A stretch of 48,179 nt of DNA from an uncultured Coriobacteriia bacterium (GTDB taxonomy: Bacteria > Actinomycetota > Coriobacteriia > Anaerosomatales > PALSA-660): contig CAIKZH010000190.1 of NCBI GenBank assembly GCA_903831865.1, forward strand, positions 1 through 48,179. Direction: 5' to 3'. The position numbers were made by a program, and so were the translations under genes. Shown one piece after another: positions 1 through 48,179 of the stretch. The notes beneath the pieces are model-generated. The model had not been told where the DNA came from. It made no database searches and saw nothing but the letters and a program-made list of their open reading frames with translations. Within the stretch, counting starts at the first letter, position 1. Each line of letters opens with the position of its first letter.

Positions 1-1
1 G

Positions 2-118
2 GCGCTCCCTCGCTGGGTGTTCAACTACAATCACCGCCGTCCGCACGGCGGCATCGGCGGTCTACCACCGATCTCACGGGTGCCCGGTGTCAACAACGTG
101 TCTGGGCAGTACAGCTAG
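2..118 (+). CDS. IS481-family transposase, C-terminal fragment (runs in from the left edge)
   Basis: Reading in from the window edge, 38 codons end at a TAG. The peptide contains W-V-F-N-Y-N-x-R-R-P-H-G-G-I-G-G followed by P-P-I-S-R and V-N-N, ending G-Q-Y-S. This is the typical end of the rve/DDE integrase core of IS481-type transposases, where the conserved YN-x2-RPH block lies near the C-terminus. The gene is cut by the window edge, so whether the element is intact cannot be seen. Its stop codon overlaps the stop codon of the convergent KdpD-type gene in the shared bases CTAG (115-118). No terminal inverted repeat could be recognised just beyond the stop. Confidence 0.75.
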   Translation, partial: ALPRWVFNYNHRRPHGGIGGLPPISRVPGVNNVSGQYS

Positions 119-1269
119 CCGCCCTCGGCGCCCGCGGCGGAGCGCTCGGCCTTGTCCGAGTCGGCGACCACGAGCACGTCGATGTTGCGCGTCTCGCGCA
201 TGATGCGGGTCACGACCGATCCGCGGACTATCTCGTCGAGCCGGCTGCGAGCCGACTGACCCATCACGATGAAGGTGGCCTGCTCCTTCTTCGCGTACTC
301 GATCAGTGCGCCGGCCGGGTCCTCTCCGCTGAGTTCGACCAGCTCGCCGCCTAGCTCGCGGATCAGACCTTCAAGGTCCGCCAGCGTCTGCTTCTCCCTG
401 CCGGACAGGACGACCCCCGGTGCGCGCACATAGACCGCGGACATGTTCCCGTGGAGTCGGTTCGCCAGTCGGTAGCCTCGGCGGATGAGCTTGGAGGCCA
501 GAGGACGCGGAGTGAAGGCGACCACGACATGGTCCGCCGCGCCCCAAGTCTTGTCGACGTCGTGGCGCTCCAGGAACTCCTCGAGATCCTCGTCGACCTC
601 CTCCGCCGTGCGCCGCAGGGCCAACTCCCGCAGCGCGACGAGGTTGCCCTTCCGGAAGAAGTTGCCCAGGGCCTGCGGTACCTTCGACGGGTCGTAGATC
701 ACGCCGCGATTCAGGCGGTTCACGAGCGCCTGCGGGGTGATGTCCACAAGGACGACCTCGTCCGCGTCATCCAGGATCCGGTCCGGGACCGTCTCTCGCA
801 CTCGCACGCCGGTGATCTGGGCGACGATGTCGTTCATCGACTCGAAGTGCTGGATGTTCACCGTCGAGATGACGTTGATCCCCGCATCGAGGATCTCCTC
901 GACCGACTGCCAGCGCTTCTCGTGCAGCGCGCCCGGGGCGTTGGTGTGAGCGAGCTCGTCGATCAGCACCCATTCCGGCCGGCGGGCGATTATCGCGGCG
1001 GTGTCCATCTCCTGCAGCCGAGATCCGCGATACTCGATCGGCTTGGTGGGGACCTGCTCCAGCCCCTCGGTGAGCACGATGGTCTCCGGGCGCTTGTGCG
1101 GCTCCACGAAGCCGATGACGACGTCCTCGCCGCGGGCGTGACGCCGCTGCGCTTCCGCCAGCATCGTGTAGGTCTTGCCGACACCTGGTGCATAGCCCAG
1201 GAAGATCTTGTGGCAACCGCGCGAGCTCGTCACGTGCGAACTCGCGGCCTCGAGCTCCTCCGGGGACAT
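115..1269 (-). CDS. kdpD: Stand-alone KdpD N-terminal sensor protein (KdpD domain + UspA domain, no kinase)
   Basis: This 384-aa protein matches only the N-terminal cytoplasmic half of the potassium sensor kinase KdpD. Residues 20-230 form the KdpD domain with a Walker A motif GYAPGVGKT (25-33) and a Walker B-like segment around LIDELAHTN (about 102-110). Residues 245-370 form a universal-stress (UspA-like) domain. There are no membrane segments and no histidine-kinase domain. It starts 17 bp after kdpC with a good AAGGAG ribosome-binding site, so it is the last gene of the kdpFABC operon. E. coli KdpD has about 894 residues in one chain; here the missing half is the 516-aa protein encoded at 6797-8347. 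KdpD proteins restricted to the N-terminal domain are known from cyanobacteria (Anabaena). I infer that it senses K+ or a nucleotide and acts in trans on the kinase half. Its stop overlaps that of the flanking transposase. Confidence 0.9.
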   Translation of the reverse strand: MSPEELEAASSHVTSSRGCHKIFLGYAPGVGKTYTMLAEAQRRHARGEDVVIGFVEPHKRPETIVLTEGLEQVPTKPIEYRGSRLQEMDTAAIIARRPEWVLIDELAHTNAPGALHEKRWQSVEEILDAGINVISTVNIQHFESMNDIVAQITGVRVRETVPDRILDDADEVVLVDITPQALVNRLNRGVIYDPSKVPQALGNFFRKGNLVALRELALRRTAEEVDEDLEEFLERHDVDKTWGAADHVVVAFTPRPLASKLIRRGYRLANRLHGNMSAVYVRAPGVVLSGREKQTLADLEGLIRELGGELVELSGEDPAGALIEYAKKEQATFIVMGQSARSRLDEIVRGSVVTRIMRETRNIDVLVVADSDKAERSAAGAEGG

Positions 1270-1286
1270 CCGCTCTCCTTCGCGAC

Positions 1287-1862
1287 CTACTTCAAATCGT
1301 CAAGTGCGAGATTCAGCCGCAGTACGTTGACGCGCGGCTCGCCGAGGACGCCGAGGTCCCGCCCCTGCGCGACCGTATCGACCTGCGTCCGCACGGCGGC
1401 ATCGGTCAGTCCTCGAGCGGCCGCCACGCGCGCGACCTGAGCGTACGCGTTCGCGAGCGTGATGTCAGGGTCAAGCCCGCTGCCGGAGGCGGTGACCATG
1501 TCCACCGGCACGCTGCCGGGCACCAGCCCCGGGTTCTCGGCGGTCTCGCTCGCAACGGCCGCCTTCACCCGGTCGACGAGCGCCTTCGACGTCGGCGCCA
1601 GGTTCGACGCGCCCGAGGCCGTGCCGTCGTAGCCGTCACCGCCGGCCGCGGACGGCCGGCCGTGGAAGTACTTGGCGCCGGTGAAGAGCTGACCGATGAG
1701 GCTGGACCCGACGGTGACCCCGCCGCGCGTGATGAGGCTGCCGTCCGCCTGCGCCGGCATGAGGAGCTGGGCGAGTCCGGTGACGGCCAGGGGGTAGACG
1801 AGGCCGAGCAACACGAGCGTCACCAGGGCCATGCGGATGGAGGCGAGCACGTACTTGTTCAT
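1287..1862 (-). CDS. kdpC: K+-transporting ATPase subunit KdpC
   Basis: A 191-aa protein with one N-terminal membrane segment (about residues 8-28) and a periplasmic-type domain carrying the KdpC signature G-S-S-L-I-G-Q and F-x-G-R-P-S-A. KdpC has one membrane helix and stabilises the KdpA-KdpB complex; the length fits the family (about 190 aa). I chose the ATG at 1862 rather than the ATG at 1886 because a GGGAGG lies 8 bp upstream of it and because this start leaves a 13-bp gap after kdpB instead of an overlap. The gene sits between kdpB and the KdpD sensor half and is certainly part of the same operon. Confidence 0.95.
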
Positions 1863-1875
1863 GATGAGGTCCTCC

Positions 1876-3993
1876 CTAACCCGCAAGGTGCAGTGCGACG
1901 AGCAGAAGGTCGATGAGCTTGATCCCGATGAACGGCGCGACGATGCCGCCGAGCCCGTAGACGAGCAGATTGCGCCTGAGCACCACGGCCGCCCCGAGCG
2001 GGCGGTACTTCACGCCCTTCAGCGACAGCGGGATGAGCGCCACGATCACGAGGGCGTTGAAGATGACCGCCGACAGGATCGCGCTGTGCGGCGAGTGCAG
2101 TCCCATGACATTGAGCGTGCCGAGTGCGGGATACGTGACCATGAATATCGCGGGGATGATCGCGAAGTACTTCGCCACGTCGTTCGCGATCGAGAAGGTG
2201 GTGAGCGCCCCGCGCGTCATCAGGAGCTGCTTGCCGATCTCCACGTTCTCGATGAGCTTGGTCGGATTGGAGTCGAGGTCGACCAGGTTGCCGGCTTCTG
2301 TGGCAGCCGTCGTTCCCGTGTTCATGGCCACGCCGACGTCCGCCTGAGCGAGCGCGGGCGCGTCGTTCGTGCCGTCGCCGGTCATGGCGACGAGCTTGCC
2401 CTGCGCCTGCTCCTTGCGGATCAGCTCCATCTTGGCCTCGGGCGTGGCCTGCGCGAGGAAGTCGTCGACTCCCGCCTCCTTGGCGATGACGGAGGCGGTG
2501 ACCGGGTTGTCGCCGGTGATCATGACGGTCTTGATGCCCATGGCGCGAAGCTGGTCGAATCTCTCGCGGATCCCGCCCTTCACGATGTCCTTGAGGTGGA
2601 CGACGCCGAGGGCACGGTCATCCGTGGAGACCACGAGAGGCGTGCCGCCCTGCTCCGCGACGCCGCGGGCGAGGTCGTTGAGCTCCTGCGAGACACTGCC
2701 GCCAAGACTCTCCACCCAGGCGATGACCGAGTCGACCGCGCCCTTGCGGATCTGATGACTCTGCCAGTCGACGCCGCTCATCCGCGTCTGCGCGGTGAAC
2801 GGGATGAAGGTCGTCTCCTCCTCATGCAGATGACGCTCTCGGATGCCGAACTGCTTGGCCAGCACCACGATGCTGCGCCCCTCCGGCGTCTCGTCGGCGA
2901 TGGAGGCGAGTTGCGCCGCGTCCGCGAGCTCCTTGACCTCCACTCCCGAGACCGGCAGGAACTCGGAGGCCTGGCGATTGCCCAGCGTGATCGTCCCGGT
3001 CTTGTCGAGGAGCAGCGTGTTCACGTCGCCGGCTGCTTCGACCGCGCGGCCGGACATCGCCAGCACGTTGTGCTGGACCAGACGGTCCATGCCCGCGATC
3101 CCGATCGCTGAGAGCAGTCCACCGATCGTCGTCGGGATGAGACAGACGAGCAATGCGATCAGGACGGAGACCGACACCGACTGCCCCGAGTAGATGGCGA
3201 ACGCCTCGAGTGTCATCGTCACCAGCAGGAAGATGATCGTGAGCGCCACGAGCAGGATGTCCAACGCGATCTCGTTCGGAGTCTTCTGACGGCTGGCTCC
3301 CTCCACCAGCGCGATCATCCGATCGAGGAAGGTCTGACCGGGCTCGGACGTGATCTGGACGATGATGCGGTCGGAGAGCACCTTCGTCCCTCCGGTGACG
3401 GCACTCCTGTCGCCGCCGCTCTCGCGGATGACCGGCGCGGACTCGCCGGTGATCGCCGACTCGTCCACGGAGGCGATCCCCTGGATCACGTCACCGTCGC
3501 CGGGGATGGTCTCCCCCGCTGAGATGACGACCTTGTCGCCCTTGCGCAGCTGGTTCGCCGGGATCTGCTCGACATCCTCGCCCTTCATCAGGTTGGCGAG
3601 CGTCTCGGTCTTCATCGTGCGCAGCGTGTCCGCCTGCGCCTTGCCCCTGCCCTCCGCCATGGCCTCGGCAAAGTTGGCGAACAGCACCGTGAACCACAGC
3701 CAGAAGGCGATCGCGATGAGGAAGGGGACCGCGCTGGAGCCGGTGCCACCGGCGGTCGCCGTCCCGGCGCCGATGCTGTCGGCGAACACGTAGAACGTCA
3801 CGATCGCCGCCCCGATCTCGACGACGAACATGACCGGGTTGTGCCACAGGAGGAACGGACTGAGCTTCACGAAGGACTCGCGGATCGCCGCCTGGATCAG
3901 AGCCCCGGAGTTGGACACCGCCTCACGCTTGTGAGGTGCGGACCCGCCGGCGGGCGTGTCTACGTGCATATCCATCTGGGTCGCGTCGGACAT
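1876..3993 (-). CDS. kdpB: K+-transporting P-type ATPase catalytic subunit KdpB
   Basis: A 705-aa P1A-type ATPase that hydrolyses ATP to drive K+ import through KdpA. Visible landmarks are the actuator motif TGES (182-185), the membrane motif L-I-P-T-T-I-G-G (285-292), the phosphorylation motif D330-KTGT, and the hinge motif G-D-G-T-N-D-A-P. The N-terminal extension has two membrane segments (about 48-72 and 90-108). The length is slightly above the usual 680 aa owing to a longer N-terminus rich in polar residues. The start has a strong GGGGAGGTG ribosome-binding site placed directly after the kdpA stop codon (15-bp gap), which suggests translational coupling. Confidence 0.98.
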
Positions 3994-4008
3994 CTGTCTA
4001 CACCTCCC

Positions 4009-5733
4009 CTAGAAGAGAACGCCTGAATGCATCAGCAGGTGCTCGAGGATGGGCCCGAGCGCAAAGACCGGGAAGAACGTGAGAGCCCCGACGATGAGCA
4101 CCACGCCGACCAGCAGCCCCACGAACAGCGGCGTGTCGGTCGGGAAGGTGCCCGCGGAGGGCGGCACCTGCTTCTTCGCGCCCATCGAGCCAGCGATCGC
4201 CAGGACCGGAACGATGAACAGGTACCGGCCTATCAGCATCGCGATGCCCACGGTCGTCGTGTAGAACAGCGTCCCCGCGTTCAGGCCGGCGAATGCCGAC
4301 CCGTTGTTGCCCACACCGGAGGCGAAGGCGTAGAGGATCTCGCTCAGGCCGTGAGGACCTGCCGAGAGGCGCCCGGCCAGCCCGGCAGGCGTCACGACCG
4401 CGACGGCCGACAGAACGAGGATGCCGGCTTCCAGCGCCAGCACCGCGAACATGGCGAGCTTCATCTCCTTGGGGCCGATCTTCTTGCCCAGGTACTCCGG
4501 GGTCCGACCGACCATGAGCCCTGCGATGAACACGGCGAGGATCGCGAAGACGAGCATGCCATAGAGGCCGGCGCCCACGCCTCCGAACACCACCTCGCCG
4601 AGCGAGATGTTGAGCATCGCCATCCCGCCTGCGAGCGGGGTCATGCTCGAGATGGAGCCGTCGACGGCCCCGTTCGAGGCGACCGTGGTGACGCTCCCGT
4701 ACAGCGCGGACTCCTCGATCCCGAAGCGGACCTCCTTGCCCTCGGTGTTCCCGCCGGTCTGCGTCGCGGAGGCGACCTGGTCGGCTCCCGCACGAGTGAG
4801 GTTCGGGTTACCCGCCCGCTCGAACCCGTACATGATGCCGACGCTCGTCGCGAAGAGCAGGGCCATCGCCGCGAAGACGACGACACCCTGCTTAATGTTG
4901 CCGGACATCTTCCCGAAGGTGAACGTGAGCCCCGCGGGTATGGCCAGGACCGCGAGCACCTGCAGGAAGTCCGTCAGCGGCGTCGGGTTCTCGAAGGGAT
5001 GCGCCGAGTTCGCGTTGAAGAAGCCGCCGCCGTTGGTGCCGAGTTCCTTTATCGCCTCTTGGGAGGCCACCGGCCCCACCCGCAGCACCTGCGCGGCGCC
5101 CTCGACGGTCTTGACGTTCACTTGCGCCGCGAGAGTCTGGACCGTGCCCTGCGACACATAGAAGAGAGCCAGGACGATGCAGATCGGCGCCATTATGTAG
5201 AGCCAGGTGCGGGTGAGATCGACCCAGAAGTTGCCGATCGCGCGCACTTCCCTGCGAGTGAGACCGCGTATGAACGCGATGGCGATCGCGACGCCGGTCG
5301 AGGCCGAGATGAAGTTCTGCCACGTGAAGCCGGCCATCTGCAGCAGATGGCTCGCCGCTGTCTCACCAGCGTACGCCTGCCAGTTCGTGTTCGACACGAA
5401 GCTCACCGCGGTATTGAAGGCGAGGTCCGGCGACATTCCCACAGCGTGCGTGGGGTTGAGCGGCAGGACGCCCTGCAGACGCAGCATCAGGTACAGGAGC
5501 GTGAAGCAGGCGAAGTTGAACAGAAGAAGTGAGATCGCGTACACGGTCCACGGCATCTCCTGATCGGCGTCGATGCCCGCGAGCCGGTAGATCACGCGTT
5601 CTACGGGTCTCAGGACCGGGGTGAGCCACGTGCTCTCGCCGCCGAATACCCTGGCCATGTAGTGGCCGAGCGGATACGCGATGATCAGCAGAACGATCCC
5701 GTAGCCGACCAGCCGCGCGATGTCGAACGCCAT
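4009..5733 (-). CDS. kdpA: K+-transporting ATPase subunit KdpA (potassium channel-like subunit)
   Basis: A 574-aa polytopic membrane protein of the superfamily of K+ transporters. It forms the selectivity filter of the high-affinity K+ pump. Filter-forming segments can be read: S-N-T-N-W-Q (around 114-119), T-N-G-G-G-F-F-N-A-N-S (233-243) and G-V-G-N-N-G-S-A-F (about 470). About ten hydrophobic helices are spread over the chain, and the length is usual for KdpA. It starts with an ATG preceded by AGGAGGTG. kdpF lies 14 bp upstream and kdpB 15 bp downstream, so all are translated from one message. Confidence 0.98.
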   Translation of the reverse strand: MAFDIARLVGYGIVLLIIAYPLGHYMARVFGGESTWLTPVLRPVERVIYRLAGIDADQEMPWTVYAISLLLFNFACFTLLYLMLRLQGVLPLNPTHAVGMSPDLAFNTAVSFVSNTNWQAYAGETAASHLLQMAGFTWQNFISASTGVAIAIAFIRGLTRREVRAIGNFWVDLTRTWLYIMAPICIVLALFYVSQGTVQTLAAQVNVKTVEGAAQVLRVGPVASQEAIKELGTNGGGFFNANSAHPFENPTPLTDFLQVLAVLAIPAGLTFTFGKMSGNIKQGVVVFAAMALLFATSVGIMYGFERAGNPNLTRAGADQVASATQTGGNTEGKEVRFGIEESALYGSVTTVASNGAVDGSISSMTPLAGGMAMLNISLGEVVFGGVGAGLYGMLVFAILAVFIAGLMVGRTPEYLGKKIGPKEMKLAMFAVLALEAGILVLSAVAVVTPAGLAGRLSAGPHGLSEILYAFASGVGNNGSAFAGLNAGTLFYTTTVGIAMLIGRYLFIVPVLAIAGSMGAKKQVPPSAGTFPTDTPLFVGLLVGVVLIVGALTFFPVFALGPILEHLLMHSGVLF

Positions 5734-5747
5734 CAGCCCCGCACCTC

Positions 5748-5834
5748 CTAGAACTTCTCGGGGAACAGCAGGGCGTAGCCGAGGTAGAAGAGGAGCCCGA
5801 GAGCGATCACCCCGACGATGATGTACTCAGCCAT
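5748..5834 (-). CDS. kdpF: KdpF, small membrane subunit of the K+ ATPase
   Basis: A 28-codon ORF encoding one hydrophobic helix of the KdpF type. It begins M-A-E-Y-I-I-V-G-V-I-A and ends L-L-F-P-E-K-F; the closing P-E-[KR]-F after a single helix is characteristic of KdpF. KdpF is a peripheral lipid-like stabiliser of KdpABC. It lies directly upstream of kdpA (14 bp) and 13 bp downstream of another tiny membrane ORF. Its ribosome-binding site is only weakly recognisable (AGGGGGCG, 6 bp upstream of the ATG). Confidence 0.9.
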   Translation of the reverse strand: MAEYIIVGVIALGLLFYLGYALLFPEKF

Positions 5835-5847
5835 CCGTCACGCCCCC

Positions 5848-5931
5848 TTACAGCTTGTCGGCCGCACGGACGTAGAGCAGGCATAACCCGAGGAACACGA
5901 ACGCGATGCCGTAGTAGATGATGTCGCCCAC
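5848..5931 (-). CDS. 27-aa single-helix membrane peptide heading the kdp operon
   Basis: A 27-codon ORF starting with GTG. It reads as one hydrophobic helix (I-I-Y-Y-G-I-A-F-V-F-L-G-L-C-L-L-Y) followed by a short charged tail V-R-A-A-D-K-L. A GGGAG lies about 10 bp upstream of the GTG and the stop is 13 bp before kdpF. From memory, short membrane ORFs with a tail like Y-x-R-x-C-D-[RK]-L precede kdpF in many actinobacterial kdp operons and are usually unannotated; this is a family resemblance I could not verify by search. It may be a second small subunit of the Kdp complex or a regulator of it. Confidence 0.65.
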   Translation of the reverse strand: MGDIIYYGIAFVFLGLCLLYVRAADKL

Positions 5932-6003
5932 TGTCGTCTCACTCCCGCCGAGTCGATGCCCTGCAGCGCCCATAGGCGGCAGGCCCCAAGACAGTCGCGG
6001 GCA

Positions 6004-6070
6004 ATCGTATCCGCCGCGCCTGTTCAGACGACGTGAAGCATACCCACCAGAGTGTGAAGAAACGGTGAAG
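6004..6070 (-). promoter_or_regulatory. kdp operon promoter with KdpE-type direct-repeat operator
   Basis: Reading the minus strand, CTTCAC occurs three times with first bases at 6070, 6059 and 6038, that is, 11 and 21 bp apart (one and two helical turns). The first two lie in tandem 11-bp units, CTTCACCGTTT and CTTCACACTCT. Direct repeats of 11 bp are the usual binding pattern of PhoB/OmpR-family regulators, to which KdpE belongs. A -10-like TACGAT lies at 6004-6009. With a 17-bp spacer, its -35 region falls inside the third repeat, which fits activation from a site that replaces the -35 element. The first start codon of the operon (5931) follows about 65 bp after the predicted transcription start. 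Confidence 0.5.
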
Positions 6071-6085
6071 GCGCCGGGCGGCGCC
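6070..6085 (-). terminator. Short GC hairpin after kdpE
   Basis: GGCGCC, a 4-base loop, GGCGCC, lying 4 bp beyond the kdpE stop. On the minus strand it is followed by a pyrimidine-rich stretch (CTTCACCGTTTCTTC). It may be a weak terminator separating the kinase-kdpE pair from the kdpFABC operon. It abuts the direct repeats of the kdp promoter. Confidence 0.35.
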
Positions 6086-6089
6086 CGCG

Positions 6090-6800
6090 TCAGTGCGCGA
6101 CGAGACGGAAGCCGACGCCGGGTTCGGTGAGGATGTGGTAGGGCACGCCGCCCGGCGGCTCGATCTTCCGTCGCAGGTGCGAGACGTGCACGCGAAGCGC
6201 CTGCGTGTCCGCGACGTACTCGGGCCCCCACACCCGCTCCAGCAGCATCCGCGAGGTGACCACGCGGTCCAGGTCGTGGGCGAGCGTCGCGAGGATGTCG
6301 AACTCGATCCGCGTGAGGCGGACCGACTCGCCGGCGACTGTGACTCTCCTGCGTGCGAGATCGACGACCAGGTCGCCCGCGACCACCTCGCGCGCCGCGA
6401 CCTTCACGCCAGAGCTTCGTCGCATCAGCGCGCGGACTCGCGCCAGGAGTTCGCCGGCGGAGAACGGCTTCGTCAGATAGTCATCGGCGCCGAGGTCCAG
6501 CGCCGCGATCTTGTCTGTGTCCGCGTCGCGGACCGAGAGCACCAGGATCGGCCCTGTGTACCAGCTGAGGAGCTCGCGCGCTACGTCCAGGCCGCTCATG
6601 TCAGGCATGCTGAGATCGAGGATGACGAGGTCCGGCGTCCGGTCGACGGCGCGCTCCAGCCCCTGTGCGCCGCTCTCGGCGAGAACGACCTCGAAATGGC
6701 CGGCGGTGAGGACCGAGCGCAGCGCCCGGCGGATCTGCGCCTCGTCGTCCACGACGAGCACGACAGGCGCGCGCTCCGGTGCTCCCGACGACTCGTTCAC
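6090..6800 (-). CDS. kdpE: KdpE-type response regulator (OmpR/PhoB family)
   Basis: A 236-aa two-component response regulator. The receiver domain (residues 12-125) has the acidic pair D18-D19, the phospho-acceptor D62 in L-D-L-S-M-P-D, and K111 in L-T-K-P-F. A winged-helix DNA-binding domain follows (about 140-236), ending in the L-R-x-H-V-S-H-L-R-R-K-I-E and G-V-G-F-R-L signatures. It starts with GTG inside the stop codon region of the upstream kinase gene (4-bp overlap, GTGA), so the two are translationally coupled. It should receive phosphate from that kinase and activate the kdpFABC operon, whose promoter lies immediately downstream and carries 11-bp-phased repeats. Confidence 0.93.
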   Translation of the reverse strand: MNESSGAPERAPVVLVVDDEAQIRRALRSVLTAGHFEVVLAESGAQGLERAVDRTPDLVILDLSMPDMSGLDVARELLSWYTGPILVLSVRDADTDKIAALDLGADDYLTKPFSAGELLARVRALMRRSSGVKVAAREVVAGDLVVDLARRRVTVAGESVRLTRIEFDILATLAHDLDRVVTSRMLLERVWGPEYVADTQALRVHVSHLRRKIEPPGGVPYHILTEPGVGFRLVAH

Positions 6801-8347
6801 GACCGCCCCCCGCTCGGCAAAGAGAGCACGAATCTCGCCCCGTGAGGCTGCGCGTCCTCGACCCAGACGCGTCCCCCGAGGCTGCGGGCGATCTCGCGTG
6901 TGATCGCGAGGCCGAGTCCCGTCCCGCCGGGCGAGGCGGACGACGCACTGCCCCGCACGAACTTCCCGAACACCGCCTGCTTCTCCTCATCCGGAACACC
7001 CGGCCCCCGGTCCTCGACCCACACGCGGACCTCGGGCCCGCGGGCCTCGGCGCCCACAGTCACGGGCGAAGGATCGGGCGAGTAGCCTAGGGCGTTGTCG
7101 ACCAGGTTCGAGACGGCGCGGCCCAGTTGTGCGAAATCGGCGTGGACCTGCGGCAGGCCATCGGGGATCGCGAAACGGACCCGCCGCCGGCCCTCTGCCG
7201 TGAGCCGGGCACTCACACCGCCCATGACCTCGCCGACCGGCCAGTCCTCCGACTTCGGACGCCACGCGTCAGATTCAAGCCTCGAGACGTCCAGGAGGTC
7301 ACGGATCGACACGTCCAACCGGGACAGGTCCTCGGTCACCGCGACGAGTTCCTCTCTGACATGGTCGTCCAAGCGGGTGTCACCCACTTCGACGAGTCCC
7401 GTCACTCGCGCGGTCGCGGCTGCCAGAGGCGTCTTCAACTCGTGGCTCACCGACGAGATGAGCGTCGACTTCAGGCGATCGGACTCACGAGTCGCGTCGG
7501 CCCGTGAAGCCTCCTCACTGAGCCGCCGCCTCTCCAGGAACGCCGCACCGAGGTCGGACACCGCCAGCAGCGCGTCGACCTCATCCACGCCGAGAGTCGT
7601 CGCGCCCGGGCGAACGTACAGGACGCCCTCCAGGCCGTCGCCCGTCTGCAGCGGCAGGTAGAGGCCGTCCGCACTCGCTCCCGACAGAGGTTCGGTCACG
7701 TCCACGCTCGCGGGGAAGTGCTCCTCGCGGCCCTTCGCGTACGCAAGAGGAGCGATCGCTTTCGCGTGCGACGCCACCCAATCCGCGAAGACCGGCTCGC
7801 TCTCGCCCTCGCCGCCGGTCCCCGCGTGCGCGAGTTCCTTGGCCTGCATGCCATCGATCCCGTAGAGCGCGGCTCTTTGGATCCCCAGGAGACGCACGAT
7901 CTCCGCCACTACAGTCTCAGCGATGCGTACCGCGCTCTCACTCGCCACCAGGCGCGACGACAGCCCGTTGAGCGATTCCAGCTCCGCCTGGCGTCGGAGC
8001 GAGCTTCTCTCGCGCTCCCCCATGCGCCCCGCCTGCATCGCTGCCACCGCCGCCACAAGCAGGAAGACCGCGAGGGTGAGCAGATCCGCCGGCAGGGCAA
8101 CGCTCAGCGTGTAGTAGGGCCGCACGAACAGAAGGTCGAGCGCGAGAAAGGCAGCCGCGGCTGCGATGAGCGATGCGCGCACGCCGGAGAGCCGCGCCAC
8201 ACCGATGATCGCGGGGACGTAGAGGAGCATCACGTGCGCGGGCTGCAGGAACGGTCGAGCGACCAGCAGCAGAACGGTGGCCACGGCCACCACTGCGACC
8301 GCAGCCGGGTAGCCTCCCCACCACGTGAACGCGCGCTGCCACCTCAT
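6797..8347 (-). CDS. kdpD: KdpD-type sensor histidine kinase, membrane and kinase half only
   Basis: A 516-aa protein equal to the C-terminal half of KdpD. It has four closely spaced membrane helices (residues 14-105, DUF4118), a GAF-like domain (about 135-270), the dimerisation/phosphorylation segment with H302 in S-V-S-H-E-L-K-T-P-L, and a HATPase domain with N-box (N414, N418), D-R-G-P-G-V (446-451) and G-G-T-G-L-G-L (474-480). The N-terminal KdpD/UspA part is absent and is encoded separately at 115-1269; the two halves add up to 900 aa, about the length of a normal KdpD. It overlaps kdpE by 4 bp. It lies 42 bp after thrS with no clear terminator, so read-through from thrS is possible. Confidence 0.92.
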   Translation of the reverse strand: MRWQRAFTWWGGYPAAVAVVAVATVLLLVARPFLQPAHVMLLYVPAIIGVARLSGVRASLIAAAAAFLALDLLFVRPYYTLSVALPADLLTLAVFLLVAAVAAMQAGRMGERERSSLRRQAELESLNGLSSRLVASESAVRIAETVVAEIVRLLGIQRAALYGIDGMQAKELAHAGTGGEGESEPVFADWVASHAKAIAPLAYAKGREEHFPASVDVTEPLSGASADGLYLPLQTGDGLEGVLYVRPGATTLGVDEVDALLAVSDLGAAFLERRRLSEEASRADATRESDRLKSTLISSVSHELKTPLAAATARVTGLVEVGDTRLDDHVREELVAVTEDLSRLDVSIRDLLDVSRLESDAWRPKSEDWPVGEVMGGVSARLTAEGRRRVRFAIPDGLPQVHADFAQLGRAVSNLVDNALGYSPDPSPVTVGAEARGPEVRVWVEDRGPGVPDEEKQAVFGKFVRGSASSASPGGTGLGLAITREIARSLGGRVWVEDAQPHGARFVLSLPSGGRS

Positions 8348-8389
8348 GAGGAGCTGCCTCGCTGTCTGCGCGTCGGGCCCGGGGTGCGA

Positions 8390-10315
8390 TCAGCGGCGCG
8401 GATCGTCCTTGCCCACGAGTTCGACGACCTCGTCGAGGGTGCGCGAGCCCAGGTCGCCCTCGGAGCGGTCACGGACGCCGACCGTACCACCTTCGGCCTC
8501 GCGGTCCCCGACGACCAGCATGTACGGCACCTTCTGCTGCTGCGCCTTCGCGATCTTGATGCGCATCGGCTCGTTGTCGCTGTAGACCTCGACGCGCACC
8601 CCTCGCTCCTCGAGCTTGGCGCGCACGTCGTTCGAGTAGTCGAGGTGACGGTCGGCGATCGGGATCACAACGACCTGCACGGGAGCCAGCCAGGACGGGA
8701 AGGCGCCGGCGTAGTGCTCGATCAGGATGCCGAGGAAACGCTCCATCGAGCCGAGTATGGTGCGATGCAGCATGAACGGCTGGGCCTCGGTGTTCTCGGC
8801 CGTCCGATAGGTGAGCCCGAACCGCTCCGGGAAGTTGAAGTCCACCTGGATGGTCGAGCACTGCCACGTGCGGCCGATGGCGTCACGGAGCTTGATGTCG
8901 ATCTTCGGACCATAGAACGCTCCGTCGCCCTCGTTGATCTCGTAGGCGAGCCCTCGGGCGGCACACGCGTCCATGAGCGACTTCGTCGCCAGCTCCCACA
9001 TGTCGTCCGCGCCGATGGAATGGCCGATCGGCCTCGTGGAGATCTCGGCGCTGTACTCGAAGCCGAACACGGTGTGCATCACGTAGTCGACGAGGTCGAG
9101 CATCGCGACGATCTCGTCGTGGACCTGCTCGGGAGCGCAAAAGATGTGCGCGTCGTCCTGTGTGAAGCCGCGCGCGCGCATGAGTCCGTGGACCACCCCG
9201 GACATCTCGTGACGGTAGACCGTGCCGAACTCGAATATCCGCATCGGCAGATCACGATAGGATCGGACATCGTTGTCGAAGATCATCACGTGGCCAGGGC
9301 AGTTCATCGGCTTGACGGCGTACTCGTTGACTCGGCCGTCGCCTTCATCGATCTGGAAGAAGTACATGTTCTCGCCGTAGAAGTCGTAGTGCCCTGATAT
9401 CTTCCAGACGTCCGTCTTGTAGATGTGCGGCGTGATCGCCTCGACGTAGCCGCGCCGATAGAGCTCGGGGCGCAACCAATCCTGCAGGAGCCGCAGGATG
9501 CGCGCGCCCTTGGGATGGTAGATCGGCAGACCGGCTCCCGCGATCTCGTGGAAGCTGAAGAGATCGAGCTCCTTGCCGAGCTTGCGGTGGTCCCGCTTCT
9601 CTGCCTCTTCGATGCGCGTGAGGTAGGCCGCGAGGTCCTTGTCGGAGTACCACGCCGTCCCGTAGATACGCTGCAGCATCGGGCGCGTCGAATCCCCGCG
9701 CCAGTAGGCGCCCGCGATCTTCGTGAGCTTGAAGGCGCGGATCCGGCTCGTGTCGGGCACGTGAGGACCCCGGCACAGATCGGTGAAGTTACCCTGCGTG
9801 TAGAGCGAGATCGTCTCGCTCTCGTGGAGGTCCGCGATGAGTTCGCGCTTGAACGGCTGGCCCTCGAACCGGTCGTGGGCGGTGAGCCTGTCGACTTCCT
9901 CGCGCTTGAACGGCACGGCCGAGGCGACGATCTCCCGCATCCTCGCCTCGATCGCCTCGAGGTCCTCAGGGTTGAACGGCCGGTCGACGCCGAAGTCGTA
10001 GTAGAAGCCGTCCTCGATCGCGGGCCCGATGCCGAAGGTGGCCGTCGGGAAGAGGTCCTTCACGGCCTCCGCCATCACGTGGGCGGCGGAATGGCGCAGG
10101 ATGCTGAGTCCCTCGGCGGCCGACTCGGTGACTATCTCGACCCGAGCGCCGTCGTGAAGGATCTCGTCGAGATCGACGAGCGCGTCATCGACGCGCGCGG
10201 CGATGGACGAGGCGGCAAGGCGCGGTCCGATCGCGGCCGCGAGGTCGCGCACGCGAGCTCCCTCAGGCAGCGACTTGGCGCCGCCGTCGGGCAGGGTGAC
10301 GGTGATCTGGGGCAC
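8390..10315 (-). CDS. thrS: Threonine--tRNA ligase
   Basis: A 641-aa class II aminoacyl-tRNA synthetase that charges tRNA-Thr. Order of domains: TGS (1-60), the editing/SAD domain with H-S-A-A-H (about 74-78), the catalytic core with motif 1 to 3 elements and the zinc-site segment M-N-C-P-G-H-V-M-I-F, and the C-terminal anticodon-binding domain (from about 535). The length is normal for the family. The start is GTG with AAGGAG 5 bp upstream. The preceding zinc-ribbon gene ends only 28 bp upstream. No T-box leader is visible. Confidence 0.98.
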   Translation of the reverse strand: MPQITVTLPDGGAKSLPEGARVRDLAAAIGPRLAASSIAARVDDALVDLDEILHDGARVEIVTESAAEGLSILRHSAAHVMAEAVKDLFPTATFGIGPAIEDGFYYDFGVDRPFNPEDLEAIEARMREIVASAVPFKREEVDRLTAHDRFEGQPFKRELIADLHESETISLYTQGNFTDLCRGPHVPDTSRIRAFKLTKIAGAYWRGDSTRPMLQRIYGTAWYSDKDLAAYLTRIEEAEKRDHRKLGKELDLFSFHEIAGAGLPIYHPKGARILRLLQDWLRPELYRRGYVEAITPHIYKTDVWKISGHYDFYGENMYFFQIDEGDGRVNEYAVKPMNCPGHVMIFDNDVRSYRDLPMRIFEFGTVYRHEMSGVVHGLMRARGFTQDDAHIFCAPEQVHDEIVAMLDLVDYVMHTVFGFEYSAEISTRPIGHSIGADDMWELATKSLMDACAARGLAYEINEGDGAFYGPKIDIKLRDAIGRTWQCSTIQVDFNFPERFGLTYRTAENTEAQPFMLHRTILGSMERFLGILIEHYAGAFPSWLAPVQVVVIPIADRHLDYSNDVRAKLEERGVRVEVYSDNEPMRIKIAKAQQQKVPYMLVVGDREAEGGTVGVRDRSEGDLGSRTLDEVVELVGKDDPRR

Positions 10316-10343
10316 AGCCGCTCCTTCTTGAGGTGCGCGAACG

Positions 10344-10877
10344 TCAGGACTGCGGCTCTGCTGCGGGCGCGGACGTCGAATGCGGCGCGCGCCGCACCGG
10401 GAGGTCGGCCTCCTCGGTGAGGGCCTCGACGGCCGCCTGCTTGGTCTTGCAGTAGGGGCAGACGGCCCAGGAGGTCTTGATCGGCCTCGCGCAGTTCGAG
10501 CAGGGCCTGCGCAGCTTCTTCAGGCAGTTGGGGCAGATGAGATAGTCCGCCTCGATAGGCTTGAAGCAGTTGGGGCAGACGCTCCCCTTGCGCTGCAGTT
10601 CCGCCTCGCGGGCACGGATCTCGAGCTCGCGCTCCTGCGCGTCCTCCACGTACTCCGGCGGCCTGATGACCATATAGATCGCCCAGCCGGGGACGTTGAA
10701 GAGCAGGGCCACCAGCGCCCAGAACCACGGCATCGCGCCGCGGCGCTCAGCGTCTCGCCACGTCCAGAATACGAGGGCGACGGAGAAGACGAGATAGAAC
10801 ACGATCAGCAGCTTGCTGCCCAGCTGGAAGTAGGCGCTGTTCGTGATCGGCGTGAGAAGGTCTGACAGTCCTGACAT
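10344..10877 (-). CDS. Double zinc-ribbon membrane protein
   Basis: A 177-aa protein with two N-terminal membrane helices (about 20-42 and 48-72), a charged helical stretch (75-95), and a C-terminal double zinc ribbon. Four knuckles are seen between about 98 and 145: C-P-N-C, C-P-N-C, C-S-N-C, C-P-Y-C. The tail is proline/alanine-rich. Proteins of this type are common in Actinobacteria and Firmicutes and have no established function; they may be membrane-anchored adaptors. It lies between folC (58 bp) and thrS (28 bp) in the same direction and is probably cotranscribed. The start is ATG with GGGGAG just upstream. Confidence 0.7.
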   Translation of the reverse strand: MSGLSDLLTPITNSAYFQLGSKLLIVFYLVFSVALVFWTWRDAERRGAMPWFWALVALLFNVPGWAIYMVIRPPEYVEDAQERELEIRAREAELQRKGSVCPNCFKPIEADYLICPNCLKKLRRPCSNCARPIKTSWAVCPYCKTKQAAVEALTEEADLPVRRAPHSTSAPAAEPQS

Positions 10878-10935
10878 GGCTCCCCTTCACCTGCTCGCGT
10901 GGCTTGCCCACGCGGTGCCGACAACGTCACGGATT

Positions 10936-12309
10936 CTAGCAGAATCGTCCATCGTCCCCGGCTCCCTGTGCGTCCTTTGCGCCCTGCGGTGTGCGAACCG
11001 CGTGCCGAGCCTCGCCCGCGGTGTACAGACTCCCCGTGACCACGACGCCACGGCGTCCCGCCACGCGGCACGCCGTGCGAACCGCCTCCGCCACGCCCGC
11101 CACGGTCTCCAGGACCGCACCGCCCGCGTCACGCACGATCGCGGCGAGGTCGGCGGCCGTTCTCGCGCGGGGAGTCGACGGGCTGGTCACGACGAAGCCG
11201 CCGACCGTCGCAGCCAGAGCGCTCGCGATGCCGGCTGCGTCCTTGTCGGCGAGCACTCCCAGCACGCAGACCGGTCTTGCGTCCGGCTCCGGCCACGCTT
11301 CGGCGATCGCCCCGGCGAGCACCGTCGCCGCCTCCGGGTTGTGGGCGCCGTCGATGACGAGCGGAGGAACGGACCTCAGGAGCTCGAACCTTCCGGGAAA
11401 CCGCATGACTGCGAGGGCGTCGCGAGCGACGCCCAGGTCCAGAGCCCGCCCGAGCGCGCACTCCACTGCCGCCACCGCGCACGCCACGTTGGCGGCCTGG
11501 TACGAGGGAGCCGTCACCACGAGTCCCGGGTAGGCGCCGTGCACTCCCCGCACGTCCATCTGGAGACAGCCACCCGGCGAGGATGGACGGGCTCGCACCT
11601 GGAACCTGACCGTCAGCCCCTCGTCGACCGGCGAGCTCCCGCCGCCCTCAGCGACGAAGCGGGGGTGCAGGCCGAACAGGGCGGCGCGGGCGAGGAACAC
11701 GTCCGCGACCTCGAGCGTCCGCGACCCCAGCACGACCGACGATCCGGGCTTGATGACGTGCGCCTTGTCGGCAGCGATCTCCGCGACTGTGGTCCCGAGC
11801 CGATCGGTGTGATCGAGGGAGACCCCTGTGACGACGGACACGGCGGGCGCGACGACGCTCGTCGAGTCCCATCTGCCCCCCATCCCCACTTCAAGGCACG
11901 CGACATCGACCTCGCGCTCCCGCATCTCCCACAGAGCGGCCGCAGTCAGGAGTTCGAACTCCGTGAAGGCCTCGCGCCCGCCGCTGCGCTCCGCGGCGCC
12001 CAGCGCCGCGGCCAACGCCCGCGAGAACTCGACCTCAGCGATCGGGGCGCCGCCGATCTCGATCCGCTCGGTGTACGACTCGAGGTGCGGCGACGTGTAA
12101 GCGCCGACTGCCATGCCCTCGGCTGCGAGCAGCGCCTCGGTCAGCCGGGTCACCGACGACTTGCCGTTGGTGCCCGTCACCTGCACGACCGCGAACGCGG
12201 TCTGCGGGTCGCCGAGAGCGCCCGTCAGAGTGCGGATGCCGTCGAGCGACGGGTGCACGCCGAAACCGACCGCGCTCTCCAGGGCCGCGATCGCCTCGGC
12301 GTAGTCCAC
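10936..12309 (-). CDS. folC: Bifunctional folylpolyglutamate synthase / dihydrofolate synthase
   Basis: A 457-aa Mur-ligase-like enzyme that adds glutamate to dihydropteroate or to folates. The ATP-binding P-loop G-T-N-G-K-S-S is at 46-52, and T-S-P-H-L, G-G-R-W-D-S-T, D-H-T-D-R-L-G and I-D-G-A-H-N-P follow in the order of the family. The open frame extends far upstream through valS, but the correct start is the GTG at 12309. It is preceded by AGGAG at 9 bp, and the N-terminus then matches the family. The gene begins 11 bp after the valS stop, a valS-folC pairing seen in many Gram-positive bacteria. Confidence 0.95.
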   Translation of the reverse strand: MDYAEAIAALESAVGFGVHPSLDGIRTLTGALGDPQTAFAVVQVTGTNGKSSVTRLTEALLAAEGMAVGAYTSPHLESYTERIEIGGAPIAEVEFSRALAAALGAAERSGGREAFTEFELLTAAALWEMREREVDVACLEVGMGGRWDSTSVVAPAVSVVTGVSLDHTDRLGTTVAEIAADKAHVIKPGSSVVLGSRTLEVADVFLARAALFGLHPRFVAEGGGSSPVDEGLTVRFQVRARPSSPGGCLQMDVRGVHGAYPGLVVTAPSYQAANVACAVAAVECALGRALDLGVARDALAVMRFPGRFELLRSVPPLVIDGAHNPEAATVLAGAIAEAWPEPDARPVCVLGVLADKDAAGIASALAATVGGFVVTSPSTPRARTAADLAAIVRDAGGAVLETVAGVAEAVRTACRVAGRRGVVVTGSLYTAGEARHAVRTPQGAKDAQGAGDDGRFC

Positions 12310-12320
12310 GCGGGCCGCTC

Positions 12321-14987
12321 CTAGTCGGCAAGCTCGACGAGCTGGCCCTCGAGCACCGCAACGTGCTCGGCGAGAGCATCCGCCCTCGCGCGGTCCTTGG
12401 CGATGATCTCCGGTGAGGCCTTCGCCAGGAAGCCTTCGTTGCCCAGCTTCCGGGTGAGCCGCTCGAGCTCGAACTGCGCGGCGCCGGACTCGCGGGCGAC
12501 CCGCTCGCGTTCGTGAGCGAAGTCGACGAGGCCCTCCAGCGGTATGTACAGCTCGGCGCCGAGCGCGGCTGCCACCGCGGAGTGGGCGGGCTTGGCCATG
12601 TCGGGCGCCAGCCGGAGCTCCTTGACCCCCGCGAGCGAGCCGATGAGGTCCCGCTCCGCCTCGATCAGCCGGGCGAGCCTGCCCTCCGCCCGCACGAACA
12701 GCCCGACCGTCGCGCGCGGCGAGACGCCGTAGCGCGACCTCACCGCCCGGACGGCGGTGACAATCGCCTGCACCGCGGCGATGGTCTCCTCGCCGTGAAG
12801 ACCGCGAGCGTCCCGCCATCCCGCGAGCGACTGCGGGTCCGGCCAGGCGGCGACCATGAGCGACGGCGCCGACTCTTCCGCCGGAAGCGGAAGGCGCCGC
12901 CATATCTCCTCGGTCACGAACGGCATCATCGGATGGAGCAGGCGCAGAGCCTTGTCGAGCACGAAGACGAGGTTGCGCTGCACGGCGAGTCGCCCGGCGC
13001 CTTCTGCCGTCAGGCGATCCTTCGCCAGTTCGATGTACCAGTCGCAGAACTCACTCCAGAAGAAGTCGTAGAGCGCCCGGGCGGTCTCGCCGAACTCGTA
13101 GGTGAGGATGCCCTCGTCCACCTGCGCAGCCAGTCCGGCAAGGCGCGACAGGATCCAGGCGTCACCCACCGTGTCGGCGGTCGGCGGCCCCGGGACGTAG
13201 CCGTCGAGGTTCATCAGCACGAATCTGCTCGCGTTCCAGATCTTGTTCGCGAAGTTGCGGCTGGACAGCAGCTTGTCCTCGCTGAACTTGATGTCCTGGG
13301 CGCCGGTGACCTGCAGCATCAGGCCGAATCTCATGCCGTCGGCCCCGTAGGTGTCCATCAGGTCGAGCGGATCGACCCCGGTGCCGAGCGACTTGCTCAT
13401 CCTTCTGCCCTCGGCGTTGAAGACCGTGGGGTGGATGATCACATCGCGGAAGGGCACGCCGCCCGCGAAGTGTATGCCGTTCATGATCATGCGTGCGACC
13501 CACAGGAACAGGATGTCGCGCGCAGTGGACAGCACGGTCGTCGGATAGAAGAAGGCGAGCTCAGGTGTCTTCTCGGGCCACCCGAGAGTCGCGAACGGCC
13601 ACAGCGCGGACGAGAACCAGGTGTCCAGCACGTCCGGGTCCTGGCGCACTCGGCCCCCGCAGTCGGGGCACAGCTCCAACTCCTCCTCGGTGACGTGCAT
13701 GGTGCCGCAGGCGTCGCAGTAGAAGACCGGGATCTGGTGGCCCCACCACAGCTGTCGGGACACACACCAGTCGCGGATGTTCTCCATCCAATGGAAGTAG
13801 ACGTTCTCCCACCGCTTGGGGTGAAAGGTCACGCGACCGTCGCGCACCGCGTCGATCGCGGGGGCCGCGAGCGGCTTCATGTCCACGAACCACTGGTCGG
13901 ACAGCCACGGCTCCACCACCGTGTGGCACCGGTAGCAGTGGCCGACGGGGTGGATGTGGTCGTCGACGCGCTCCAGCAGTCCGGCCGCGTCCATGTCCGC
14001 CACGATGCGCGTGCGAGCCTCGTAGCGGTCGAGCCCGGCGTAGGGGCCGCCCTCCTCGGTGATGGTCCCTTCGGCGGTGAGGACATTGATCTTCGCGCAG
14101 CCGTGCCTCTCGCCGATCTCGAAGTCGTTGGGGTCGTGCGCGGGCGTGACCTTGACCGCCCCGGATCCGAACGCGGGGTCGACGTACTCGTCAGCCACGA
14201 CCGGGATCTCGCGGCCCAGCAGCGGCAGCACGACGGTCGCACCCACGAGCCCTTCGTAGCGCTCATCCGACGGGTTCACGGCGACGCAGGTGTCGCCCAG
14301 CATCGTCTCCGGTCGCGTGGTCGCGACCACGACGTGATCGTGCCCCGCCACGGGCTCCTTGAGCGGGTAGCGGAAGTACCACAGGTGCGAGGCGACGTCC
14401 TCGTGCTCGACCTCGATGTCCGACAGAGCGGTGGAACAGCGCGGGCACCAGTTGATGATGCGCTTGCCGCGGTAGATCAGGCCCTCGTTGTACCAGTGCA
14501 CGAAGACGCGCTTCACGGCCCGCTGGTACTCGGGGTCCATCGTGAAACGCTCGTCGCCGAAGTCGCAGGAGCACCCCATCGCCTTGAGCTGAGTGATGAT
14601 CGTGGAGCCGTGGTCCGCCCGCCACGCCCAACACAGCTCGATGAACTTCTCGCGACCGACGTCGTCGCGCGTGAGGCCCTCGCTCGCGAGCTTCTGCTCG
14701 ACCTTGTTCTGTGTCGCGATCCCCGCGTGGTCCGTGCCGACGACCCACCTTGTCGGCTGGCCCGTCATGCGGGAGCGACGGATCACGACGTCCTGGATGG
14801 TGTTGTTGAGCGCGTGTCCCATGTGGAGCGAGCCTGTGACGTTGGGCGGCGGGATCACGACCACGAACGGCTTGGGCGCCTCTCCCACGGGGACAGGACA
14901 CTCGAAGTGGCGCTCCCGGGTCCACGACGTGAACACGGGGCCCTCGACCGCCTTCGGGTCGTACGCCTTTGGAAGCTCGTCAGCCAC
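12321..14987 (-). CDS. valS: Valine--tRNA ligase
   Basis: An 888-aa class I synthetase. The nucleotide-binding motif H-M-G-H lies near residues 55-58 (P-P-P-N-V-T-G-S-L before it), and M-S-K-S-L-G-T-G is the KMSKS motif. The editing insert (CP1) carries zinc-knuckle cysteine pairs (C-P-x-C and C-x2-C). A C-terminal coiled-coil arm (about 820-888) is typical of ValRS. I prefer the GTG at 14987 over the GTG at 14993, because AGGAG (14993-14997) would overlap the latter and sits 5 bp from the former. folC follows after 11 bp. The 170-bp upstream gap shows no T-box element. Confidence 0.97.
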   Translation of the reverse strand: MADELPKAYDPKAVEGPVFTSWTRERHFECPVPVGEAPKPFVVVIPPPNVTGSLHMGHALNNTIQDVVIRRSRMTGQPTRWVVGTDHAGIATQNKVEQKLASEGLTRDDVGREKFIELCWAWRADHGSTIITQLKAMGCSCDFGDERFTMDPEYQRAVKRVFVHWYNEGLIYRGKRIINWCPRCSTALSDIEVEHEDVASHLWYFRYPLKEPVAGHDHVVVATTRPETMLGDTCVAVNPSDERYEGLVGATVVLPLLGREIPVVADEYVDPAFGSGAVKVTPAHDPNDFEIGERHGCAKINVLTAEGTITEEGGPYAGLDRYEARTRIVADMDAAGLLERVDDHIHPVGHCYRCHTVVEPWLSDQWFVDMKPLAAPAIDAVRDGRVTFHPKRWENVYFHWMENIRDWCVSRQLWWGHQIPVFYCDACGTMHVTEEELELCPDCGGRVRQDPDVLDTWFSSALWPFATLGWPEKTPELAFFYPTTVLSTARDILFLWVARMIMNGIHFAGGVPFRDVIIHPTVFNAEGRRMSKSLGTGVDPLDLMDTYGADGMRFGLMLQVTGAQDIKFSEDKLLSSRNFANKIWNASRFVLMNLDGYVPGPPTADTVGDAWILSRLAGLAAQVDEGILTYEFGETARALYDFFWSEFCDWYIELAKDRLTAEGAGRLAVQRNLVFVLDKALRLLHPMMPFVTEEIWRRLPLPAEESAPSLMVAAWPDPQSLAGWRDARGLHGEETIAAVQAIVTAVRAVRSRYGVSPRATVGLFVRAEGRLARLIEAERDLIGSLAGVKELRLAPDMAKPAHSAVAAALGAELYIPLEGLVDFAHERERVARESGAAQFELERLTRKLGNEGFLAKASPEIIAKDRARADALAEHVAVLEGQLVELAD

Positions 14988-15104
14988 GCTCACTCCTCAC
15001 CTGTCGGGGCACTTCGGCGGCCACCGGTGGCAGCACGATGGCGCCGCGGCCCGCGCCGTTGCCCGATTCTACCAAGCCCGCCCCGGCGTGCCTGTTGATG
15101 CGAA

Positions 15105-15133
15105 CAGGCCGGGACGACGTGCGTCCCGGCCTG
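15105..15133 (-). terminator. Hairpin terminator after clpX
   Basis: Perfect 12-bp inverted repeat with a 5-base loop, 31 bp beyond the clpX stop codon and upstream of valS. It is GC-rich with only a short T stretch after it. It probably ends the tig-clpP-clpX transcript. Confidence 0.6.
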
Positions 15134-15164
15134 GTTCCCTCCCTGCGAGCGTGTCTGCGGGCAG

Positions 15165-16433
15165 CTACGCCCCGGCGACGCTCTCCTTGCCGGCCCGGAC
15201 GATGGTCGGCTCGGCGCCTTCACTCACGGCCTGCTCCGTGATGACGACCTCGGTCACGTCGGCGCTCCCGGGCAGGTCGTACATGAGATCGAGCAGCAGC
15301 CGCTCCATGATCGAGCGCAGTCCGCGGGCGCCGGTGCCGTGAGTCAGCGCCTGCTTCGCGACCGCGATGAGTGCGCCCTCGGTGAACTGCAGCCCCACGC
15401 CCTCGAGGTCGAAGAGTCTCTGATACTGCTTGACCAGCGCGTTCTTCGGCTCCGTGAGGATGCGCACCAGGTCTTCCTCGGTGAGCTCCTCCACGTGCGC
15501 GACCACCGGGACCCGACCGACGAACTCGGGGATCATGCCGAACTTGTGCAGATCCTCGGGAAGCACCTGGCCGAGGAGAACACCGGTGTCGTGGTGGATG
15601 GTGTCGGCGAGCTCAGCCCCGAAGCCGACGCCCTTCTTGCCCACTCTGGCCGCTACGATCTTCTCCAGCCCGACGAATGCACCGCCGAGGATGAAGAGGA
15701 TGTTGGTCGTGTCGATCTTGATGAGCTCCTGCTGCGGGTGTTTGCGTCCTCCCTGCGGCGGAACGTGCGCCTCGGTCCCCTCGATGATCTTCAGCAGCGC
15801 CTGCTGCACGCCCTCGCCGGAGACGTCACGGGTGATCGAGAGGTTCTCGGCCTTGCGGGCGATCTTGTCAATCTCGTCGATGTAGACGATGCCGACCTCG
15901 GCCCGCGACACATCGAACTCGGCCGCAGTGATGATCTTGAGCAGGATGTTCTCGACGTCCTCGCCCACATAGCCGGCCTCGGTGAGCGTCGTCGCATCCG
16001 CGATGGCGAACGGCACCTTCAGCACACGGGCCAGCGTCTGCGCGAGCAGCGTCTTGCCGCAACCCGTCGGCCCGAGGAGCAGGATGTTGCTCTTGGCCAG
16101 CTCGACGTCGCTGTCGTCCGCGACGGACTGCTGACGAACGCGCTTGTAGTGGTTGTAGACGGCGACCGACAGGACCTTCTTCGCGTCGGCCTGCCCCACC
16201 ACATACTCGTCGAGCACGTGGAAGATCTCGCGGGGCGTGGGGAGCTCGCCGGAGAAGGCCTTGTCGCGCCTCTCTTCTTCCAGCTCCTCGTCAACGATCT
16301 CGTTGCACAACTCGACACACTCGTCGCAGATGTAGACACCCGGACCTGCGATGAGCTTGCGGACCTGGCGCTGCGGCTTGCCGCAGAACGAACAGGTCAG
16401 ATGCTCCGGACCGTCCTTTGCGCTGCCGGGCAT
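15165..16433 (-). CDS. clpX: ATP-dependent Clp protease ATP-binding subunit ClpX
   Basis: A 422-aa AAA+ unfoldase that feeds substrates, including tmRNA-tagged proteins, to ClpP. The N-terminal zinc-binding domain has C14, C17, C36 and C39. The AAA+ core has Walker A G-P-T-G-C-G-K-T (about 118-125) and Walker [10 protein letters not shown]. The IGF-type ClpP-contact loop is not obvious from a simple reading and was not assigned. The ATG start has a GGAGG upstream. clpP ends 11 bp before it, giving the operon order tig-clpP-clpX. Confidence 0.97.
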
Positions 16434-16444
16434 CCGGCCGCCTC

Positions 16445-17050
16445 CTACTTGTCCCCGCGATGCACCATGACGCCGTCCACGAGCCCGTAGGCCTGGGCCT
16501 CTTCAGCGGTCATGATGTTGTCGCGCTCGGTGTCCAAGTGGATCTTGTCGACAGCCTGACCCGTGTGAGTTGCGAGGATCACGTCGAGAGACGCCCGCAT
16601 GCGCAGCATCTCTTTGGCTTGGATCTCGATGTCGGTGACCTGTCCCTGGGTGCCTCCCCAGGGCTGGTGGATGAGGATCCGGCTGTTGGGGAGAGCGAAC
16701 CGCTTGCCGGGCGAGCCGGCGGCGAGCAGCACCGCGGCCATGCTCGCGCACTGACCCACGCAGCTCGTGGCCACGTCGCAGCGGATGTACTGCATGGTGT
16801 CGTAGATGGCGAGACCGGAGGTCACACCGCCACCGGGCGAGTTGATGTAGAGCTGGATGTCCTTCTCGGGGTCCTCGGACTCCAGGTGCAGCATCTGGGC
16901 GATGACGAGGTCGGCGATCTGGTCGTCGATCTCATGCCCCAGGAACACGATCCGCTCGTTGAGAAGGCGCGAGTAGATGTCGAAGCTGCGTTCGCCCCGG
17001 CTGGTCTGCTCGACGACGATCGGAACGAGCGCGTTGGTCTCGGGAAACAT
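16445..17050 (-). CDS. clpP: ATP-dependent Clp protease proteolytic subunit ClpP
   Basis: A 201-aa serine peptidase. Its catalytic residues can be placed at S103 (G-Q-C-A-S-M-A-A), H128 (I-L-I-H-Q-P) and probably D173 (H-L-D-T-E-R-D). The oligomerisation and substrate-binding segment S-P-G-G-G-V-T-S-G lies at 71-79. It starts directly after the trigger factor stop codon; its ribosome-binding site GGAGAG lies within the end of tig, so the two are coupled. Only one clpP copy is present in the window. Confidence 0.97.
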
Positions 17051-18493
17051 CTATTCACTCTCCTTCGGCGCGGACTTCTTCGGCGCCGTCTTCTTCGCCG
17101 GCTTCTCTGCCTTGGGTTCCGGCGCCTTCTTTGCAGCCGCCTTCGGCTTGGACGTACCCGTCTTCTCGCCCTTTGCTTCGGAGACGAGGGGCTTGGGCTC
17201 TTCCCCGACCACCTCGGCGTGCTCGACGACCCAGGCGAGCGCCTTCTGATGCATCAGCTCCTGCCGCAGCATGGGGAGGACGCCGCCCTCCCAGAGACGC
17301 TCGCGGACCTCTTCGACGGGCAGGCCCTGCCCTTCGGCGGCCCTCACGATCTCCGCCTCCATGTCCTCGGGCGTGAACTTGAGACCCTCCTGGCGGTAGA
17401 GCGCCTCGAGCGCCATGTCCTCGCGCTCGGCCTCATGCGCCTGGCGCACGATGTCCTCGTTGAGCTTCTCGGTGGTGATCCCGGACTCCTCGAGGAACTT
17501 CTCGATACTGCTTTCCTGCTTCTCCAGCTCGCCGATGAACTGGTTGAGCATGCGCTGGGTGCGGTCGAAGATGACCTCGTCGGTGACTTCTCCGTCGAGT
17601 CTCTCTGCGATGGCCGCGGCGGCCTCGCGCTCGACGAGCTTCTCGCGCGCCACCGCCTTGCTCTCGACCAGAGCCTTGCGGATGTCGTCGCGAAGCTCGG
17701 CCACGGTTGCGAAGCCGCCTACGGTACCCGCGAAGTCGTCGTCGAGAGACGCGAGCACCTTCTCCTTCACCTCGTGGACCTCGACGTCGAACGCGGCGAT
17801 CTTCCCGTGGTACTCCGAGTTCTCGGCGTCTTCGGGCACCGCGAACTCGACGTGCACGGTGTCACCGGCATGTGCGCCGATGAGGCCCTGGTCGAACTCG
17901 GGCGGCATGATGCCGTGGCCCATCTCGTAGAGGTACTTCTCGACCTTCAGGTCCTTGGCGCCCTGCCCGTCGACGGTCCCGGAGAACGTGAGCAGGACGA
18001 AATCGAACGGGTTGACGCCGCGGTCCTCGACGACCTGCAGGCTCGCATAGCGGTCACGCAGGTATTGGATCTCGGAATCGACCTCGGCGTCCGTCGGCGT
18101 GTTGACAGGCACCGTGACCTTGAGATCCTTGACCGAAGTGAGCTTCATCTCGGGACGCACCGTGACCTCGGCCGTGAAGGTGTAGTCCTCGTGCTCCACC
18201 AGGGGCACATGCTCGTCCGACTTCACTCGAAGTGCGATGAGGCCCTGGTCCTCGATGGCGATCGGGCCGCTGGACTCGATGAGCGCCTGACGCGCCTGCC
18301 CGAGCACCTCGTCGCGCCCGATCTGGGCGTCGATGATGGGGCGAGGGGCTTTGCCGGGCCTGAAGCCCGGCAGCTTGGTGTCGCGCGCGATGGCGGCGTA
18401 CATCTTCGAGATGAAGTCGTCCACCTCGCCGGCGGTCCGAGTCACCGTCAGGCGGACCAGATTGTCTTCGAGCTTCTCGACGCTGCTTTTCAA
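17051..18493 (-). CDS. tig: Trigger factor (ribosome-associated chaperone)
   Basis: A 480-aa protein with the ribosome-docking loop G-F-R-P-G-K-A-P (43-50), a central FKBP-like domain (about 155-245) and a helical C-terminal chaperone domain. Beyond about residue 440 the chain runs into a low-complexity tail rich in lysine, alanine, proline and glutamate, about 40 residues longer than in E. coli-type trigger factors. The start is TTG at 18493, placed 7 bp after a strong AGGAGG. It heads the tig-clpP-clpX operon. Confidence 0.96.
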   Translation of the reverse strand: MKSSVEKLEDNLVRLTVTRTAGEVDDFISKMYAAIARDTKLPGFRPGKAPRPIIDAQIGRDEVLGQARQALIESSGPIAIEDQGLIALRVKSDEHVPLVEHEDYTFTAEVTVRPEMKLTSVKDLKVTVPVNTPTDAEVDSEIQYLRDRYASLQVVEDRGVNPFDFVLLTFSGTVDGQGAKDLKVEKYLYEMGHGIMPPEFDQGLIGAHAGDTVHVEFAVPEDAENSEYHGKIAAFDVEVHEVKEKVLASLDDDFAGTVGGFATVAELRDDIRKALVESKAVAREKLVEREAAAAIAERLDGEVTDEVIFDRTQRMLNQFIGELEKQESSIEKFLEESGITTEKLNEDIVRQAHEAEREDMALEALYRQEGLKFTPEDMEAEIVRAAEGQGLPVEEVRERLWEGGVLPMLRQELMHQKALAWVVEHAEVVGEEPKPLVSEAKGEKTGTSKPKAAAKKAPEPKAEKPAKKTAPKKSAPKESE

Positions 18494-18580
18494 GTCTCCT
18501 CCTGAGATGGCACGGGGAACAATCAGAAGCGGACGCCCGCAGCCTGAGATCCGGACCCGCGGGCGCCGATCTTCACGTCA

Positions 18581-18665
18581 TGGTGCGGGCGAGAGGGGTC
18601 GAACCTCCACGAGTCGCCTCACCGGGACCTAAACCCGGCGCGTCTGCCAGTTCCGCCACGCCCGC
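18581..18665 (-). tRNA. tRNA-Leu (anticodon TAG)
   Basis: An 85-nt class II tRNA with a long variable arm. The acceptor stem is GCGGGCG paired with CGCCCGC, the anticodon loop is TTTAGGT (anticodon TAG), the T loop is TTCGACC, and the CCA end is encoded. It is preceded by a TATAGT box at 18678-18683. Confidence 0.95.
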
Positions 18666-18677
18666 GCGCGGTCACAC

Positions 18678-18683
18678 ACTATA
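18678..18683 (-). promoter_or_regulatory. Candidate -10 box for tRNA-Leu
   Basis: TATAGT on the minus strand, 12 bp before the 5' end of the mature tRNA-Leu. No convincing -35 box is seen at the usual distance. The site lies downstream of the hairpin that closes the tRNA-Lys unit, which supports separate transcription. Confidence 0.4.
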
Positions 18684-18722
18684 CCGCAAGCAGCCGGAGA
18701 TGCCCCGCCGAGCGGCACGAAG

Positions 18723-18746
18723 AGAGCCGGCGAGGGCGCCGGCTCT
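18723..18746 (-). terminator. Hairpin terminator after tRNA-Lys
   Basis: Perfect 10-bp inverted repeat with a 4-base loop, 12 bp beyond the 3' end of tRNA-Lys; on the minus strand it is followed by CTTCGT. It separates tRNA-Lys from tRNA-Leu. Confidence 0.65.
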
Positions 18747-18758
18747 GGACGAGGCATA

Positions 18759-18834
18759 TGGTGGGCCGTATAGGGATCGAACCTATGACCTTGGGATTAA
18801 GAGTCCCCTGCTCTACCAGCTGAGCTAACGGCCC
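18759..18834 (-). tRNA. tRNA-Lys (anticodon CTT)
   Basis: A 76-nt tRNA with acceptor stem GGGCCGT/ACGGCCC, anticodon loop CTCTTAA (anticodon CTT), T loop TTCGATC, and an encoded CCA end. It has its own promoter (18847-18874) and terminator (18723-18746). Confidence 0.96.
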
Positions 18835-18846
18835 AAATGCTCGCCC

Positions 18847-18874
18847 ATTCTAGCGAATCGCCGACGCGACGCAA
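18847..18874 (-). promoter_or_regulatory. Promoter of tRNA-Lys
   Basis: On the minus strand, TTGCGT (18869-18874) and TAGAAT (18847-18852) are separated by 16 bp. The predicted transcription start lies about 6 bp before the tRNA-Lys 5' end. Confidence 0.6.
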
Positions 18875-18926
18875 GGTCGCCCGCACCGCATCGCGGAAGA
18901 CACGCGCCACGTCCCGTACTGTGCGA

Positions 18927-18942
18927 CGGCGGTCTCCCGCCG
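18927..18942 (-). terminator. Short hairpin after tRNA-His
   Basis: CGGCGG, a 4-base loop, CCGCCG, 5 bp beyond the 3' end of tRNA-His. It probably closes the Pro-Gly-Arg-His tRNA transcript; it has no clear T-run. Confidence 0.4.
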
Positions 18943-18947
18943 GTGCT

Positions 18948-19025
18948 TGGGGTGGGTGACGGGGCTCGAACCCGCGACCTTCGGAGCCACAGTCCGACGC
19001 TCTAACCAACTGAGCTACACCCACC
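18948..19025 (-). tRNA. tRNA-His (anticodon GTG)
   Basis: Acceptor stem GTGGGTG/CACCCAC, anticodon loop CTGTGGC (anticodon GTG), and encoded CCA. A G precedes the acceptor stem and can pair with discriminator C73, giving the extra G(-1) pair that identifies histidine tRNAs. The coordinates include G(-1) and CCA. Confidence 0.96.
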
Positions 19026-19036
19026 ATGAGGTGGCT

Positions 19037-19113
19037 TGGCACGCCCGGAGGGATTCGAACCCCCGACCTAGAGATTAGAAGTCTCCCGCTCTATCCACCT
19101 GAGCTACGGGCGC
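19037..19113 (-). tRNA. tRNA-Arg (anticodon TCT)
   Basis: A 77-nt tRNA with acceptor GCGCCCG pairing with CGGGCGT (first pair G-T), anticodon loop CTTCTAA (anticodon TCT, reads AGA/AGG), discriminator G, and encoded CCA. Confidence 0.95.
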
Positions 19114-19172
19114 GTGTACGGCGCCGCCCGGCGCGAGGACACACACTACCGGCGGCATCGAAAGGTTGTCAA

Positions 19173-19248
19173 TGGAGCGGGCGACGGGTCTCGAACCCGC
19201 GACATTCAGCTTGGAAGGCTGACGCTCTACCAACTGAGCTACGCCCGC
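19173..19248 (-). tRNA. tRNA-Gly (anticodon TCC)
   Basis: A 76-nt tRNA with acceptor GCGGGCG/CGCCCGC, anticodon loop CTTCCAA (anticodon TCC), T loop TTCGAGA, discriminator T, and encoded CCA. Confidence 0.95.
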
Positions 19249-19252
19249 TTGC

Positions 19253-19329
<77 letters not shown>

Positions 19330-19368
19330 TCCGGCCGTTGCCGGCCGCCCCCTTGCGGGGCGCGGACC

Positions 19369-19397
19369 AGTATAGGGAGCGGCGACGGGCGCGGCAA
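19369..19397 (-). promoter_or_regulatory. Promoter of the tRNA-Pro-Gly-Arg-His cluster
   Basis: On the minus strand, TTGCCG (19392-19397) and TATACT (19369-19374) are separated by exactly 17 bp. The start would lie about 33 bp before tRNA-Pro. The short leader holds two small GC hairpins. Confidence 0.65.
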
Positions 19398-19415
19398 ACG
19401 CGACGTCGCGGACGA

Positions 19416-20564
19416 TCAGGAGCCGGTCGCCGGACCCACCGGAGGCGACGCCTCTTTGGAGGTGCCCAGATAGAACGCGATGCCTCGATAGGAGAACGGC
19501 GCCTTGGTCCCATGGCTCAGCTTCGTCCTCATGCTGGCCGAGCTGGTGAAGTACATCGCGGCGCTGCTCTTGTTGACCAGAAGGTAGACCGGCGGACCGG
19601 CGGACGCCTCCGAGGAGACAGCGGCGAGGGTGGCGTCGAGCTTCCACAGCCCCCTGTTCGTCCTCAGCATGCGGTTCGCGACCGAGGTGGATCCCGTGAA
19701 GTAGTAGGTCTTCGCCTTGGTGCTGTACAGCCGGAAGAAGCTGCTGTTGGTGGCTGTGGCGCTGGCATCCGCGGTGAACGCGGGTCCCTGGAACGAATAG
19801 GTGGCCGGAGACCTCGTCACGAGACGGTAGCGCTGGGCCTCCTGCGCCGTGTAGAAGTACGCGCCCGTCTTCTTGTTGAGCAACCGGTAGACCGGTCTCA
19901 TCCGAGGCGGCGTCTGAGGATCGCCGAAGTAGCGGACGTAGACGTCCCAGACCAGCTTCTGCGGGTAGTAGGGCGTGTACGTGTAGAGCGCGAAGGTCGA
20001 GGCGTTCGCCGGAACGATGGTCTTGCTCTTGCCGGCCGCGGTGACCGCGATCGACTTGCCAGGCTTCCAGCTGTACGTGACCTCGTATGTCGACAGCTTG
20101 CGCGTTCCGTTCCACACCTGGTTCCCGAATCCGGGGTATGTGTTCGTGCTGCCCGGGTAGATGCCGCAGCCCATAGCCCTGCTGAGCCTCGTTGCGTTCG
20201 AGGAGTCGCTCACCGCGAGGAGGCTCTGCTCCTTCTGCAGCGTCGACAGGACGACCTTCGGGTTGACGCTCCAGTAGGTCGCCGCGTCCGAGATGATCTG
20301 GGACGCCGCCTTCCGAACACCTGCATGGTCGGCCGTGCGGAACGACTTCATCGGGCCGGTCTGCGCGTCGAGGAACGCCTGGATGTCGGCCTGTGACATC
20401 GAAGAGGATGCGCGGAAGGTCTCGTACGAGATGATGTTCAACGGGTCGAACGTGGCCGCCGAAGCCGGCGCCGCGGCGACGGCGAGCATCGCGACGGCGA
20501 CAACGAGAGTCGCCCCGAGAAGAGCGCCCGAACGAGCGATCCTCGCCTTGGTCACATCGCCCAT
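19416..20564 (-). CDS. Secreted protein with lysozyme-like N-terminal domain and DUF5648-like repeats
   Basis: A 382-aa exported protein. The signal peptide (residues 1-37) has a long hydrophobic core and ends A-S-A-A. Residues about 38-210 carry the segment S-V-N-P-K-V-V-L-S-T-L-Q-K-E-Q-S-L-L and a G-C-G-I-Y-P-G motif, typical of secreted actinobacterial proteins related to lytic transglycosylases. The glutamate in Q-K-E-Q could be catalytic (inference). Residues about 230-375 hold three repeats of the type V-Y-R-L-x-N/x-T-G-x-Y-F-Y-T, ending in G-x-A-F-Y, like DUF5648. I chose the ATG at 20564 because the signal peptide begins there. It may act on the cell wall or mediate surface binding; the exact function is unknown. 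Confidence 0.65.
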   Translation of the reverse strand: MGDVTKARIARSGALLGATLVVAVAMLAVAAAPASAATFDPLNIISYETFRASSSMSQADIQAFLDAQTGPMKSFRTADHAGVRKAASQIISDAATYWSVNPKVVLSTLQKEQSLLAVSDSSNATRLSRAMGCGIYPGSTNTYPGFGNQVWNGTRKLSTYEVTYSWKPGKSIAVTAAGKSKTIVPANASTFALYTYTPYYPQKLVWDVYVRYFGDPQTPPRMRPVYRLLNKKTGAYFYTAQEAQRYRLVTRSPATYSFQGPAFTADASATATNSSFFRLYSTKAKTYYFTGSTSVANRMLRTNRGLWKLDATLAAVSSEASAGPPVYLLVNKSSAAMYFTSSASMRTKLSHGTKAPFSYRGIAFYLGTSKEASPPVGPATGS

Positions 20565-20685
20565 GGTCGCACCCCGATCCCTGGTCGGCGCTGCCCGGTC
20601 GTGCCGTCCATCAAGGTATCGGCACAAGCCGCGCCACATGGAAGTACACCGAACATAGACCTCGCACGCGACGAGCGGAAGCGAC

Positions 20686-20715
20686 GGGCGGCCCTCCTGG
20701 GTGCTGGCGCCGCCC
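20686..20715 (-). terminator. Hairpin after the DUF5652 gene
   Basis: GGGCGGC and GCCGCCC separated by 16 bases, 8 bp beyond the stop at 20723. It may end the murI-to-DUF5652 transcript. The stem is GC-rich and no T-run follows. Confidence 0.35.
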
Positions 20716-20722
20716 GGGCTGC

Positions 20723-20950
20723 TCAGGCCTTGGCAGGGCGGCGGCCCGCGGTCAGCAGGTAGATGATCTCGAGGATCCCCACTGTGTTCAGCACCAGCAT
20801 CACGATGAACCACACCTTCTGGCCTCGCTGCGCGGACCTCCACAGCGCAAGGCCCTTCCAGATGATCGACCATATCGCCAGAACGGCGATGAGCGGGGCC
20901 AACCACGGAGCGCCTTGGATCCCTCCGGCGTTCTGCAGAGGAAACGTCAT
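20723..20950 (-). CDS. DUF5652 small membrane protein
   Basis: A 75-aa protein with two membrane helices (about 17-40 and 46-66). The sequence W-K-G-L-A-L-W-R-S-A-x-R-G-Q-K followed by L-N-T-V-G-I-L-E-I-I-Y is the signature of DUF5652, a family with no known function. The ATG at 20950 overlaps the rdgB stop by 4 bp, so it is coupled to rdgB, whose initiation region is of similar strength. A longer frame upstream exists but would run antisense-like through rdgB and is not supported. Confidence 0.8.
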   Translation of the reverse strand: MTFPLQNAGGIQGAPWLAPLIAVLAIWSIIWKGLALWRSAQRGQKVWFIVMLVLNTVGILEIIYLLTAGRRPAKA

Positions 20951-21570
20951 TGCTGCATCCCTTCTCTCTCCAGGAGCTCGGCACGGAGCGCCCGAAGGGC
21001 ACTGCCGCGATGACTTATGAGGTTCTTCTCCTTCATGTCGAGTTCGGCCATCGTGCGCCCCGAGGTCTCCTCCGGCAGGAAGACCGGGTCGTAGCCGAAC
21101 CCGCCGTTGCCGCGAGGACTCACTCCGATGCGGCCCTCGCACAGGCCGCAGGCGACCACGGCCTCACCCTGCTCGTCCAGGAACACCGCCGCGCACTGGA
21201 AGCGGGCGGCGCGCATCTCGAGCCCGAAGCCGTCCAGCTCCTCGAGCAGCTTGCGCACGTTCTCGCGGTCGGAGGCGTGCCCGCCCGCGAACCGCGCCGA
21301 CCGGACACCCGGCCGCCCGCCGAGCGCGTCGACGATCAGCCCGCTGTCGTCGGCGAGCGCCGCAAGCCCGAATCGATCGCGGTAGGCGCTGGCCTTGAGC
21401 AGCGCGTTATCGGTGAACGTCTCGCCGGTCTCAGCCACGTCGAGCGCGGAAGCCCCGAGGTCCTGGGCGGTCACGAACTCGAAGCCCGGGACATCGAGTA
21501 CCGAGCGGATCTCGGCGAGCTTCCCGGGGTTCGAGGTCGCCACAACGACCCGACGCGTCTCAGCCCCCAT
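20947..21570 (-). CDS. rdgB: XTP/dITP pyrophosphatase (RdgB/HAM1)
   Basis: A 207-aa house-cleaning enzyme that hydrolyses dITP, ITP and XTP. The substrate-binding motif S-N-P-G-K-L-x-E-I lies at the N-terminus, D-D-S-G-L-I-V-D-A-L-G-G near residue 75, and the closing I-S-H-R-G-S-A-L motif near residue 190. It overlaps rph by 11 bp. The order murI - phosphodiesterase - rph - rdgB is the same as in mycobacteria (Rv1338-Rv1341). Confidence 0.96.
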   Translation of the reverse strand: MGAETRRVVVATSNPGKLAEIRSVLDVPGFEFVTAQDLGASALDVAETGETFTDNALLKASAYRDRFGLAALADDSGLIVDALGGRPGVRSARFAGGHASDRENVRKLLEELDGFGLEMRAARFQCAAVFLDEQGEAVVACGLCEGRIGVSPRGNGGFGYDPVFLPEETSGRTMAELDMKEKNLISHRGSALRALRAELLEREGMQQ

Positions 21571-22303
21571 AGGCGAGTATGCCTCCCTCGATCATCTCGT
21601 CCTGAATCGAGACGAGGCGCGCCGTGCCGGCGACGGCCAAGGTGAGCATCCCGTCGAGCTTCGAGCGATCGAACGGCGTGCGCTCTCCGGTGCCCTGCAC
21701 CTCGATGAACCGTCCTCGCGAGTCGGCGACCACGTTCATGTCGACCTCCGCCCGCGAGTCCTCCGAGTAGTCGAGGTCCAGCAGCAGCTCGCCGTCCACC
21801 AGCCCGACCGATATCGCGGCGATCCTGTCGAGCAGGGGCGACGCCGTGACCTTGCCGGCCTCGTGCCAGGTCTCGAACGCGTCGTGGAGGGCGAGCCACG
21901 CGCCCGTGATCGACGCGGTCCGCGTCCCTCCGTCGGCCTGGATCACGTCGCAGTCCACGTTCACCGTGCATTCGCCGAGAGCGCGCAGATCGGTGACGGT
22001 GCGCAGGCTTCTCCCGATGAGGCGCTGGATCTCGTGCGTGCGGCCTCCGATGCCCGCGGCGCCCACTTCGCGGCGTCGGCGCTGGTGCGTCGACGATGGC
22101 AGCATCGAGTACTCGGCGGTCACCCATCCCGCGCCGCTGCCACGCCGCCACGGGGCGACGCCTTCGCTCACGTTCGCCGCGCAGAGCACCACGGTGTCGC
22201 CCAACTCGATGAGGCACGATCCGTGTGCATGCTTGAGGTAGCGACGCGTCGCCCGCACCTCCCGCAGCTCGTCGGCGCCGCGGTCGTCAACTCGTGAGGT
22301 CAT
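21560..22303 (-). CDS. rph: Ribonuclease PH
   Basis: A 247-aa phosphorolytic 3' exoribonuclease that trims tRNA precursors. Typical segments are G-x-G-x-G-W-V-T-A-E-Y-S-M-L-P, the Q-R-L-I-G-R-S-L-R box, and V-N-V-D-C-D-V-I-Q-A-D-G-G-T-R-T-A-S-I-T, which contains the phosphate-binding and active-site residues. The length is normal. It overlaps both neighbours by 11-17 bp, showing tight translational coupling. Confidence 0.97.
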   Translation of the reverse strand: MTSRVDDRGADELREVRATRRYLKHAHGSCLIELGDTVVLCAANVSEGVAPWRRGSGAGWVTAEYSMLPSSTHQRRRREVGAAGIGGRTHEIQRLIGRSLRTVTDLRALGECTVNVDCDVIQADGGTRTASITGAWLALHDAFETWHEAGKVTASPLLDRIAAISVGLVDGELLLDLDYSEDSRAEVDMNVVADSRGRFIEVQGTGERTPFDRSKLDGMLTLAVAGTARLVSIQDEMIEGGILAYGG

Positions 22304-23075
22304 CTTCGGACTTCGCCTCCTCGATCGGATCGATGTTCACTGTCAGCAGCTCCTCCGCGAGGAGCACCTCGCCGTCGAACGCGGATCTGGCGTCGGCCAG
22401 CAGCTGCTCACGGTCGGCTGTCGGCCAGATGTGCGTGAGTACCAACAGACTCGCGCCGGACTCCGCGGCAAGTCCCGCCGCCTCGGCGGGTGTCATGTGC
22501 GGTCCTCGGCCGGCGTAGCGCATCTCGAACGTGCACTCGGCCAGAAGGACGTCGGCGCCTTGGGCCGCAGCCCGCGCAGCCGCGCCGATCCGGGTGTCGG
22601 CAGTGTAGACGAGGCGCCCCGCCTCGCCGTCGACGGTGAAGGCGAAGGTCGGGCCGTCGTGATCGACGGCGTGAGCTGTGACCGTGAGCGGACCGAACTT
22701 CAACGTCTCCCCGTCGGCGATCGTGTGCGCCTGGAAGGCCTCCCGCAGCTGCTGCGCCCCGTGCTCGGGCAGCAGCGCCAGCATCCTGGCCCACAGCCCT
22801 TCCGGAAGGTACAGCGGCATCGAACCCACGGGCCCCGACGGCGCGAACCGAAGAGCGGCCTGCAGCGCGAACAGGTCGAGGAAGTGGTCCACGTGTGTGT
22901 GGCTCACGAAGGCCGCGTCCAGGTGCGTCACGTCGGTCACCGCTGCGGCGTTCGAGAGCGTCCCGTTGCCGGCGTCGATCAGCAGGCGCGCGCCGCCCTC
23001 CTCGACGAGATACCCGGAGCACGCCTGCCCGGGTCCGGCGAACGAGGCGGATGAGCCGAGCACGGTCAGCCGCAT
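22287..23075 (-). CDS. Metallo-beta-lactamase fold phosphodiesterase (Rv1339-like, cyclic nucleotide)
   Basis: A 262-aa MBL-fold hydrolase with the metal motif H59-T-H-V-D-H64, D-A-G-N-G near residue 35, and later metal ligands in T-A-D-T and L-V-L-T-H-I-W. Position between murI and rph matches the mycobacterial Rv1339 gene, an atypical class II cAMP phosphodiesterase, which is the best guess for its activity. It overlaps murI by 10 bp and rph by 17 bp. A general RNase Z-like function is the alternative, but the tRNase Z exosite arm is not evident. Confidence 0.8.
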   Translation of the reverse strand: MRLTVLGSSASFAGPGQACSGYLVEEGGARLLIDAGNGTLSNAAAVTDVTHLDAAFVSHTHVDHFLDLFALQAALRFAPSGPVGSMPLYLPEGLWARMLALLPEHGAQQLREAFQAHTIADGETLKFGPLTVTAHAVDHDGPTFAFTVDGEAGRLVYTADTRIGAAARAAAQGADVLLAECTFEMRYAGRGPHMTPAEAAGLAAESGASLLVLTHIWPTADREQLLADARSAFDGEVLLAEELLTVNIDPIEEAKSEDDLTS

Positions 23076-23992
23076 ACCATCCCCTCCCCTTCCTCATCGC
23101 ACGCGTCGGAGCGCTGTTCCGGCACGCTGACAGCCTCTATCTCCTCGACGGGCACGGTGCGCACCGAGGTGATGGGGCGTCGCAACACACGCGAGCCGAG
23201 GCGCCCGAACTCCGCCGCGTCGCCCGTCGTGACGAAGCGGTGAAGCGCCATGTTCCCTGCAGGCGCGAGCTGCCGACGGAGCCTCAGTGTCTCTCCGACA
23301 TCGCGCGCTGTCTCCCCGGCCGAGGAGATGACACGGACGCCGCGACCGACCGCCTGCCGGATGGCCGTGGCCATCAGCGGGAAATGCGTGCACCCGAGCA
23401 TGAGCGTGTCGATCCCGACGCGCCTGAGCGGGTCCAGGTAGTCCCGGGCGATCTCGTAGAACGTGGGGCGCACGAACACGTCGGCGGCCTCCGCGATCCA
23501 CTCCTCGAAGGTGCCGGGGCCCATGCGCAGGCCCTGCTCCACTATGTCGACAAACCGCGGCGTCGCGACCGAGAAGACGGTCGCCCCGGCGTCGAGCGTC
23601 CTGACGGCGCGGGCGTACGCCCCGGATTCTATGGTGCCGGCTGTGGCGATGAGGCCGACCTTCCGATTGCGCGTGGCCTTCACGGCCGCGCGAGCCCCCG
23701 GCTCGACCACACCGATCACCGGGACATCGAAGGTCAGTTGCGCGGCCTCCAGGCCAGCGGCGGTAGCCGTGTTGCAGGCGATGACGAGCAGCTTCACCTG
23801 CCGCTGCGACAGCCACGATCCGATCTGCAGCGCGAAGCCGCGCACCTCGTCGAGATCGCGCGGACCGTACGGATAGCGGGCGGTGTCCCCGAAGTAGAGG
23901 ACGGACTCGTGCGGCAGCACGCGCATGATCTCGGACACGACGGTGAGGCCGCCGATGCCCGAGTCGAACACGCCTATGGGAAGGTCGTTCAT
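23066..23992 (-). CDS. murI: Glutamate racemase
   Basis: A 308-aa enzyme that makes D-glutamate for peptidoglycan. Catalytic cysteines are C73 (A-C-N-T-A-T-A) and C201 (L-G-C-T-H-F-P), with D10-S11 in the G-V-F-D-S-G-I-G-G substrate loop. The C-terminus extends about 40 residues past the usual 265. The ATG at 23992 fits the family N-terminus. It has no ribosome-binding site; instead a TATACT box ends 6 bp before the ATG, suggesting a leaderless transcript. The downstream MBL gene overlaps by 10 bp. Confidence 0.95.
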   Translation of the reverse strand: MNDLPIGVFDSGIGGLTVVSEIMRVLPHESVLYFGDTARYPYGPRDLDEVRGFALQIGSWLSQRQVKLLVIACNTATAAGLEAAQLTFDVPVIGVVEPGARAAVKATRNRKVGLIATAGTIESGAYARAVRTLDAGATVFSVATPRFVDIVEQGLRMGPGTFEEWIAEAADVFVRPTFYEIARDYLDPLRRVGIDTLMLGCTHFPLMATAIRQAVGRGVRVISSAGETARDVGETLRLRRQLAPAGNMALHRFVTTGDAAEFGRLGSRVLRRPITSVRTVPVEEIEAVSVPEQRSDACDEEGEGMVCG

Positions 23993-23998
23993 GAGGCG

Positions 23999-24004
23999 AG
24001 TATA
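23999..24004 (-). promoter_or_regulatory. -10 box placing transcription start at the murI start codon
   Basis: TATACT on the minus strand, 6 bp before the ATG of murI. Transcription would then start at or next to the A of ATG, giving a leaderless mRNA. The -35 region (GCTGCG at 17 bp) is poor. Confidence 0.5.
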
Positions 24005-24029
24005 CGGGAGCGACGGGCTCCCGCAGCCC

Positions 24030-24935
24030 TCAGCGGCGGGCCGCCGCGAGCGCCTCGAGCAGCGCCTCGAGCTGCTCGGGTGTCTCCACTCCGCCGTCGT
24101 CCGCGACAAGGAGGCCCCCTCCGGCGGCCTCGACAGCGACGGTCGTTCCCAGCAGGGTCGCTCGCGCCGGGTCGGTGAGGGAGGCGGTGGACACGCCCCC
24201 TGCCAGCGCGAGGCCGATCGGCCGCGCCACCCTCAGGGCCTGCGCCAGACCGCCCACGCCGCCGAAATCGCCGTGCAGCGCAGAGAAGCCGGCGCGCAGC
24301 GCAGGCCGGAAGAAGACCCTCGCGTCGCCGTCGGAGTGCAGGATCGCCGGGAGGTCGGCCCTCCTTGCCGCCTGGGCGAGCACGCGGAACCTTGTGAACA
24401 CCTCGTCGGTGGCGAAGTCCGGCGCGATCAGCGGTCCTCCGGCGCCCGCCAGGTCTTCCGCCACGACGATCCCGTTCGCGCCCAGGGCGATGCCGGCGTG
24501 GACGCCCGCAAGCGCGCCCGTGAGCGCCGCGTTCATCATCGGAACGAGCTCCTCGGGCTGCGCGACGGTCGCCTGCAGCCCCTCGGAGACTCCGATGATG
24601 CGCAACGCCGGCCAGAGCGGCCCCTGCACGGCCCAGAGCGCCCCCACGCCTGCCAGCACGAGCTCGCGCAGTGCGTCGCCCGCCCATTCCTCCCACGACG
24701 GGACGAACGCGAAGTCGACCTCGGCGGCAACCGCGGTGCGCACGAGCGTCCCGACGAGGTCGGCATCAGACGCCGCGCCACGGGGCAGCGCTGAGGGCGG
24801 GATGAAGCTCAGCCCCGTCACCGGTGGCTCGAGCGGCTCCCCCGCCAGGACCGCGCGCAGTCGATGTGCGCTATCGTCGCCCAATGACGGTACTGGCTCC
24901 CTTCGGGTCCCGAGTGCTCGGGCGAAGGGAAGCAT
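24030..24935 (-). CDS. Uroporphyrinogen decarboxylase-like protein
   Basis: A protein of about 301 aa resembling the URO-D/methyltransferase (MtaA/CmuA-type) fold. It shows L-R-A-V-L-A-G-E-P near the N-terminus, V-V-A-E-D-L-A-G-A-G-G-P-L-I-A-P-D-F in the middle (the position of the D-D-x-G segment) and L-H-S-D-G-D (the H-x-D/C-G strand). It is about 40 residues shorter than true HemE and lacks an obvious R-x-x-G-R-x substrate-binding N-terminus, so tetrapyrrole decarboxylation is unlikely. A corrinoid- or thiol-related role is possible but unproved. The start is uncertain: ATG 24935 is used here; TTG 24884 is an alternative. It diverges from the Mg2+ ATPase gene. murI begins 37 bp beyond its stop. 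Confidence 0.6.
   Translation of the reverse strand: MLPFARALGTRREPVPSLGDDSAHRLRAVLAGEPLEPPVTGLSFIPPSALPRGAASDADLVGTLVRTAVAAEVDFAFVPSWEEWAGDALRELVLAGVGALWAVQGPLWPALRIIGVSEGLQATVAQPEELVPMMNAALTGALAGVHAGIALGANGIVVAEDLAGAGGPLIAPDFATDEVFTRFRVLAQAARRADLPAILHSDGDARVFFRPALRAGFSALHGDFGGVGGLAQALRVARPIGLALAGGVSTASLTDPARATLLGTTVAVEAAGGGLLVADDGGVETPEQLEALLEALAAARR
24899..24929. promoter_or_regulatory. Inverted repeat between divergent uroD-like and mgtA genes
   Basis: Two arms (7 + 6 bp, with a 3-base bulge on one side) around a 2-base centre: CCCTTCG...CCCGAG TG CTCGGG CGAAGGG. It lies 37 bp before the mgtA start. It could be an operator or a hairpin in the mgtA leader. If the uroD-like gene starts at ATG 24935 it lies inside that gene; if it starts at TTG 24884 it is intergenic. 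Confidence 0.4.
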
Positions 24936-24965
24936 ATACGTCTCGGGACTGTCGGAGGTGTGAGG

Positions 24966-27500
24966 ATGCCGGAGACCGACCGGGCGTTCTGGTCGAAGGA
25001 AGCGAAGACGCAGCTCGCCGACCTCGGAGTGACGTCGGAGGGCCTCACGTCCGCGCAGGCTGCCGAACGGCTCGGGCGCTTCGGACCGAACGTGATCGTC
25101 GAGAAGCGGCACCTGGGCGACGTCGCCCTCTTCCTATCCCAGTTCAAGAGTCCGATCATCCTCATCCTCATCGCCGCCGCGTTCCTCTCGGCCTTCCTCG
25201 GCGACCGCGCCGACGCGTTCATCATCATTGCTATCGTGGCGGTGAGCGGCGCGCTGACCTTCTGGCAGGAGCGTGGCGCCGCCGACGCGGTGGACAAACT
25301 CCTGGAGATCGTCGAGGTGAGGGCGAAGGTGCGGCGCGACGGCGCCGTGACCAGCGTGCCTCACGACGAGATCGTCCCCGGCGATGTGCTCGTGCTCGAG
25401 GCGGGCACGACGATCCCCGCCGACGCGCTGCTGCTTGAGAGCACGGACCTGTACGTGGACGAGGCCACACTCACGGGCGAGACGTTCCCGGTGGACAAGG
25501 ACCCCGCCACCCTGCCCCCGGACACTCCTCTCGCCAAGCGCTCGAACGCTGTGTTCATGGGCACCCATGTGGTCTCGGGCACCGCCCTCGCGGCGGTCGT
25601 CCACACCGGCCTTGCGACGGAGTTCGGTGCCGTCTCCGACCGTCTGGTCCAGGTCAACCCCGAGACCGGTTTCGAGCACGGCGTGCGCCGGTTCGGCTAC
25701 CTGCTCCTCGAGATCACGCTCATGCTCGTGATCGCGATCTTCGCGATCAATGTGTTCCTGCACAAACCCGTGGTGGACTCGTTCCTCTTCTCGCTCGCGC
25801 TCGCGGTCGGCCTCACGCCGCAACTCCTTCCCGCGATCATCTCGATCAACCTTGCGCACGGCTCGCGCCGGATGGCCGAGTGCAAGGTCATCGTGAAGCG
25901 ACTCGCGGCGATCGAGGACTTCGGGAGCATGGACGTGCTGTGCTCGGACAAGACCGGCACGCTCACCGAGGGCGTCGTGACCGTGTCAGGTGCCTACGAC
26001 GTGCGGGGCGGCGACAGTGAAGACGTCATGCTGTACGCCTACCTCAACTCCTGCTTCGAGACCGGCTTCACGAACCCGATCGACGAGGCGGTGCGCGCGG
26101 CGCGCAGTTTCGACATCTCCCGAGTCACCAAACTCGACGAGAAGCCGTACGACTTCATTCGCAAGCGCCTGACCATCCTCGTCGAGCGCGAGGGCAAACC
26201 CCTGATGGTGACCAAGGGCGCCCTTACTAACGTCCTCGCGGTATGCAGCACCGCCCGCACGCCCACGGGGGCCAGCGTGCGTCTCGACGAGGTCCGTGGC
26301 GAGGTCGACAAGCTCTACCGCGACCTGTCCCGCCGTGGCTACCGCACCCTCGGCGTCGCGGTCCGCGAGGATGTCAGCGAGTGCCGCCTCGACGACTCCT
26401 GCGAGAAGGACATGACGTTCGTCGGTCTGCTCGCGCTCTTCGACCCGCCGAAGAAGGGCGCCGCCGAGGCCGTCGCACACCTCGAGAGACTCGGCGTTCG
26501 ACTGAAGATCATCACCGGTGACAACGAGCTCGTCGCCACGACCGCGGGCGCCCAGATGGGGCTCGAGAAGCCGGTCGTGCTCACGGGGTCGCAGATGCAC
26601 ACGCTGCACGAGCGGGCGCTCGTCGCTCGCATCGATGCGGTCGACATCTTCGCGGAGATCGAGCCCAACCAGAAGGAGTACATCGTCCACGCGCTGCAGA
26701 AGGCGGGGCACATCGTCGGCTACCTGGGCGACGGGATCAACGACGCGAGCGCCCTGCACGCGGCGGACGTGGGCATCTCCGTCAACTCCGCAGTGGACGT
26801 CGCGAAGGAGGCCGCGGACATCGTCCTGCTGGAGTCCGGTCTCGACGTGCTGAGCCAGGGCGTCGAGGGCGGCCGCTCGACGTTCGCCAACACTCTCAAG
26901 TACGTGTTCATGGCCACCAGCGCGAACTTCGGGAACATGTTCTCGATGGCTGGGGCCAGCCTCTTCCTCCCCTTCCTGCCGCTGCTGCCTACCCAGATCC
27001 TGCTCATCAACCTGCTCACCGATTTCCCGGAGATGGCGATCGCCTCGGACCGCGTGGATCCCGAGCTGACCGAGAAGCCCCGAAGGTGGGACCTTGGCTT
27101 CATCCGGGCCTTCATGCTCGTGTTCGGGCTGCTCTCCAGCGTGTTCGACTACCTGACCTTCGCGGCCCTGCTGTTCGTGATGCGCATCCCTCTGCACACC
27201 GCGTACGGTCAATCGCTGTTCCGCACGGGCTGGTTCGTCGAGTCCGTGCTGTCGGCGTCGATGGTCGTGCTCGTCATCCGTACACGTGGGCCGTTCTTCC
27301 GCAGCAGGCCGGGCAGGCTCCTCACCATCGCCACTCTGTGCGTATGGGCGGCCACCCTTGCCGTCCCCTACACGCCTCTCGGCAGTGTCTTCAGGTTCGT
27401 GCCGCTGCCGCCGCAGTTCCTGCTCATGGTGGCGGTGGTCCTGGCGCTCTACATGACCGCCGCCGAGTTCGCGAAGCGGCGCTTCTACCGAGACCGCTGA
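24966..27500 (+). CDS. mgtA: Magnesium-transporting P-type ATPase (type IIIB, MgtA/MgtB)
   Basis: An 844-aa P3B ATPase that imports Mg2+. Landmarks are the TGE actuator loop (T-L-T-G-E-T), the phosphorylation motif S-D-K-T-G-T-L-T-E-G, G-D-G-I-N-D-A-S-A-L in the hinge, and the type-specific membrane segment L-L-I-N-L-L-T-D-F-P-E-M-A-I-A-S-D. Ten membrane helices are expected. The ATG at 24966 has a GGAGG 7 bp upstream; the GTG at 24960 lies too close to that site. Codon use is like that of its neighbours, giving no sign of recent transfer. It is divergent from the uroD-like gene and stands alone as a plus-strand unit. Confidence 0.95.
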   Translation: MPETDRAFWSKEAKTQLADLGVTSEGLTSAQAAERLGRFGPNVIVEKRHLGDVALFLSQFKSPIILILIAAAFLSAFLGDRADAFIIIAIVAVSGALTFWQERGAADAVDKLLEIVEVRAKVRRDGAVTSVPHDEIVPGDVLVLEAGTTIPADALLLESTDLYVDEATLTGETFPVDKDPATLPPDTPLAKRSNAVFMGTHVVSGTALAAVVHTGLATEFGAVSDRLVQVNPETGFEHGVRRFGYLLLEITLMLVIAIFAINVFLHKPVVDSFLFSLALAVGLTPQLLPAIISINLAHGSRRMAECKVIVKRLAAIEDFGSMDVLCSDKTGTLTEGVVTVSGAYDVRGGDSEDVMLYAYLNSCFETGFTNPIDEAVRAARSFDISRVTKLDEKPYDFIRKRLTILVEREGKPLMVTKGALTNVLAVCSTARTPTGASVRLDEVRGEVDKLYRDLSRRGYRTLGVAVREDVSECRLDDSCEKDMTFVGLLALFDPPKKGAAEAVAHLERLGVRLKIITGDNELVATTAGAQMGLEKPVVLTGSQMHTLHERALVARIDAVDIFAEIEPNQKEYIVHALQKAGHIVGYLGDGINDASALHAADVGISVNSAVDVAKEAADIVLLESGLDVLSQGVEGGRSTFANTLKYVFMATSANFGNMFSMAGASLFLPFLPLLPTQILLINLLTDFPEMAIASDRVDPELTEKPRRWDLGFIRAFMLVFGLLSSVFDYLTFAALLFVMRIPLHTAYGQSLFRTGWFVESVLSASMVVLVIRTRGPFFRSRPGRLLTIATLCVWAATLAVPYTPLGSVFRFVPLPPQFLLMVAVVLALYMTAAEFAKRRFYRDR

Positions 27501-27519
27501 CACCGTCCGGCGGCCGGTC

Positions 27520-28272
27520 TCACCGGCCTGTGTCGGCCCAGGCGGGCACGTGCCGCCACGCGTCTCTCAACTCCGCGCGATGGGCCCGCCACTCGGGGTC
27601 GTGCCTCTCGACCAGAGCCCAGAATGCGGGCGAGTGGTCCAGACGCCGCGTGTGCGCCAGCTCGTGCACGAGCACGTGTCTCACAAGGGGCCCGGGCAGG
27701 AACGCGAGAGAGGCATTGAGACTCAGCGTGTGGCGGGCCGAGCAGCTGCCCCACCGCGAACGTTGCCTTCGCACCGTCATCTGTTCCGCGCGCCATCCGG
27801 TCTCGTCCTCGACCCCCGTCAGGACTCGTGGCAGTCCCTCCCGAGCCGCGGCGAACACCGCACGACGCATCGCATTCCGGCACGCGTCCCCGTCGGCGAC
27901 AGCGCCTGTCAGAACGAGGAGACCGCCGGCCGCGCGCGCACGCACGCCCCTGGCGTTCGTGGGGCGCGCATCCACGTCCCACGCGAGCCCGATCCCGGGC
28001 ATCTCCACCCGCTTCGGCAGCGGATCCTCCCCGCTGAGGAGCAGGCGATCGCGACGCTCGGCCGTGCGGGCCAGCGCACGCTCGATCCACACGGAATGGG
28101 CACGCACGACGTCAGGCACCCTCGACCGCTGGAACGCCGTCGGCACGATCACGACGAGGCCGTCTCTGGCGTCGACCTGCAGTCGCACCCGGCGCGCGCG
28201 CGAGGAAGCGCGCACTGTGTAGCCGAGGGCTGTGTCGTGGTCACCGAGCACGTTGGCCGCCAGACTCCTCAC
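27520..28272 (-). CDS. YgjP/DUF45-type zinc metallopeptidase-like protein
   Basis: A 250-aa protein of the M48-like YgjP/DUF45 family. The diagnostic stretch is R-S-R-W-G-S-C-S followed by L-N-x-x-L, then V-L-V-H-E-L-A-H (zinc motif HExxH) and, 9 residues on, H-S-P-A-F-W. The first 80 residues include R-x-x-R-R-V-R-L-x-V, also typical. Members bind zinc; some act on UTP or nucleotides, others are presumed peptidases. The physiological substrate is unknown. The start is GTG 28272 and is not certain. It is convergent with the Mg2+ ATPase gene (19-bp gap). Confidence 0.85.
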   Translation of the reverse strand: MRSLAANVLGDHDTALGYTVRASSRARRVRLQVDARDGLVVIVPTAFQRSRVPDVVRAHSVWIERALARTAERRDRLLLSGEDPLPKRVEMPGIGLAWDVDARPTNARGVRARAAGGLLVLTGAVADGDACRNAMRRAVFAAAREGLPRVLTGVEDETGWRAEQMTVRRQRSRWGSCSARHTLSLNASLAFLPGPLVRHVLVHELAHTRRLDHSPAFWALVERHDPEWRAHRAELRDAWRHVPAWADTGR

Positions 28273-28356
28273 TGCCGCACTGGGGTAGATGCTCGTAGGG
28301 TAGCGCGTTCATGCGGTGACCGCGGCCCTGAGGGACGGACGACAAGGGAGGCAGTC

Positions 28357-28551
28357 ATGAAGGCGATCGTCGACGGCGACCTGTGCATCGGCTGCGAACT
28401 GTGCGCCGACACGTGCCCCGAAGTGTTCCGGATGATGGATGACGGGCTCTCGCACGTCATCGCTGATCCGGTGCCCGAGGACCAGTACGACTGCGTTCAG
28501 GAAGCCGCCGAGATCTGTCCCGTCACCGCGATCTCCGTGGCCTCAGCCTAG
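28357..28551 (+). CDS. Single-cluster [4Fe-4S] ferredoxin
   Basis: A 64-aa soluble electron carrier. Cluster ligands are C10, C13, C16 and C54. Two further cysteines, C20 and C46, sit where Thermotoga maritima ferredoxin (with C20-C43) forms a disulfide; the whole protein is similar in layout (I-x-C-I-G-C-E-L-C near the start, D-G near residue 30, I-C-P-V-T-A-I at the end). It starts with ATG after GGGAGG. It is monocistronic, between divergent minus-strand genes. Confidence 0.93.
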   Translation: MKAIVDGDLCIGCELCADTCPEVFRMMDDGLSHVIADPVPEDQYDCVQEAAEICPVTAISVASA

Positions 28552-28601
28552 CAGCTGACCGCCGCGCCGCCTGTGCGCGGCTCCTATCCGCATTCGAGTG
28601 C

Positions 28602-30770
28602 TCAGCCGCGGCGGATGAGGAAGCAGTGGTGGATGCGCGGGTTCCGTGCAAAGTCGAGCGGTATCGTCTGCGCCGTCACATCTTCCCACGTGAATCCGGC
28701 CCGCTCCATCGCCCCCTGGTCCAGGCGGAAGCGACGCAGGTTGCTGGAGAAGACCATCGTGCCGCCCTGTGCGAGCCTCGGCCCGGCGGCTGTGAGAAGG
28801 GCGACGTGATCCCGCTGGACGTCGAACGTCGCGTCCATCGAGGTGCTCGATGAGAACGACGGCGGATCGACGAAGACGACGTCATGGACGCTCTCCCCCG
28901 CCCGCGCGAGCCACGCCAGCACGTTTCCGTGCACCAGGAGGTGCCTGGCCGGGTCCAAGCCGTTGAGCTCCAGATTGCGCCGAGCCCACTCCAGATATGT
29001 GTTGGACATGTCGACCGACGTGCTCTCGATCGCCCCGGCGAGCGCGGCGCGAACGGTCGCGGCGCCGGTGTAGCAGAACAGGTTGAGGAGCCTGGCGCCC
29101 TTGGCGAGGTCCGCGACCAAGCCACGGGTGATCCTGTGGTCGAGGAAGAGCCCAGTGTCCAGGTAGTCATCGAGATTGACCAGCAGCCTCGCTCCGGACT
29201 CGCACACCTCGTGGAAGGTACCGGTGTCCGCCACCTTCTCGTACTGGGCGAGCAGTCGCTGGCGGCGCCTCACCTTCAGATGGACGTCCGCCGGGTCGAC
29301 GCCGAGCACGCTGGCCGCCGCGGTGGACGCCTGATCCAGTCTGCGGGCCGCCTTCTCCGGAGCGATCTCGGAGGGAGCCGCATACTCGGAGACGACCGCG
29401 CGGCGCACGCCGTCCGTGCAGTCGTAGACGTCCACGGCCACGGAGTAGTCGGGCAGGTCGGCATCGTAGGCTCGCCAGCACGTCACGCCCGCCCGGTTCG
29501 TCCATCGCCCGAGACGGCGCACGTTCTTGCGCAGCCGGTTCTCGAACGCGGCTATGCCTCCACTCTCGTCGTCCACCCGTGTCACATGCGATGCCGGGGC
29601 CTCCGCAGCCAGCCCGACGCCGACGACGCCCACGTCCAGGCGCACCGGGATCGTCCCGTTGTGCAGCCTGAAGGTCGAGAGCGCCGTGAGCCCGAGCGCC
29701 TCCGCGTGGGCGTCGTCGCCGGACAGCACGGCGTACCTCCATCCCGGGAAGCCCGCGCGCAGCCTGGCGCCCAAGGCGTTGTAGACAGCCCTCGCGGCAG
29801 CGGCGTCACCGAGACGTTCGCCGTAGGGCGGATTGGTCGCTACGAGGCCGGATAGGCATCCGGTGGGCAGGCCGAGCTCACTGACGTCGCGGACCTCGAT
29901 GCTGACACGACCCTTGAGGCCCGCGCGAGCGACGTTCGCTCGCGCGAGGGAGACCGCCGACGGGTCGCGGTCTGAGCCCATGATCGGGATGGAGGCCGCC
30001 AGCCCGCGCTCCGCGCGCTCGTCTGCCTCCGCGAGGAGGGCGGCCCACGTCCCGCTGTCGTGACCGAGCCACCCGGTGAACCCCCATCGCGAACGCAGGA
30101 GTCCCGGGGCCACGTCGCCCGCGATCCACGCCCCCTCGATCGGGAGCGTCCCCGACCCGCAAAGCGGGTCAACGAGCGGTCCCGACCCGGGCGCGCTGTT
30201 CCACCCGGCCAGCAGCAGCATCCCGGCGGCGAGGGACTCCTTCAGCGGGGCCGCCCCCTGGACGCCCTGCTCTCGATACCCGCGCCTGTGCAGCGCCTCG
30301 CCCGAGAGATCGAGCGAGACCGTCGCTTTGCCTGTCCGCACCCGCACATTCACTCGGACGTCGGGGGCCTGCGTATCGACGGACGGGCGGATGCCGAACC
30401 TCTCCCTGAGCCTGTCGACGATCGCGTCCTTCGTCCTCTGCGCCCCGAACATGGTGTTGCGGAACGCGGGATTGGGGTCCGTGCCGAAGTCGACCGCGAG
30501 CGTTCCGGAAGCGGAGAGATGATCCTCCCAGGCGATCTCGTGAACACCCTGGTAGAGATCGTCGGCCGTCGTGACCGGCACCTGCGCCAAAGGCATCAGG
30601 ACACGCGAGCCCGTGCGCGACCACAGGCACACGGCGTAAGCCGTTCGCACATCGCCCGAGAACCCCACACCTGAGCGCGCAGCCCGCACGTCGCGCGCAC
30701 CCACCGCCCGCAGCTCATCCCCCAGCACTCGTTCAAGGCCGAGCGCGCAGGTCACGAAGAAGCGCGGCAC
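28602..30770 (-). CDS. rlmL: Bifunctional 23S rRNA methyltransferase RlmKL
   Basis: A 722-aa fusion of two methyltransferases, as in E. coli RlmKL (702 aa). The N-terminal part has a THUMP domain (about 1-150) and the RlmL domain, which methylates N2 of G2445, with D-P-L-C-G-S-G-T-L and the catalytic N-P-P-Y-G-E-R. The C-terminal part is the RlmK domain (m7G2069) with N-L-F-C-Y-T-G-A and V-D-P-P-S-F-S. The gene starts with GTG, with GGAG at 8 bp. It is separated by 176 bp from the cyclophilin gene and appears monocistronic. Confidence 0.93.
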   Translation of the reverse strand: MPRFFVTCALGLERVLGDELRAVGARDVRAARSGVGFSGDVRTAYAVCLWSRTGSRVLMPLAQVPVTTADDLYQGVHEIAWEDHLSASGTLAVDFGTDPNPAFRNTMFGAQRTKDAIVDRLRERFGIRPSVDTQAPDVRVNVRVRTGKATVSLDLSGEALHRRGYREQGVQGAAPLKESLAAGMLLLAGWNSAPGSGPLVDPLCGSGTLPIEGAWIAGDVAPGLLRSRWGFTGWLGHDSGTWAALLAEADERAERGLAASIPIMGSDRDPSAVSLARANVARAGLKGRVSIEVRDVSELGLPTGCLSGLVATNPPYGERLGDAAAARAVYNALGARLRAGFPGWRYAVLSGDDAHAEALGLTALSTFRLHNGTIPVRLDVGVVGVGLAAEAPASHVTRVDDESGGIAAFENRLRKNVRRLGRWTNRAGVTCWRAYDADLPDYSVAVDVYDCTDGVRRAVVSEYAAPSEIAPEKAARRLDQASTAAASVLGVDPADVHLKVRRRQRLLAQYEKVADTGTFHEVCESGARLLVNLDDYLDTGLFLDHRITRGLVADLAKGARLLNLFCYTGAATVRAALAGAIESTSVDMSNTYLEWARRNLELNGLDPARHLLVHGNVLAWLARAGESVHDVVFVDPPSFSSSTSMDATFDVQRDHVALLTAAGPRLAQGGTMVFSSNLRRFRLDQGAMERAGFTWEDVTAQTIPLDFARNPRIHHCFLIRRG

Positions 30771-30898
30771 GACGTCAGCTCCGCAACGAGCGGGGATCCG
30801 CGCATGGCGTGACGCTCGACTTCATACCATCAACCTCCAGTGCAGGGTGAGTGTTCTGATCGAAGCACCCACCCTCGGCCGCTCGGCCCGCGAGTGCG

Positions 30899-30931
30899 AG
30901 AAGGGCCCGCCTCTCAGAGGCGGGCCCTTCT
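30899..30931. terminator. Strong hairpin terminator after the cyclophilin gene
   Basis: A 16-bp perfect inverted repeat around a single central base, 15 bp beyond the cyclophilin stop codon. It can act on the minus-strand cyclophilin transcript and would also block plus-strand read-through. Confidence 0.8.
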
Positions 30932-30946
30932 GCCAGCGCGCTGGAC

Positions 30947-31435
30947 CTAATCGTCCGAACCGTGCTCTATCCGCACCTTCTGCATGACGTCGTCCTTCGC
31001 GATCGAGTGGACGACCTCGAGACCCTCGGTCACCTGTCCGAACACGGTGTACTGGCCGTCGAGGAACGCGTGCCGGCCAAGAGAGATGTAGAACTGACTG
31101 CCGGCCGAGTCGGGCGACGCCGCTCTCGCCATGGCCACCGTCCCGTCGACATGCGGCCTCGCGTTGAACTCCGGATCCAGGTTATATCCGGGCCCGCCGG
31201 TCCCTACGGGACCCTCCCCCGTCTTGGAATAGGGATCGCCCCCCTGCACCACGAACCCGGGCTCCACGCGATGGAACGTCGTGCCGTCGTAGAACTCGGC
31301 CTCAGCCAGTTCGATGAAGGCCGCAGCGTGCTTCGGCGCGTCGTCGCAGAAGAACTGGAACTTGATCACGCCCTTGGGCGTCGTGATGACCGCGATCTCG
31401 TCACCCTGACACACGTATCCCGGAACGTGGGACAT
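30947..31435 (-). CDS. Peptidyl-prolyl cis-trans isomerase, cyclophilin type
   Basis: A 162-aa cytoplasmic cyclophilin (no signal peptide). The active-site arginine lies in F-H-R-V-E-P-G-F-V-V-Q-G-G-D-P, and M-A-R-A, S-Q-F-Y-I-S-L and Y-T-V-F-G-Q-V follow in the usual order. It speeds proline isomerisation in folding proteins. It starts with ATG, AAGGAGGAG just upstream. The NYN gene ends 51 bp before it, so the two may be cotranscribed. Confidence 0.95.
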   Translation of the reverse strand: MSHVPGYVCQGDEIAVITTPKGVIKFQFFCDDAPKHAAAFIELAEAEFYDGTTFHRVEPGFVVQGGDPYSKTGEGPVGTGGPGYNLDPEFNARPHVDGTVAMARAASPDSAGSQFYISLGRHAFLDGQYTVFGQVTEGLEVVHSIAKDDVMQKVRIEHGSDD

Positions 31436-31486
31436 CGCTCCTCCTTGTCGCTGTCGATGCCGGCGCCGATAAGGCGCCCGGCCGCT

Positions 31487-32287
31487 TCACTTCTCGCTGT
31501 CGCTCAACCCGACCACCACATAGGTGCCCGAGCGTTGATCGACTCTCAGGGAGACCAGACCCAGCCGCTCGGCGTCCTCGAGCATCGCCTGGAACGTCCT
31601 GTAGCCGAAGCCAGACTCGGAGAAGTCCGGCTGCTTGCGCTTCATCGTGTCCTTCACGAGCGAGCTGTACATGACGTCCTTGTTCTCCCGCTGAAGGGCC
31701 TGCACAGAGTCCACGAGAAGCTTCATCGCGGGGCGCTTGGCGCGCGGGACCACGGTCGCCGATACGCTGGGACTCGCCTGATGCTTCGCCAGGTCCTCGT
31801 AGTAGACGAACTCGTCGCAGCTCGACGCGAGAAGGTCGGAGGTCGACCCCTTCATCCCCAGGCCTATCACCGACTTGCCGTTCTCCTTCAGCTTTGCGAC
31901 GAGAGGCGTGAAGTCGGAGTCGCCCGAGACGATGACGAACGTGTCGACGTGCTCCTTGCTGTAGCACAGGTCCATCGCGTCGACGCATAACTGGATGTCA
32001 GCGTGGTTCTTCCCGGTCTTGCCTCGCTCGGGGATCTCCATCATCTGCACGCCGGAGTCGTGCATGACCTCGCGATACTTCTCGAATCTCCCCCAGTCCG
32101 CATACGCGCGCTTGACGATGACCTTCCCCTTCTCGACGAGCCTCTCGAGAATCGCGTTCACGTCGAGCGTCTCCCCGGCCTTCCTCCGTGGTGCCCTGCC
32201 GGTCGTGGGCTCACGGTCGCGCTCGAAGCCGAGCGCCAGGTTCTCGAAGTCGATGAAGACGGCGAGAGAGTGCGCCTCGTCAGCCAT
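31487..32287 (-). CDS. NYN-domain (PIN-like) protein with OST-HTH/LOTUS domain
   Basis: A 266-aa protein of the LabA/DUF88 type. The NYN domain (residues 7-160) has the acidic residues expected for a PIN-fold nuclease: F-I-D-F-E-N near residue 13, H-A-D-I-Q-L-C-V-D-A-M-D-L, and S-G-D-S-D-F-T-P-L-V. The C-terminal 80 residues fit an OST-HTH/LOTUS domain (M-K-L-L-V-D-S-V ... F-S-E-S-G-F-G-Y-R-T-F), which binds RNA. The combination suggests an RNA-targeted nuclease or RNA-binding regulator; its targets are unknown. It is divergent from the cytochrome region. Confidence 0.8.
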   Translation of the reverse strand: MADEAHSLAVFIDFENLALGFERDREPTTGRAPRRKAGETLDVNAILERLVEKGKVIVKRAYADWGRFEKYREVMHDSGVQMMEIPERGKTGKNHADIQLCVDAMDLCYSKEHVDTFVIVSGDSDFTPLVAKLKENGKSVIGLGMKGSTSDLLASSCDEFVYYEDLAKHQASPSVSATVVPRAKRPAMKLLVDSVQALQRENKDVMYSSLVKDTMKRKQPDFSESGFGYRTFQAMLEDAERLGLVSLRVDQRSGTYVVVGLSDSEK

Positions 32288-32701
32288 CGCTGGTCACACC
32301 CCCTCCGATTCCAGTTCACACGAATGCCGTCACGTGTGGGCGGCCTTTCCTAAGTATGCCCGAGCCCGCCGTCGCACTCCAACCGCACCGATGCCCGACC
32401 ATGCGGTATGGACATGTGGGCATGCCCCTTGCAGAATCTGACTTCGGCCGCGGTGGGCCGCCGGTCGGGGTCACATGAGACCTGCATGGGTATACCGACT
32501 GGGTTAGTAGCTACGGGCGACTACAGACAGGGGGCTCGATGCCCCCGGTGCCCCGATAGCGTGCCGCGGGGCAGGGAACGATAGGGCTCAGAGATAACGG
32601 CCGGCGGCCATGCCGCCGTCGTCCGCGAAAGGAGGCGAGCAAGGGACGCCATTCATACCGGCGAACTTCGTTCGATCGCAACATCCAGGAACGGGGGAGA
32701 G
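32288..32701 (+). other. 414-bp gap holding the structured leader of the cytochrome locus
   Basis: No gene of more than a few codons is seen. A weak -10-like TATACC occurs near 32502. Between about 32535 and 32625 three GC hairpins can form: GGGGGC/GCCCCC, GCCCCG/CGGGGC and CGGCGG/CCGCCG. They are followed by AAAGGAGG at about 32629, far from the cytochrome ATG (32702), which itself has only GGGGGAG next to it. I compared this by eye with the c-di-GMP (GEMM), cobalamin, ZTP, fluoride and glycine riboswitch cores and found no match. The stretch could be a regulatory leader or a small RNA. Confidence 0.4.
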
Positions 32702-35281
32702 ATGCGACTTAACCGATTGTACGTACTAATGGCCTTCGCGGTGGCAGCCGCGGTGGTCATCGCTCTGCCGGCGGCCGCGTTCGGGCTCCTGACGAACAGC
32801 TACGGCATGAGCTTCGACGGGACGCACACCGCAGGCGGCAACGGCTGCCAGGACTGCCACGGCGACCTGTACAGCCAGACCGCGCACGGCGCCTACGTCC
32901 AGTGGACGACGATCCCCAGCGACCCGGGCATGTGGCCCGCGGGGCGCCCCGGACTCGGCAACACGGTCAGCCAGAGCCAGATCGCGTTCACGATCTACGG
33001 GTCCCCTGGCCTCATAGGCGGCGCTCTGGGAGACTCCGAGTACGTGGCGGCGTCCAGCGCCGTCACGGGCACCTACAGCGGGCCGTTCTCGATCGTGAAC
33101 GGTCTTGAGTGGGACGCCAGCGCTCCGAACGGTTGGGAGATCGGCAGCGCCGCCGGTGCGGCGAGTGGGCTGTCATTCGGCAACTACACGTGCAGCCAGT
33201 GCCACCAGCTCGGCGTCACGCGCGTCGGAGTGAAGCCCGCCGCCGGGAACTTCTCCGGTTCGGCTCTCGCGACGGTCGACGCGTGGGCGAGAGACCCGTC
33301 CACCAACCCGTCGCTGACCGCCAGCTACATGCAGGGCTCCGGGATCCAGTGCGAGCGCTGCCACGGGACCGGCGTCGCCGCCGGCTCGATCGCAGCAGGC
33401 GAGCATTGGAGCGCGGGCGTGCAGATCGTCGGTTGGGACACGACGAGCACCAACCCGAACGCGCGCGCGGCAAGCCAAAAGATCCTCGATTCGCAGACCT
33501 GCGGTCAGTGCCACGGCACGTTCAAGAACGGCAACATCGTAGGGTTCACACCCGACGCGACGATCACCGACTTCGTAGGCAGCTACGGCCCGACCGACGT
33601 ACCGACCGTAGCCTCCTTCTCGGTGAGCCCGGGCTCCTACAAGTTCTATCCGACCGGTCACGACAAGCAGGGAGGCCTGAAGCACTCCTACTACACCGAG
33701 TGGGCCATGTCCCCGCACTCATGGCGCGGTCATCTCACGGCCTCGTCTCCGAACGCGACTCCGTACCAGAAGTACGGGTGGCAGGAGCTCAACGAGAACG
33801 CTGCCAACGGCACTCCCGGCAAGGTGGAGACAAGTCACTTCAGCGAGTCCACCAACGGCAGCGTGGTGTGCAACAAGTGCCACACCGGTGAGGGCTACAT
33901 GAAGCGCAAGGGCGTCGCGATCATCCAGAACCTCGTCGAGTCGACCTCCACAGAGGGATTCCTCGGCACCGAGTGCTCTTCGTGCCACGTTGTCCACGGT
34001 GCGGCGACCGCCACCGGCATGTCGATCCGTCAGCCGGAGCAGGCCTTCGGTCCCGTCGGCACCTCGACGAACGGCTTGGCCATCTCGAACCAGTCCATCT
34101 GTGAGGACTGCCACAACTGGCAGCTGGAGGTCCAGGGCCTGCCGCTCACGGTCACGAGCTCTCTCAGCCACCCGCAGCGCGAGATCTACCACGGTCGCGC
34201 GTTCTTCGAAGTCCCGCAGATGCCGGACTTCATGCCGGGCGTCAGGTGTGAAGAGTGCCACATGCCGGCGACCTACAGCGACACCCCGAGCGAGACCACG
34301 GTCCCGCGCTACGACAACGAGAACTACAAGCGCTACAGCCACACGTTCATGATCATGGAACCTGGCCAGGCCACGTCATGGGGCGTCCTGCCGGCCGCGG
34401 ACTCCTGCTCACCGTGTCACACGGGAGAGTCGCAGTCTCAGCTGCAGGGAAACCTCGCAACCTGGTTCTCCACGGCCAAGACGCTCAACACGCAGCTGAC
34501 CACCGCGCTCACGGCGGCCAAGTCGCGTCCTGAGACGCAGACGACGGGTGGCCTGTACCTGTTCCAGGCGGCCACCAAGAACCAGTCGATGTTCACGGCA
34601 GACGAGTCGCTTGGCGCGCACAACCCGCCCTATGAGCAGGCTGCGCTCACCAAGTCCACCTTCCTCGCCAACGAGGTCGGCGGCGCCTTCGCCAACGCGG
34701 GCGTCCTCTCCGGACCGTCCACAGTCACGACCGGTTCCGTCAACTTCATCGCTGGCGGCGTGGACTTCGGCGACGGATCCCCTGCCGCCGGGGCCTCGCT
34801 GACACTGCTCGCGAACAACGTCCCTGTCGCCGCCACGACCGCTGATGTGAACGGGGCGTTCTCGTTCATGATCACGCCGTCAGCGACGACTTCCTACCAG
34901 GTGCGCTGGGAGCGGTCGAGTCAGACTTCGACCTACCTCTTCAGCACCACCAAGACGGTCACGATCGCCGGTGCGCCCACGACGATCACGATCAGCTCCA
35001 GCACGGGCAGCGTCGCCGTCAACCACCAGTTCATCCTGAGCGGTCTCGGCACCCCGTCCGGTCTCATCGGCCTGAACATGCACGTCGACGTGAAGAAGCC
35101 GGGCAGCTCCCACTTCAGCTACTCGTCGGCACGCACGTTCTACAACAGCGGAGGCAACGCGGCGTGGCAGTACAAGTACACGCCTCTTGTCACCGGAACA
35201 TACCAGTTCAGGGCCATTTGGGACGGTAACGCCAGCTTCGCACCGTCTCAGTCCGGCCTCGTGCTGGTGAGCGTTCACTAG
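32702..35281 (+). CDS. Secreted nine-heme c-type cytochrome with C-terminal Ig-like domains
   Basis: An 859-aa exported protein. The signal peptide (1-26) ends A-L-P-A-A-A-F. Nine CXXCH heme sites start at residues 49, 164, 217, 267, 390, 425, 467, 516 and 569, irregularly spaced. One is C-E-E-C-H-M-P, a form common in multiheme oxidoreductases. No C-terminal membrane anchor is seen. Residues about 690-855 are free of heme sites and rich in Thr/Ser/Val, resembling two Ig-like or carboxypeptidase-regulatory domains, a type used for surface display. It is followed by a strong terminator and then by the 22-heme lipoprotein. I infer an extracellular or cell-surface electron-transfer role; whether it is a reductase or a conduit cannot be decided. 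Confidence 0.88.
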   Translation: MRLNRLYVLMAFAVAAAVVIALPAAAFGLLTNSYGMSFDGTHTAGGNGCQDCHGDLYSQTAHGAYVQWTTIPSDPGMWPAGRPGLGNTVSQSQIAFTIYGSPGLIGGALGDSEYVAASSAVTGTYSGPFSIVNGLEWDASAPNGWEIGSAAGAASGLSFGNYTCSQCHQLGVTRVGVKPAAGNFSGSALATVDAWARDPSTNPSLTASYMQGSGIQCERCHGTGVAAGSIAAGEHWSAGVQIVGWDTTSTNPNARAASQKILDSQTCGQCHGTFKNGNIVGFTPDATITDFVGSYGPTDVPTVASFSVSPGSYKFYPTGHDKQGGLKHSYYTEWAMSPHSWRGHLTASSPNATPYQKYGWQELNENAANGTPGKVETSHFSESTNGSVVCNKCHTGEGYMKRKGVAIIQNLVESTSTEGFLGTECSSCHVVHGAATATGMSIRQPEQAFGPVGTSTNGLAISNQSICEDCHNWQLEVQGLPLTVTSSLSHPQREIYHGRAFFEVPQMPDFMPGVRCEECHMPATYSDTPSETTVPRYDNENYKRYSHTFMIMEPGQATSWGVLPAADSCSPCHTGESQSQLQGNLATWFSTAKTLNTQLTTALTAAKSRPETQTTGGLYLFQAATKNQSMFTADESLGAHNPPYEQAALTKSTFLANEVGGAFANAGVLSGPSTVTTGSVNFIAGGVDFGDGSPAAGASLTLLANNVPVAATTADVNGAFSFMITPSATTSYQVRWERSSQTSTYLFSTTKTVTIAGAPTTITISSSTGSVAVNHQFILSGLGTPSGLIGLNMHVDVKKPGSSHFSYSSARTFYNSGGNAAWQYKYTPLVTGTYQFRAIWDGNASFAPSQSGLVLVSVH

Positions 35282-35319
35282 AGCCAGGCCCTCGTAGGGG
35301 AGAGAGTCCCCACGAGTCG

Positions 35320-35352
35320 GAGAGCCGCGACGCGAGATGCGTCGCGGCTCTC
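35320..35352 (+). terminator. Hairpin terminator after the nine-heme cytochrome gene
   Basis: 14-bp perfect inverted repeat with a 5-base loop, 38 bp after the stop codon. It lies 81 bp before the second cytochrome gene, so that gene may have its own promoter in the AT-richer stretch 35365-35395. Confidence 0.75.
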
Positions 35353-35433
35353 TCGCGTTGCGAGTCGGATTACTGTTAGACTTACTCGCGGTGTGTGTGA
35401 GGCTCGAGCCGGGCAGGGAGAAGGGGCAGCTTA

Positions 35434-36966
35434 GTGGCGCGCAAGTCTGCGGTCTGGCTGATCGGGTTCTCATTCATCATCGCGGCTGTTGTCCTCGCTG
35501 GGTGCACCGCCTCATCGACGGTCAAAGGCCCGCCTGTGACGCCGAAACACCCCGCCTTCGCGGCAGGCCAGGCGTGTGACGCGGCCGGCTGCCACGACAA
35601 GTTCAAACATCAGCAGCCCTACGCAGGGCAGCAGTGCGACCTCTGCCACAACCTCACGAACTGGTCTCATGTCACCTATCACCACCGGGACGCCACCTTC
35701 GACAACGGCATGCACCCGCTGCTCGGGTGCTCGTACTGCCATACCGAGGGCCAGCCCCTGCCGACCGGCGGCTGCGGCACCTGCCATGACGCCCCGCACG
35801 GCGGCTGGACCCAGTGCACGTCCTGTCATACCACTCTGGCCTGGGACCTCCGCAAGCCGGCCCCCCACGGCCACCTCTCGCTGCTCGGCGGTCACTCCAG
35901 CCTCACGTGCCTGGAGTGCCACTCGACTCCCAAGGAGCCGGTGAAGCCACGCCAGTGTGTGGACTGTCATAACACCCACCACACACCAACCGTGAGCGAC
36001 TGCCAGGACTGCCATGATCCAGCGCTCGGGTGGGATCACGCGAAGCCCGGGTTCCCCCACAGCGTCTTCTTCAAGCTGGTCGGCGCCCACAAGAAGCTCG
36101 ACTGCACGCAGTGCCACAAGAACGGCGTCTTCGGCGTCCTGCCGAGAGTCTGCGTCGGCTGCCACGGGTCTCACCACGGCGGCCTCACTGACTGCGCCGA
36201 GTGCCACACCACGACGTCGTTCATCCCGTCGACGTTCAACCACTCTTCGGTGTTCCCGCTCACCGGCCGTCACAGGAGCCTGTCGTGCTCTGAGTGTCAT
36301 CCACACAACCGGTTCGCGCAGAACATCGGCCACGGCAGCACCGCGTGCGTCGCTTGCCACGGCCCGCATCACGGTGGCCTCACCAAATGCGCCTCATGCC
36401 ACACCACAGCAGGCTTCCAGTTCACGACTTTCCGGCACACGAGGGTCTTCCCGTTGGTCGGCACGCACGCGAAGATCGCCTGCACCGCCTGCCACGCCCA
36501 CGGCGCCTACGCTCACGTCAAGGGCACGCACTGTGTGAACTGCCACGGAGTGCACCACGGGAATCAGACGCAGTGCCAGAACTGCCACACCCCCACGACT
36601 TTCGCCACGACTCTGCCGATCGTGCACCCGGACTCGGCTGTGCCGCTCGGTCCGTCGCACGCGTGGCCCAATCCCTGCACGCGCTGCCACCCCAGCAATG
36701 TGTTCAACACGCCGACCACGCCGTGCTCGTCGTGCCACACTGCGCCGCATGTCGGACCGACCGACTGCCTGACCTGCCACTGGCCCACCGTGTGGAGCGA
36801 CACGCACTTCACTCATCCGGACATGCCGGGAGGGGCACCGCACACGTCGACGAGCTTCGGCGGCTATCCCACCGGGTGCGCACACTGCCATCCGGGCGGC
36901 GGAAGCGACGGCGTAGACTTCACTGACTACACATGCATCGAGTGCCACGCGTTCGTGCACCCGTAG
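35434..36966 (+). CDS. 22-heme c-type cytochrome lipoprotein of repeated tri-heme modules
   Basis: A 510-aa protein with a lipoprotein signal (hydrophobic core 7-22, lipobox V-L-A-G-C). It has 21 CXXCH sites and one CX4CH site (C-D-A-A-G-C-H) near residue 50. From residue 83 on, the chain is a run of modules beginning with a histidine at 83, 145, 209, 270, 335, 398 and 461 (61-65 residues apart). Each of the first six has three CXXCH sites and about three extra histidines, in the pattern H-x-x-[FL]...L-x-G-x-H...CXXCH...CXXCH-x-x-H-H-G...CXXCH. The last module has two sites. The extra histidines would allow bis-His coordination of every heme. It recalls the triheme c7 polymers of Geobacter (GSU1996). 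The start is GTG with GGGG upstream. I infer a membrane-anchored electron wire crossing the cell wall. Confidence 0.9.
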   Translation: MARKSAVWLIGFSFIIAAVVLAGCTASSTVKGPPVTPKHPAFAAGQACDAAGCHDKFKHQQPYAGQQCDLCHNLTNWSHVTYHHRDATFDNGMHPLLGCSYCHTEGQPLPTGGCGTCHDAPHGGWTQCTSCHTTLAWDLRKPAPHGHLSLLGGHSSLTCLECHSTPKEPVKPRQCVDCHNTHHTPTVSDCQDCHDPALGWDHAKPGFPHSVFFKLVGAHKKLDCTQCHKNGVFGVLPRVCVGCHGSHHGGLTDCAECHTTTSFIPSTFNHSSVFPLTGRHRSLSCSECHPHNRFAQNIGHGSTACVACHGPHHGGLTKCASCHTTAGFQFTTFRHTRVFPLVGTHAKIACTACHAHGAYAHVKGTHCVNCHGVHHGNQTQCQNCHTPTTFATTLPIVHPDSAVPLGPSHAWPNPCTRCHPSNVFNTPTTPCSSCHTAPHVGPTDCLTCHWPTVWSDTHFTHPDMPGGAPHTSTSFGGYPTGCAHCHPGGGSDGVDFTDYTCIECHAFVHP

Positions 36967-36991
36967 GCGAACGGCCCGCTTGCATCTCGCA

Positions 36992-37029
36992 GAGAGGCCC
37001 TCTGGCGCGTCCCGGCTAGAGGGCCTCTC
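36992..37029. terminator. Bidirectional terminator between the cytochrome and PAS genes
   Basis: 12-bp perfect inverted repeat with a 14-base loop, 26 bp after the cytochrome stop and 33 bp after the stop of the converging PAS gene, where it can serve both. Confidence 0.75.
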
Positions 37030-37062
37030 ATCGCGGCGATCATGAGCGACAGCACGGGCCGG

Positions 37063-38247
37063 TCACCCCGCGGCGTCGCCCGTGGCCGGAGGACCGTCCC
37101 TGACCGCACCGGTGTCTGACAGCATGAGCGCGATGTGTCCTCGGATCGGACTGAATGCCGAGACTGATATCCATTTCCCGGCCGACGCCACGTACACCTC
37201 CACCTCGCTGGACTGGCCCGTGAGTGCGACCGGCGCGAGCGTCGCACGCCAGTCGATGTCGATGCCTCCCACAAGCGCGATGGCTTCGCTCGCCGAGCAT
37301 CCGATCAGCTGCTCGGCCCGCAGCGAGAACATGCTCTCCAGCGCACGGTTCACCTCGATGATGACGTAGTCCATGGGCCGGTTGCGGCGATCGAGTACGA
37401 CCCTCATGAGCGCGAAGCCAGTCGCCATGTGCTCGAAGACGGACTGGTACTTCGCCTGGCTGCGTCGCAGGGCCTCCTCCGCCCGCCGGCGGTGTGTGAG
37501 GTCGCTGAGGATCACAAGGGCGCTCTCGCGCTCCCCCGCGACATCCACCGGCGAGAAGCGCATCTGGAAGTAGCGCAGGCCCCTTCCCGTCGAGAGTTCG
37601 GACTCGGCCGTGTGCCCGGTCGCCCCCGAGACGCGGAAAGCGGCAAGTTCTCTTCGAACGGGTCCCGGCAACTGGAGAGTCCCGTCCGAGCGGCGGCCGT
37701 TGGAGTCGTCGGCTACCAGAAGCGCCGCGTCGTTGTGGAAGAGCATGGTCCCGTCTCGCGCGATGATGAAGGCGGGCATCGGCAGAGCGGCCAGCATGTT
37801 CGCATCCTTCAACACCGGAGCGCCTGCATCGCCATCTTCGAGGCGTTCCGCGATCGCAAGCGTCTCGAGCTCCAGCCGGTCGAAGAGCGCGTCCACGGTC
37901 CTCATATGGGGCAGGAGCGCGTCCGGCGACATCGCCGACGAATCGAGGACGTCGAGGAAGCCGTCACGGAACGCTTTCACGGCGGCGAGACACGTGGCCG
38001 CGCGGGTGCTCGTACACGCCTCCGACACCAGGCGGGCCGCGACCTCGGCGGGAGGCGTCGTGTGCGCCACGAGGGCAGTCGCCACATCCTGAGAGAGTGC
38101 ACGCACGTCCGCCGTCAACGACACCGCACCACCGGTGATCGCGCGCTCGCGCACGCTCGCAACCACCCGGTCGAGGTCGCCGAGGATCAGTCCTTCGAAC
38201 TCGTGCACGGCCTCTCCGTTCCCCACCCCAGCGACAGGGACCCGCAA
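37063..38247 (-). CDS. Stand-alone double-PAS sensor protein without output domain
   Basis: A 394-aa soluble protein. The N-terminal 140 residues are helical and not recognised. Two PAS domains follow (about 150-255 and 265-380); the second contains the V-F-E-H-M-A-T-G-F-A motif and ends in the typical I-A-L-M-L-S-D-x-T strand. A helix linker of the form D-L-T-H-R-R-R-A-E-E-A-L-R-R-S lies between them. Normally such a chain continues into a GGDEF, kinase or phosphatase domain, but it stops 14 residues after the PAS. A TTG start is used and is uncertain. It converges on the cytochrome genes and precedes, on the same strand, nothing else. A partner output protein must lie elsewhere. Confidence 0.75.
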   Translation of the reverse strand: MRVPVAGVGNGEAVHEFEGLILGDLDRVVASVRERAITGGAVSLTADVRALSQDVATALVAHTTPPAEVAARLVSEACTSTRAATCLAAVKAFRDGFLDVLDSSAMSPDALLPHMRTVDALFDRLELETLAIAERLEDGDAGAPVLKDANMLAALPMPAFIIARDGTMLFHNDAALLVADDSNGRRSDGTLQLPGPVRRELAAFRVSGATGHTAESELSTGRGLRYFQMRFSPVDVAGERESALVILSDLTHRRRAEEALRRSQAKYQSVFEHMATGFALMRVVLDRRNRPMDYVIIEVNRALESMFSLRAEQLIGCSASEAIALVGGIDIDWRATLAPVALTGQSSEVEVYVASAGKWISVSAFSPIRGHIALMLSDTGAVRDGPPATGDAAG

Positions 38248-38287
38248 CGCACCCTCACACCGTTCGGTCCAGCATAGCGCCTCGGGT

Positions 38288-38962
38288 TCACCCCACGTCG
38301 TCGGGAGTCACTGAGCGGCTGGCGCCGCGCGAGCGGACGTACTCGACCACTATCGGGATCGTCGTGACCACCACGACGCCGATGAGGACCAGCGAGAGGT
38401 TGTGGCTCACGGCGGGGATGCGTCCGAAGAAGAAGCCGGCAAGCAGGAAGACGAGGACCCATGCCACCCCACCGACGACGTTGAACTCCAGGAAGCGGCG
38501 GTAGCGCATGGTGCCCACTCCAGCGAGGAAGGGAGCGAACGTTCGGATGATGGGCACGAAGCGAGCGAGAATGACCGTCTTCGCGCCGTAGCGCTCGAAG
38601 AACGCATGCGTACGGTCCAGGTACTCTCGGCGGAATACCCGACTGTTCGGCCTGCTGAGCAGCCGCGGTCCGAGCGCCTTCCCGATCCAGTAGTTGGCGG
38701 TGTCACCGAGGATCGCGGCGGCAGCCATCACGACGATGAGGAGCCAGATGCTGAGAGGGTCGCCCGGCCGGGCCGCCAACGCGCCGGCGACGAACAACAG
38801 GGAGTCTCCCGGGAGGAAGGGCGTGACGACCAGGCCCGTCTCGCAGAAGATCACGAAGAACATCAGCAGATAGGTCCAGGCGCCCCAGACGCCGACCTGC
38901 GCGTCGACGAAGACATCGGCATGCAGGAGCGCGTCGGCCAGCATCTGAAGGAAGTGCGTCAC
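38288..38962 (-). CDS. DedA-family membrane protein
   Basis: A 224-aa polytopic membrane protein of the DedA/VTT superfamily. Typical segments are F-C-E-T-G-L-V-V-T-P-F-L-P-G-D-S-L-L-F, Y-W-I-G-K-x-L-G and R-F-V-P-I-I-R-T-F-A-P-F-L-A-G-V-G, the last carrying the conserved arginines and prolines. DedA proteins are linked to lipid-carrier (undecaprenyl phosphate) recycling and membrane homeostasis. Start GTG 38962. It ends 40 bp before the PAS gene start and may be cotranscribed with it. Confidence 0.93.
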   Translation of the reverse strand: MTHFLQMLADALLHADVFVDAQVGVWGAWTYLLMFFVIFCETGLVVTPFLPGDSLLFVAGALAARPGDPLSIWLLIVVMAAAAILGDTANYWIGKALGPRLLSRPNSRVFRREYLDRTHAFFERYGAKTVILARFVPIIRTFAPFLAGVGTMRYRRFLEFNVVGGVAWVLVFLLAGFFFGRIPAVSHNLSLVLIGVVVVTTIPIVVEYVRSRGASRSVTPDDVG

Positions 38963-39001
38963 GACGATGACCTGCCTTCCGGGATCCAGCGCACGGAGCG
39001 C

Positions 39002-39406
39002 TCACCGTACCACAGCGTCGCGATCGCCTCCGTCCCCGGCATAGACCTCGCACACCCGTCGCATGTCCTCGCGCCAGGCAGCCTCGCGGGCCTTCGAAGC
39101 GGCCGGGTAGCCTCCTTGAGCGAAGTAGCCTTCCCCCGGCATACCTGTATCGCGACGCACGACGAGCGCCGCCAGGGACACTCCCAGCAGGGCGTCCCGC
39201 TCCGAAGTGATCTCCCCGAGCAACGCCATCAGCGCCCATGAGTAGGGTCGCAGGCGCACAGCTGCGACGGAGAGGCAGAGATCGGAGTATGAGATCGTCT
39301 GATGCTCCCGCGCGCATGCCTCAAGGCACGAGCGTGCCTCCGCCTTCGCACACGCCCACGACTCGGCATCAGCGCCCCAGCGGACTCGACCTTTGCCTGT
39401 GCCCAC
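39002..39406 (-). CDS. Conserved protein of unknown function
   Basis: A 134-aa soluble protein starting at GTG 39406 (GGGGGG 8 bp upstream). It has the pattern T-I-S-Y-S-D-L-C-L followed by [11 protein letters not shown], then L-A-A-L-V-V-R-R and M-P-G-E-G-Y-F. I have seen this layout (I-T-Y-x-E-L, L-G-E-I, M-P-G-x-G-F) in short actinobacterial proteins often found near mobile or accessory genes; no function is known. The frame continues upstream into the release-factor-like gene on the other strand, which I reject as coding. DedA follows 39 bp downstream. Confidence 0.6.
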
Positions 39407-39454
39407 GACCGTCCCCCCTCTTCGAACGTCCGGGCGGGTATCCTTGACGTCGAC

Positions 39455-39817
39455 ATGCAACCACCGTTCGACATACCGGCCGACGACGCCGACCTTCTCG
39501 CCGAGTGCGACGTGCAGACGTTCCATGCCTCAGGCCCCGGCGGGCAGTCCGTCAACACCGCCGACTCAGCTGTCCGGCTGCGCCACAGGCCGAGCGGCGT
39601 CGTTGTCGTCTGTCGCGAGCAGCGCAGTCAGCTTCGCAACAAACGGGCATGCCTTGCAAGACTCCGCGAGCGCCTGGAGGCGCTCAATGCGCCCCCGCCG
39701 CCTCCGCGGGCGCTCACGCGCAAGACCCGGAGGGTGCGCGCGGGCGAGCTCGCCGCCAAGGCGCAGCGCGCCCGGCTGAAGCGGCTGCGCCGCCCTCCCG
39801 GCACTGGAGAGGAATGA
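39455..39817 (+). CDS. Release-factor-like GGQ-domain protein (ArfB/PrfH-type)
   Basis: A 120-aa protein with the peptidyl-tRNA hydrolysis motif G29-G30-Q31 in [10 protein letters not shown], followed by the usual V-R-L-R-H strand and a basic tail rich in Arg/Lys (residues 75-115). It lacks the codon-recognition domains of RF1/RF2. ArfB (YaeJ) frees ribosomes stalled at mRNA ends using such a GGQ domain and a basic tail; related short GGQ proteins are also common in Actinobacteria and their role is less clear. It lies next to the tmRNA gene. The start is probably ATG 39455; TTG 39446 is an alternative. Confidence 0.8.
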
Positions 39818-39876
39818 CCGTCGGGTGAACGCGACGCGCCCGCACGGCTCGAGGCCGGGCGGGCGCGGTGATCTGC

Positions 39877-40225
39877 TGGTGGAGGCGCGGAGATTCGAAC
39901 TCCGGTCCACGACCCATCCCCGGGGAGCATCTCCAGGCTCAGTCGCCGGTTGGTGTCTCGGTCAGAACGACATCCGTCGACCCACGTGTCCCGACCCAGC
40001 AGGATCTCGTTCCCTCACCGCATACCTGCGTCAGCGGCTCCGGTAGTCCCCTTCATGACGTCGCATCCGGCAGCGGGGACTCCTGCCGGGCGGCGTCGCT
40101 ACTTATTAAGCAGCGAGTGCGTAGTTATTGTTGGCGCCTAAGCGTCTTTCCCCCTGTTTTGCGAGGTGAGGGGACCTCGGCCTGCTTCTCCCGTCGAACG
40201 TATCGTGTCGAAACCAGTCGCCCCC
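39877..40225 (-). ncRNA. ssrA: Transfer-messenger RNA (tmRNA)
   Basis: A 349-nt tmRNA. The 5' end GGGGGCGACTGGTTTCGACA and the 3' end with TTCGAATC, CGCCTCC and A-CCA pair as a tRNA-like acceptor arm. The tag ORF at 40106-40135 reads, from the resume codon GCC, A-N-N-N-Y-A-L-A-A followed by TAA TAA. The ending Y-A-L-A-A is the classical ClpX degradation signal, and clpX-clpP are encoded in this window. smpB lies one gene upstream on the same strand. No sequence-convincing promoter is found; a TATACT at 40289-40294 could be its -10. Confidence 0.97.
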
Positions 40226-40390
40226 ATGCGCGGGGTGATGCCGACACCACTGTCAACGTGCATCGATCCAAGGACAGGCGCGCAAGCGAGTATACAGGTC
40301 GCGTCGCCCGTGTGCCTTGGGCCACTCCGAGCGAGACACATGCCACCGTCGAGACACGAAGTGCCGCACCACCCGGCCGATCGGCGAATC

Positions 40391-40774
40391 CTAGCTCTTG
40401 GATCTCCTCGCAAGAGCCAGGTCGGTGAGCAGCGCCCCGGTCCAGGTCCCGACCCAGGCCAGGCCGAACGCAGCCACGATGAAAGGAACCGCGAGAAGGG
40501 CCGTCGTCGTGTCGAGCTGTCGGGCCAGAGCGACCACCAGCACGATCGGCACCGCGAACCCGATGACAAGAGCGAGACGCTTCCCCGGCGCCAGCGCTCC
40601 CCCGCCGGCGCTGAGCACAAGGATCGCGAGCCCATAGAGCAGGAGACGCGGGAACCCGCGCGCAACCGAGATACCGACGGAGAAGAACAGCGGCCCGGCG
40701 AACCAGAACGCCGGCAACAGACCGACGAAGAACGCGAGCAGCGCCCACACGGCGGCGGGGCCCCGCGACCTCAT
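40391..40774 (-). CDS. Four-helix membrane protein between smpB and ssrA
   Basis: A 127-aa protein with four hydrophobic helices (about 5-30, 38-58, 65-85, 92-115) and short loops, ending in an Arg/Lys/Ser tail. Its ATG overlaps the smpB stop (4 bp), so it is translated with smpB. I do not recognise the family. Its conserved place between smpB and tmRNA is only what this sequence shows. Confidence 0.65.
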   Translation of the reverse strand: MRSRGPAAVWALLAFFVGLLPAFWFAGPLFFSVGISVARGFPRLLLYGLAILVLSAGGGALAPGKRLALVIGFAVPIVLVVALARQLDTTTALLAVPFIVAAFGLAWVGTWTGALLTDLALARRSKS

Positions 40775-41244
40775 CGCTCTCCCCTCGTGCGCTCGCGCAG
40801 TTCGCGCTCACGATCCCTGGAAGCGTCGCGTTCGGCCATCGCCGAGCGCTTGTCGTAGAGCTTCTTGCCCTGGCCCAATCCAAGTTCCACCTTCACCAGG
40901 TTCGCTTCCGAGAAGTAGAGGCGCAGGGGCACGAGCGCGTAGCCACGCTCCTTCAGCTTCCCGATCAGGTAGCGGATCTCCTTCTTGTGGAGCAGGAGCT
41001 TGCGTGAGCGGTCCATGTCGACGTTCGCTCGGTTCCCGTGAGAGTAGGGCGAGATGTGCAGACCGTGAAGCCAGGCCTCCCCGCTTCGCACGGTCCCGAA
41101 GCTCTCGCGAAGAGACGCGCCGTTCTCGCGCAGCGACTTGACCTCGGTCCCCGTCAGGACGATGCCCGCGTCGAAGCGCTCGTCCACGAAGAACTCGTGG
41201 AAGGCCTTCCTGTTCTTGGCGATCGTCTTCTCTTCGCGCACCAT
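40771..41244 (-). CDS. smpB: SsrA-binding protein SmpB
   Basis: A 157-aa partner of tmRNA in trans-translation. Signature segments are A-x-x-R-K-A-F-H-E-F-F, L-x-G-T-E-V-K-S-L-R, L-H-x-x-H-I-S-P-Y-S-H-G-N and the basic C-terminal tail that mimics mRNA in the ribosome. The ATG at 41244 is chosen because AGGGG lies 8 bp upstream; a GTG 9 bp earlier lies too close to it. It overlaps a small membrane gene and is one gene away from ssrA. Confidence 0.97.
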   Translation of the reverse strand: MVREEKTIAKNRKAFHEFFVDERFDAGIVLTGTEVKSLRENGASLRESFGTVRSGEAWLHGLHISPYSHGNRANVDMDRSRKLLLHKKEIRYLIGKLKERGYALVPLRLYFSEANLVKVELGLGQGKKLYDKRSAMAERDASRDRERELRERTRGER

Positions 41245-41262
41245 GCGGAGCACCCCTTCGGT

Positions 41263-41297
41263 GGACCGTCACCTAGGGGCGACGGTCCCATATTGTA
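41263..41297 (-). promoter_or_regulatory. Candidate smpB promoter with inverted repeat at the start site
   Basis: A TACAAT -10-like box (41292-41297, minus strand) is followed at once by an 8-bp inverted repeat (41263-41270 and 41281-41288, 10-base spacer). The repeat would cover the transcription start and the beginning of the 5' leader. It may be an operator or an RNA hairpin. No good -35 box. Confidence 0.4.
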
Positions 41298-41321
41298 GCC
41301 GAGGGCCGCTCTTCGCAGAGT

Positions 41322-41543
41322 TCAGGACGGCGTGCCGGAGATGCAGAAGTATCTGGTGCCGAGCCCGTATTCCGCCCACACCGGGCAGTCGTTGCAGAGG
41401 CACCCCGCTGCACCCACATCGCAGCTGCTCTTGCCCGCCGCGCAGTACAGACGCTCACCTGCGCCGCGCATGCAATCGCCATACGTCGGGCACGTCGGAC
41501 AGAGGCAGCGGACCTGGTTGGACTCACTGATCTCGACGGTCAT
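41322..41543 (-). CDS. DUF2769 cysteine-rich protein
   Basis: A 73-aa soluble protein with 9 cysteines. The pattern C-x-C-P-x-C-P-T-Y-x-x-C, then Y-C-A-A-G-K-S-S-C, then G-C-L-C-x-D-C-P-V-W and F-C near the end is the DUF2769 family. The arrangement suggests metal or Fe-S cluster binding. DUF2769 proteins are mostly found in anaerobes, including methanogens; the function is unknown. It starts with ATG 41543. It lies between the M42 peptidase (88 bp) and smpB (78 bp). Confidence 0.8.
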   Translation of the reverse strand: MTVEISESNQVRCLCPTCPTYGDCMRGAGERLYCAAGKSSCDVGAAGCLCNDCPVWAEYGLGTRYFCISGTPS

Positions 41544-41630
41544 GGCGGATCGACTCCCGACTGTCGTGTTCGGACCCAAGGTGCATACCCGTCGCGGCAG
41601 CACGACGCCCACAGCGGCCTCGGACGACGG

Positions 41631-42707
41631 CTACGGGGTGAAGTCGACCCCCGGCTCCAGATCGAGCACGAACCTGGTGAGGAGCTTGACCGAGTCCTCG
41701 ATGTCCGAGAGGGCGAGGACCTCCGTGGGCGTGTGCATGTAGCGCAGGGGGACGCTGACCAGCGCCGTGGCCTTGCCTCCGCGGGACAACTGGATCGCGT
41801 TGGCGTCTGTCCCCGTCCCTCGGGGCTCGGCGCCGATCTGGCACTTGACCTTCGACTTCTTCGCAGCCGCGACGAGAAGATCGAAGAGGACCGGATTGAT
41901 GTTCGGGCCGCGGGCGATGATGGGGCCCCCGCCGCAGCTCGCCTCGCCGTGGTTGCGCTTGTCGACGTCGGGATAGTCGGTCGCGTGACCGACCTCCAGG
42001 GCGATACCCACGACCGGATCCACGCCATATGCGGACGTGTGGCCCCCGCGTAGCCCCAGCTCCTCCTGCACCGTGGCGGCGGCGATGAGGTCACCGCGCG
42101 CTCCCCCGGCCTTGCGGACCTCCTGAAGCACCCGCGCGCAGATGTAGGCGCCCATCTTGTCGTCGAACGCGCGGGCCACCGCCATGCCGTCTCCGAAGGT
42201 CTCGAATCCGACGCCGTAAGTGATCGGGTCTCCGATGCCGACAAGCTCCTTCACGCGCTTCGGCGGCAGACCAAGATCGATGAAGAGCTTCTCGATCTTA
42301 GTCACCGTCTTGCGCTGGTCCTCGTCGATCAGGTGGATGGGCAGACGCCCCATCACGCCGCGCAGTCTGCCGGTCTTGGTGTGAACGTCGACCCGCATCC
42401 CGGGCAGGATCGCCGCATCCACGCCGCCTATCGCCTTGAACGCGAGGAATCCTTCGGGCGTCACCCAGTTCACCATCATGCCGACCTCATCGATGTGCCC
42501 CGCCAGCATCACGGATGGCCCCGGGGCGCACCCCTTCTCAGGCACCGCATCGAGCACCGCGTGCACCGAGCCCATGACGTTCGTCGTGACGGAGTCTGCG
42601 TAACGCGAGACGAACTCGCGGAACACCCTCGCCGCCGGCTGCTCGAAGCCCGAGGGAGACGGTGACTCGGTCAGGTCCTTCAGGAACTTCAGGTCAGCCG
42701 GACGCAT
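41631..42707 (-). CDS. M42 family metal-dependent aminopeptidase
   Basis: A 358-aa peptidase (glutamyl aminopeptidase/deblocking aminopeptidase type). Metal ligands fit H71 (A-G-H-I-D-E-V-G), D182 (F-D-D-K-M-G), E215/E216 (Q-E-E-L-G-L-R-G) and a histidine in R-Y-M-H-T-P-T-E near the C-terminus. The family forms large dodecamers that clear peptides. The ATG at 42707 has GGGGGG upstream and fits the family N-terminus better than the upstream ATG. It follows rnr by 65 bp. Confidence 0.94.
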   Translation of the reverse strand: MRPADLKFLKDLTESPSPSGFEQPAARVFREFVSRYADSVTTNVMGSVHAVLDAVPEKGCAPGPSVMLAGHIDEVGMMVNWVTPEGFLAFKAIGGVDAAILPGMRVDVHTKTGRLRGVMGRLPIHLIDEDQRKTVTKIEKLFIDLGLPPKRVKELVGIGDPITYGVGFETFGDGMAVARAFDDKMGAYICARVLQEVRKAGGARGDLIAAATVQEELGLRGGHTSAYGVDPVVGIALEVGHATDYPDVDKRNHGEASCGGGPIIARGPNINPVLFDLLVAAAKKSKVKCQIGAEPRGTGTDANAIQLSRGGKATALVSVPLRYMHTPTEVLALSDIEDSVKLLTRFVLDLEPGVDFTP

Positions 42708-42772
42708 AGGATCCCCCCACTTCCGCATACGTGCAGGTGTGTCGTGCAAGTCTACCCGATTGCCGGCGCCCC

Positions 42773-44863
42773 CTACGAGGGGGACTGCGCCAACTCCATC
42801 TCGATGCGGCGATCCGACGCGACCGCATCGACGATGCGAACGCGGACCTGCTGGCCCAGTCGCACGCTGCGCCCGGTCCTCTGTCCACGCAGCCAGAACC
42901 TCTCCGCATCGAACTCGTAGTAGTCGTCGGTCATCCGAGAGACGTGCACCATCCCCTCAGCCGTGTTGTCCAGCTGCACGTAGAGGCCGTGGCTCGTCAC
43001 ACCGCTCACGATGCCGGGGAACACCTCCCCGATGTGCTGCGCCATGAGCTCGGTCAGCTTCACTCTCACCGATTCACGCTCGGCCGCCTCTGCCTCTCTC
43101 TCCATCTGCGAACTGTGGTCCGCGAGCCACTCGAGTTCCTCGATCATCGCCGAGGTCGGCGACTCGGCCAGACCACCCGTGAGCTGCGCCTTCAGGAGAC
43201 GGTGGACGATCAGGTCAGGGTAGCGCCGGATGGGGCTCGTGAAGTGGCAGTACGCGTCGGACGCGAGTCCGAAGTGACTGTCGAGGTAGTCGACGTATCG
43301 GGCGCGCTGCAGCGCTCGCAGGAGCAGTGAGTTGATGAGCAGTCGCTCCGGTCTCTTCGCGGCGAATGCGATCAGGCGCTGGAACGTGCGAGGGGTCGCC
43401 GCGCCGACATCCTTGATCGGGTAGTCGAACTCCGCGAGTATCACCGAGATCGCGGCGAGCGCGTCCGGCTCAGGGTCCTCGTGGATGCGGTAGACCATCG
43501 GTGCGTCGTGGTCCCTCATGTGCCGCGCGACGACCTCGTTGGCGGCGATCATCGCCTCCTCGATCATGCCGGTGGCGACCGTCTTCTCCCGCAGGGTGAC
43601 GTCGACCGGTCGGCCTCCGGCATCGAGCCATACCTTCGGCTCAGCCGACTCGAAGTCGAGCCCGCCCCGGGCGATCCTCCGCGCGTTGAGCGCGCTCGCG
43701 CACTCCCGGAACTCGACCAGCATCTCGCGAGCATGCTCGTCGGGCGCACCCTCGCCGGAGTCGAGCCACCGTTGGACCGACTCGTAGTCGAGCCGGTGGT
43801 CGCTGCGGATCACGCTCGGGTAGAGCCGATAGCCCTCTACGAGCGCCGTGCGATCGAGGTCGAACTCGACGGTCAGGGTCAGTCGGTCCACGCCGGGATT
43901 CAGGGAGCACAGTCCGTTCGAGAGCCTCTCCGGCAGCATCGGCAGTACCCGGTCGACCAGGTAGACCGAGGTCGCGCGCTTGACAGCCTCCGCATCGATC
44001 ACGTCGCCCCACTCGACGTAGTGGCTGACATCGGCGATGTGGACCCACAAGCGCCATCCCGCGTCGCGCCGTTCCAAGGAGATGGCGTCATCGAAGTCGC
44101 GGGCGTCGACCGGATCGATGGTCACCGTGAGCAGCTCGCGCAGATCGGTACGCCCCTCAAGAGCAGCCGGGAGCCGATCCGGGATGGCGCCAGCCGCGGC
44201 CTCTACCTCCTGCGGGAACTCAGTGAGAAGACCGTGCTCGCGGATCACGATCTCCACGTCCACGCCAGGATCGGTCTCCAGGCCGAGGACTTCGGTGACC
44301 TCGCCCTGCATCGCCTGCCCGGGAGTCGCGTACTTCGTGATGCGCGCGACCACCACCTGCCCGGTCGTCGCTCCGCCGAACCCGCTGTGAGGTACGAGGA
44401 CGTCACCGTGGATCCTGCGATCCGCGGGAGTGACCATCCCCAGGCGGCCCTGCTTCTCGAAACGACCCACCACGTGAGCGTTCGCCCGCTCCGAGATCGC
44501 GGTGACCTCCCCCGCGCGACCGAGTCCCCTGGTTCGCTGGAACAGTCGCACGGTCACCGTGTCGTTGTGCATCGCGCCGTGCATGTCGCGCGCGGTGACA
44601 TAGATGTCGCCCATCGGAGTGCTCACGAACCCGTAGCCGCGGGGATTCACCTGGATCCTGCCGGTCGCGAGGTTCCGCGCCTCCAGCGCCGCGAACCGCC
44701 CGGGAGTGACCTCCGCCACGTGACCGCTCTTCACCAGGTGTCCAAGCGTCTCGCGCAGTTGGGCCTTCGAGACTACTACCCCGGGGCCTTTCGCGAGGTC
44801 CTCGACGGTGAGCGCCCGCTGAGCCGACTTGAGCGCCCTGAGCACCACCTTTCGAATGTGCAT
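42773..44863 (-). CDS. rnr: Ribonuclease R
   Basis: A 696-aa RNB-family 3'-5' exoribonuclease. A winged helix (1-60) precedes cold-shock domains (about 65-230), the RNB core with the catalytic acidic cluster in D-P-V-D-A-R-D-F-D-D-A (250-260), and an S1 domain (about 610-690). RNase R degrades structured RNA and, with SmpB and tmRNA, the mRNA of stalled ribosomes; smpB and ssrA lie downstream on the same strand. It starts with ATG after GAGGGAG. It is the first gene of the minus-strand rnr-to-smpB run. Confidence 0.96.
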   Translation of the reverse strand: MHIRKVVLRALKSAQRALTVEDLAKGPGVVVSKAQLRETLGHLVKSGHVAEVTPGRFAALEARNLATGRIQVNPRGYGFVSTPMGDIYVTARDMHGAMHNDTVTVRLFQRTRGLGRAGEVTAISERANAHVVGRFEKQGRLGMVTPADRRIHGDVLVPHSGFGGATTGQVVVARITKYATPGQAMQGEVTEVLGLETDPGVDVEIVIREHGLLTEFPQEVEAAAGAIPDRLPAALEGRTDLRELLTVTIDPVDARDFDDAISLERRDAGWRLWVHIADVSHYVEWGDVIDAEAVKRATSVYLVDRVLPMLPERLSNGLCSLNPGVDRLTLTVEFDLDRTALVEGYRLYPSVIRSDHRLDYESVQRWLDSGEGAPDEHAREMLVEFRECASALNARRIARGGLDFESAEPKVWLDAGGRPVDVTLREKTVATGMIEEAMIAANEVVARHMRDHDAPMVYRIHEDPEPDALAAISVILAEFDYPIKDVGAATPRTFQRLIAFAAKRPERLLINSLLLRALQRARYVDYLDSHFGLASDAYCHFTSPIRRYPDLIVHRLLKAQLTGGLAESPTSAMIEELEWLADHSSQMEREAEAAERESVRVKLTELMAQHIGEVFPGIVSGVTSHGLYVQLDNTAEGMVHVSRMTDDYYEFDAERFWLRGQRTGRSVRLGQQVRVRIVDAVASDRRIEMELAQSPS

Positions 44864-44893
44864 CCGTGAACTCCCTCAGGCATCCTGCGCGAC

Positions 44894-44905
44894 CGTCTCG
44901 AGACG
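44894..44905. promoter_or_regulatory. 12-bp perfect palindrome between rnr and the divergent gene
   Basis: CGTCTCGAGACG lies 31 bp upstream of the rnr start. The gap also holds a TAGAAT box at 44965-44970 that may serve the plus-strand gene. The palindrome could be an operator for rnr; no regulator in the window can be named. Confidence 0.3.
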
Positions 44906-45026
44906 CTTCCCCCGTAGCGTACCCCGAGCCGCCGACCGTCAGGGCGAGGGCGCCGCGGCGGTGGTAGAATGCGTCCCTTAGAAGGCACGGTCATCCGCAC
45001 GAGACGACGCCGACTGGAGGCGCGTA

Positions 45027-45464
45027 GTGGATCGTACGAAGCGACTTGCGGGCTGTCTGGTGCACAACGGGACTGTCGTCAACCCCCGCGACATCATCCG
45101 CGCGCTCGAGACCATCGAGACCCTCACCTACACGCAGATCGTCGACGGAGAGCAGATCGCATCGGGCCGCGCGACCTTGGTGAAGATAATGGCAGAGCCC
45201 GGGTCTTCGACGGTCCTGGTCAACGGATGCCTGTTCCTCAACGTCCTCTCGTTCCGCTATCTCACCTTCGAAACCGCTGAGGACGACACGTGCGCCTTCG
45301 AGCTGGTGGGAGACGGCATGACTCTGGAGCTCGTCCCCGTCGACGAGGAGGACGAGAACACAGCCACCACCAATCCACGCGCCGTGCGTCTTCTCGAGGG
45401 CGACGCCTTCGACGCCGAGTCATACGTCGTGCTCGAGGACGATGACGACGAGGACGGCCGCTAG
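45027..45464 (+). CDS. Acidic protein of unknown function
   Basis: A 145-aa soluble protein starting at GTG 45027 (GGAGG upstream). It is strongly acidic towards the end (E-D-E-N and a terminal D-D-D-D-E-D). The first 100 residues have alternating hydrophobic and charged residues typical of a small beta-rich domain and two cysteines; no family could be named. It has its own TAGAAT box (44965-44970) and a strong terminator. It is divergent from rnr. Confidence 0.6.
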   Translation: MDRTKRLAGCLVHNGTVVNPRDIIRALETIETLTYTQIVDGEQIASGRATLVKIMAEPGSSTVLVNGCLFLNVLSFRYLTFETAEDDTCAFELVGDGMTLELVPVDEEDENTATTNPRAVRLLEGDAFDAESYVVLEDDDDEDGR

Positions 45465-45489
45465 CGGCGCGACCCGGCTCAGATCAGAT

Positions 45490-45527
45490 GAACAGGGCCC
45501 GCGGACTGAAGTCCGCGGGCCCTGTTC
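45490..45527. terminator. Bidirectional terminator between the acidic-protein gene and ctpA
   Basis: An 18-bp perfect inverted repeat with a 2-base loop, midway between two converging genes (25 bp and 18 bp from the stops). It can end both transcripts. Confidence 0.85.
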
Positions 45528-45545
45528 CGTGAGGGACGCTCGGCT

Positions 45546-46745
45546 CTATCCGCCGATCTTCGACTCCGCGATCCTGAGCGCCCTCTGCAGCTGGGTGTCG
45601 TGAGCGGGATCGCTCTGAAGCTGGGGATCCATCGGGACCACGACGTCCGGCGTGACCCCGATCTTGTCGATCACATGCTTCTTCGGCGTCAGGTAGTGGG
45701 CCGTGGTGAACTTCACCGCCCCGGAGTTCCGCAGCGGGAAGATCGTCTGGATGCTTCCCTTCCCGTAGGTGCGAGTGCCCACCACGATCGCACGCCCGTA
45801 GTCGTGCAGGGCGCCGGTCACGATCTCGGCGGCGGACGCACTGTTCGCGTCGACGAGCAGGACCACCGGCTTGCCGGTGACCGTGCCTCCAGTGGCGTAC
45901 TCGTCACGCTCGGGAACGCCTCGAGCGTCGACCCGGACGACCACGCCCCCTTCGGGGACGAACATCGACACCATCGCCACCGCCTGCGATACGAGTCCAC
46001 CGGGATTCTCTCTCAGATCGATCACGTAGCTCTTCGCACCCCTGGCGGCGAGCGCGGTGAGACCGGCTTTCACACCGGCGGCGGCGTTGTCATCGAACTG
46101 CGCCAATCGGATGTAGCCCACCTTGCCGTACATCTTGGTCATCGTGTCGGGCACGGTGATGCGATCCCTGGTGATCTTGAGTGTGAACAGCGGCTGCTTG
46201 CCGCGCTTCACCACGAGAGTCACCCGGGTGCCCTTGGCGCCGCGCACCATCGCCACGAACGCGTCGAGATCCCATTTGGTGCGATGGACGCCGTTCGCGG
46301 AGTAGATCACGTCGCCGGCCTTGAGTCCGGCTTTCGCCGCCGGCGTCCCTGAGAACACCTGAGCGATGACGGGCTGACTGCTCGTGTCCAGCCCCACGAC
46401 CACACCGATGCCGTAGAACTCGCCGGACTGCTGCTGATTGAACTCGACGAACTGCTTCGGATCGAAGTACTGCGAGTGGGAGTCCTCGAGTGACGCGAGC
46501 ACGCCATCGATCGCGTCCGTGGTCATCGAGGTGTCCGAGGAGGGCACGAGCGCCTGCTGACGGACGAGGCCGCGCACCTGGTCGACGAGCGCGCCGGGGT
46601 CGGTAGTCGATCCGGCGAGCAGCGGGATGGGCGAGGCCCCGGAAGAGGTGACTCGATCGTAGGCAGCACCTCCGACGAACCCCGCGGAGAGTGTGACGAG
46701 GACCGCGAGCGTGACAAGGAACGCCTTCATGCCGCGGTTCATCAT
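45546..46745 (-). CDS. ctpA: S41 C-terminal processing peptidase (CtpA type)
   Basis: A 399-aa exported serine protease. An N-terminal membrane/signal segment (about 7-28) is followed by a helical domain, a PDZ domain (about 110-195) and the S41 core. The catalytic residues fit S304 (N-S-A-S-A-A-E), K329 (T-Y-G-K-G) and Q333, with the same Ser-Lys (25) and Lys-Gln (4) spacing as B. subtilis CtpB. D-L-R-x-N-P-G-G-L precedes them. It lies after ftsE-ftsX, 53 bp beyond ftsX, so it may act in the same cell-envelope process. Confidence 0.93.
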   Translation of the reverse strand: MMNRGMKAFLVTLAVLVTLSAGFVGGAAYDRVTSSGASPIPLLAGSTTDPGALVDQVRGLVRQQALVPSSDTSMTTDAIDGVLASLEDSHSQYFDPKQFVEFNQQQSGEFYGIGVVVGLDTSSQPVIAQVFSGTPAAKAGLKAGDVIYSANGVHRTKWDLDAFVAMVRGAKGTRVTLVVKRGKQPLFTLKITRDRITVPDTMTKMYGKVGYIRLAQFDDNAAAGVKAGLTALAARGAKSYVIDLRENPGGLVSQAVAMVSMFVPEGGVVVRVDARGVPERDEYATGGTVTGKPVVLLVDANSASAAEIVTGALHDYGRAIVVGTRTYGKGSIQTIFPLRNSGAVKFTTAHYLTPKKHVIDKIGVTPDVVVPMDPQLQSDPAHDTQLQRALRIAESKIGG

Positions 46746-46798
46746 GATGATCGACCTCTTTCGGAGCCGCCGCGCGGCGCGCGACGATCGGGCGGCAG

Positions 46799-47716
46799 CT
46801 AGACCTTCAGGTAACGCCTTACCGCGCTTCCCGAGCCGAGGAGACCGATCACGATCCCCGCAAAGATGAGCAGCCCGGCGAGCTGGGCCACTGTCGCCCC
46901 GGAAACGCCGAGAGGGAAGAATCGCAGGTTGTTCTGCACCCAGGGATCGATGATCGCCTGAGCGGCGAAGAGCGTCAGGAGGGCGAGGATGGAACCTATG
47001 AGCGCCTGCAGGACTCCCTCGAGCAGGAACGGCGTGCGGATGAACCAGTTCGAGGCGCCGACCAGCCTCATGATGCCAATCTCCCTACGTCTGGCGTAGA
47101 TCGCCAGCCGGATCGTGTTGCCGATCAGGACGAGCGACACGACGAGAAGCAGGATGAGGAACGCGAGAGCGAAGATGCGGACGACGCTGGTCGCCGCGAA
47201 GAGGTTCTGCACGACCCCCTGTCCGTACTTGATGTCGTTGGCAAGAGGGTCGCTCGGCGTCTTGACCACATTGGCCAGGTTCGGGTCCTTCACGATGAGG
47301 TTGACCACGGTCTGCACCTGACGCGGATCCACCAGCGCGACCTCGAGTGACGCCGGCAGCGGGTTGCCCTTCAGCTGGTTCACCAACTCGGGCTCGTTCT
47401 TGGTCTGTTGCTTGAAGCGAGCGAGCGCCTCGGCCTTGCTCACGTAGGTGACGCTCTTGACGTTCGGCATCCTCTGGATGTCGGACTGCAGCGTCTGGAG
47501 GCTCGAGTTGGCGGCGCCGTCCTTGATGAACACCTGTATCGAGACCTTGGACTCGAAGGAGGTCATCACGTTGTTGAGGACGGAGCTCGTGATGAAGAAG
47601 GCGCCCACGAGCAGCAGGGAGATGTAGATGATGCTCACAGCCACGACGCTCATGACCCAGTTGCGGCGGAACGACGAGAGCGTCTCGCGTATGAAGTAGC
47701 CGGGATTAGTCGCCAT
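46799..47716 (-). CDS. ftsX: Cell division protein FtsX
   Basis: A 305-aa ABC-type membrane protein with one N-terminal helix (about 22-45), an extracellular domain (about 46-170) and three more helices in the second half ([11 protein letters not shown], the coupling segment, between them). FtsEX controls peptidoglycan hydrolases at the septum. The ATG at 47716 overlaps the ftsE stop by 11 bp; a GTG 12 bp upstream is less likely. Confidence 0.95.
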
Positions 47717-48179
47717 AGCCGTACACACCCCTGCTCTGGTCGCGAATGATCCGGCCGTTCTCGAGAGCGATGACGCGCTTCCTCATCGAGTCCACCATCT
47801 CGCGGTCGTGAGTGGCCACCAGCACCGTGGTGCCGGTCTTGTTGATCCTGTTCAGCAGGCTCATGATGCCGAGCGACGTGGCCGGATCGAGGTTCCCCGT
47901 CGGCTCGTCCGCCAACAGGAGCGGCGGACGGTTCACGAACGCGCGGGCGATGGAGACACGCTGCTGTTCGCCGCCGGACAGTTCGTCCGGGTAGGAGTCG
48001 ACCTTGTCCTCCAGACCGACGAGCCGAAGCACCTCGGGGACCTGGGTCTTGACCACATGCCGGGACTTCCCGATGACCTCGAGCGCGTACGCCACGTTCT
48101 CGTACGATGTCTTGTTCAGGAGCAGCTTGAAGTCCTGGAACACGCAACCGATGTTTCGGCGCAGGAACGGTATCTTCCA
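47706..48179 (-). CDS. ftsE: Cell division ATP-binding protein FtsE (partial, 5' end outside window)
   Basis: The last 157 residues of an ABC ATPase; the P-loop lies outside the window. Seen are the Q-loop F-Q-D-F-K-L-L, signature L-S-G-G-E-Q-Q-R, Walker [13 protein letters not shown] and the switch histidine in [15 protein letters not shown] is typical of FtsE. It overlaps ftsX. Confidence 0.94.

Follow-up and report, generated by a model that had tools for sequence, protein, structure and literature searches.

In the window, by which we mean the whole 48,179-nucleotide stretch analyzed, an open reading frame on the forward strand (35434-36966) starts with GTG at 35434, ends with its stop codon at 36966 and encodes a product of 510 residues. 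This candidate haem relay contains 22 haem-binding sites, namely 21 CXXCH motifs and one CX4CH motif at residue 48; the frame, coordinates and site count of the first-pass annotation were correct. Composition-matched shuffled proteins contained 0.45 CXXCH motifs on average and four at most, and a chance repeat was thereby ruled out as the source of the 22 sites. The N-terminus shows the features of a bacterial lipoprotein, with a positive n-region, a hydrophobic h-region and the lipobox LAGC24. From its sequence and the retention of the lipobox in homologs, the signal peptide MARKSAVWLIGFSFIIAAVVLAGC (35434-35505, + strand) is predicted to leave a lipidated Cys24, and an Lgt gene is present in the same genome (E 8e-73). 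At the level of prediction, this bears out the lipid anchor proposed earlier. Not counting the lipid, the mature chain has a calculated mass of 52.1 kDa as apoprotein and would reach about 65.7 kDa with all 22 haems.

Next, the repeat architecture was analyzed. Six tri-haem modules (35683-36810, + strand) of 61-65 residues (n = 6) begin at the conserved His residues 84, 147, 209, 270, 335, and 398, with a two-haem piece at either end. Each module follows the order His-x6..10-His-CXXCH-CXXCH-His-CXXCH, and the haem sites are spaced by 14-20 residues within modules and by 31-37 residues between them. Identity among modules 3-5 is 48-51%, and that of the outer modules is 33-44%. The first-pass annotation had described regular tri-haem modules, and the 61-65-residue period of the six modules agrees with that description; its start histidines at 209, 270, 335, 398, and 461 were retained, whereas for modules 1 and 2 conservation moves them from H83 to H84 and from H145 to H147. 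By sequence and conservation, the N-terminal piece (35548-35649, + strand) comprises H39, CX4CH48, H59, and CXXCH68, as in a module reduced to its final two haem sites (CX4CH, His, CXXCH). The C-terminal piece (36814-36966, + strand), delimited in the same way, comprises H461, H470, CXXCH482, and CXXCH501, as in a module reduced to its initial pair (His, His, CXXCH, CXXCH). Since the end pieces match a module end and a module start, the protein is a continuous repeat with truncated ends. Thus, the two sites previously noted at each end were confirmed, as partial modules and not arbitrary additions.

In an alignment of nine homologs, 22 His residues outside the CXXCH motifs were kept in at least seven sequences. 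These are His 39 and 59; 84, 94, and 122; 147, 154, and 183; 209, 219, and 248; 270, 280, and 313; 335, 345, and 375; 398, 409, and 439; and 461 and 470. They supply one candidate distal ligand per haem in a 2 + 6x3 + 2 pattern. These 22 conserved distal His residues for 22 haems mark the repeat as genuine and maintained by selection, with full capacity for bis-His ligation, for which enough histidines had already been anticipated. An AlphaFold2 model of the full-length protein with the nine homologs reached a pLDDT of 40 and was discarded. A two-module model built from a 23-row alignment reached a pLDDT of 82 and a pTM of 0.55, and a Foldseek search of the PDB with it returned no match.

Directly upstream, on the same strand (32702-35281), lies a gene for an 859-residue protein with nine CXXCH motifs and a Sec-type signal. 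This protein matched Thermincola potens OcwA (PDB 6i5b) with an E-value of 1.8e-19 over two aligned stretches, and NrfA was far behind as a solved relative (E 0.24). OcwA-type terminal reductases are defined by high-spin haems 2 and 5 with an open distal site and by electrode or Fe(III) reduction; at the sequence level, the upstream protein has the nine haem sites and the similarity over the haem domain. Pfam assigned MtrC/MtrF-like and Cytochrom_C552 matches and a C-terminal Ig-like/CarboxypepD_reg region, and identified no recognised wall-binding domain in this OcwA homolog. Judged from its sequence, it is the probable terminal oxidoreductase partner of the 22-haem protein. Two wall-binding proteins encoded elsewhere in the genome were considered as alternative partners and were ruled out, as they contain no CXXCH. 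The 152-base gap between the two genes (35282-35433, + strand; fold z -3.4) contains two strong hairpins without a U-run and, just 5' of the GTG start, a purine-rich, ribosome-binding-like stretch. The hairpins may represent a terminator, an attenuator or a processing site; because of them, joint transcription of the pair is only putative. Beside the cytochrome pair, a protein with a NYN nuclease domain and a weak OST-HTH/LOTUS match is encoded on the opposite strand (31487-32287). A PAS-domain protein adjoins the relay gene on its other side (37063-38247, - strand); no kinase domain was found in it, and it is a possible sensor.

The same order of OcwA homolog and relay gene was observed in L039, L041, and L042, where the partners are 36-41% identical to that in the window, and L031 has a more distant seven-haem protein at the partner position. 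CW_binding_2 wall-binding repeats were detected in the partners of three relatives (L028/L042, L024/L039, and L025/L041; E 1.8e-21 to 4e-51). Of the 12 relay-bearing genomes, 6 had a strong OcwA homolog (E < 1e-100), compared with 1 among the 49 others (Fisher p 1e-4, kinship ignored). Since half of the relay-bearing genomes are without a close OcwA homolog, the partner is either not obligatory or replaced.

The distribution of the family was then examined. A tblastn search of 60 related genomes found it in 11 others at 40-57% identity, with 42-57% for homologs aligned along their full length; L013 and L014 from this list were set apart, since their repeats are NapC-like and of a different type. 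A profile search of 398 genomes of the class recovered it in 15, all in the order of the window, and in 396 genomes of the phylum the matches outside that order reached the module level only. In these searches, full-length homologs were found only in this one coriobacterial order. Named homolog records belong to coriobacterial and actinobacterial MAGs and to EMTCatB1, with one weak nine-haem match from Anaerolineales. A single-protein search of the genome contigs with the 22-haem protein gave no match, but the alignment-based search did find the family. The order is putatively OPB41/Anaerosomatales, published members of which have Gram-positive walls and 17-18 multihaem cytochromes, and one member respires Fe(III) obligately (PMC9686372).

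As the first-pass annotation had suggested, modules were counted in homologs, and the haem number varies by modules, giving 20-24 or more haems. L042, from EMTCatB1, has an extra tandem module in nearly identical copy, and L029 and L031 are longer than the window protein. In L030, three modules give way to another two-haem repeat, present in many copies (CASCHPTTWDHKPLHDS...CATCH), and the protein reaches the contig end with at least 32 haem sites. A lipobox is present in the window protein, L021, L022, L023, L026, and L029, whereas L024, L025, L027, and L028, and by reading also L030 and L031, have an uncleaved membrane helix without Cys. N-terminal anchoring thus appears to be conserved while its means changes, and the lipid anchor, previously considered an unusual point, is not one, being one of two solutions within the family. 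The first haem site across homologs is CX4CH, CXXCH, or CXXCK. CXXCK is known from the catalytic haem of NrfA and requires a dedicated lyase; it occurs at this site in L024, L025, L027, L028, and L029, and by reading in L030, so that the altered site is that of the haem closest to the membrane anchor. L026 also encodes, some 5 kb away from its relay gene (14824-18258, - strand), a DUF5648-domain protein of 1145 residues with 13 haems.

On the membrane side, the genome of the window carries genes for cytochrome c assembly and for L092 and L093, both multihaem proteins of the NapC/NirT type. Fusions of the same tri-haem module to a NapC/NirT quinol-oxidase head were found in two other genomes of the phylum (L066 with 17 haems and L068 with 11). 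These membrane-anchored oxidases share the module with the window protein, which in contrast has no quinol-oxidising head and is predicted to be lipid-anchored. The electron-conduit role suggested earlier is made more likely by these fusions together with the adjacent OcwA homolog.

We propose, with reasonable though not high confidence, that the 22-haem protein is a membrane-tethered, single-chain haem relay that reaches into the wall and hands electrons to the OcwA-type nine-haem protein. The two proteins are probably part of an extracellular electron transfer path through the thick wall. The lipidated N-terminus would fix the protein on the outside of the cytoplasmic membrane, and 22 bis-His haems would be lined up in a row by the six modules together with both end pieces. 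Quinol-oxidising cytochromes, for which the two NapC/NirT-type proteins are candidates, would deliver electrons at the membrane; these would hop along the chain, away from the membrane and into the wall, and pass to the OcwA-like protein encoded just upstream, which may meet the final acceptor, be it an Fe(III) mineral, an electrode, a shuttle, or an oxyanion. We infer haem loading, the linear haem order, the hopping distance, the contact between both proteins, and the direction of flow. The relay is supported by the match of 22 sites with 22 conserved distal His residues, by the conserved N-terminal anchoring, by the recurrent OcwA pairing with CW_binding_2 repeats in partners of relatives, by the module-NapC/NirT fusions and cytochrome c assembly genes, and by the homolog in EMTCatB1. 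A haem chain measures about 1 nm per haem, so the 22-haem chain would span some 20 nm at most. The wall to be crossed is put at 20-80 nm (PMC7911101), which counts against the proposal, as do the relay-bearing genomes that have no close OcwA homolog and the OcwA homolog of the window, in which no wall-binding domain was recognised. EMTCatB1 is an actinobacterium from a biocathode, in which multihaem genes are highly expressed (PMC7943316).

This biocathode origin also bears on the possibility that the protein is an inward electron-uptake device, drawing from cathodes, minerals or partner cells, since the homolog pair in L042 comes from the biocathode and multihaem expression there suggested uptake (PMC7943316). 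However, the link between L042 and the cathode-induced locus tags of EMTCatB1 is only putative and a haem chain is reversible in principle, and we consider uptake very improbable. Electron storage is a stronger, although still unlikely, alternative, by which the 22 haems would act as a capacitor, holding electrons at the membrane when the acceptor is absent, with no specific hand-over. Both the overall build, which is that of GSU1996, where storage is the favoured role (PMC10138318), and the relay-bearing genomes without a close OcwA homolog agree with this, whereas the conserved anchoring and the wall-binding repeats of OcwA partners point to position-dependent transfer. Nevertheless, storage and relay roles are not exclusive. 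The Cytochrom_C552 match of the partner would suit a respiratory oxyanion reductase of the nitrite, sulfite, tetrathionate, or thiosulfate type, with the 22-haem protein as its membrane-side donor. We regard this as improbable, because a soluble substrate requires neither a 22-haem spacer nor wall-binding domains, and because the closest solved relative of the partner is OcwA and not NrfA.

The preferred reading, a tethered haem relay, was further compared with c7 cytochromes, with which the first-pass annotation had drawn an analogy. Pfam Cytochrome_C7 (PF14522) matched the 22-haem protein in seven stretches (E 2.8e-21, 75.5 bits against a cut-off of 24.8), although a PF14522 search of its own genome missed the protein itself, so the negatives of that search carry no weight. 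The one-module profile search against c7 families that the annotation had suggested gave GSU1996 as the best c7-type solved structure in the PDB (E 1.4e-6), followed by PpcA (E 4e-4), both weak. PpcA-type c7 cytochromes likewise have three CXXCH per about 60-70 residues. The distal ligands of PpcA are His 17, 20, and 47, the last one before the second CXXCH, whereas in our modules the third distal His follows the second CXXCH and the first two are 7-11 residues apart. The order His-His-CXXCH-CXXCH-His-CXXCH was found in all aligned modules, in place of the strict c7 order His-His-CXXCH-His-CXXCH-CXXCH, and a strict c7 label of the PpcA/GSU1996 type was rejected on this ligand order. Therefore, the Geobacter analogy stands for architecture only, and the protein is not a Geobacter-type c7 chain, given the weak matches and the different distal-His order.

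Like the window protein, GSU1996 of Geobacter sulfurreducens (PDB 3ov0/3oue) strings tri-haem domains together in one chain, with short linkers between them. However, it has four domains, 12 haems, and no membrane anchor, compared with the six modules, two end pieces, 22 haems, and predicted lipid anchor of the window protein. It also contains one His-Met haem per domain (PMC10138318), whereas the window protein has a conserved distal His for every haem. Its haems are 3-5 A apart (PMC10138318), and the reading of the 22-haem protein as a wire draws on this analogy. A high haem number in one modular cytochrome is not new, as GSU2210 is a periplasmic cytochrome with 27 haems (PMC10138318) and Carboxydothermus ferrireducens has a NapC/NirT-headed, 20-haem putative quinol oxidase (PMC7829351); the number of modules is consequently not the unusual point it had been taken for.

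By function, the 22-haem protein would most resemble the middle of the extracellular electron transfer chain of Thermincola, which runs ImdcA - PdcA - CwcA - OcwA (PMC7911101). There, crossing of the wall has been proposed to proceed via a soluble decahaem cytochrome and an OmcS-like hexahaem polymer (PMC7911101). The Thermincola model of how electrons pass across thick peptidoglycan relies on a wall cytochrome whose purification in a folded state did not succeed. The recurrent pair, in which a tethered haem chain accompanies a wall-binding OcwA homolog, offers a concrete, expressible two-protein test system for direct trans-wall transfer, and the modular chains provide ready-made variants of graded length for the engineering of protein wires. 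Both systems share the Gram-positive logic of a membrane cytochrome, a wall-crossing cytochrome and an OcwA surface reductase, but in place of PdcA and CwcA the window has a covalent, putatively membrane-tethered 22-haem chain beside the OcwA homolog. We tentatively suggest, with somewhat less than even confidence, that Gram-positive walls are crossed here in a distinct way, in which one covalent tethered chain of about seven tri-haem units, which grows or shrinks by whole modules and has an OcwA-type reductase bound to the wall as its docking partner, replaces the shuttle and polymer proposed for Thermincola.
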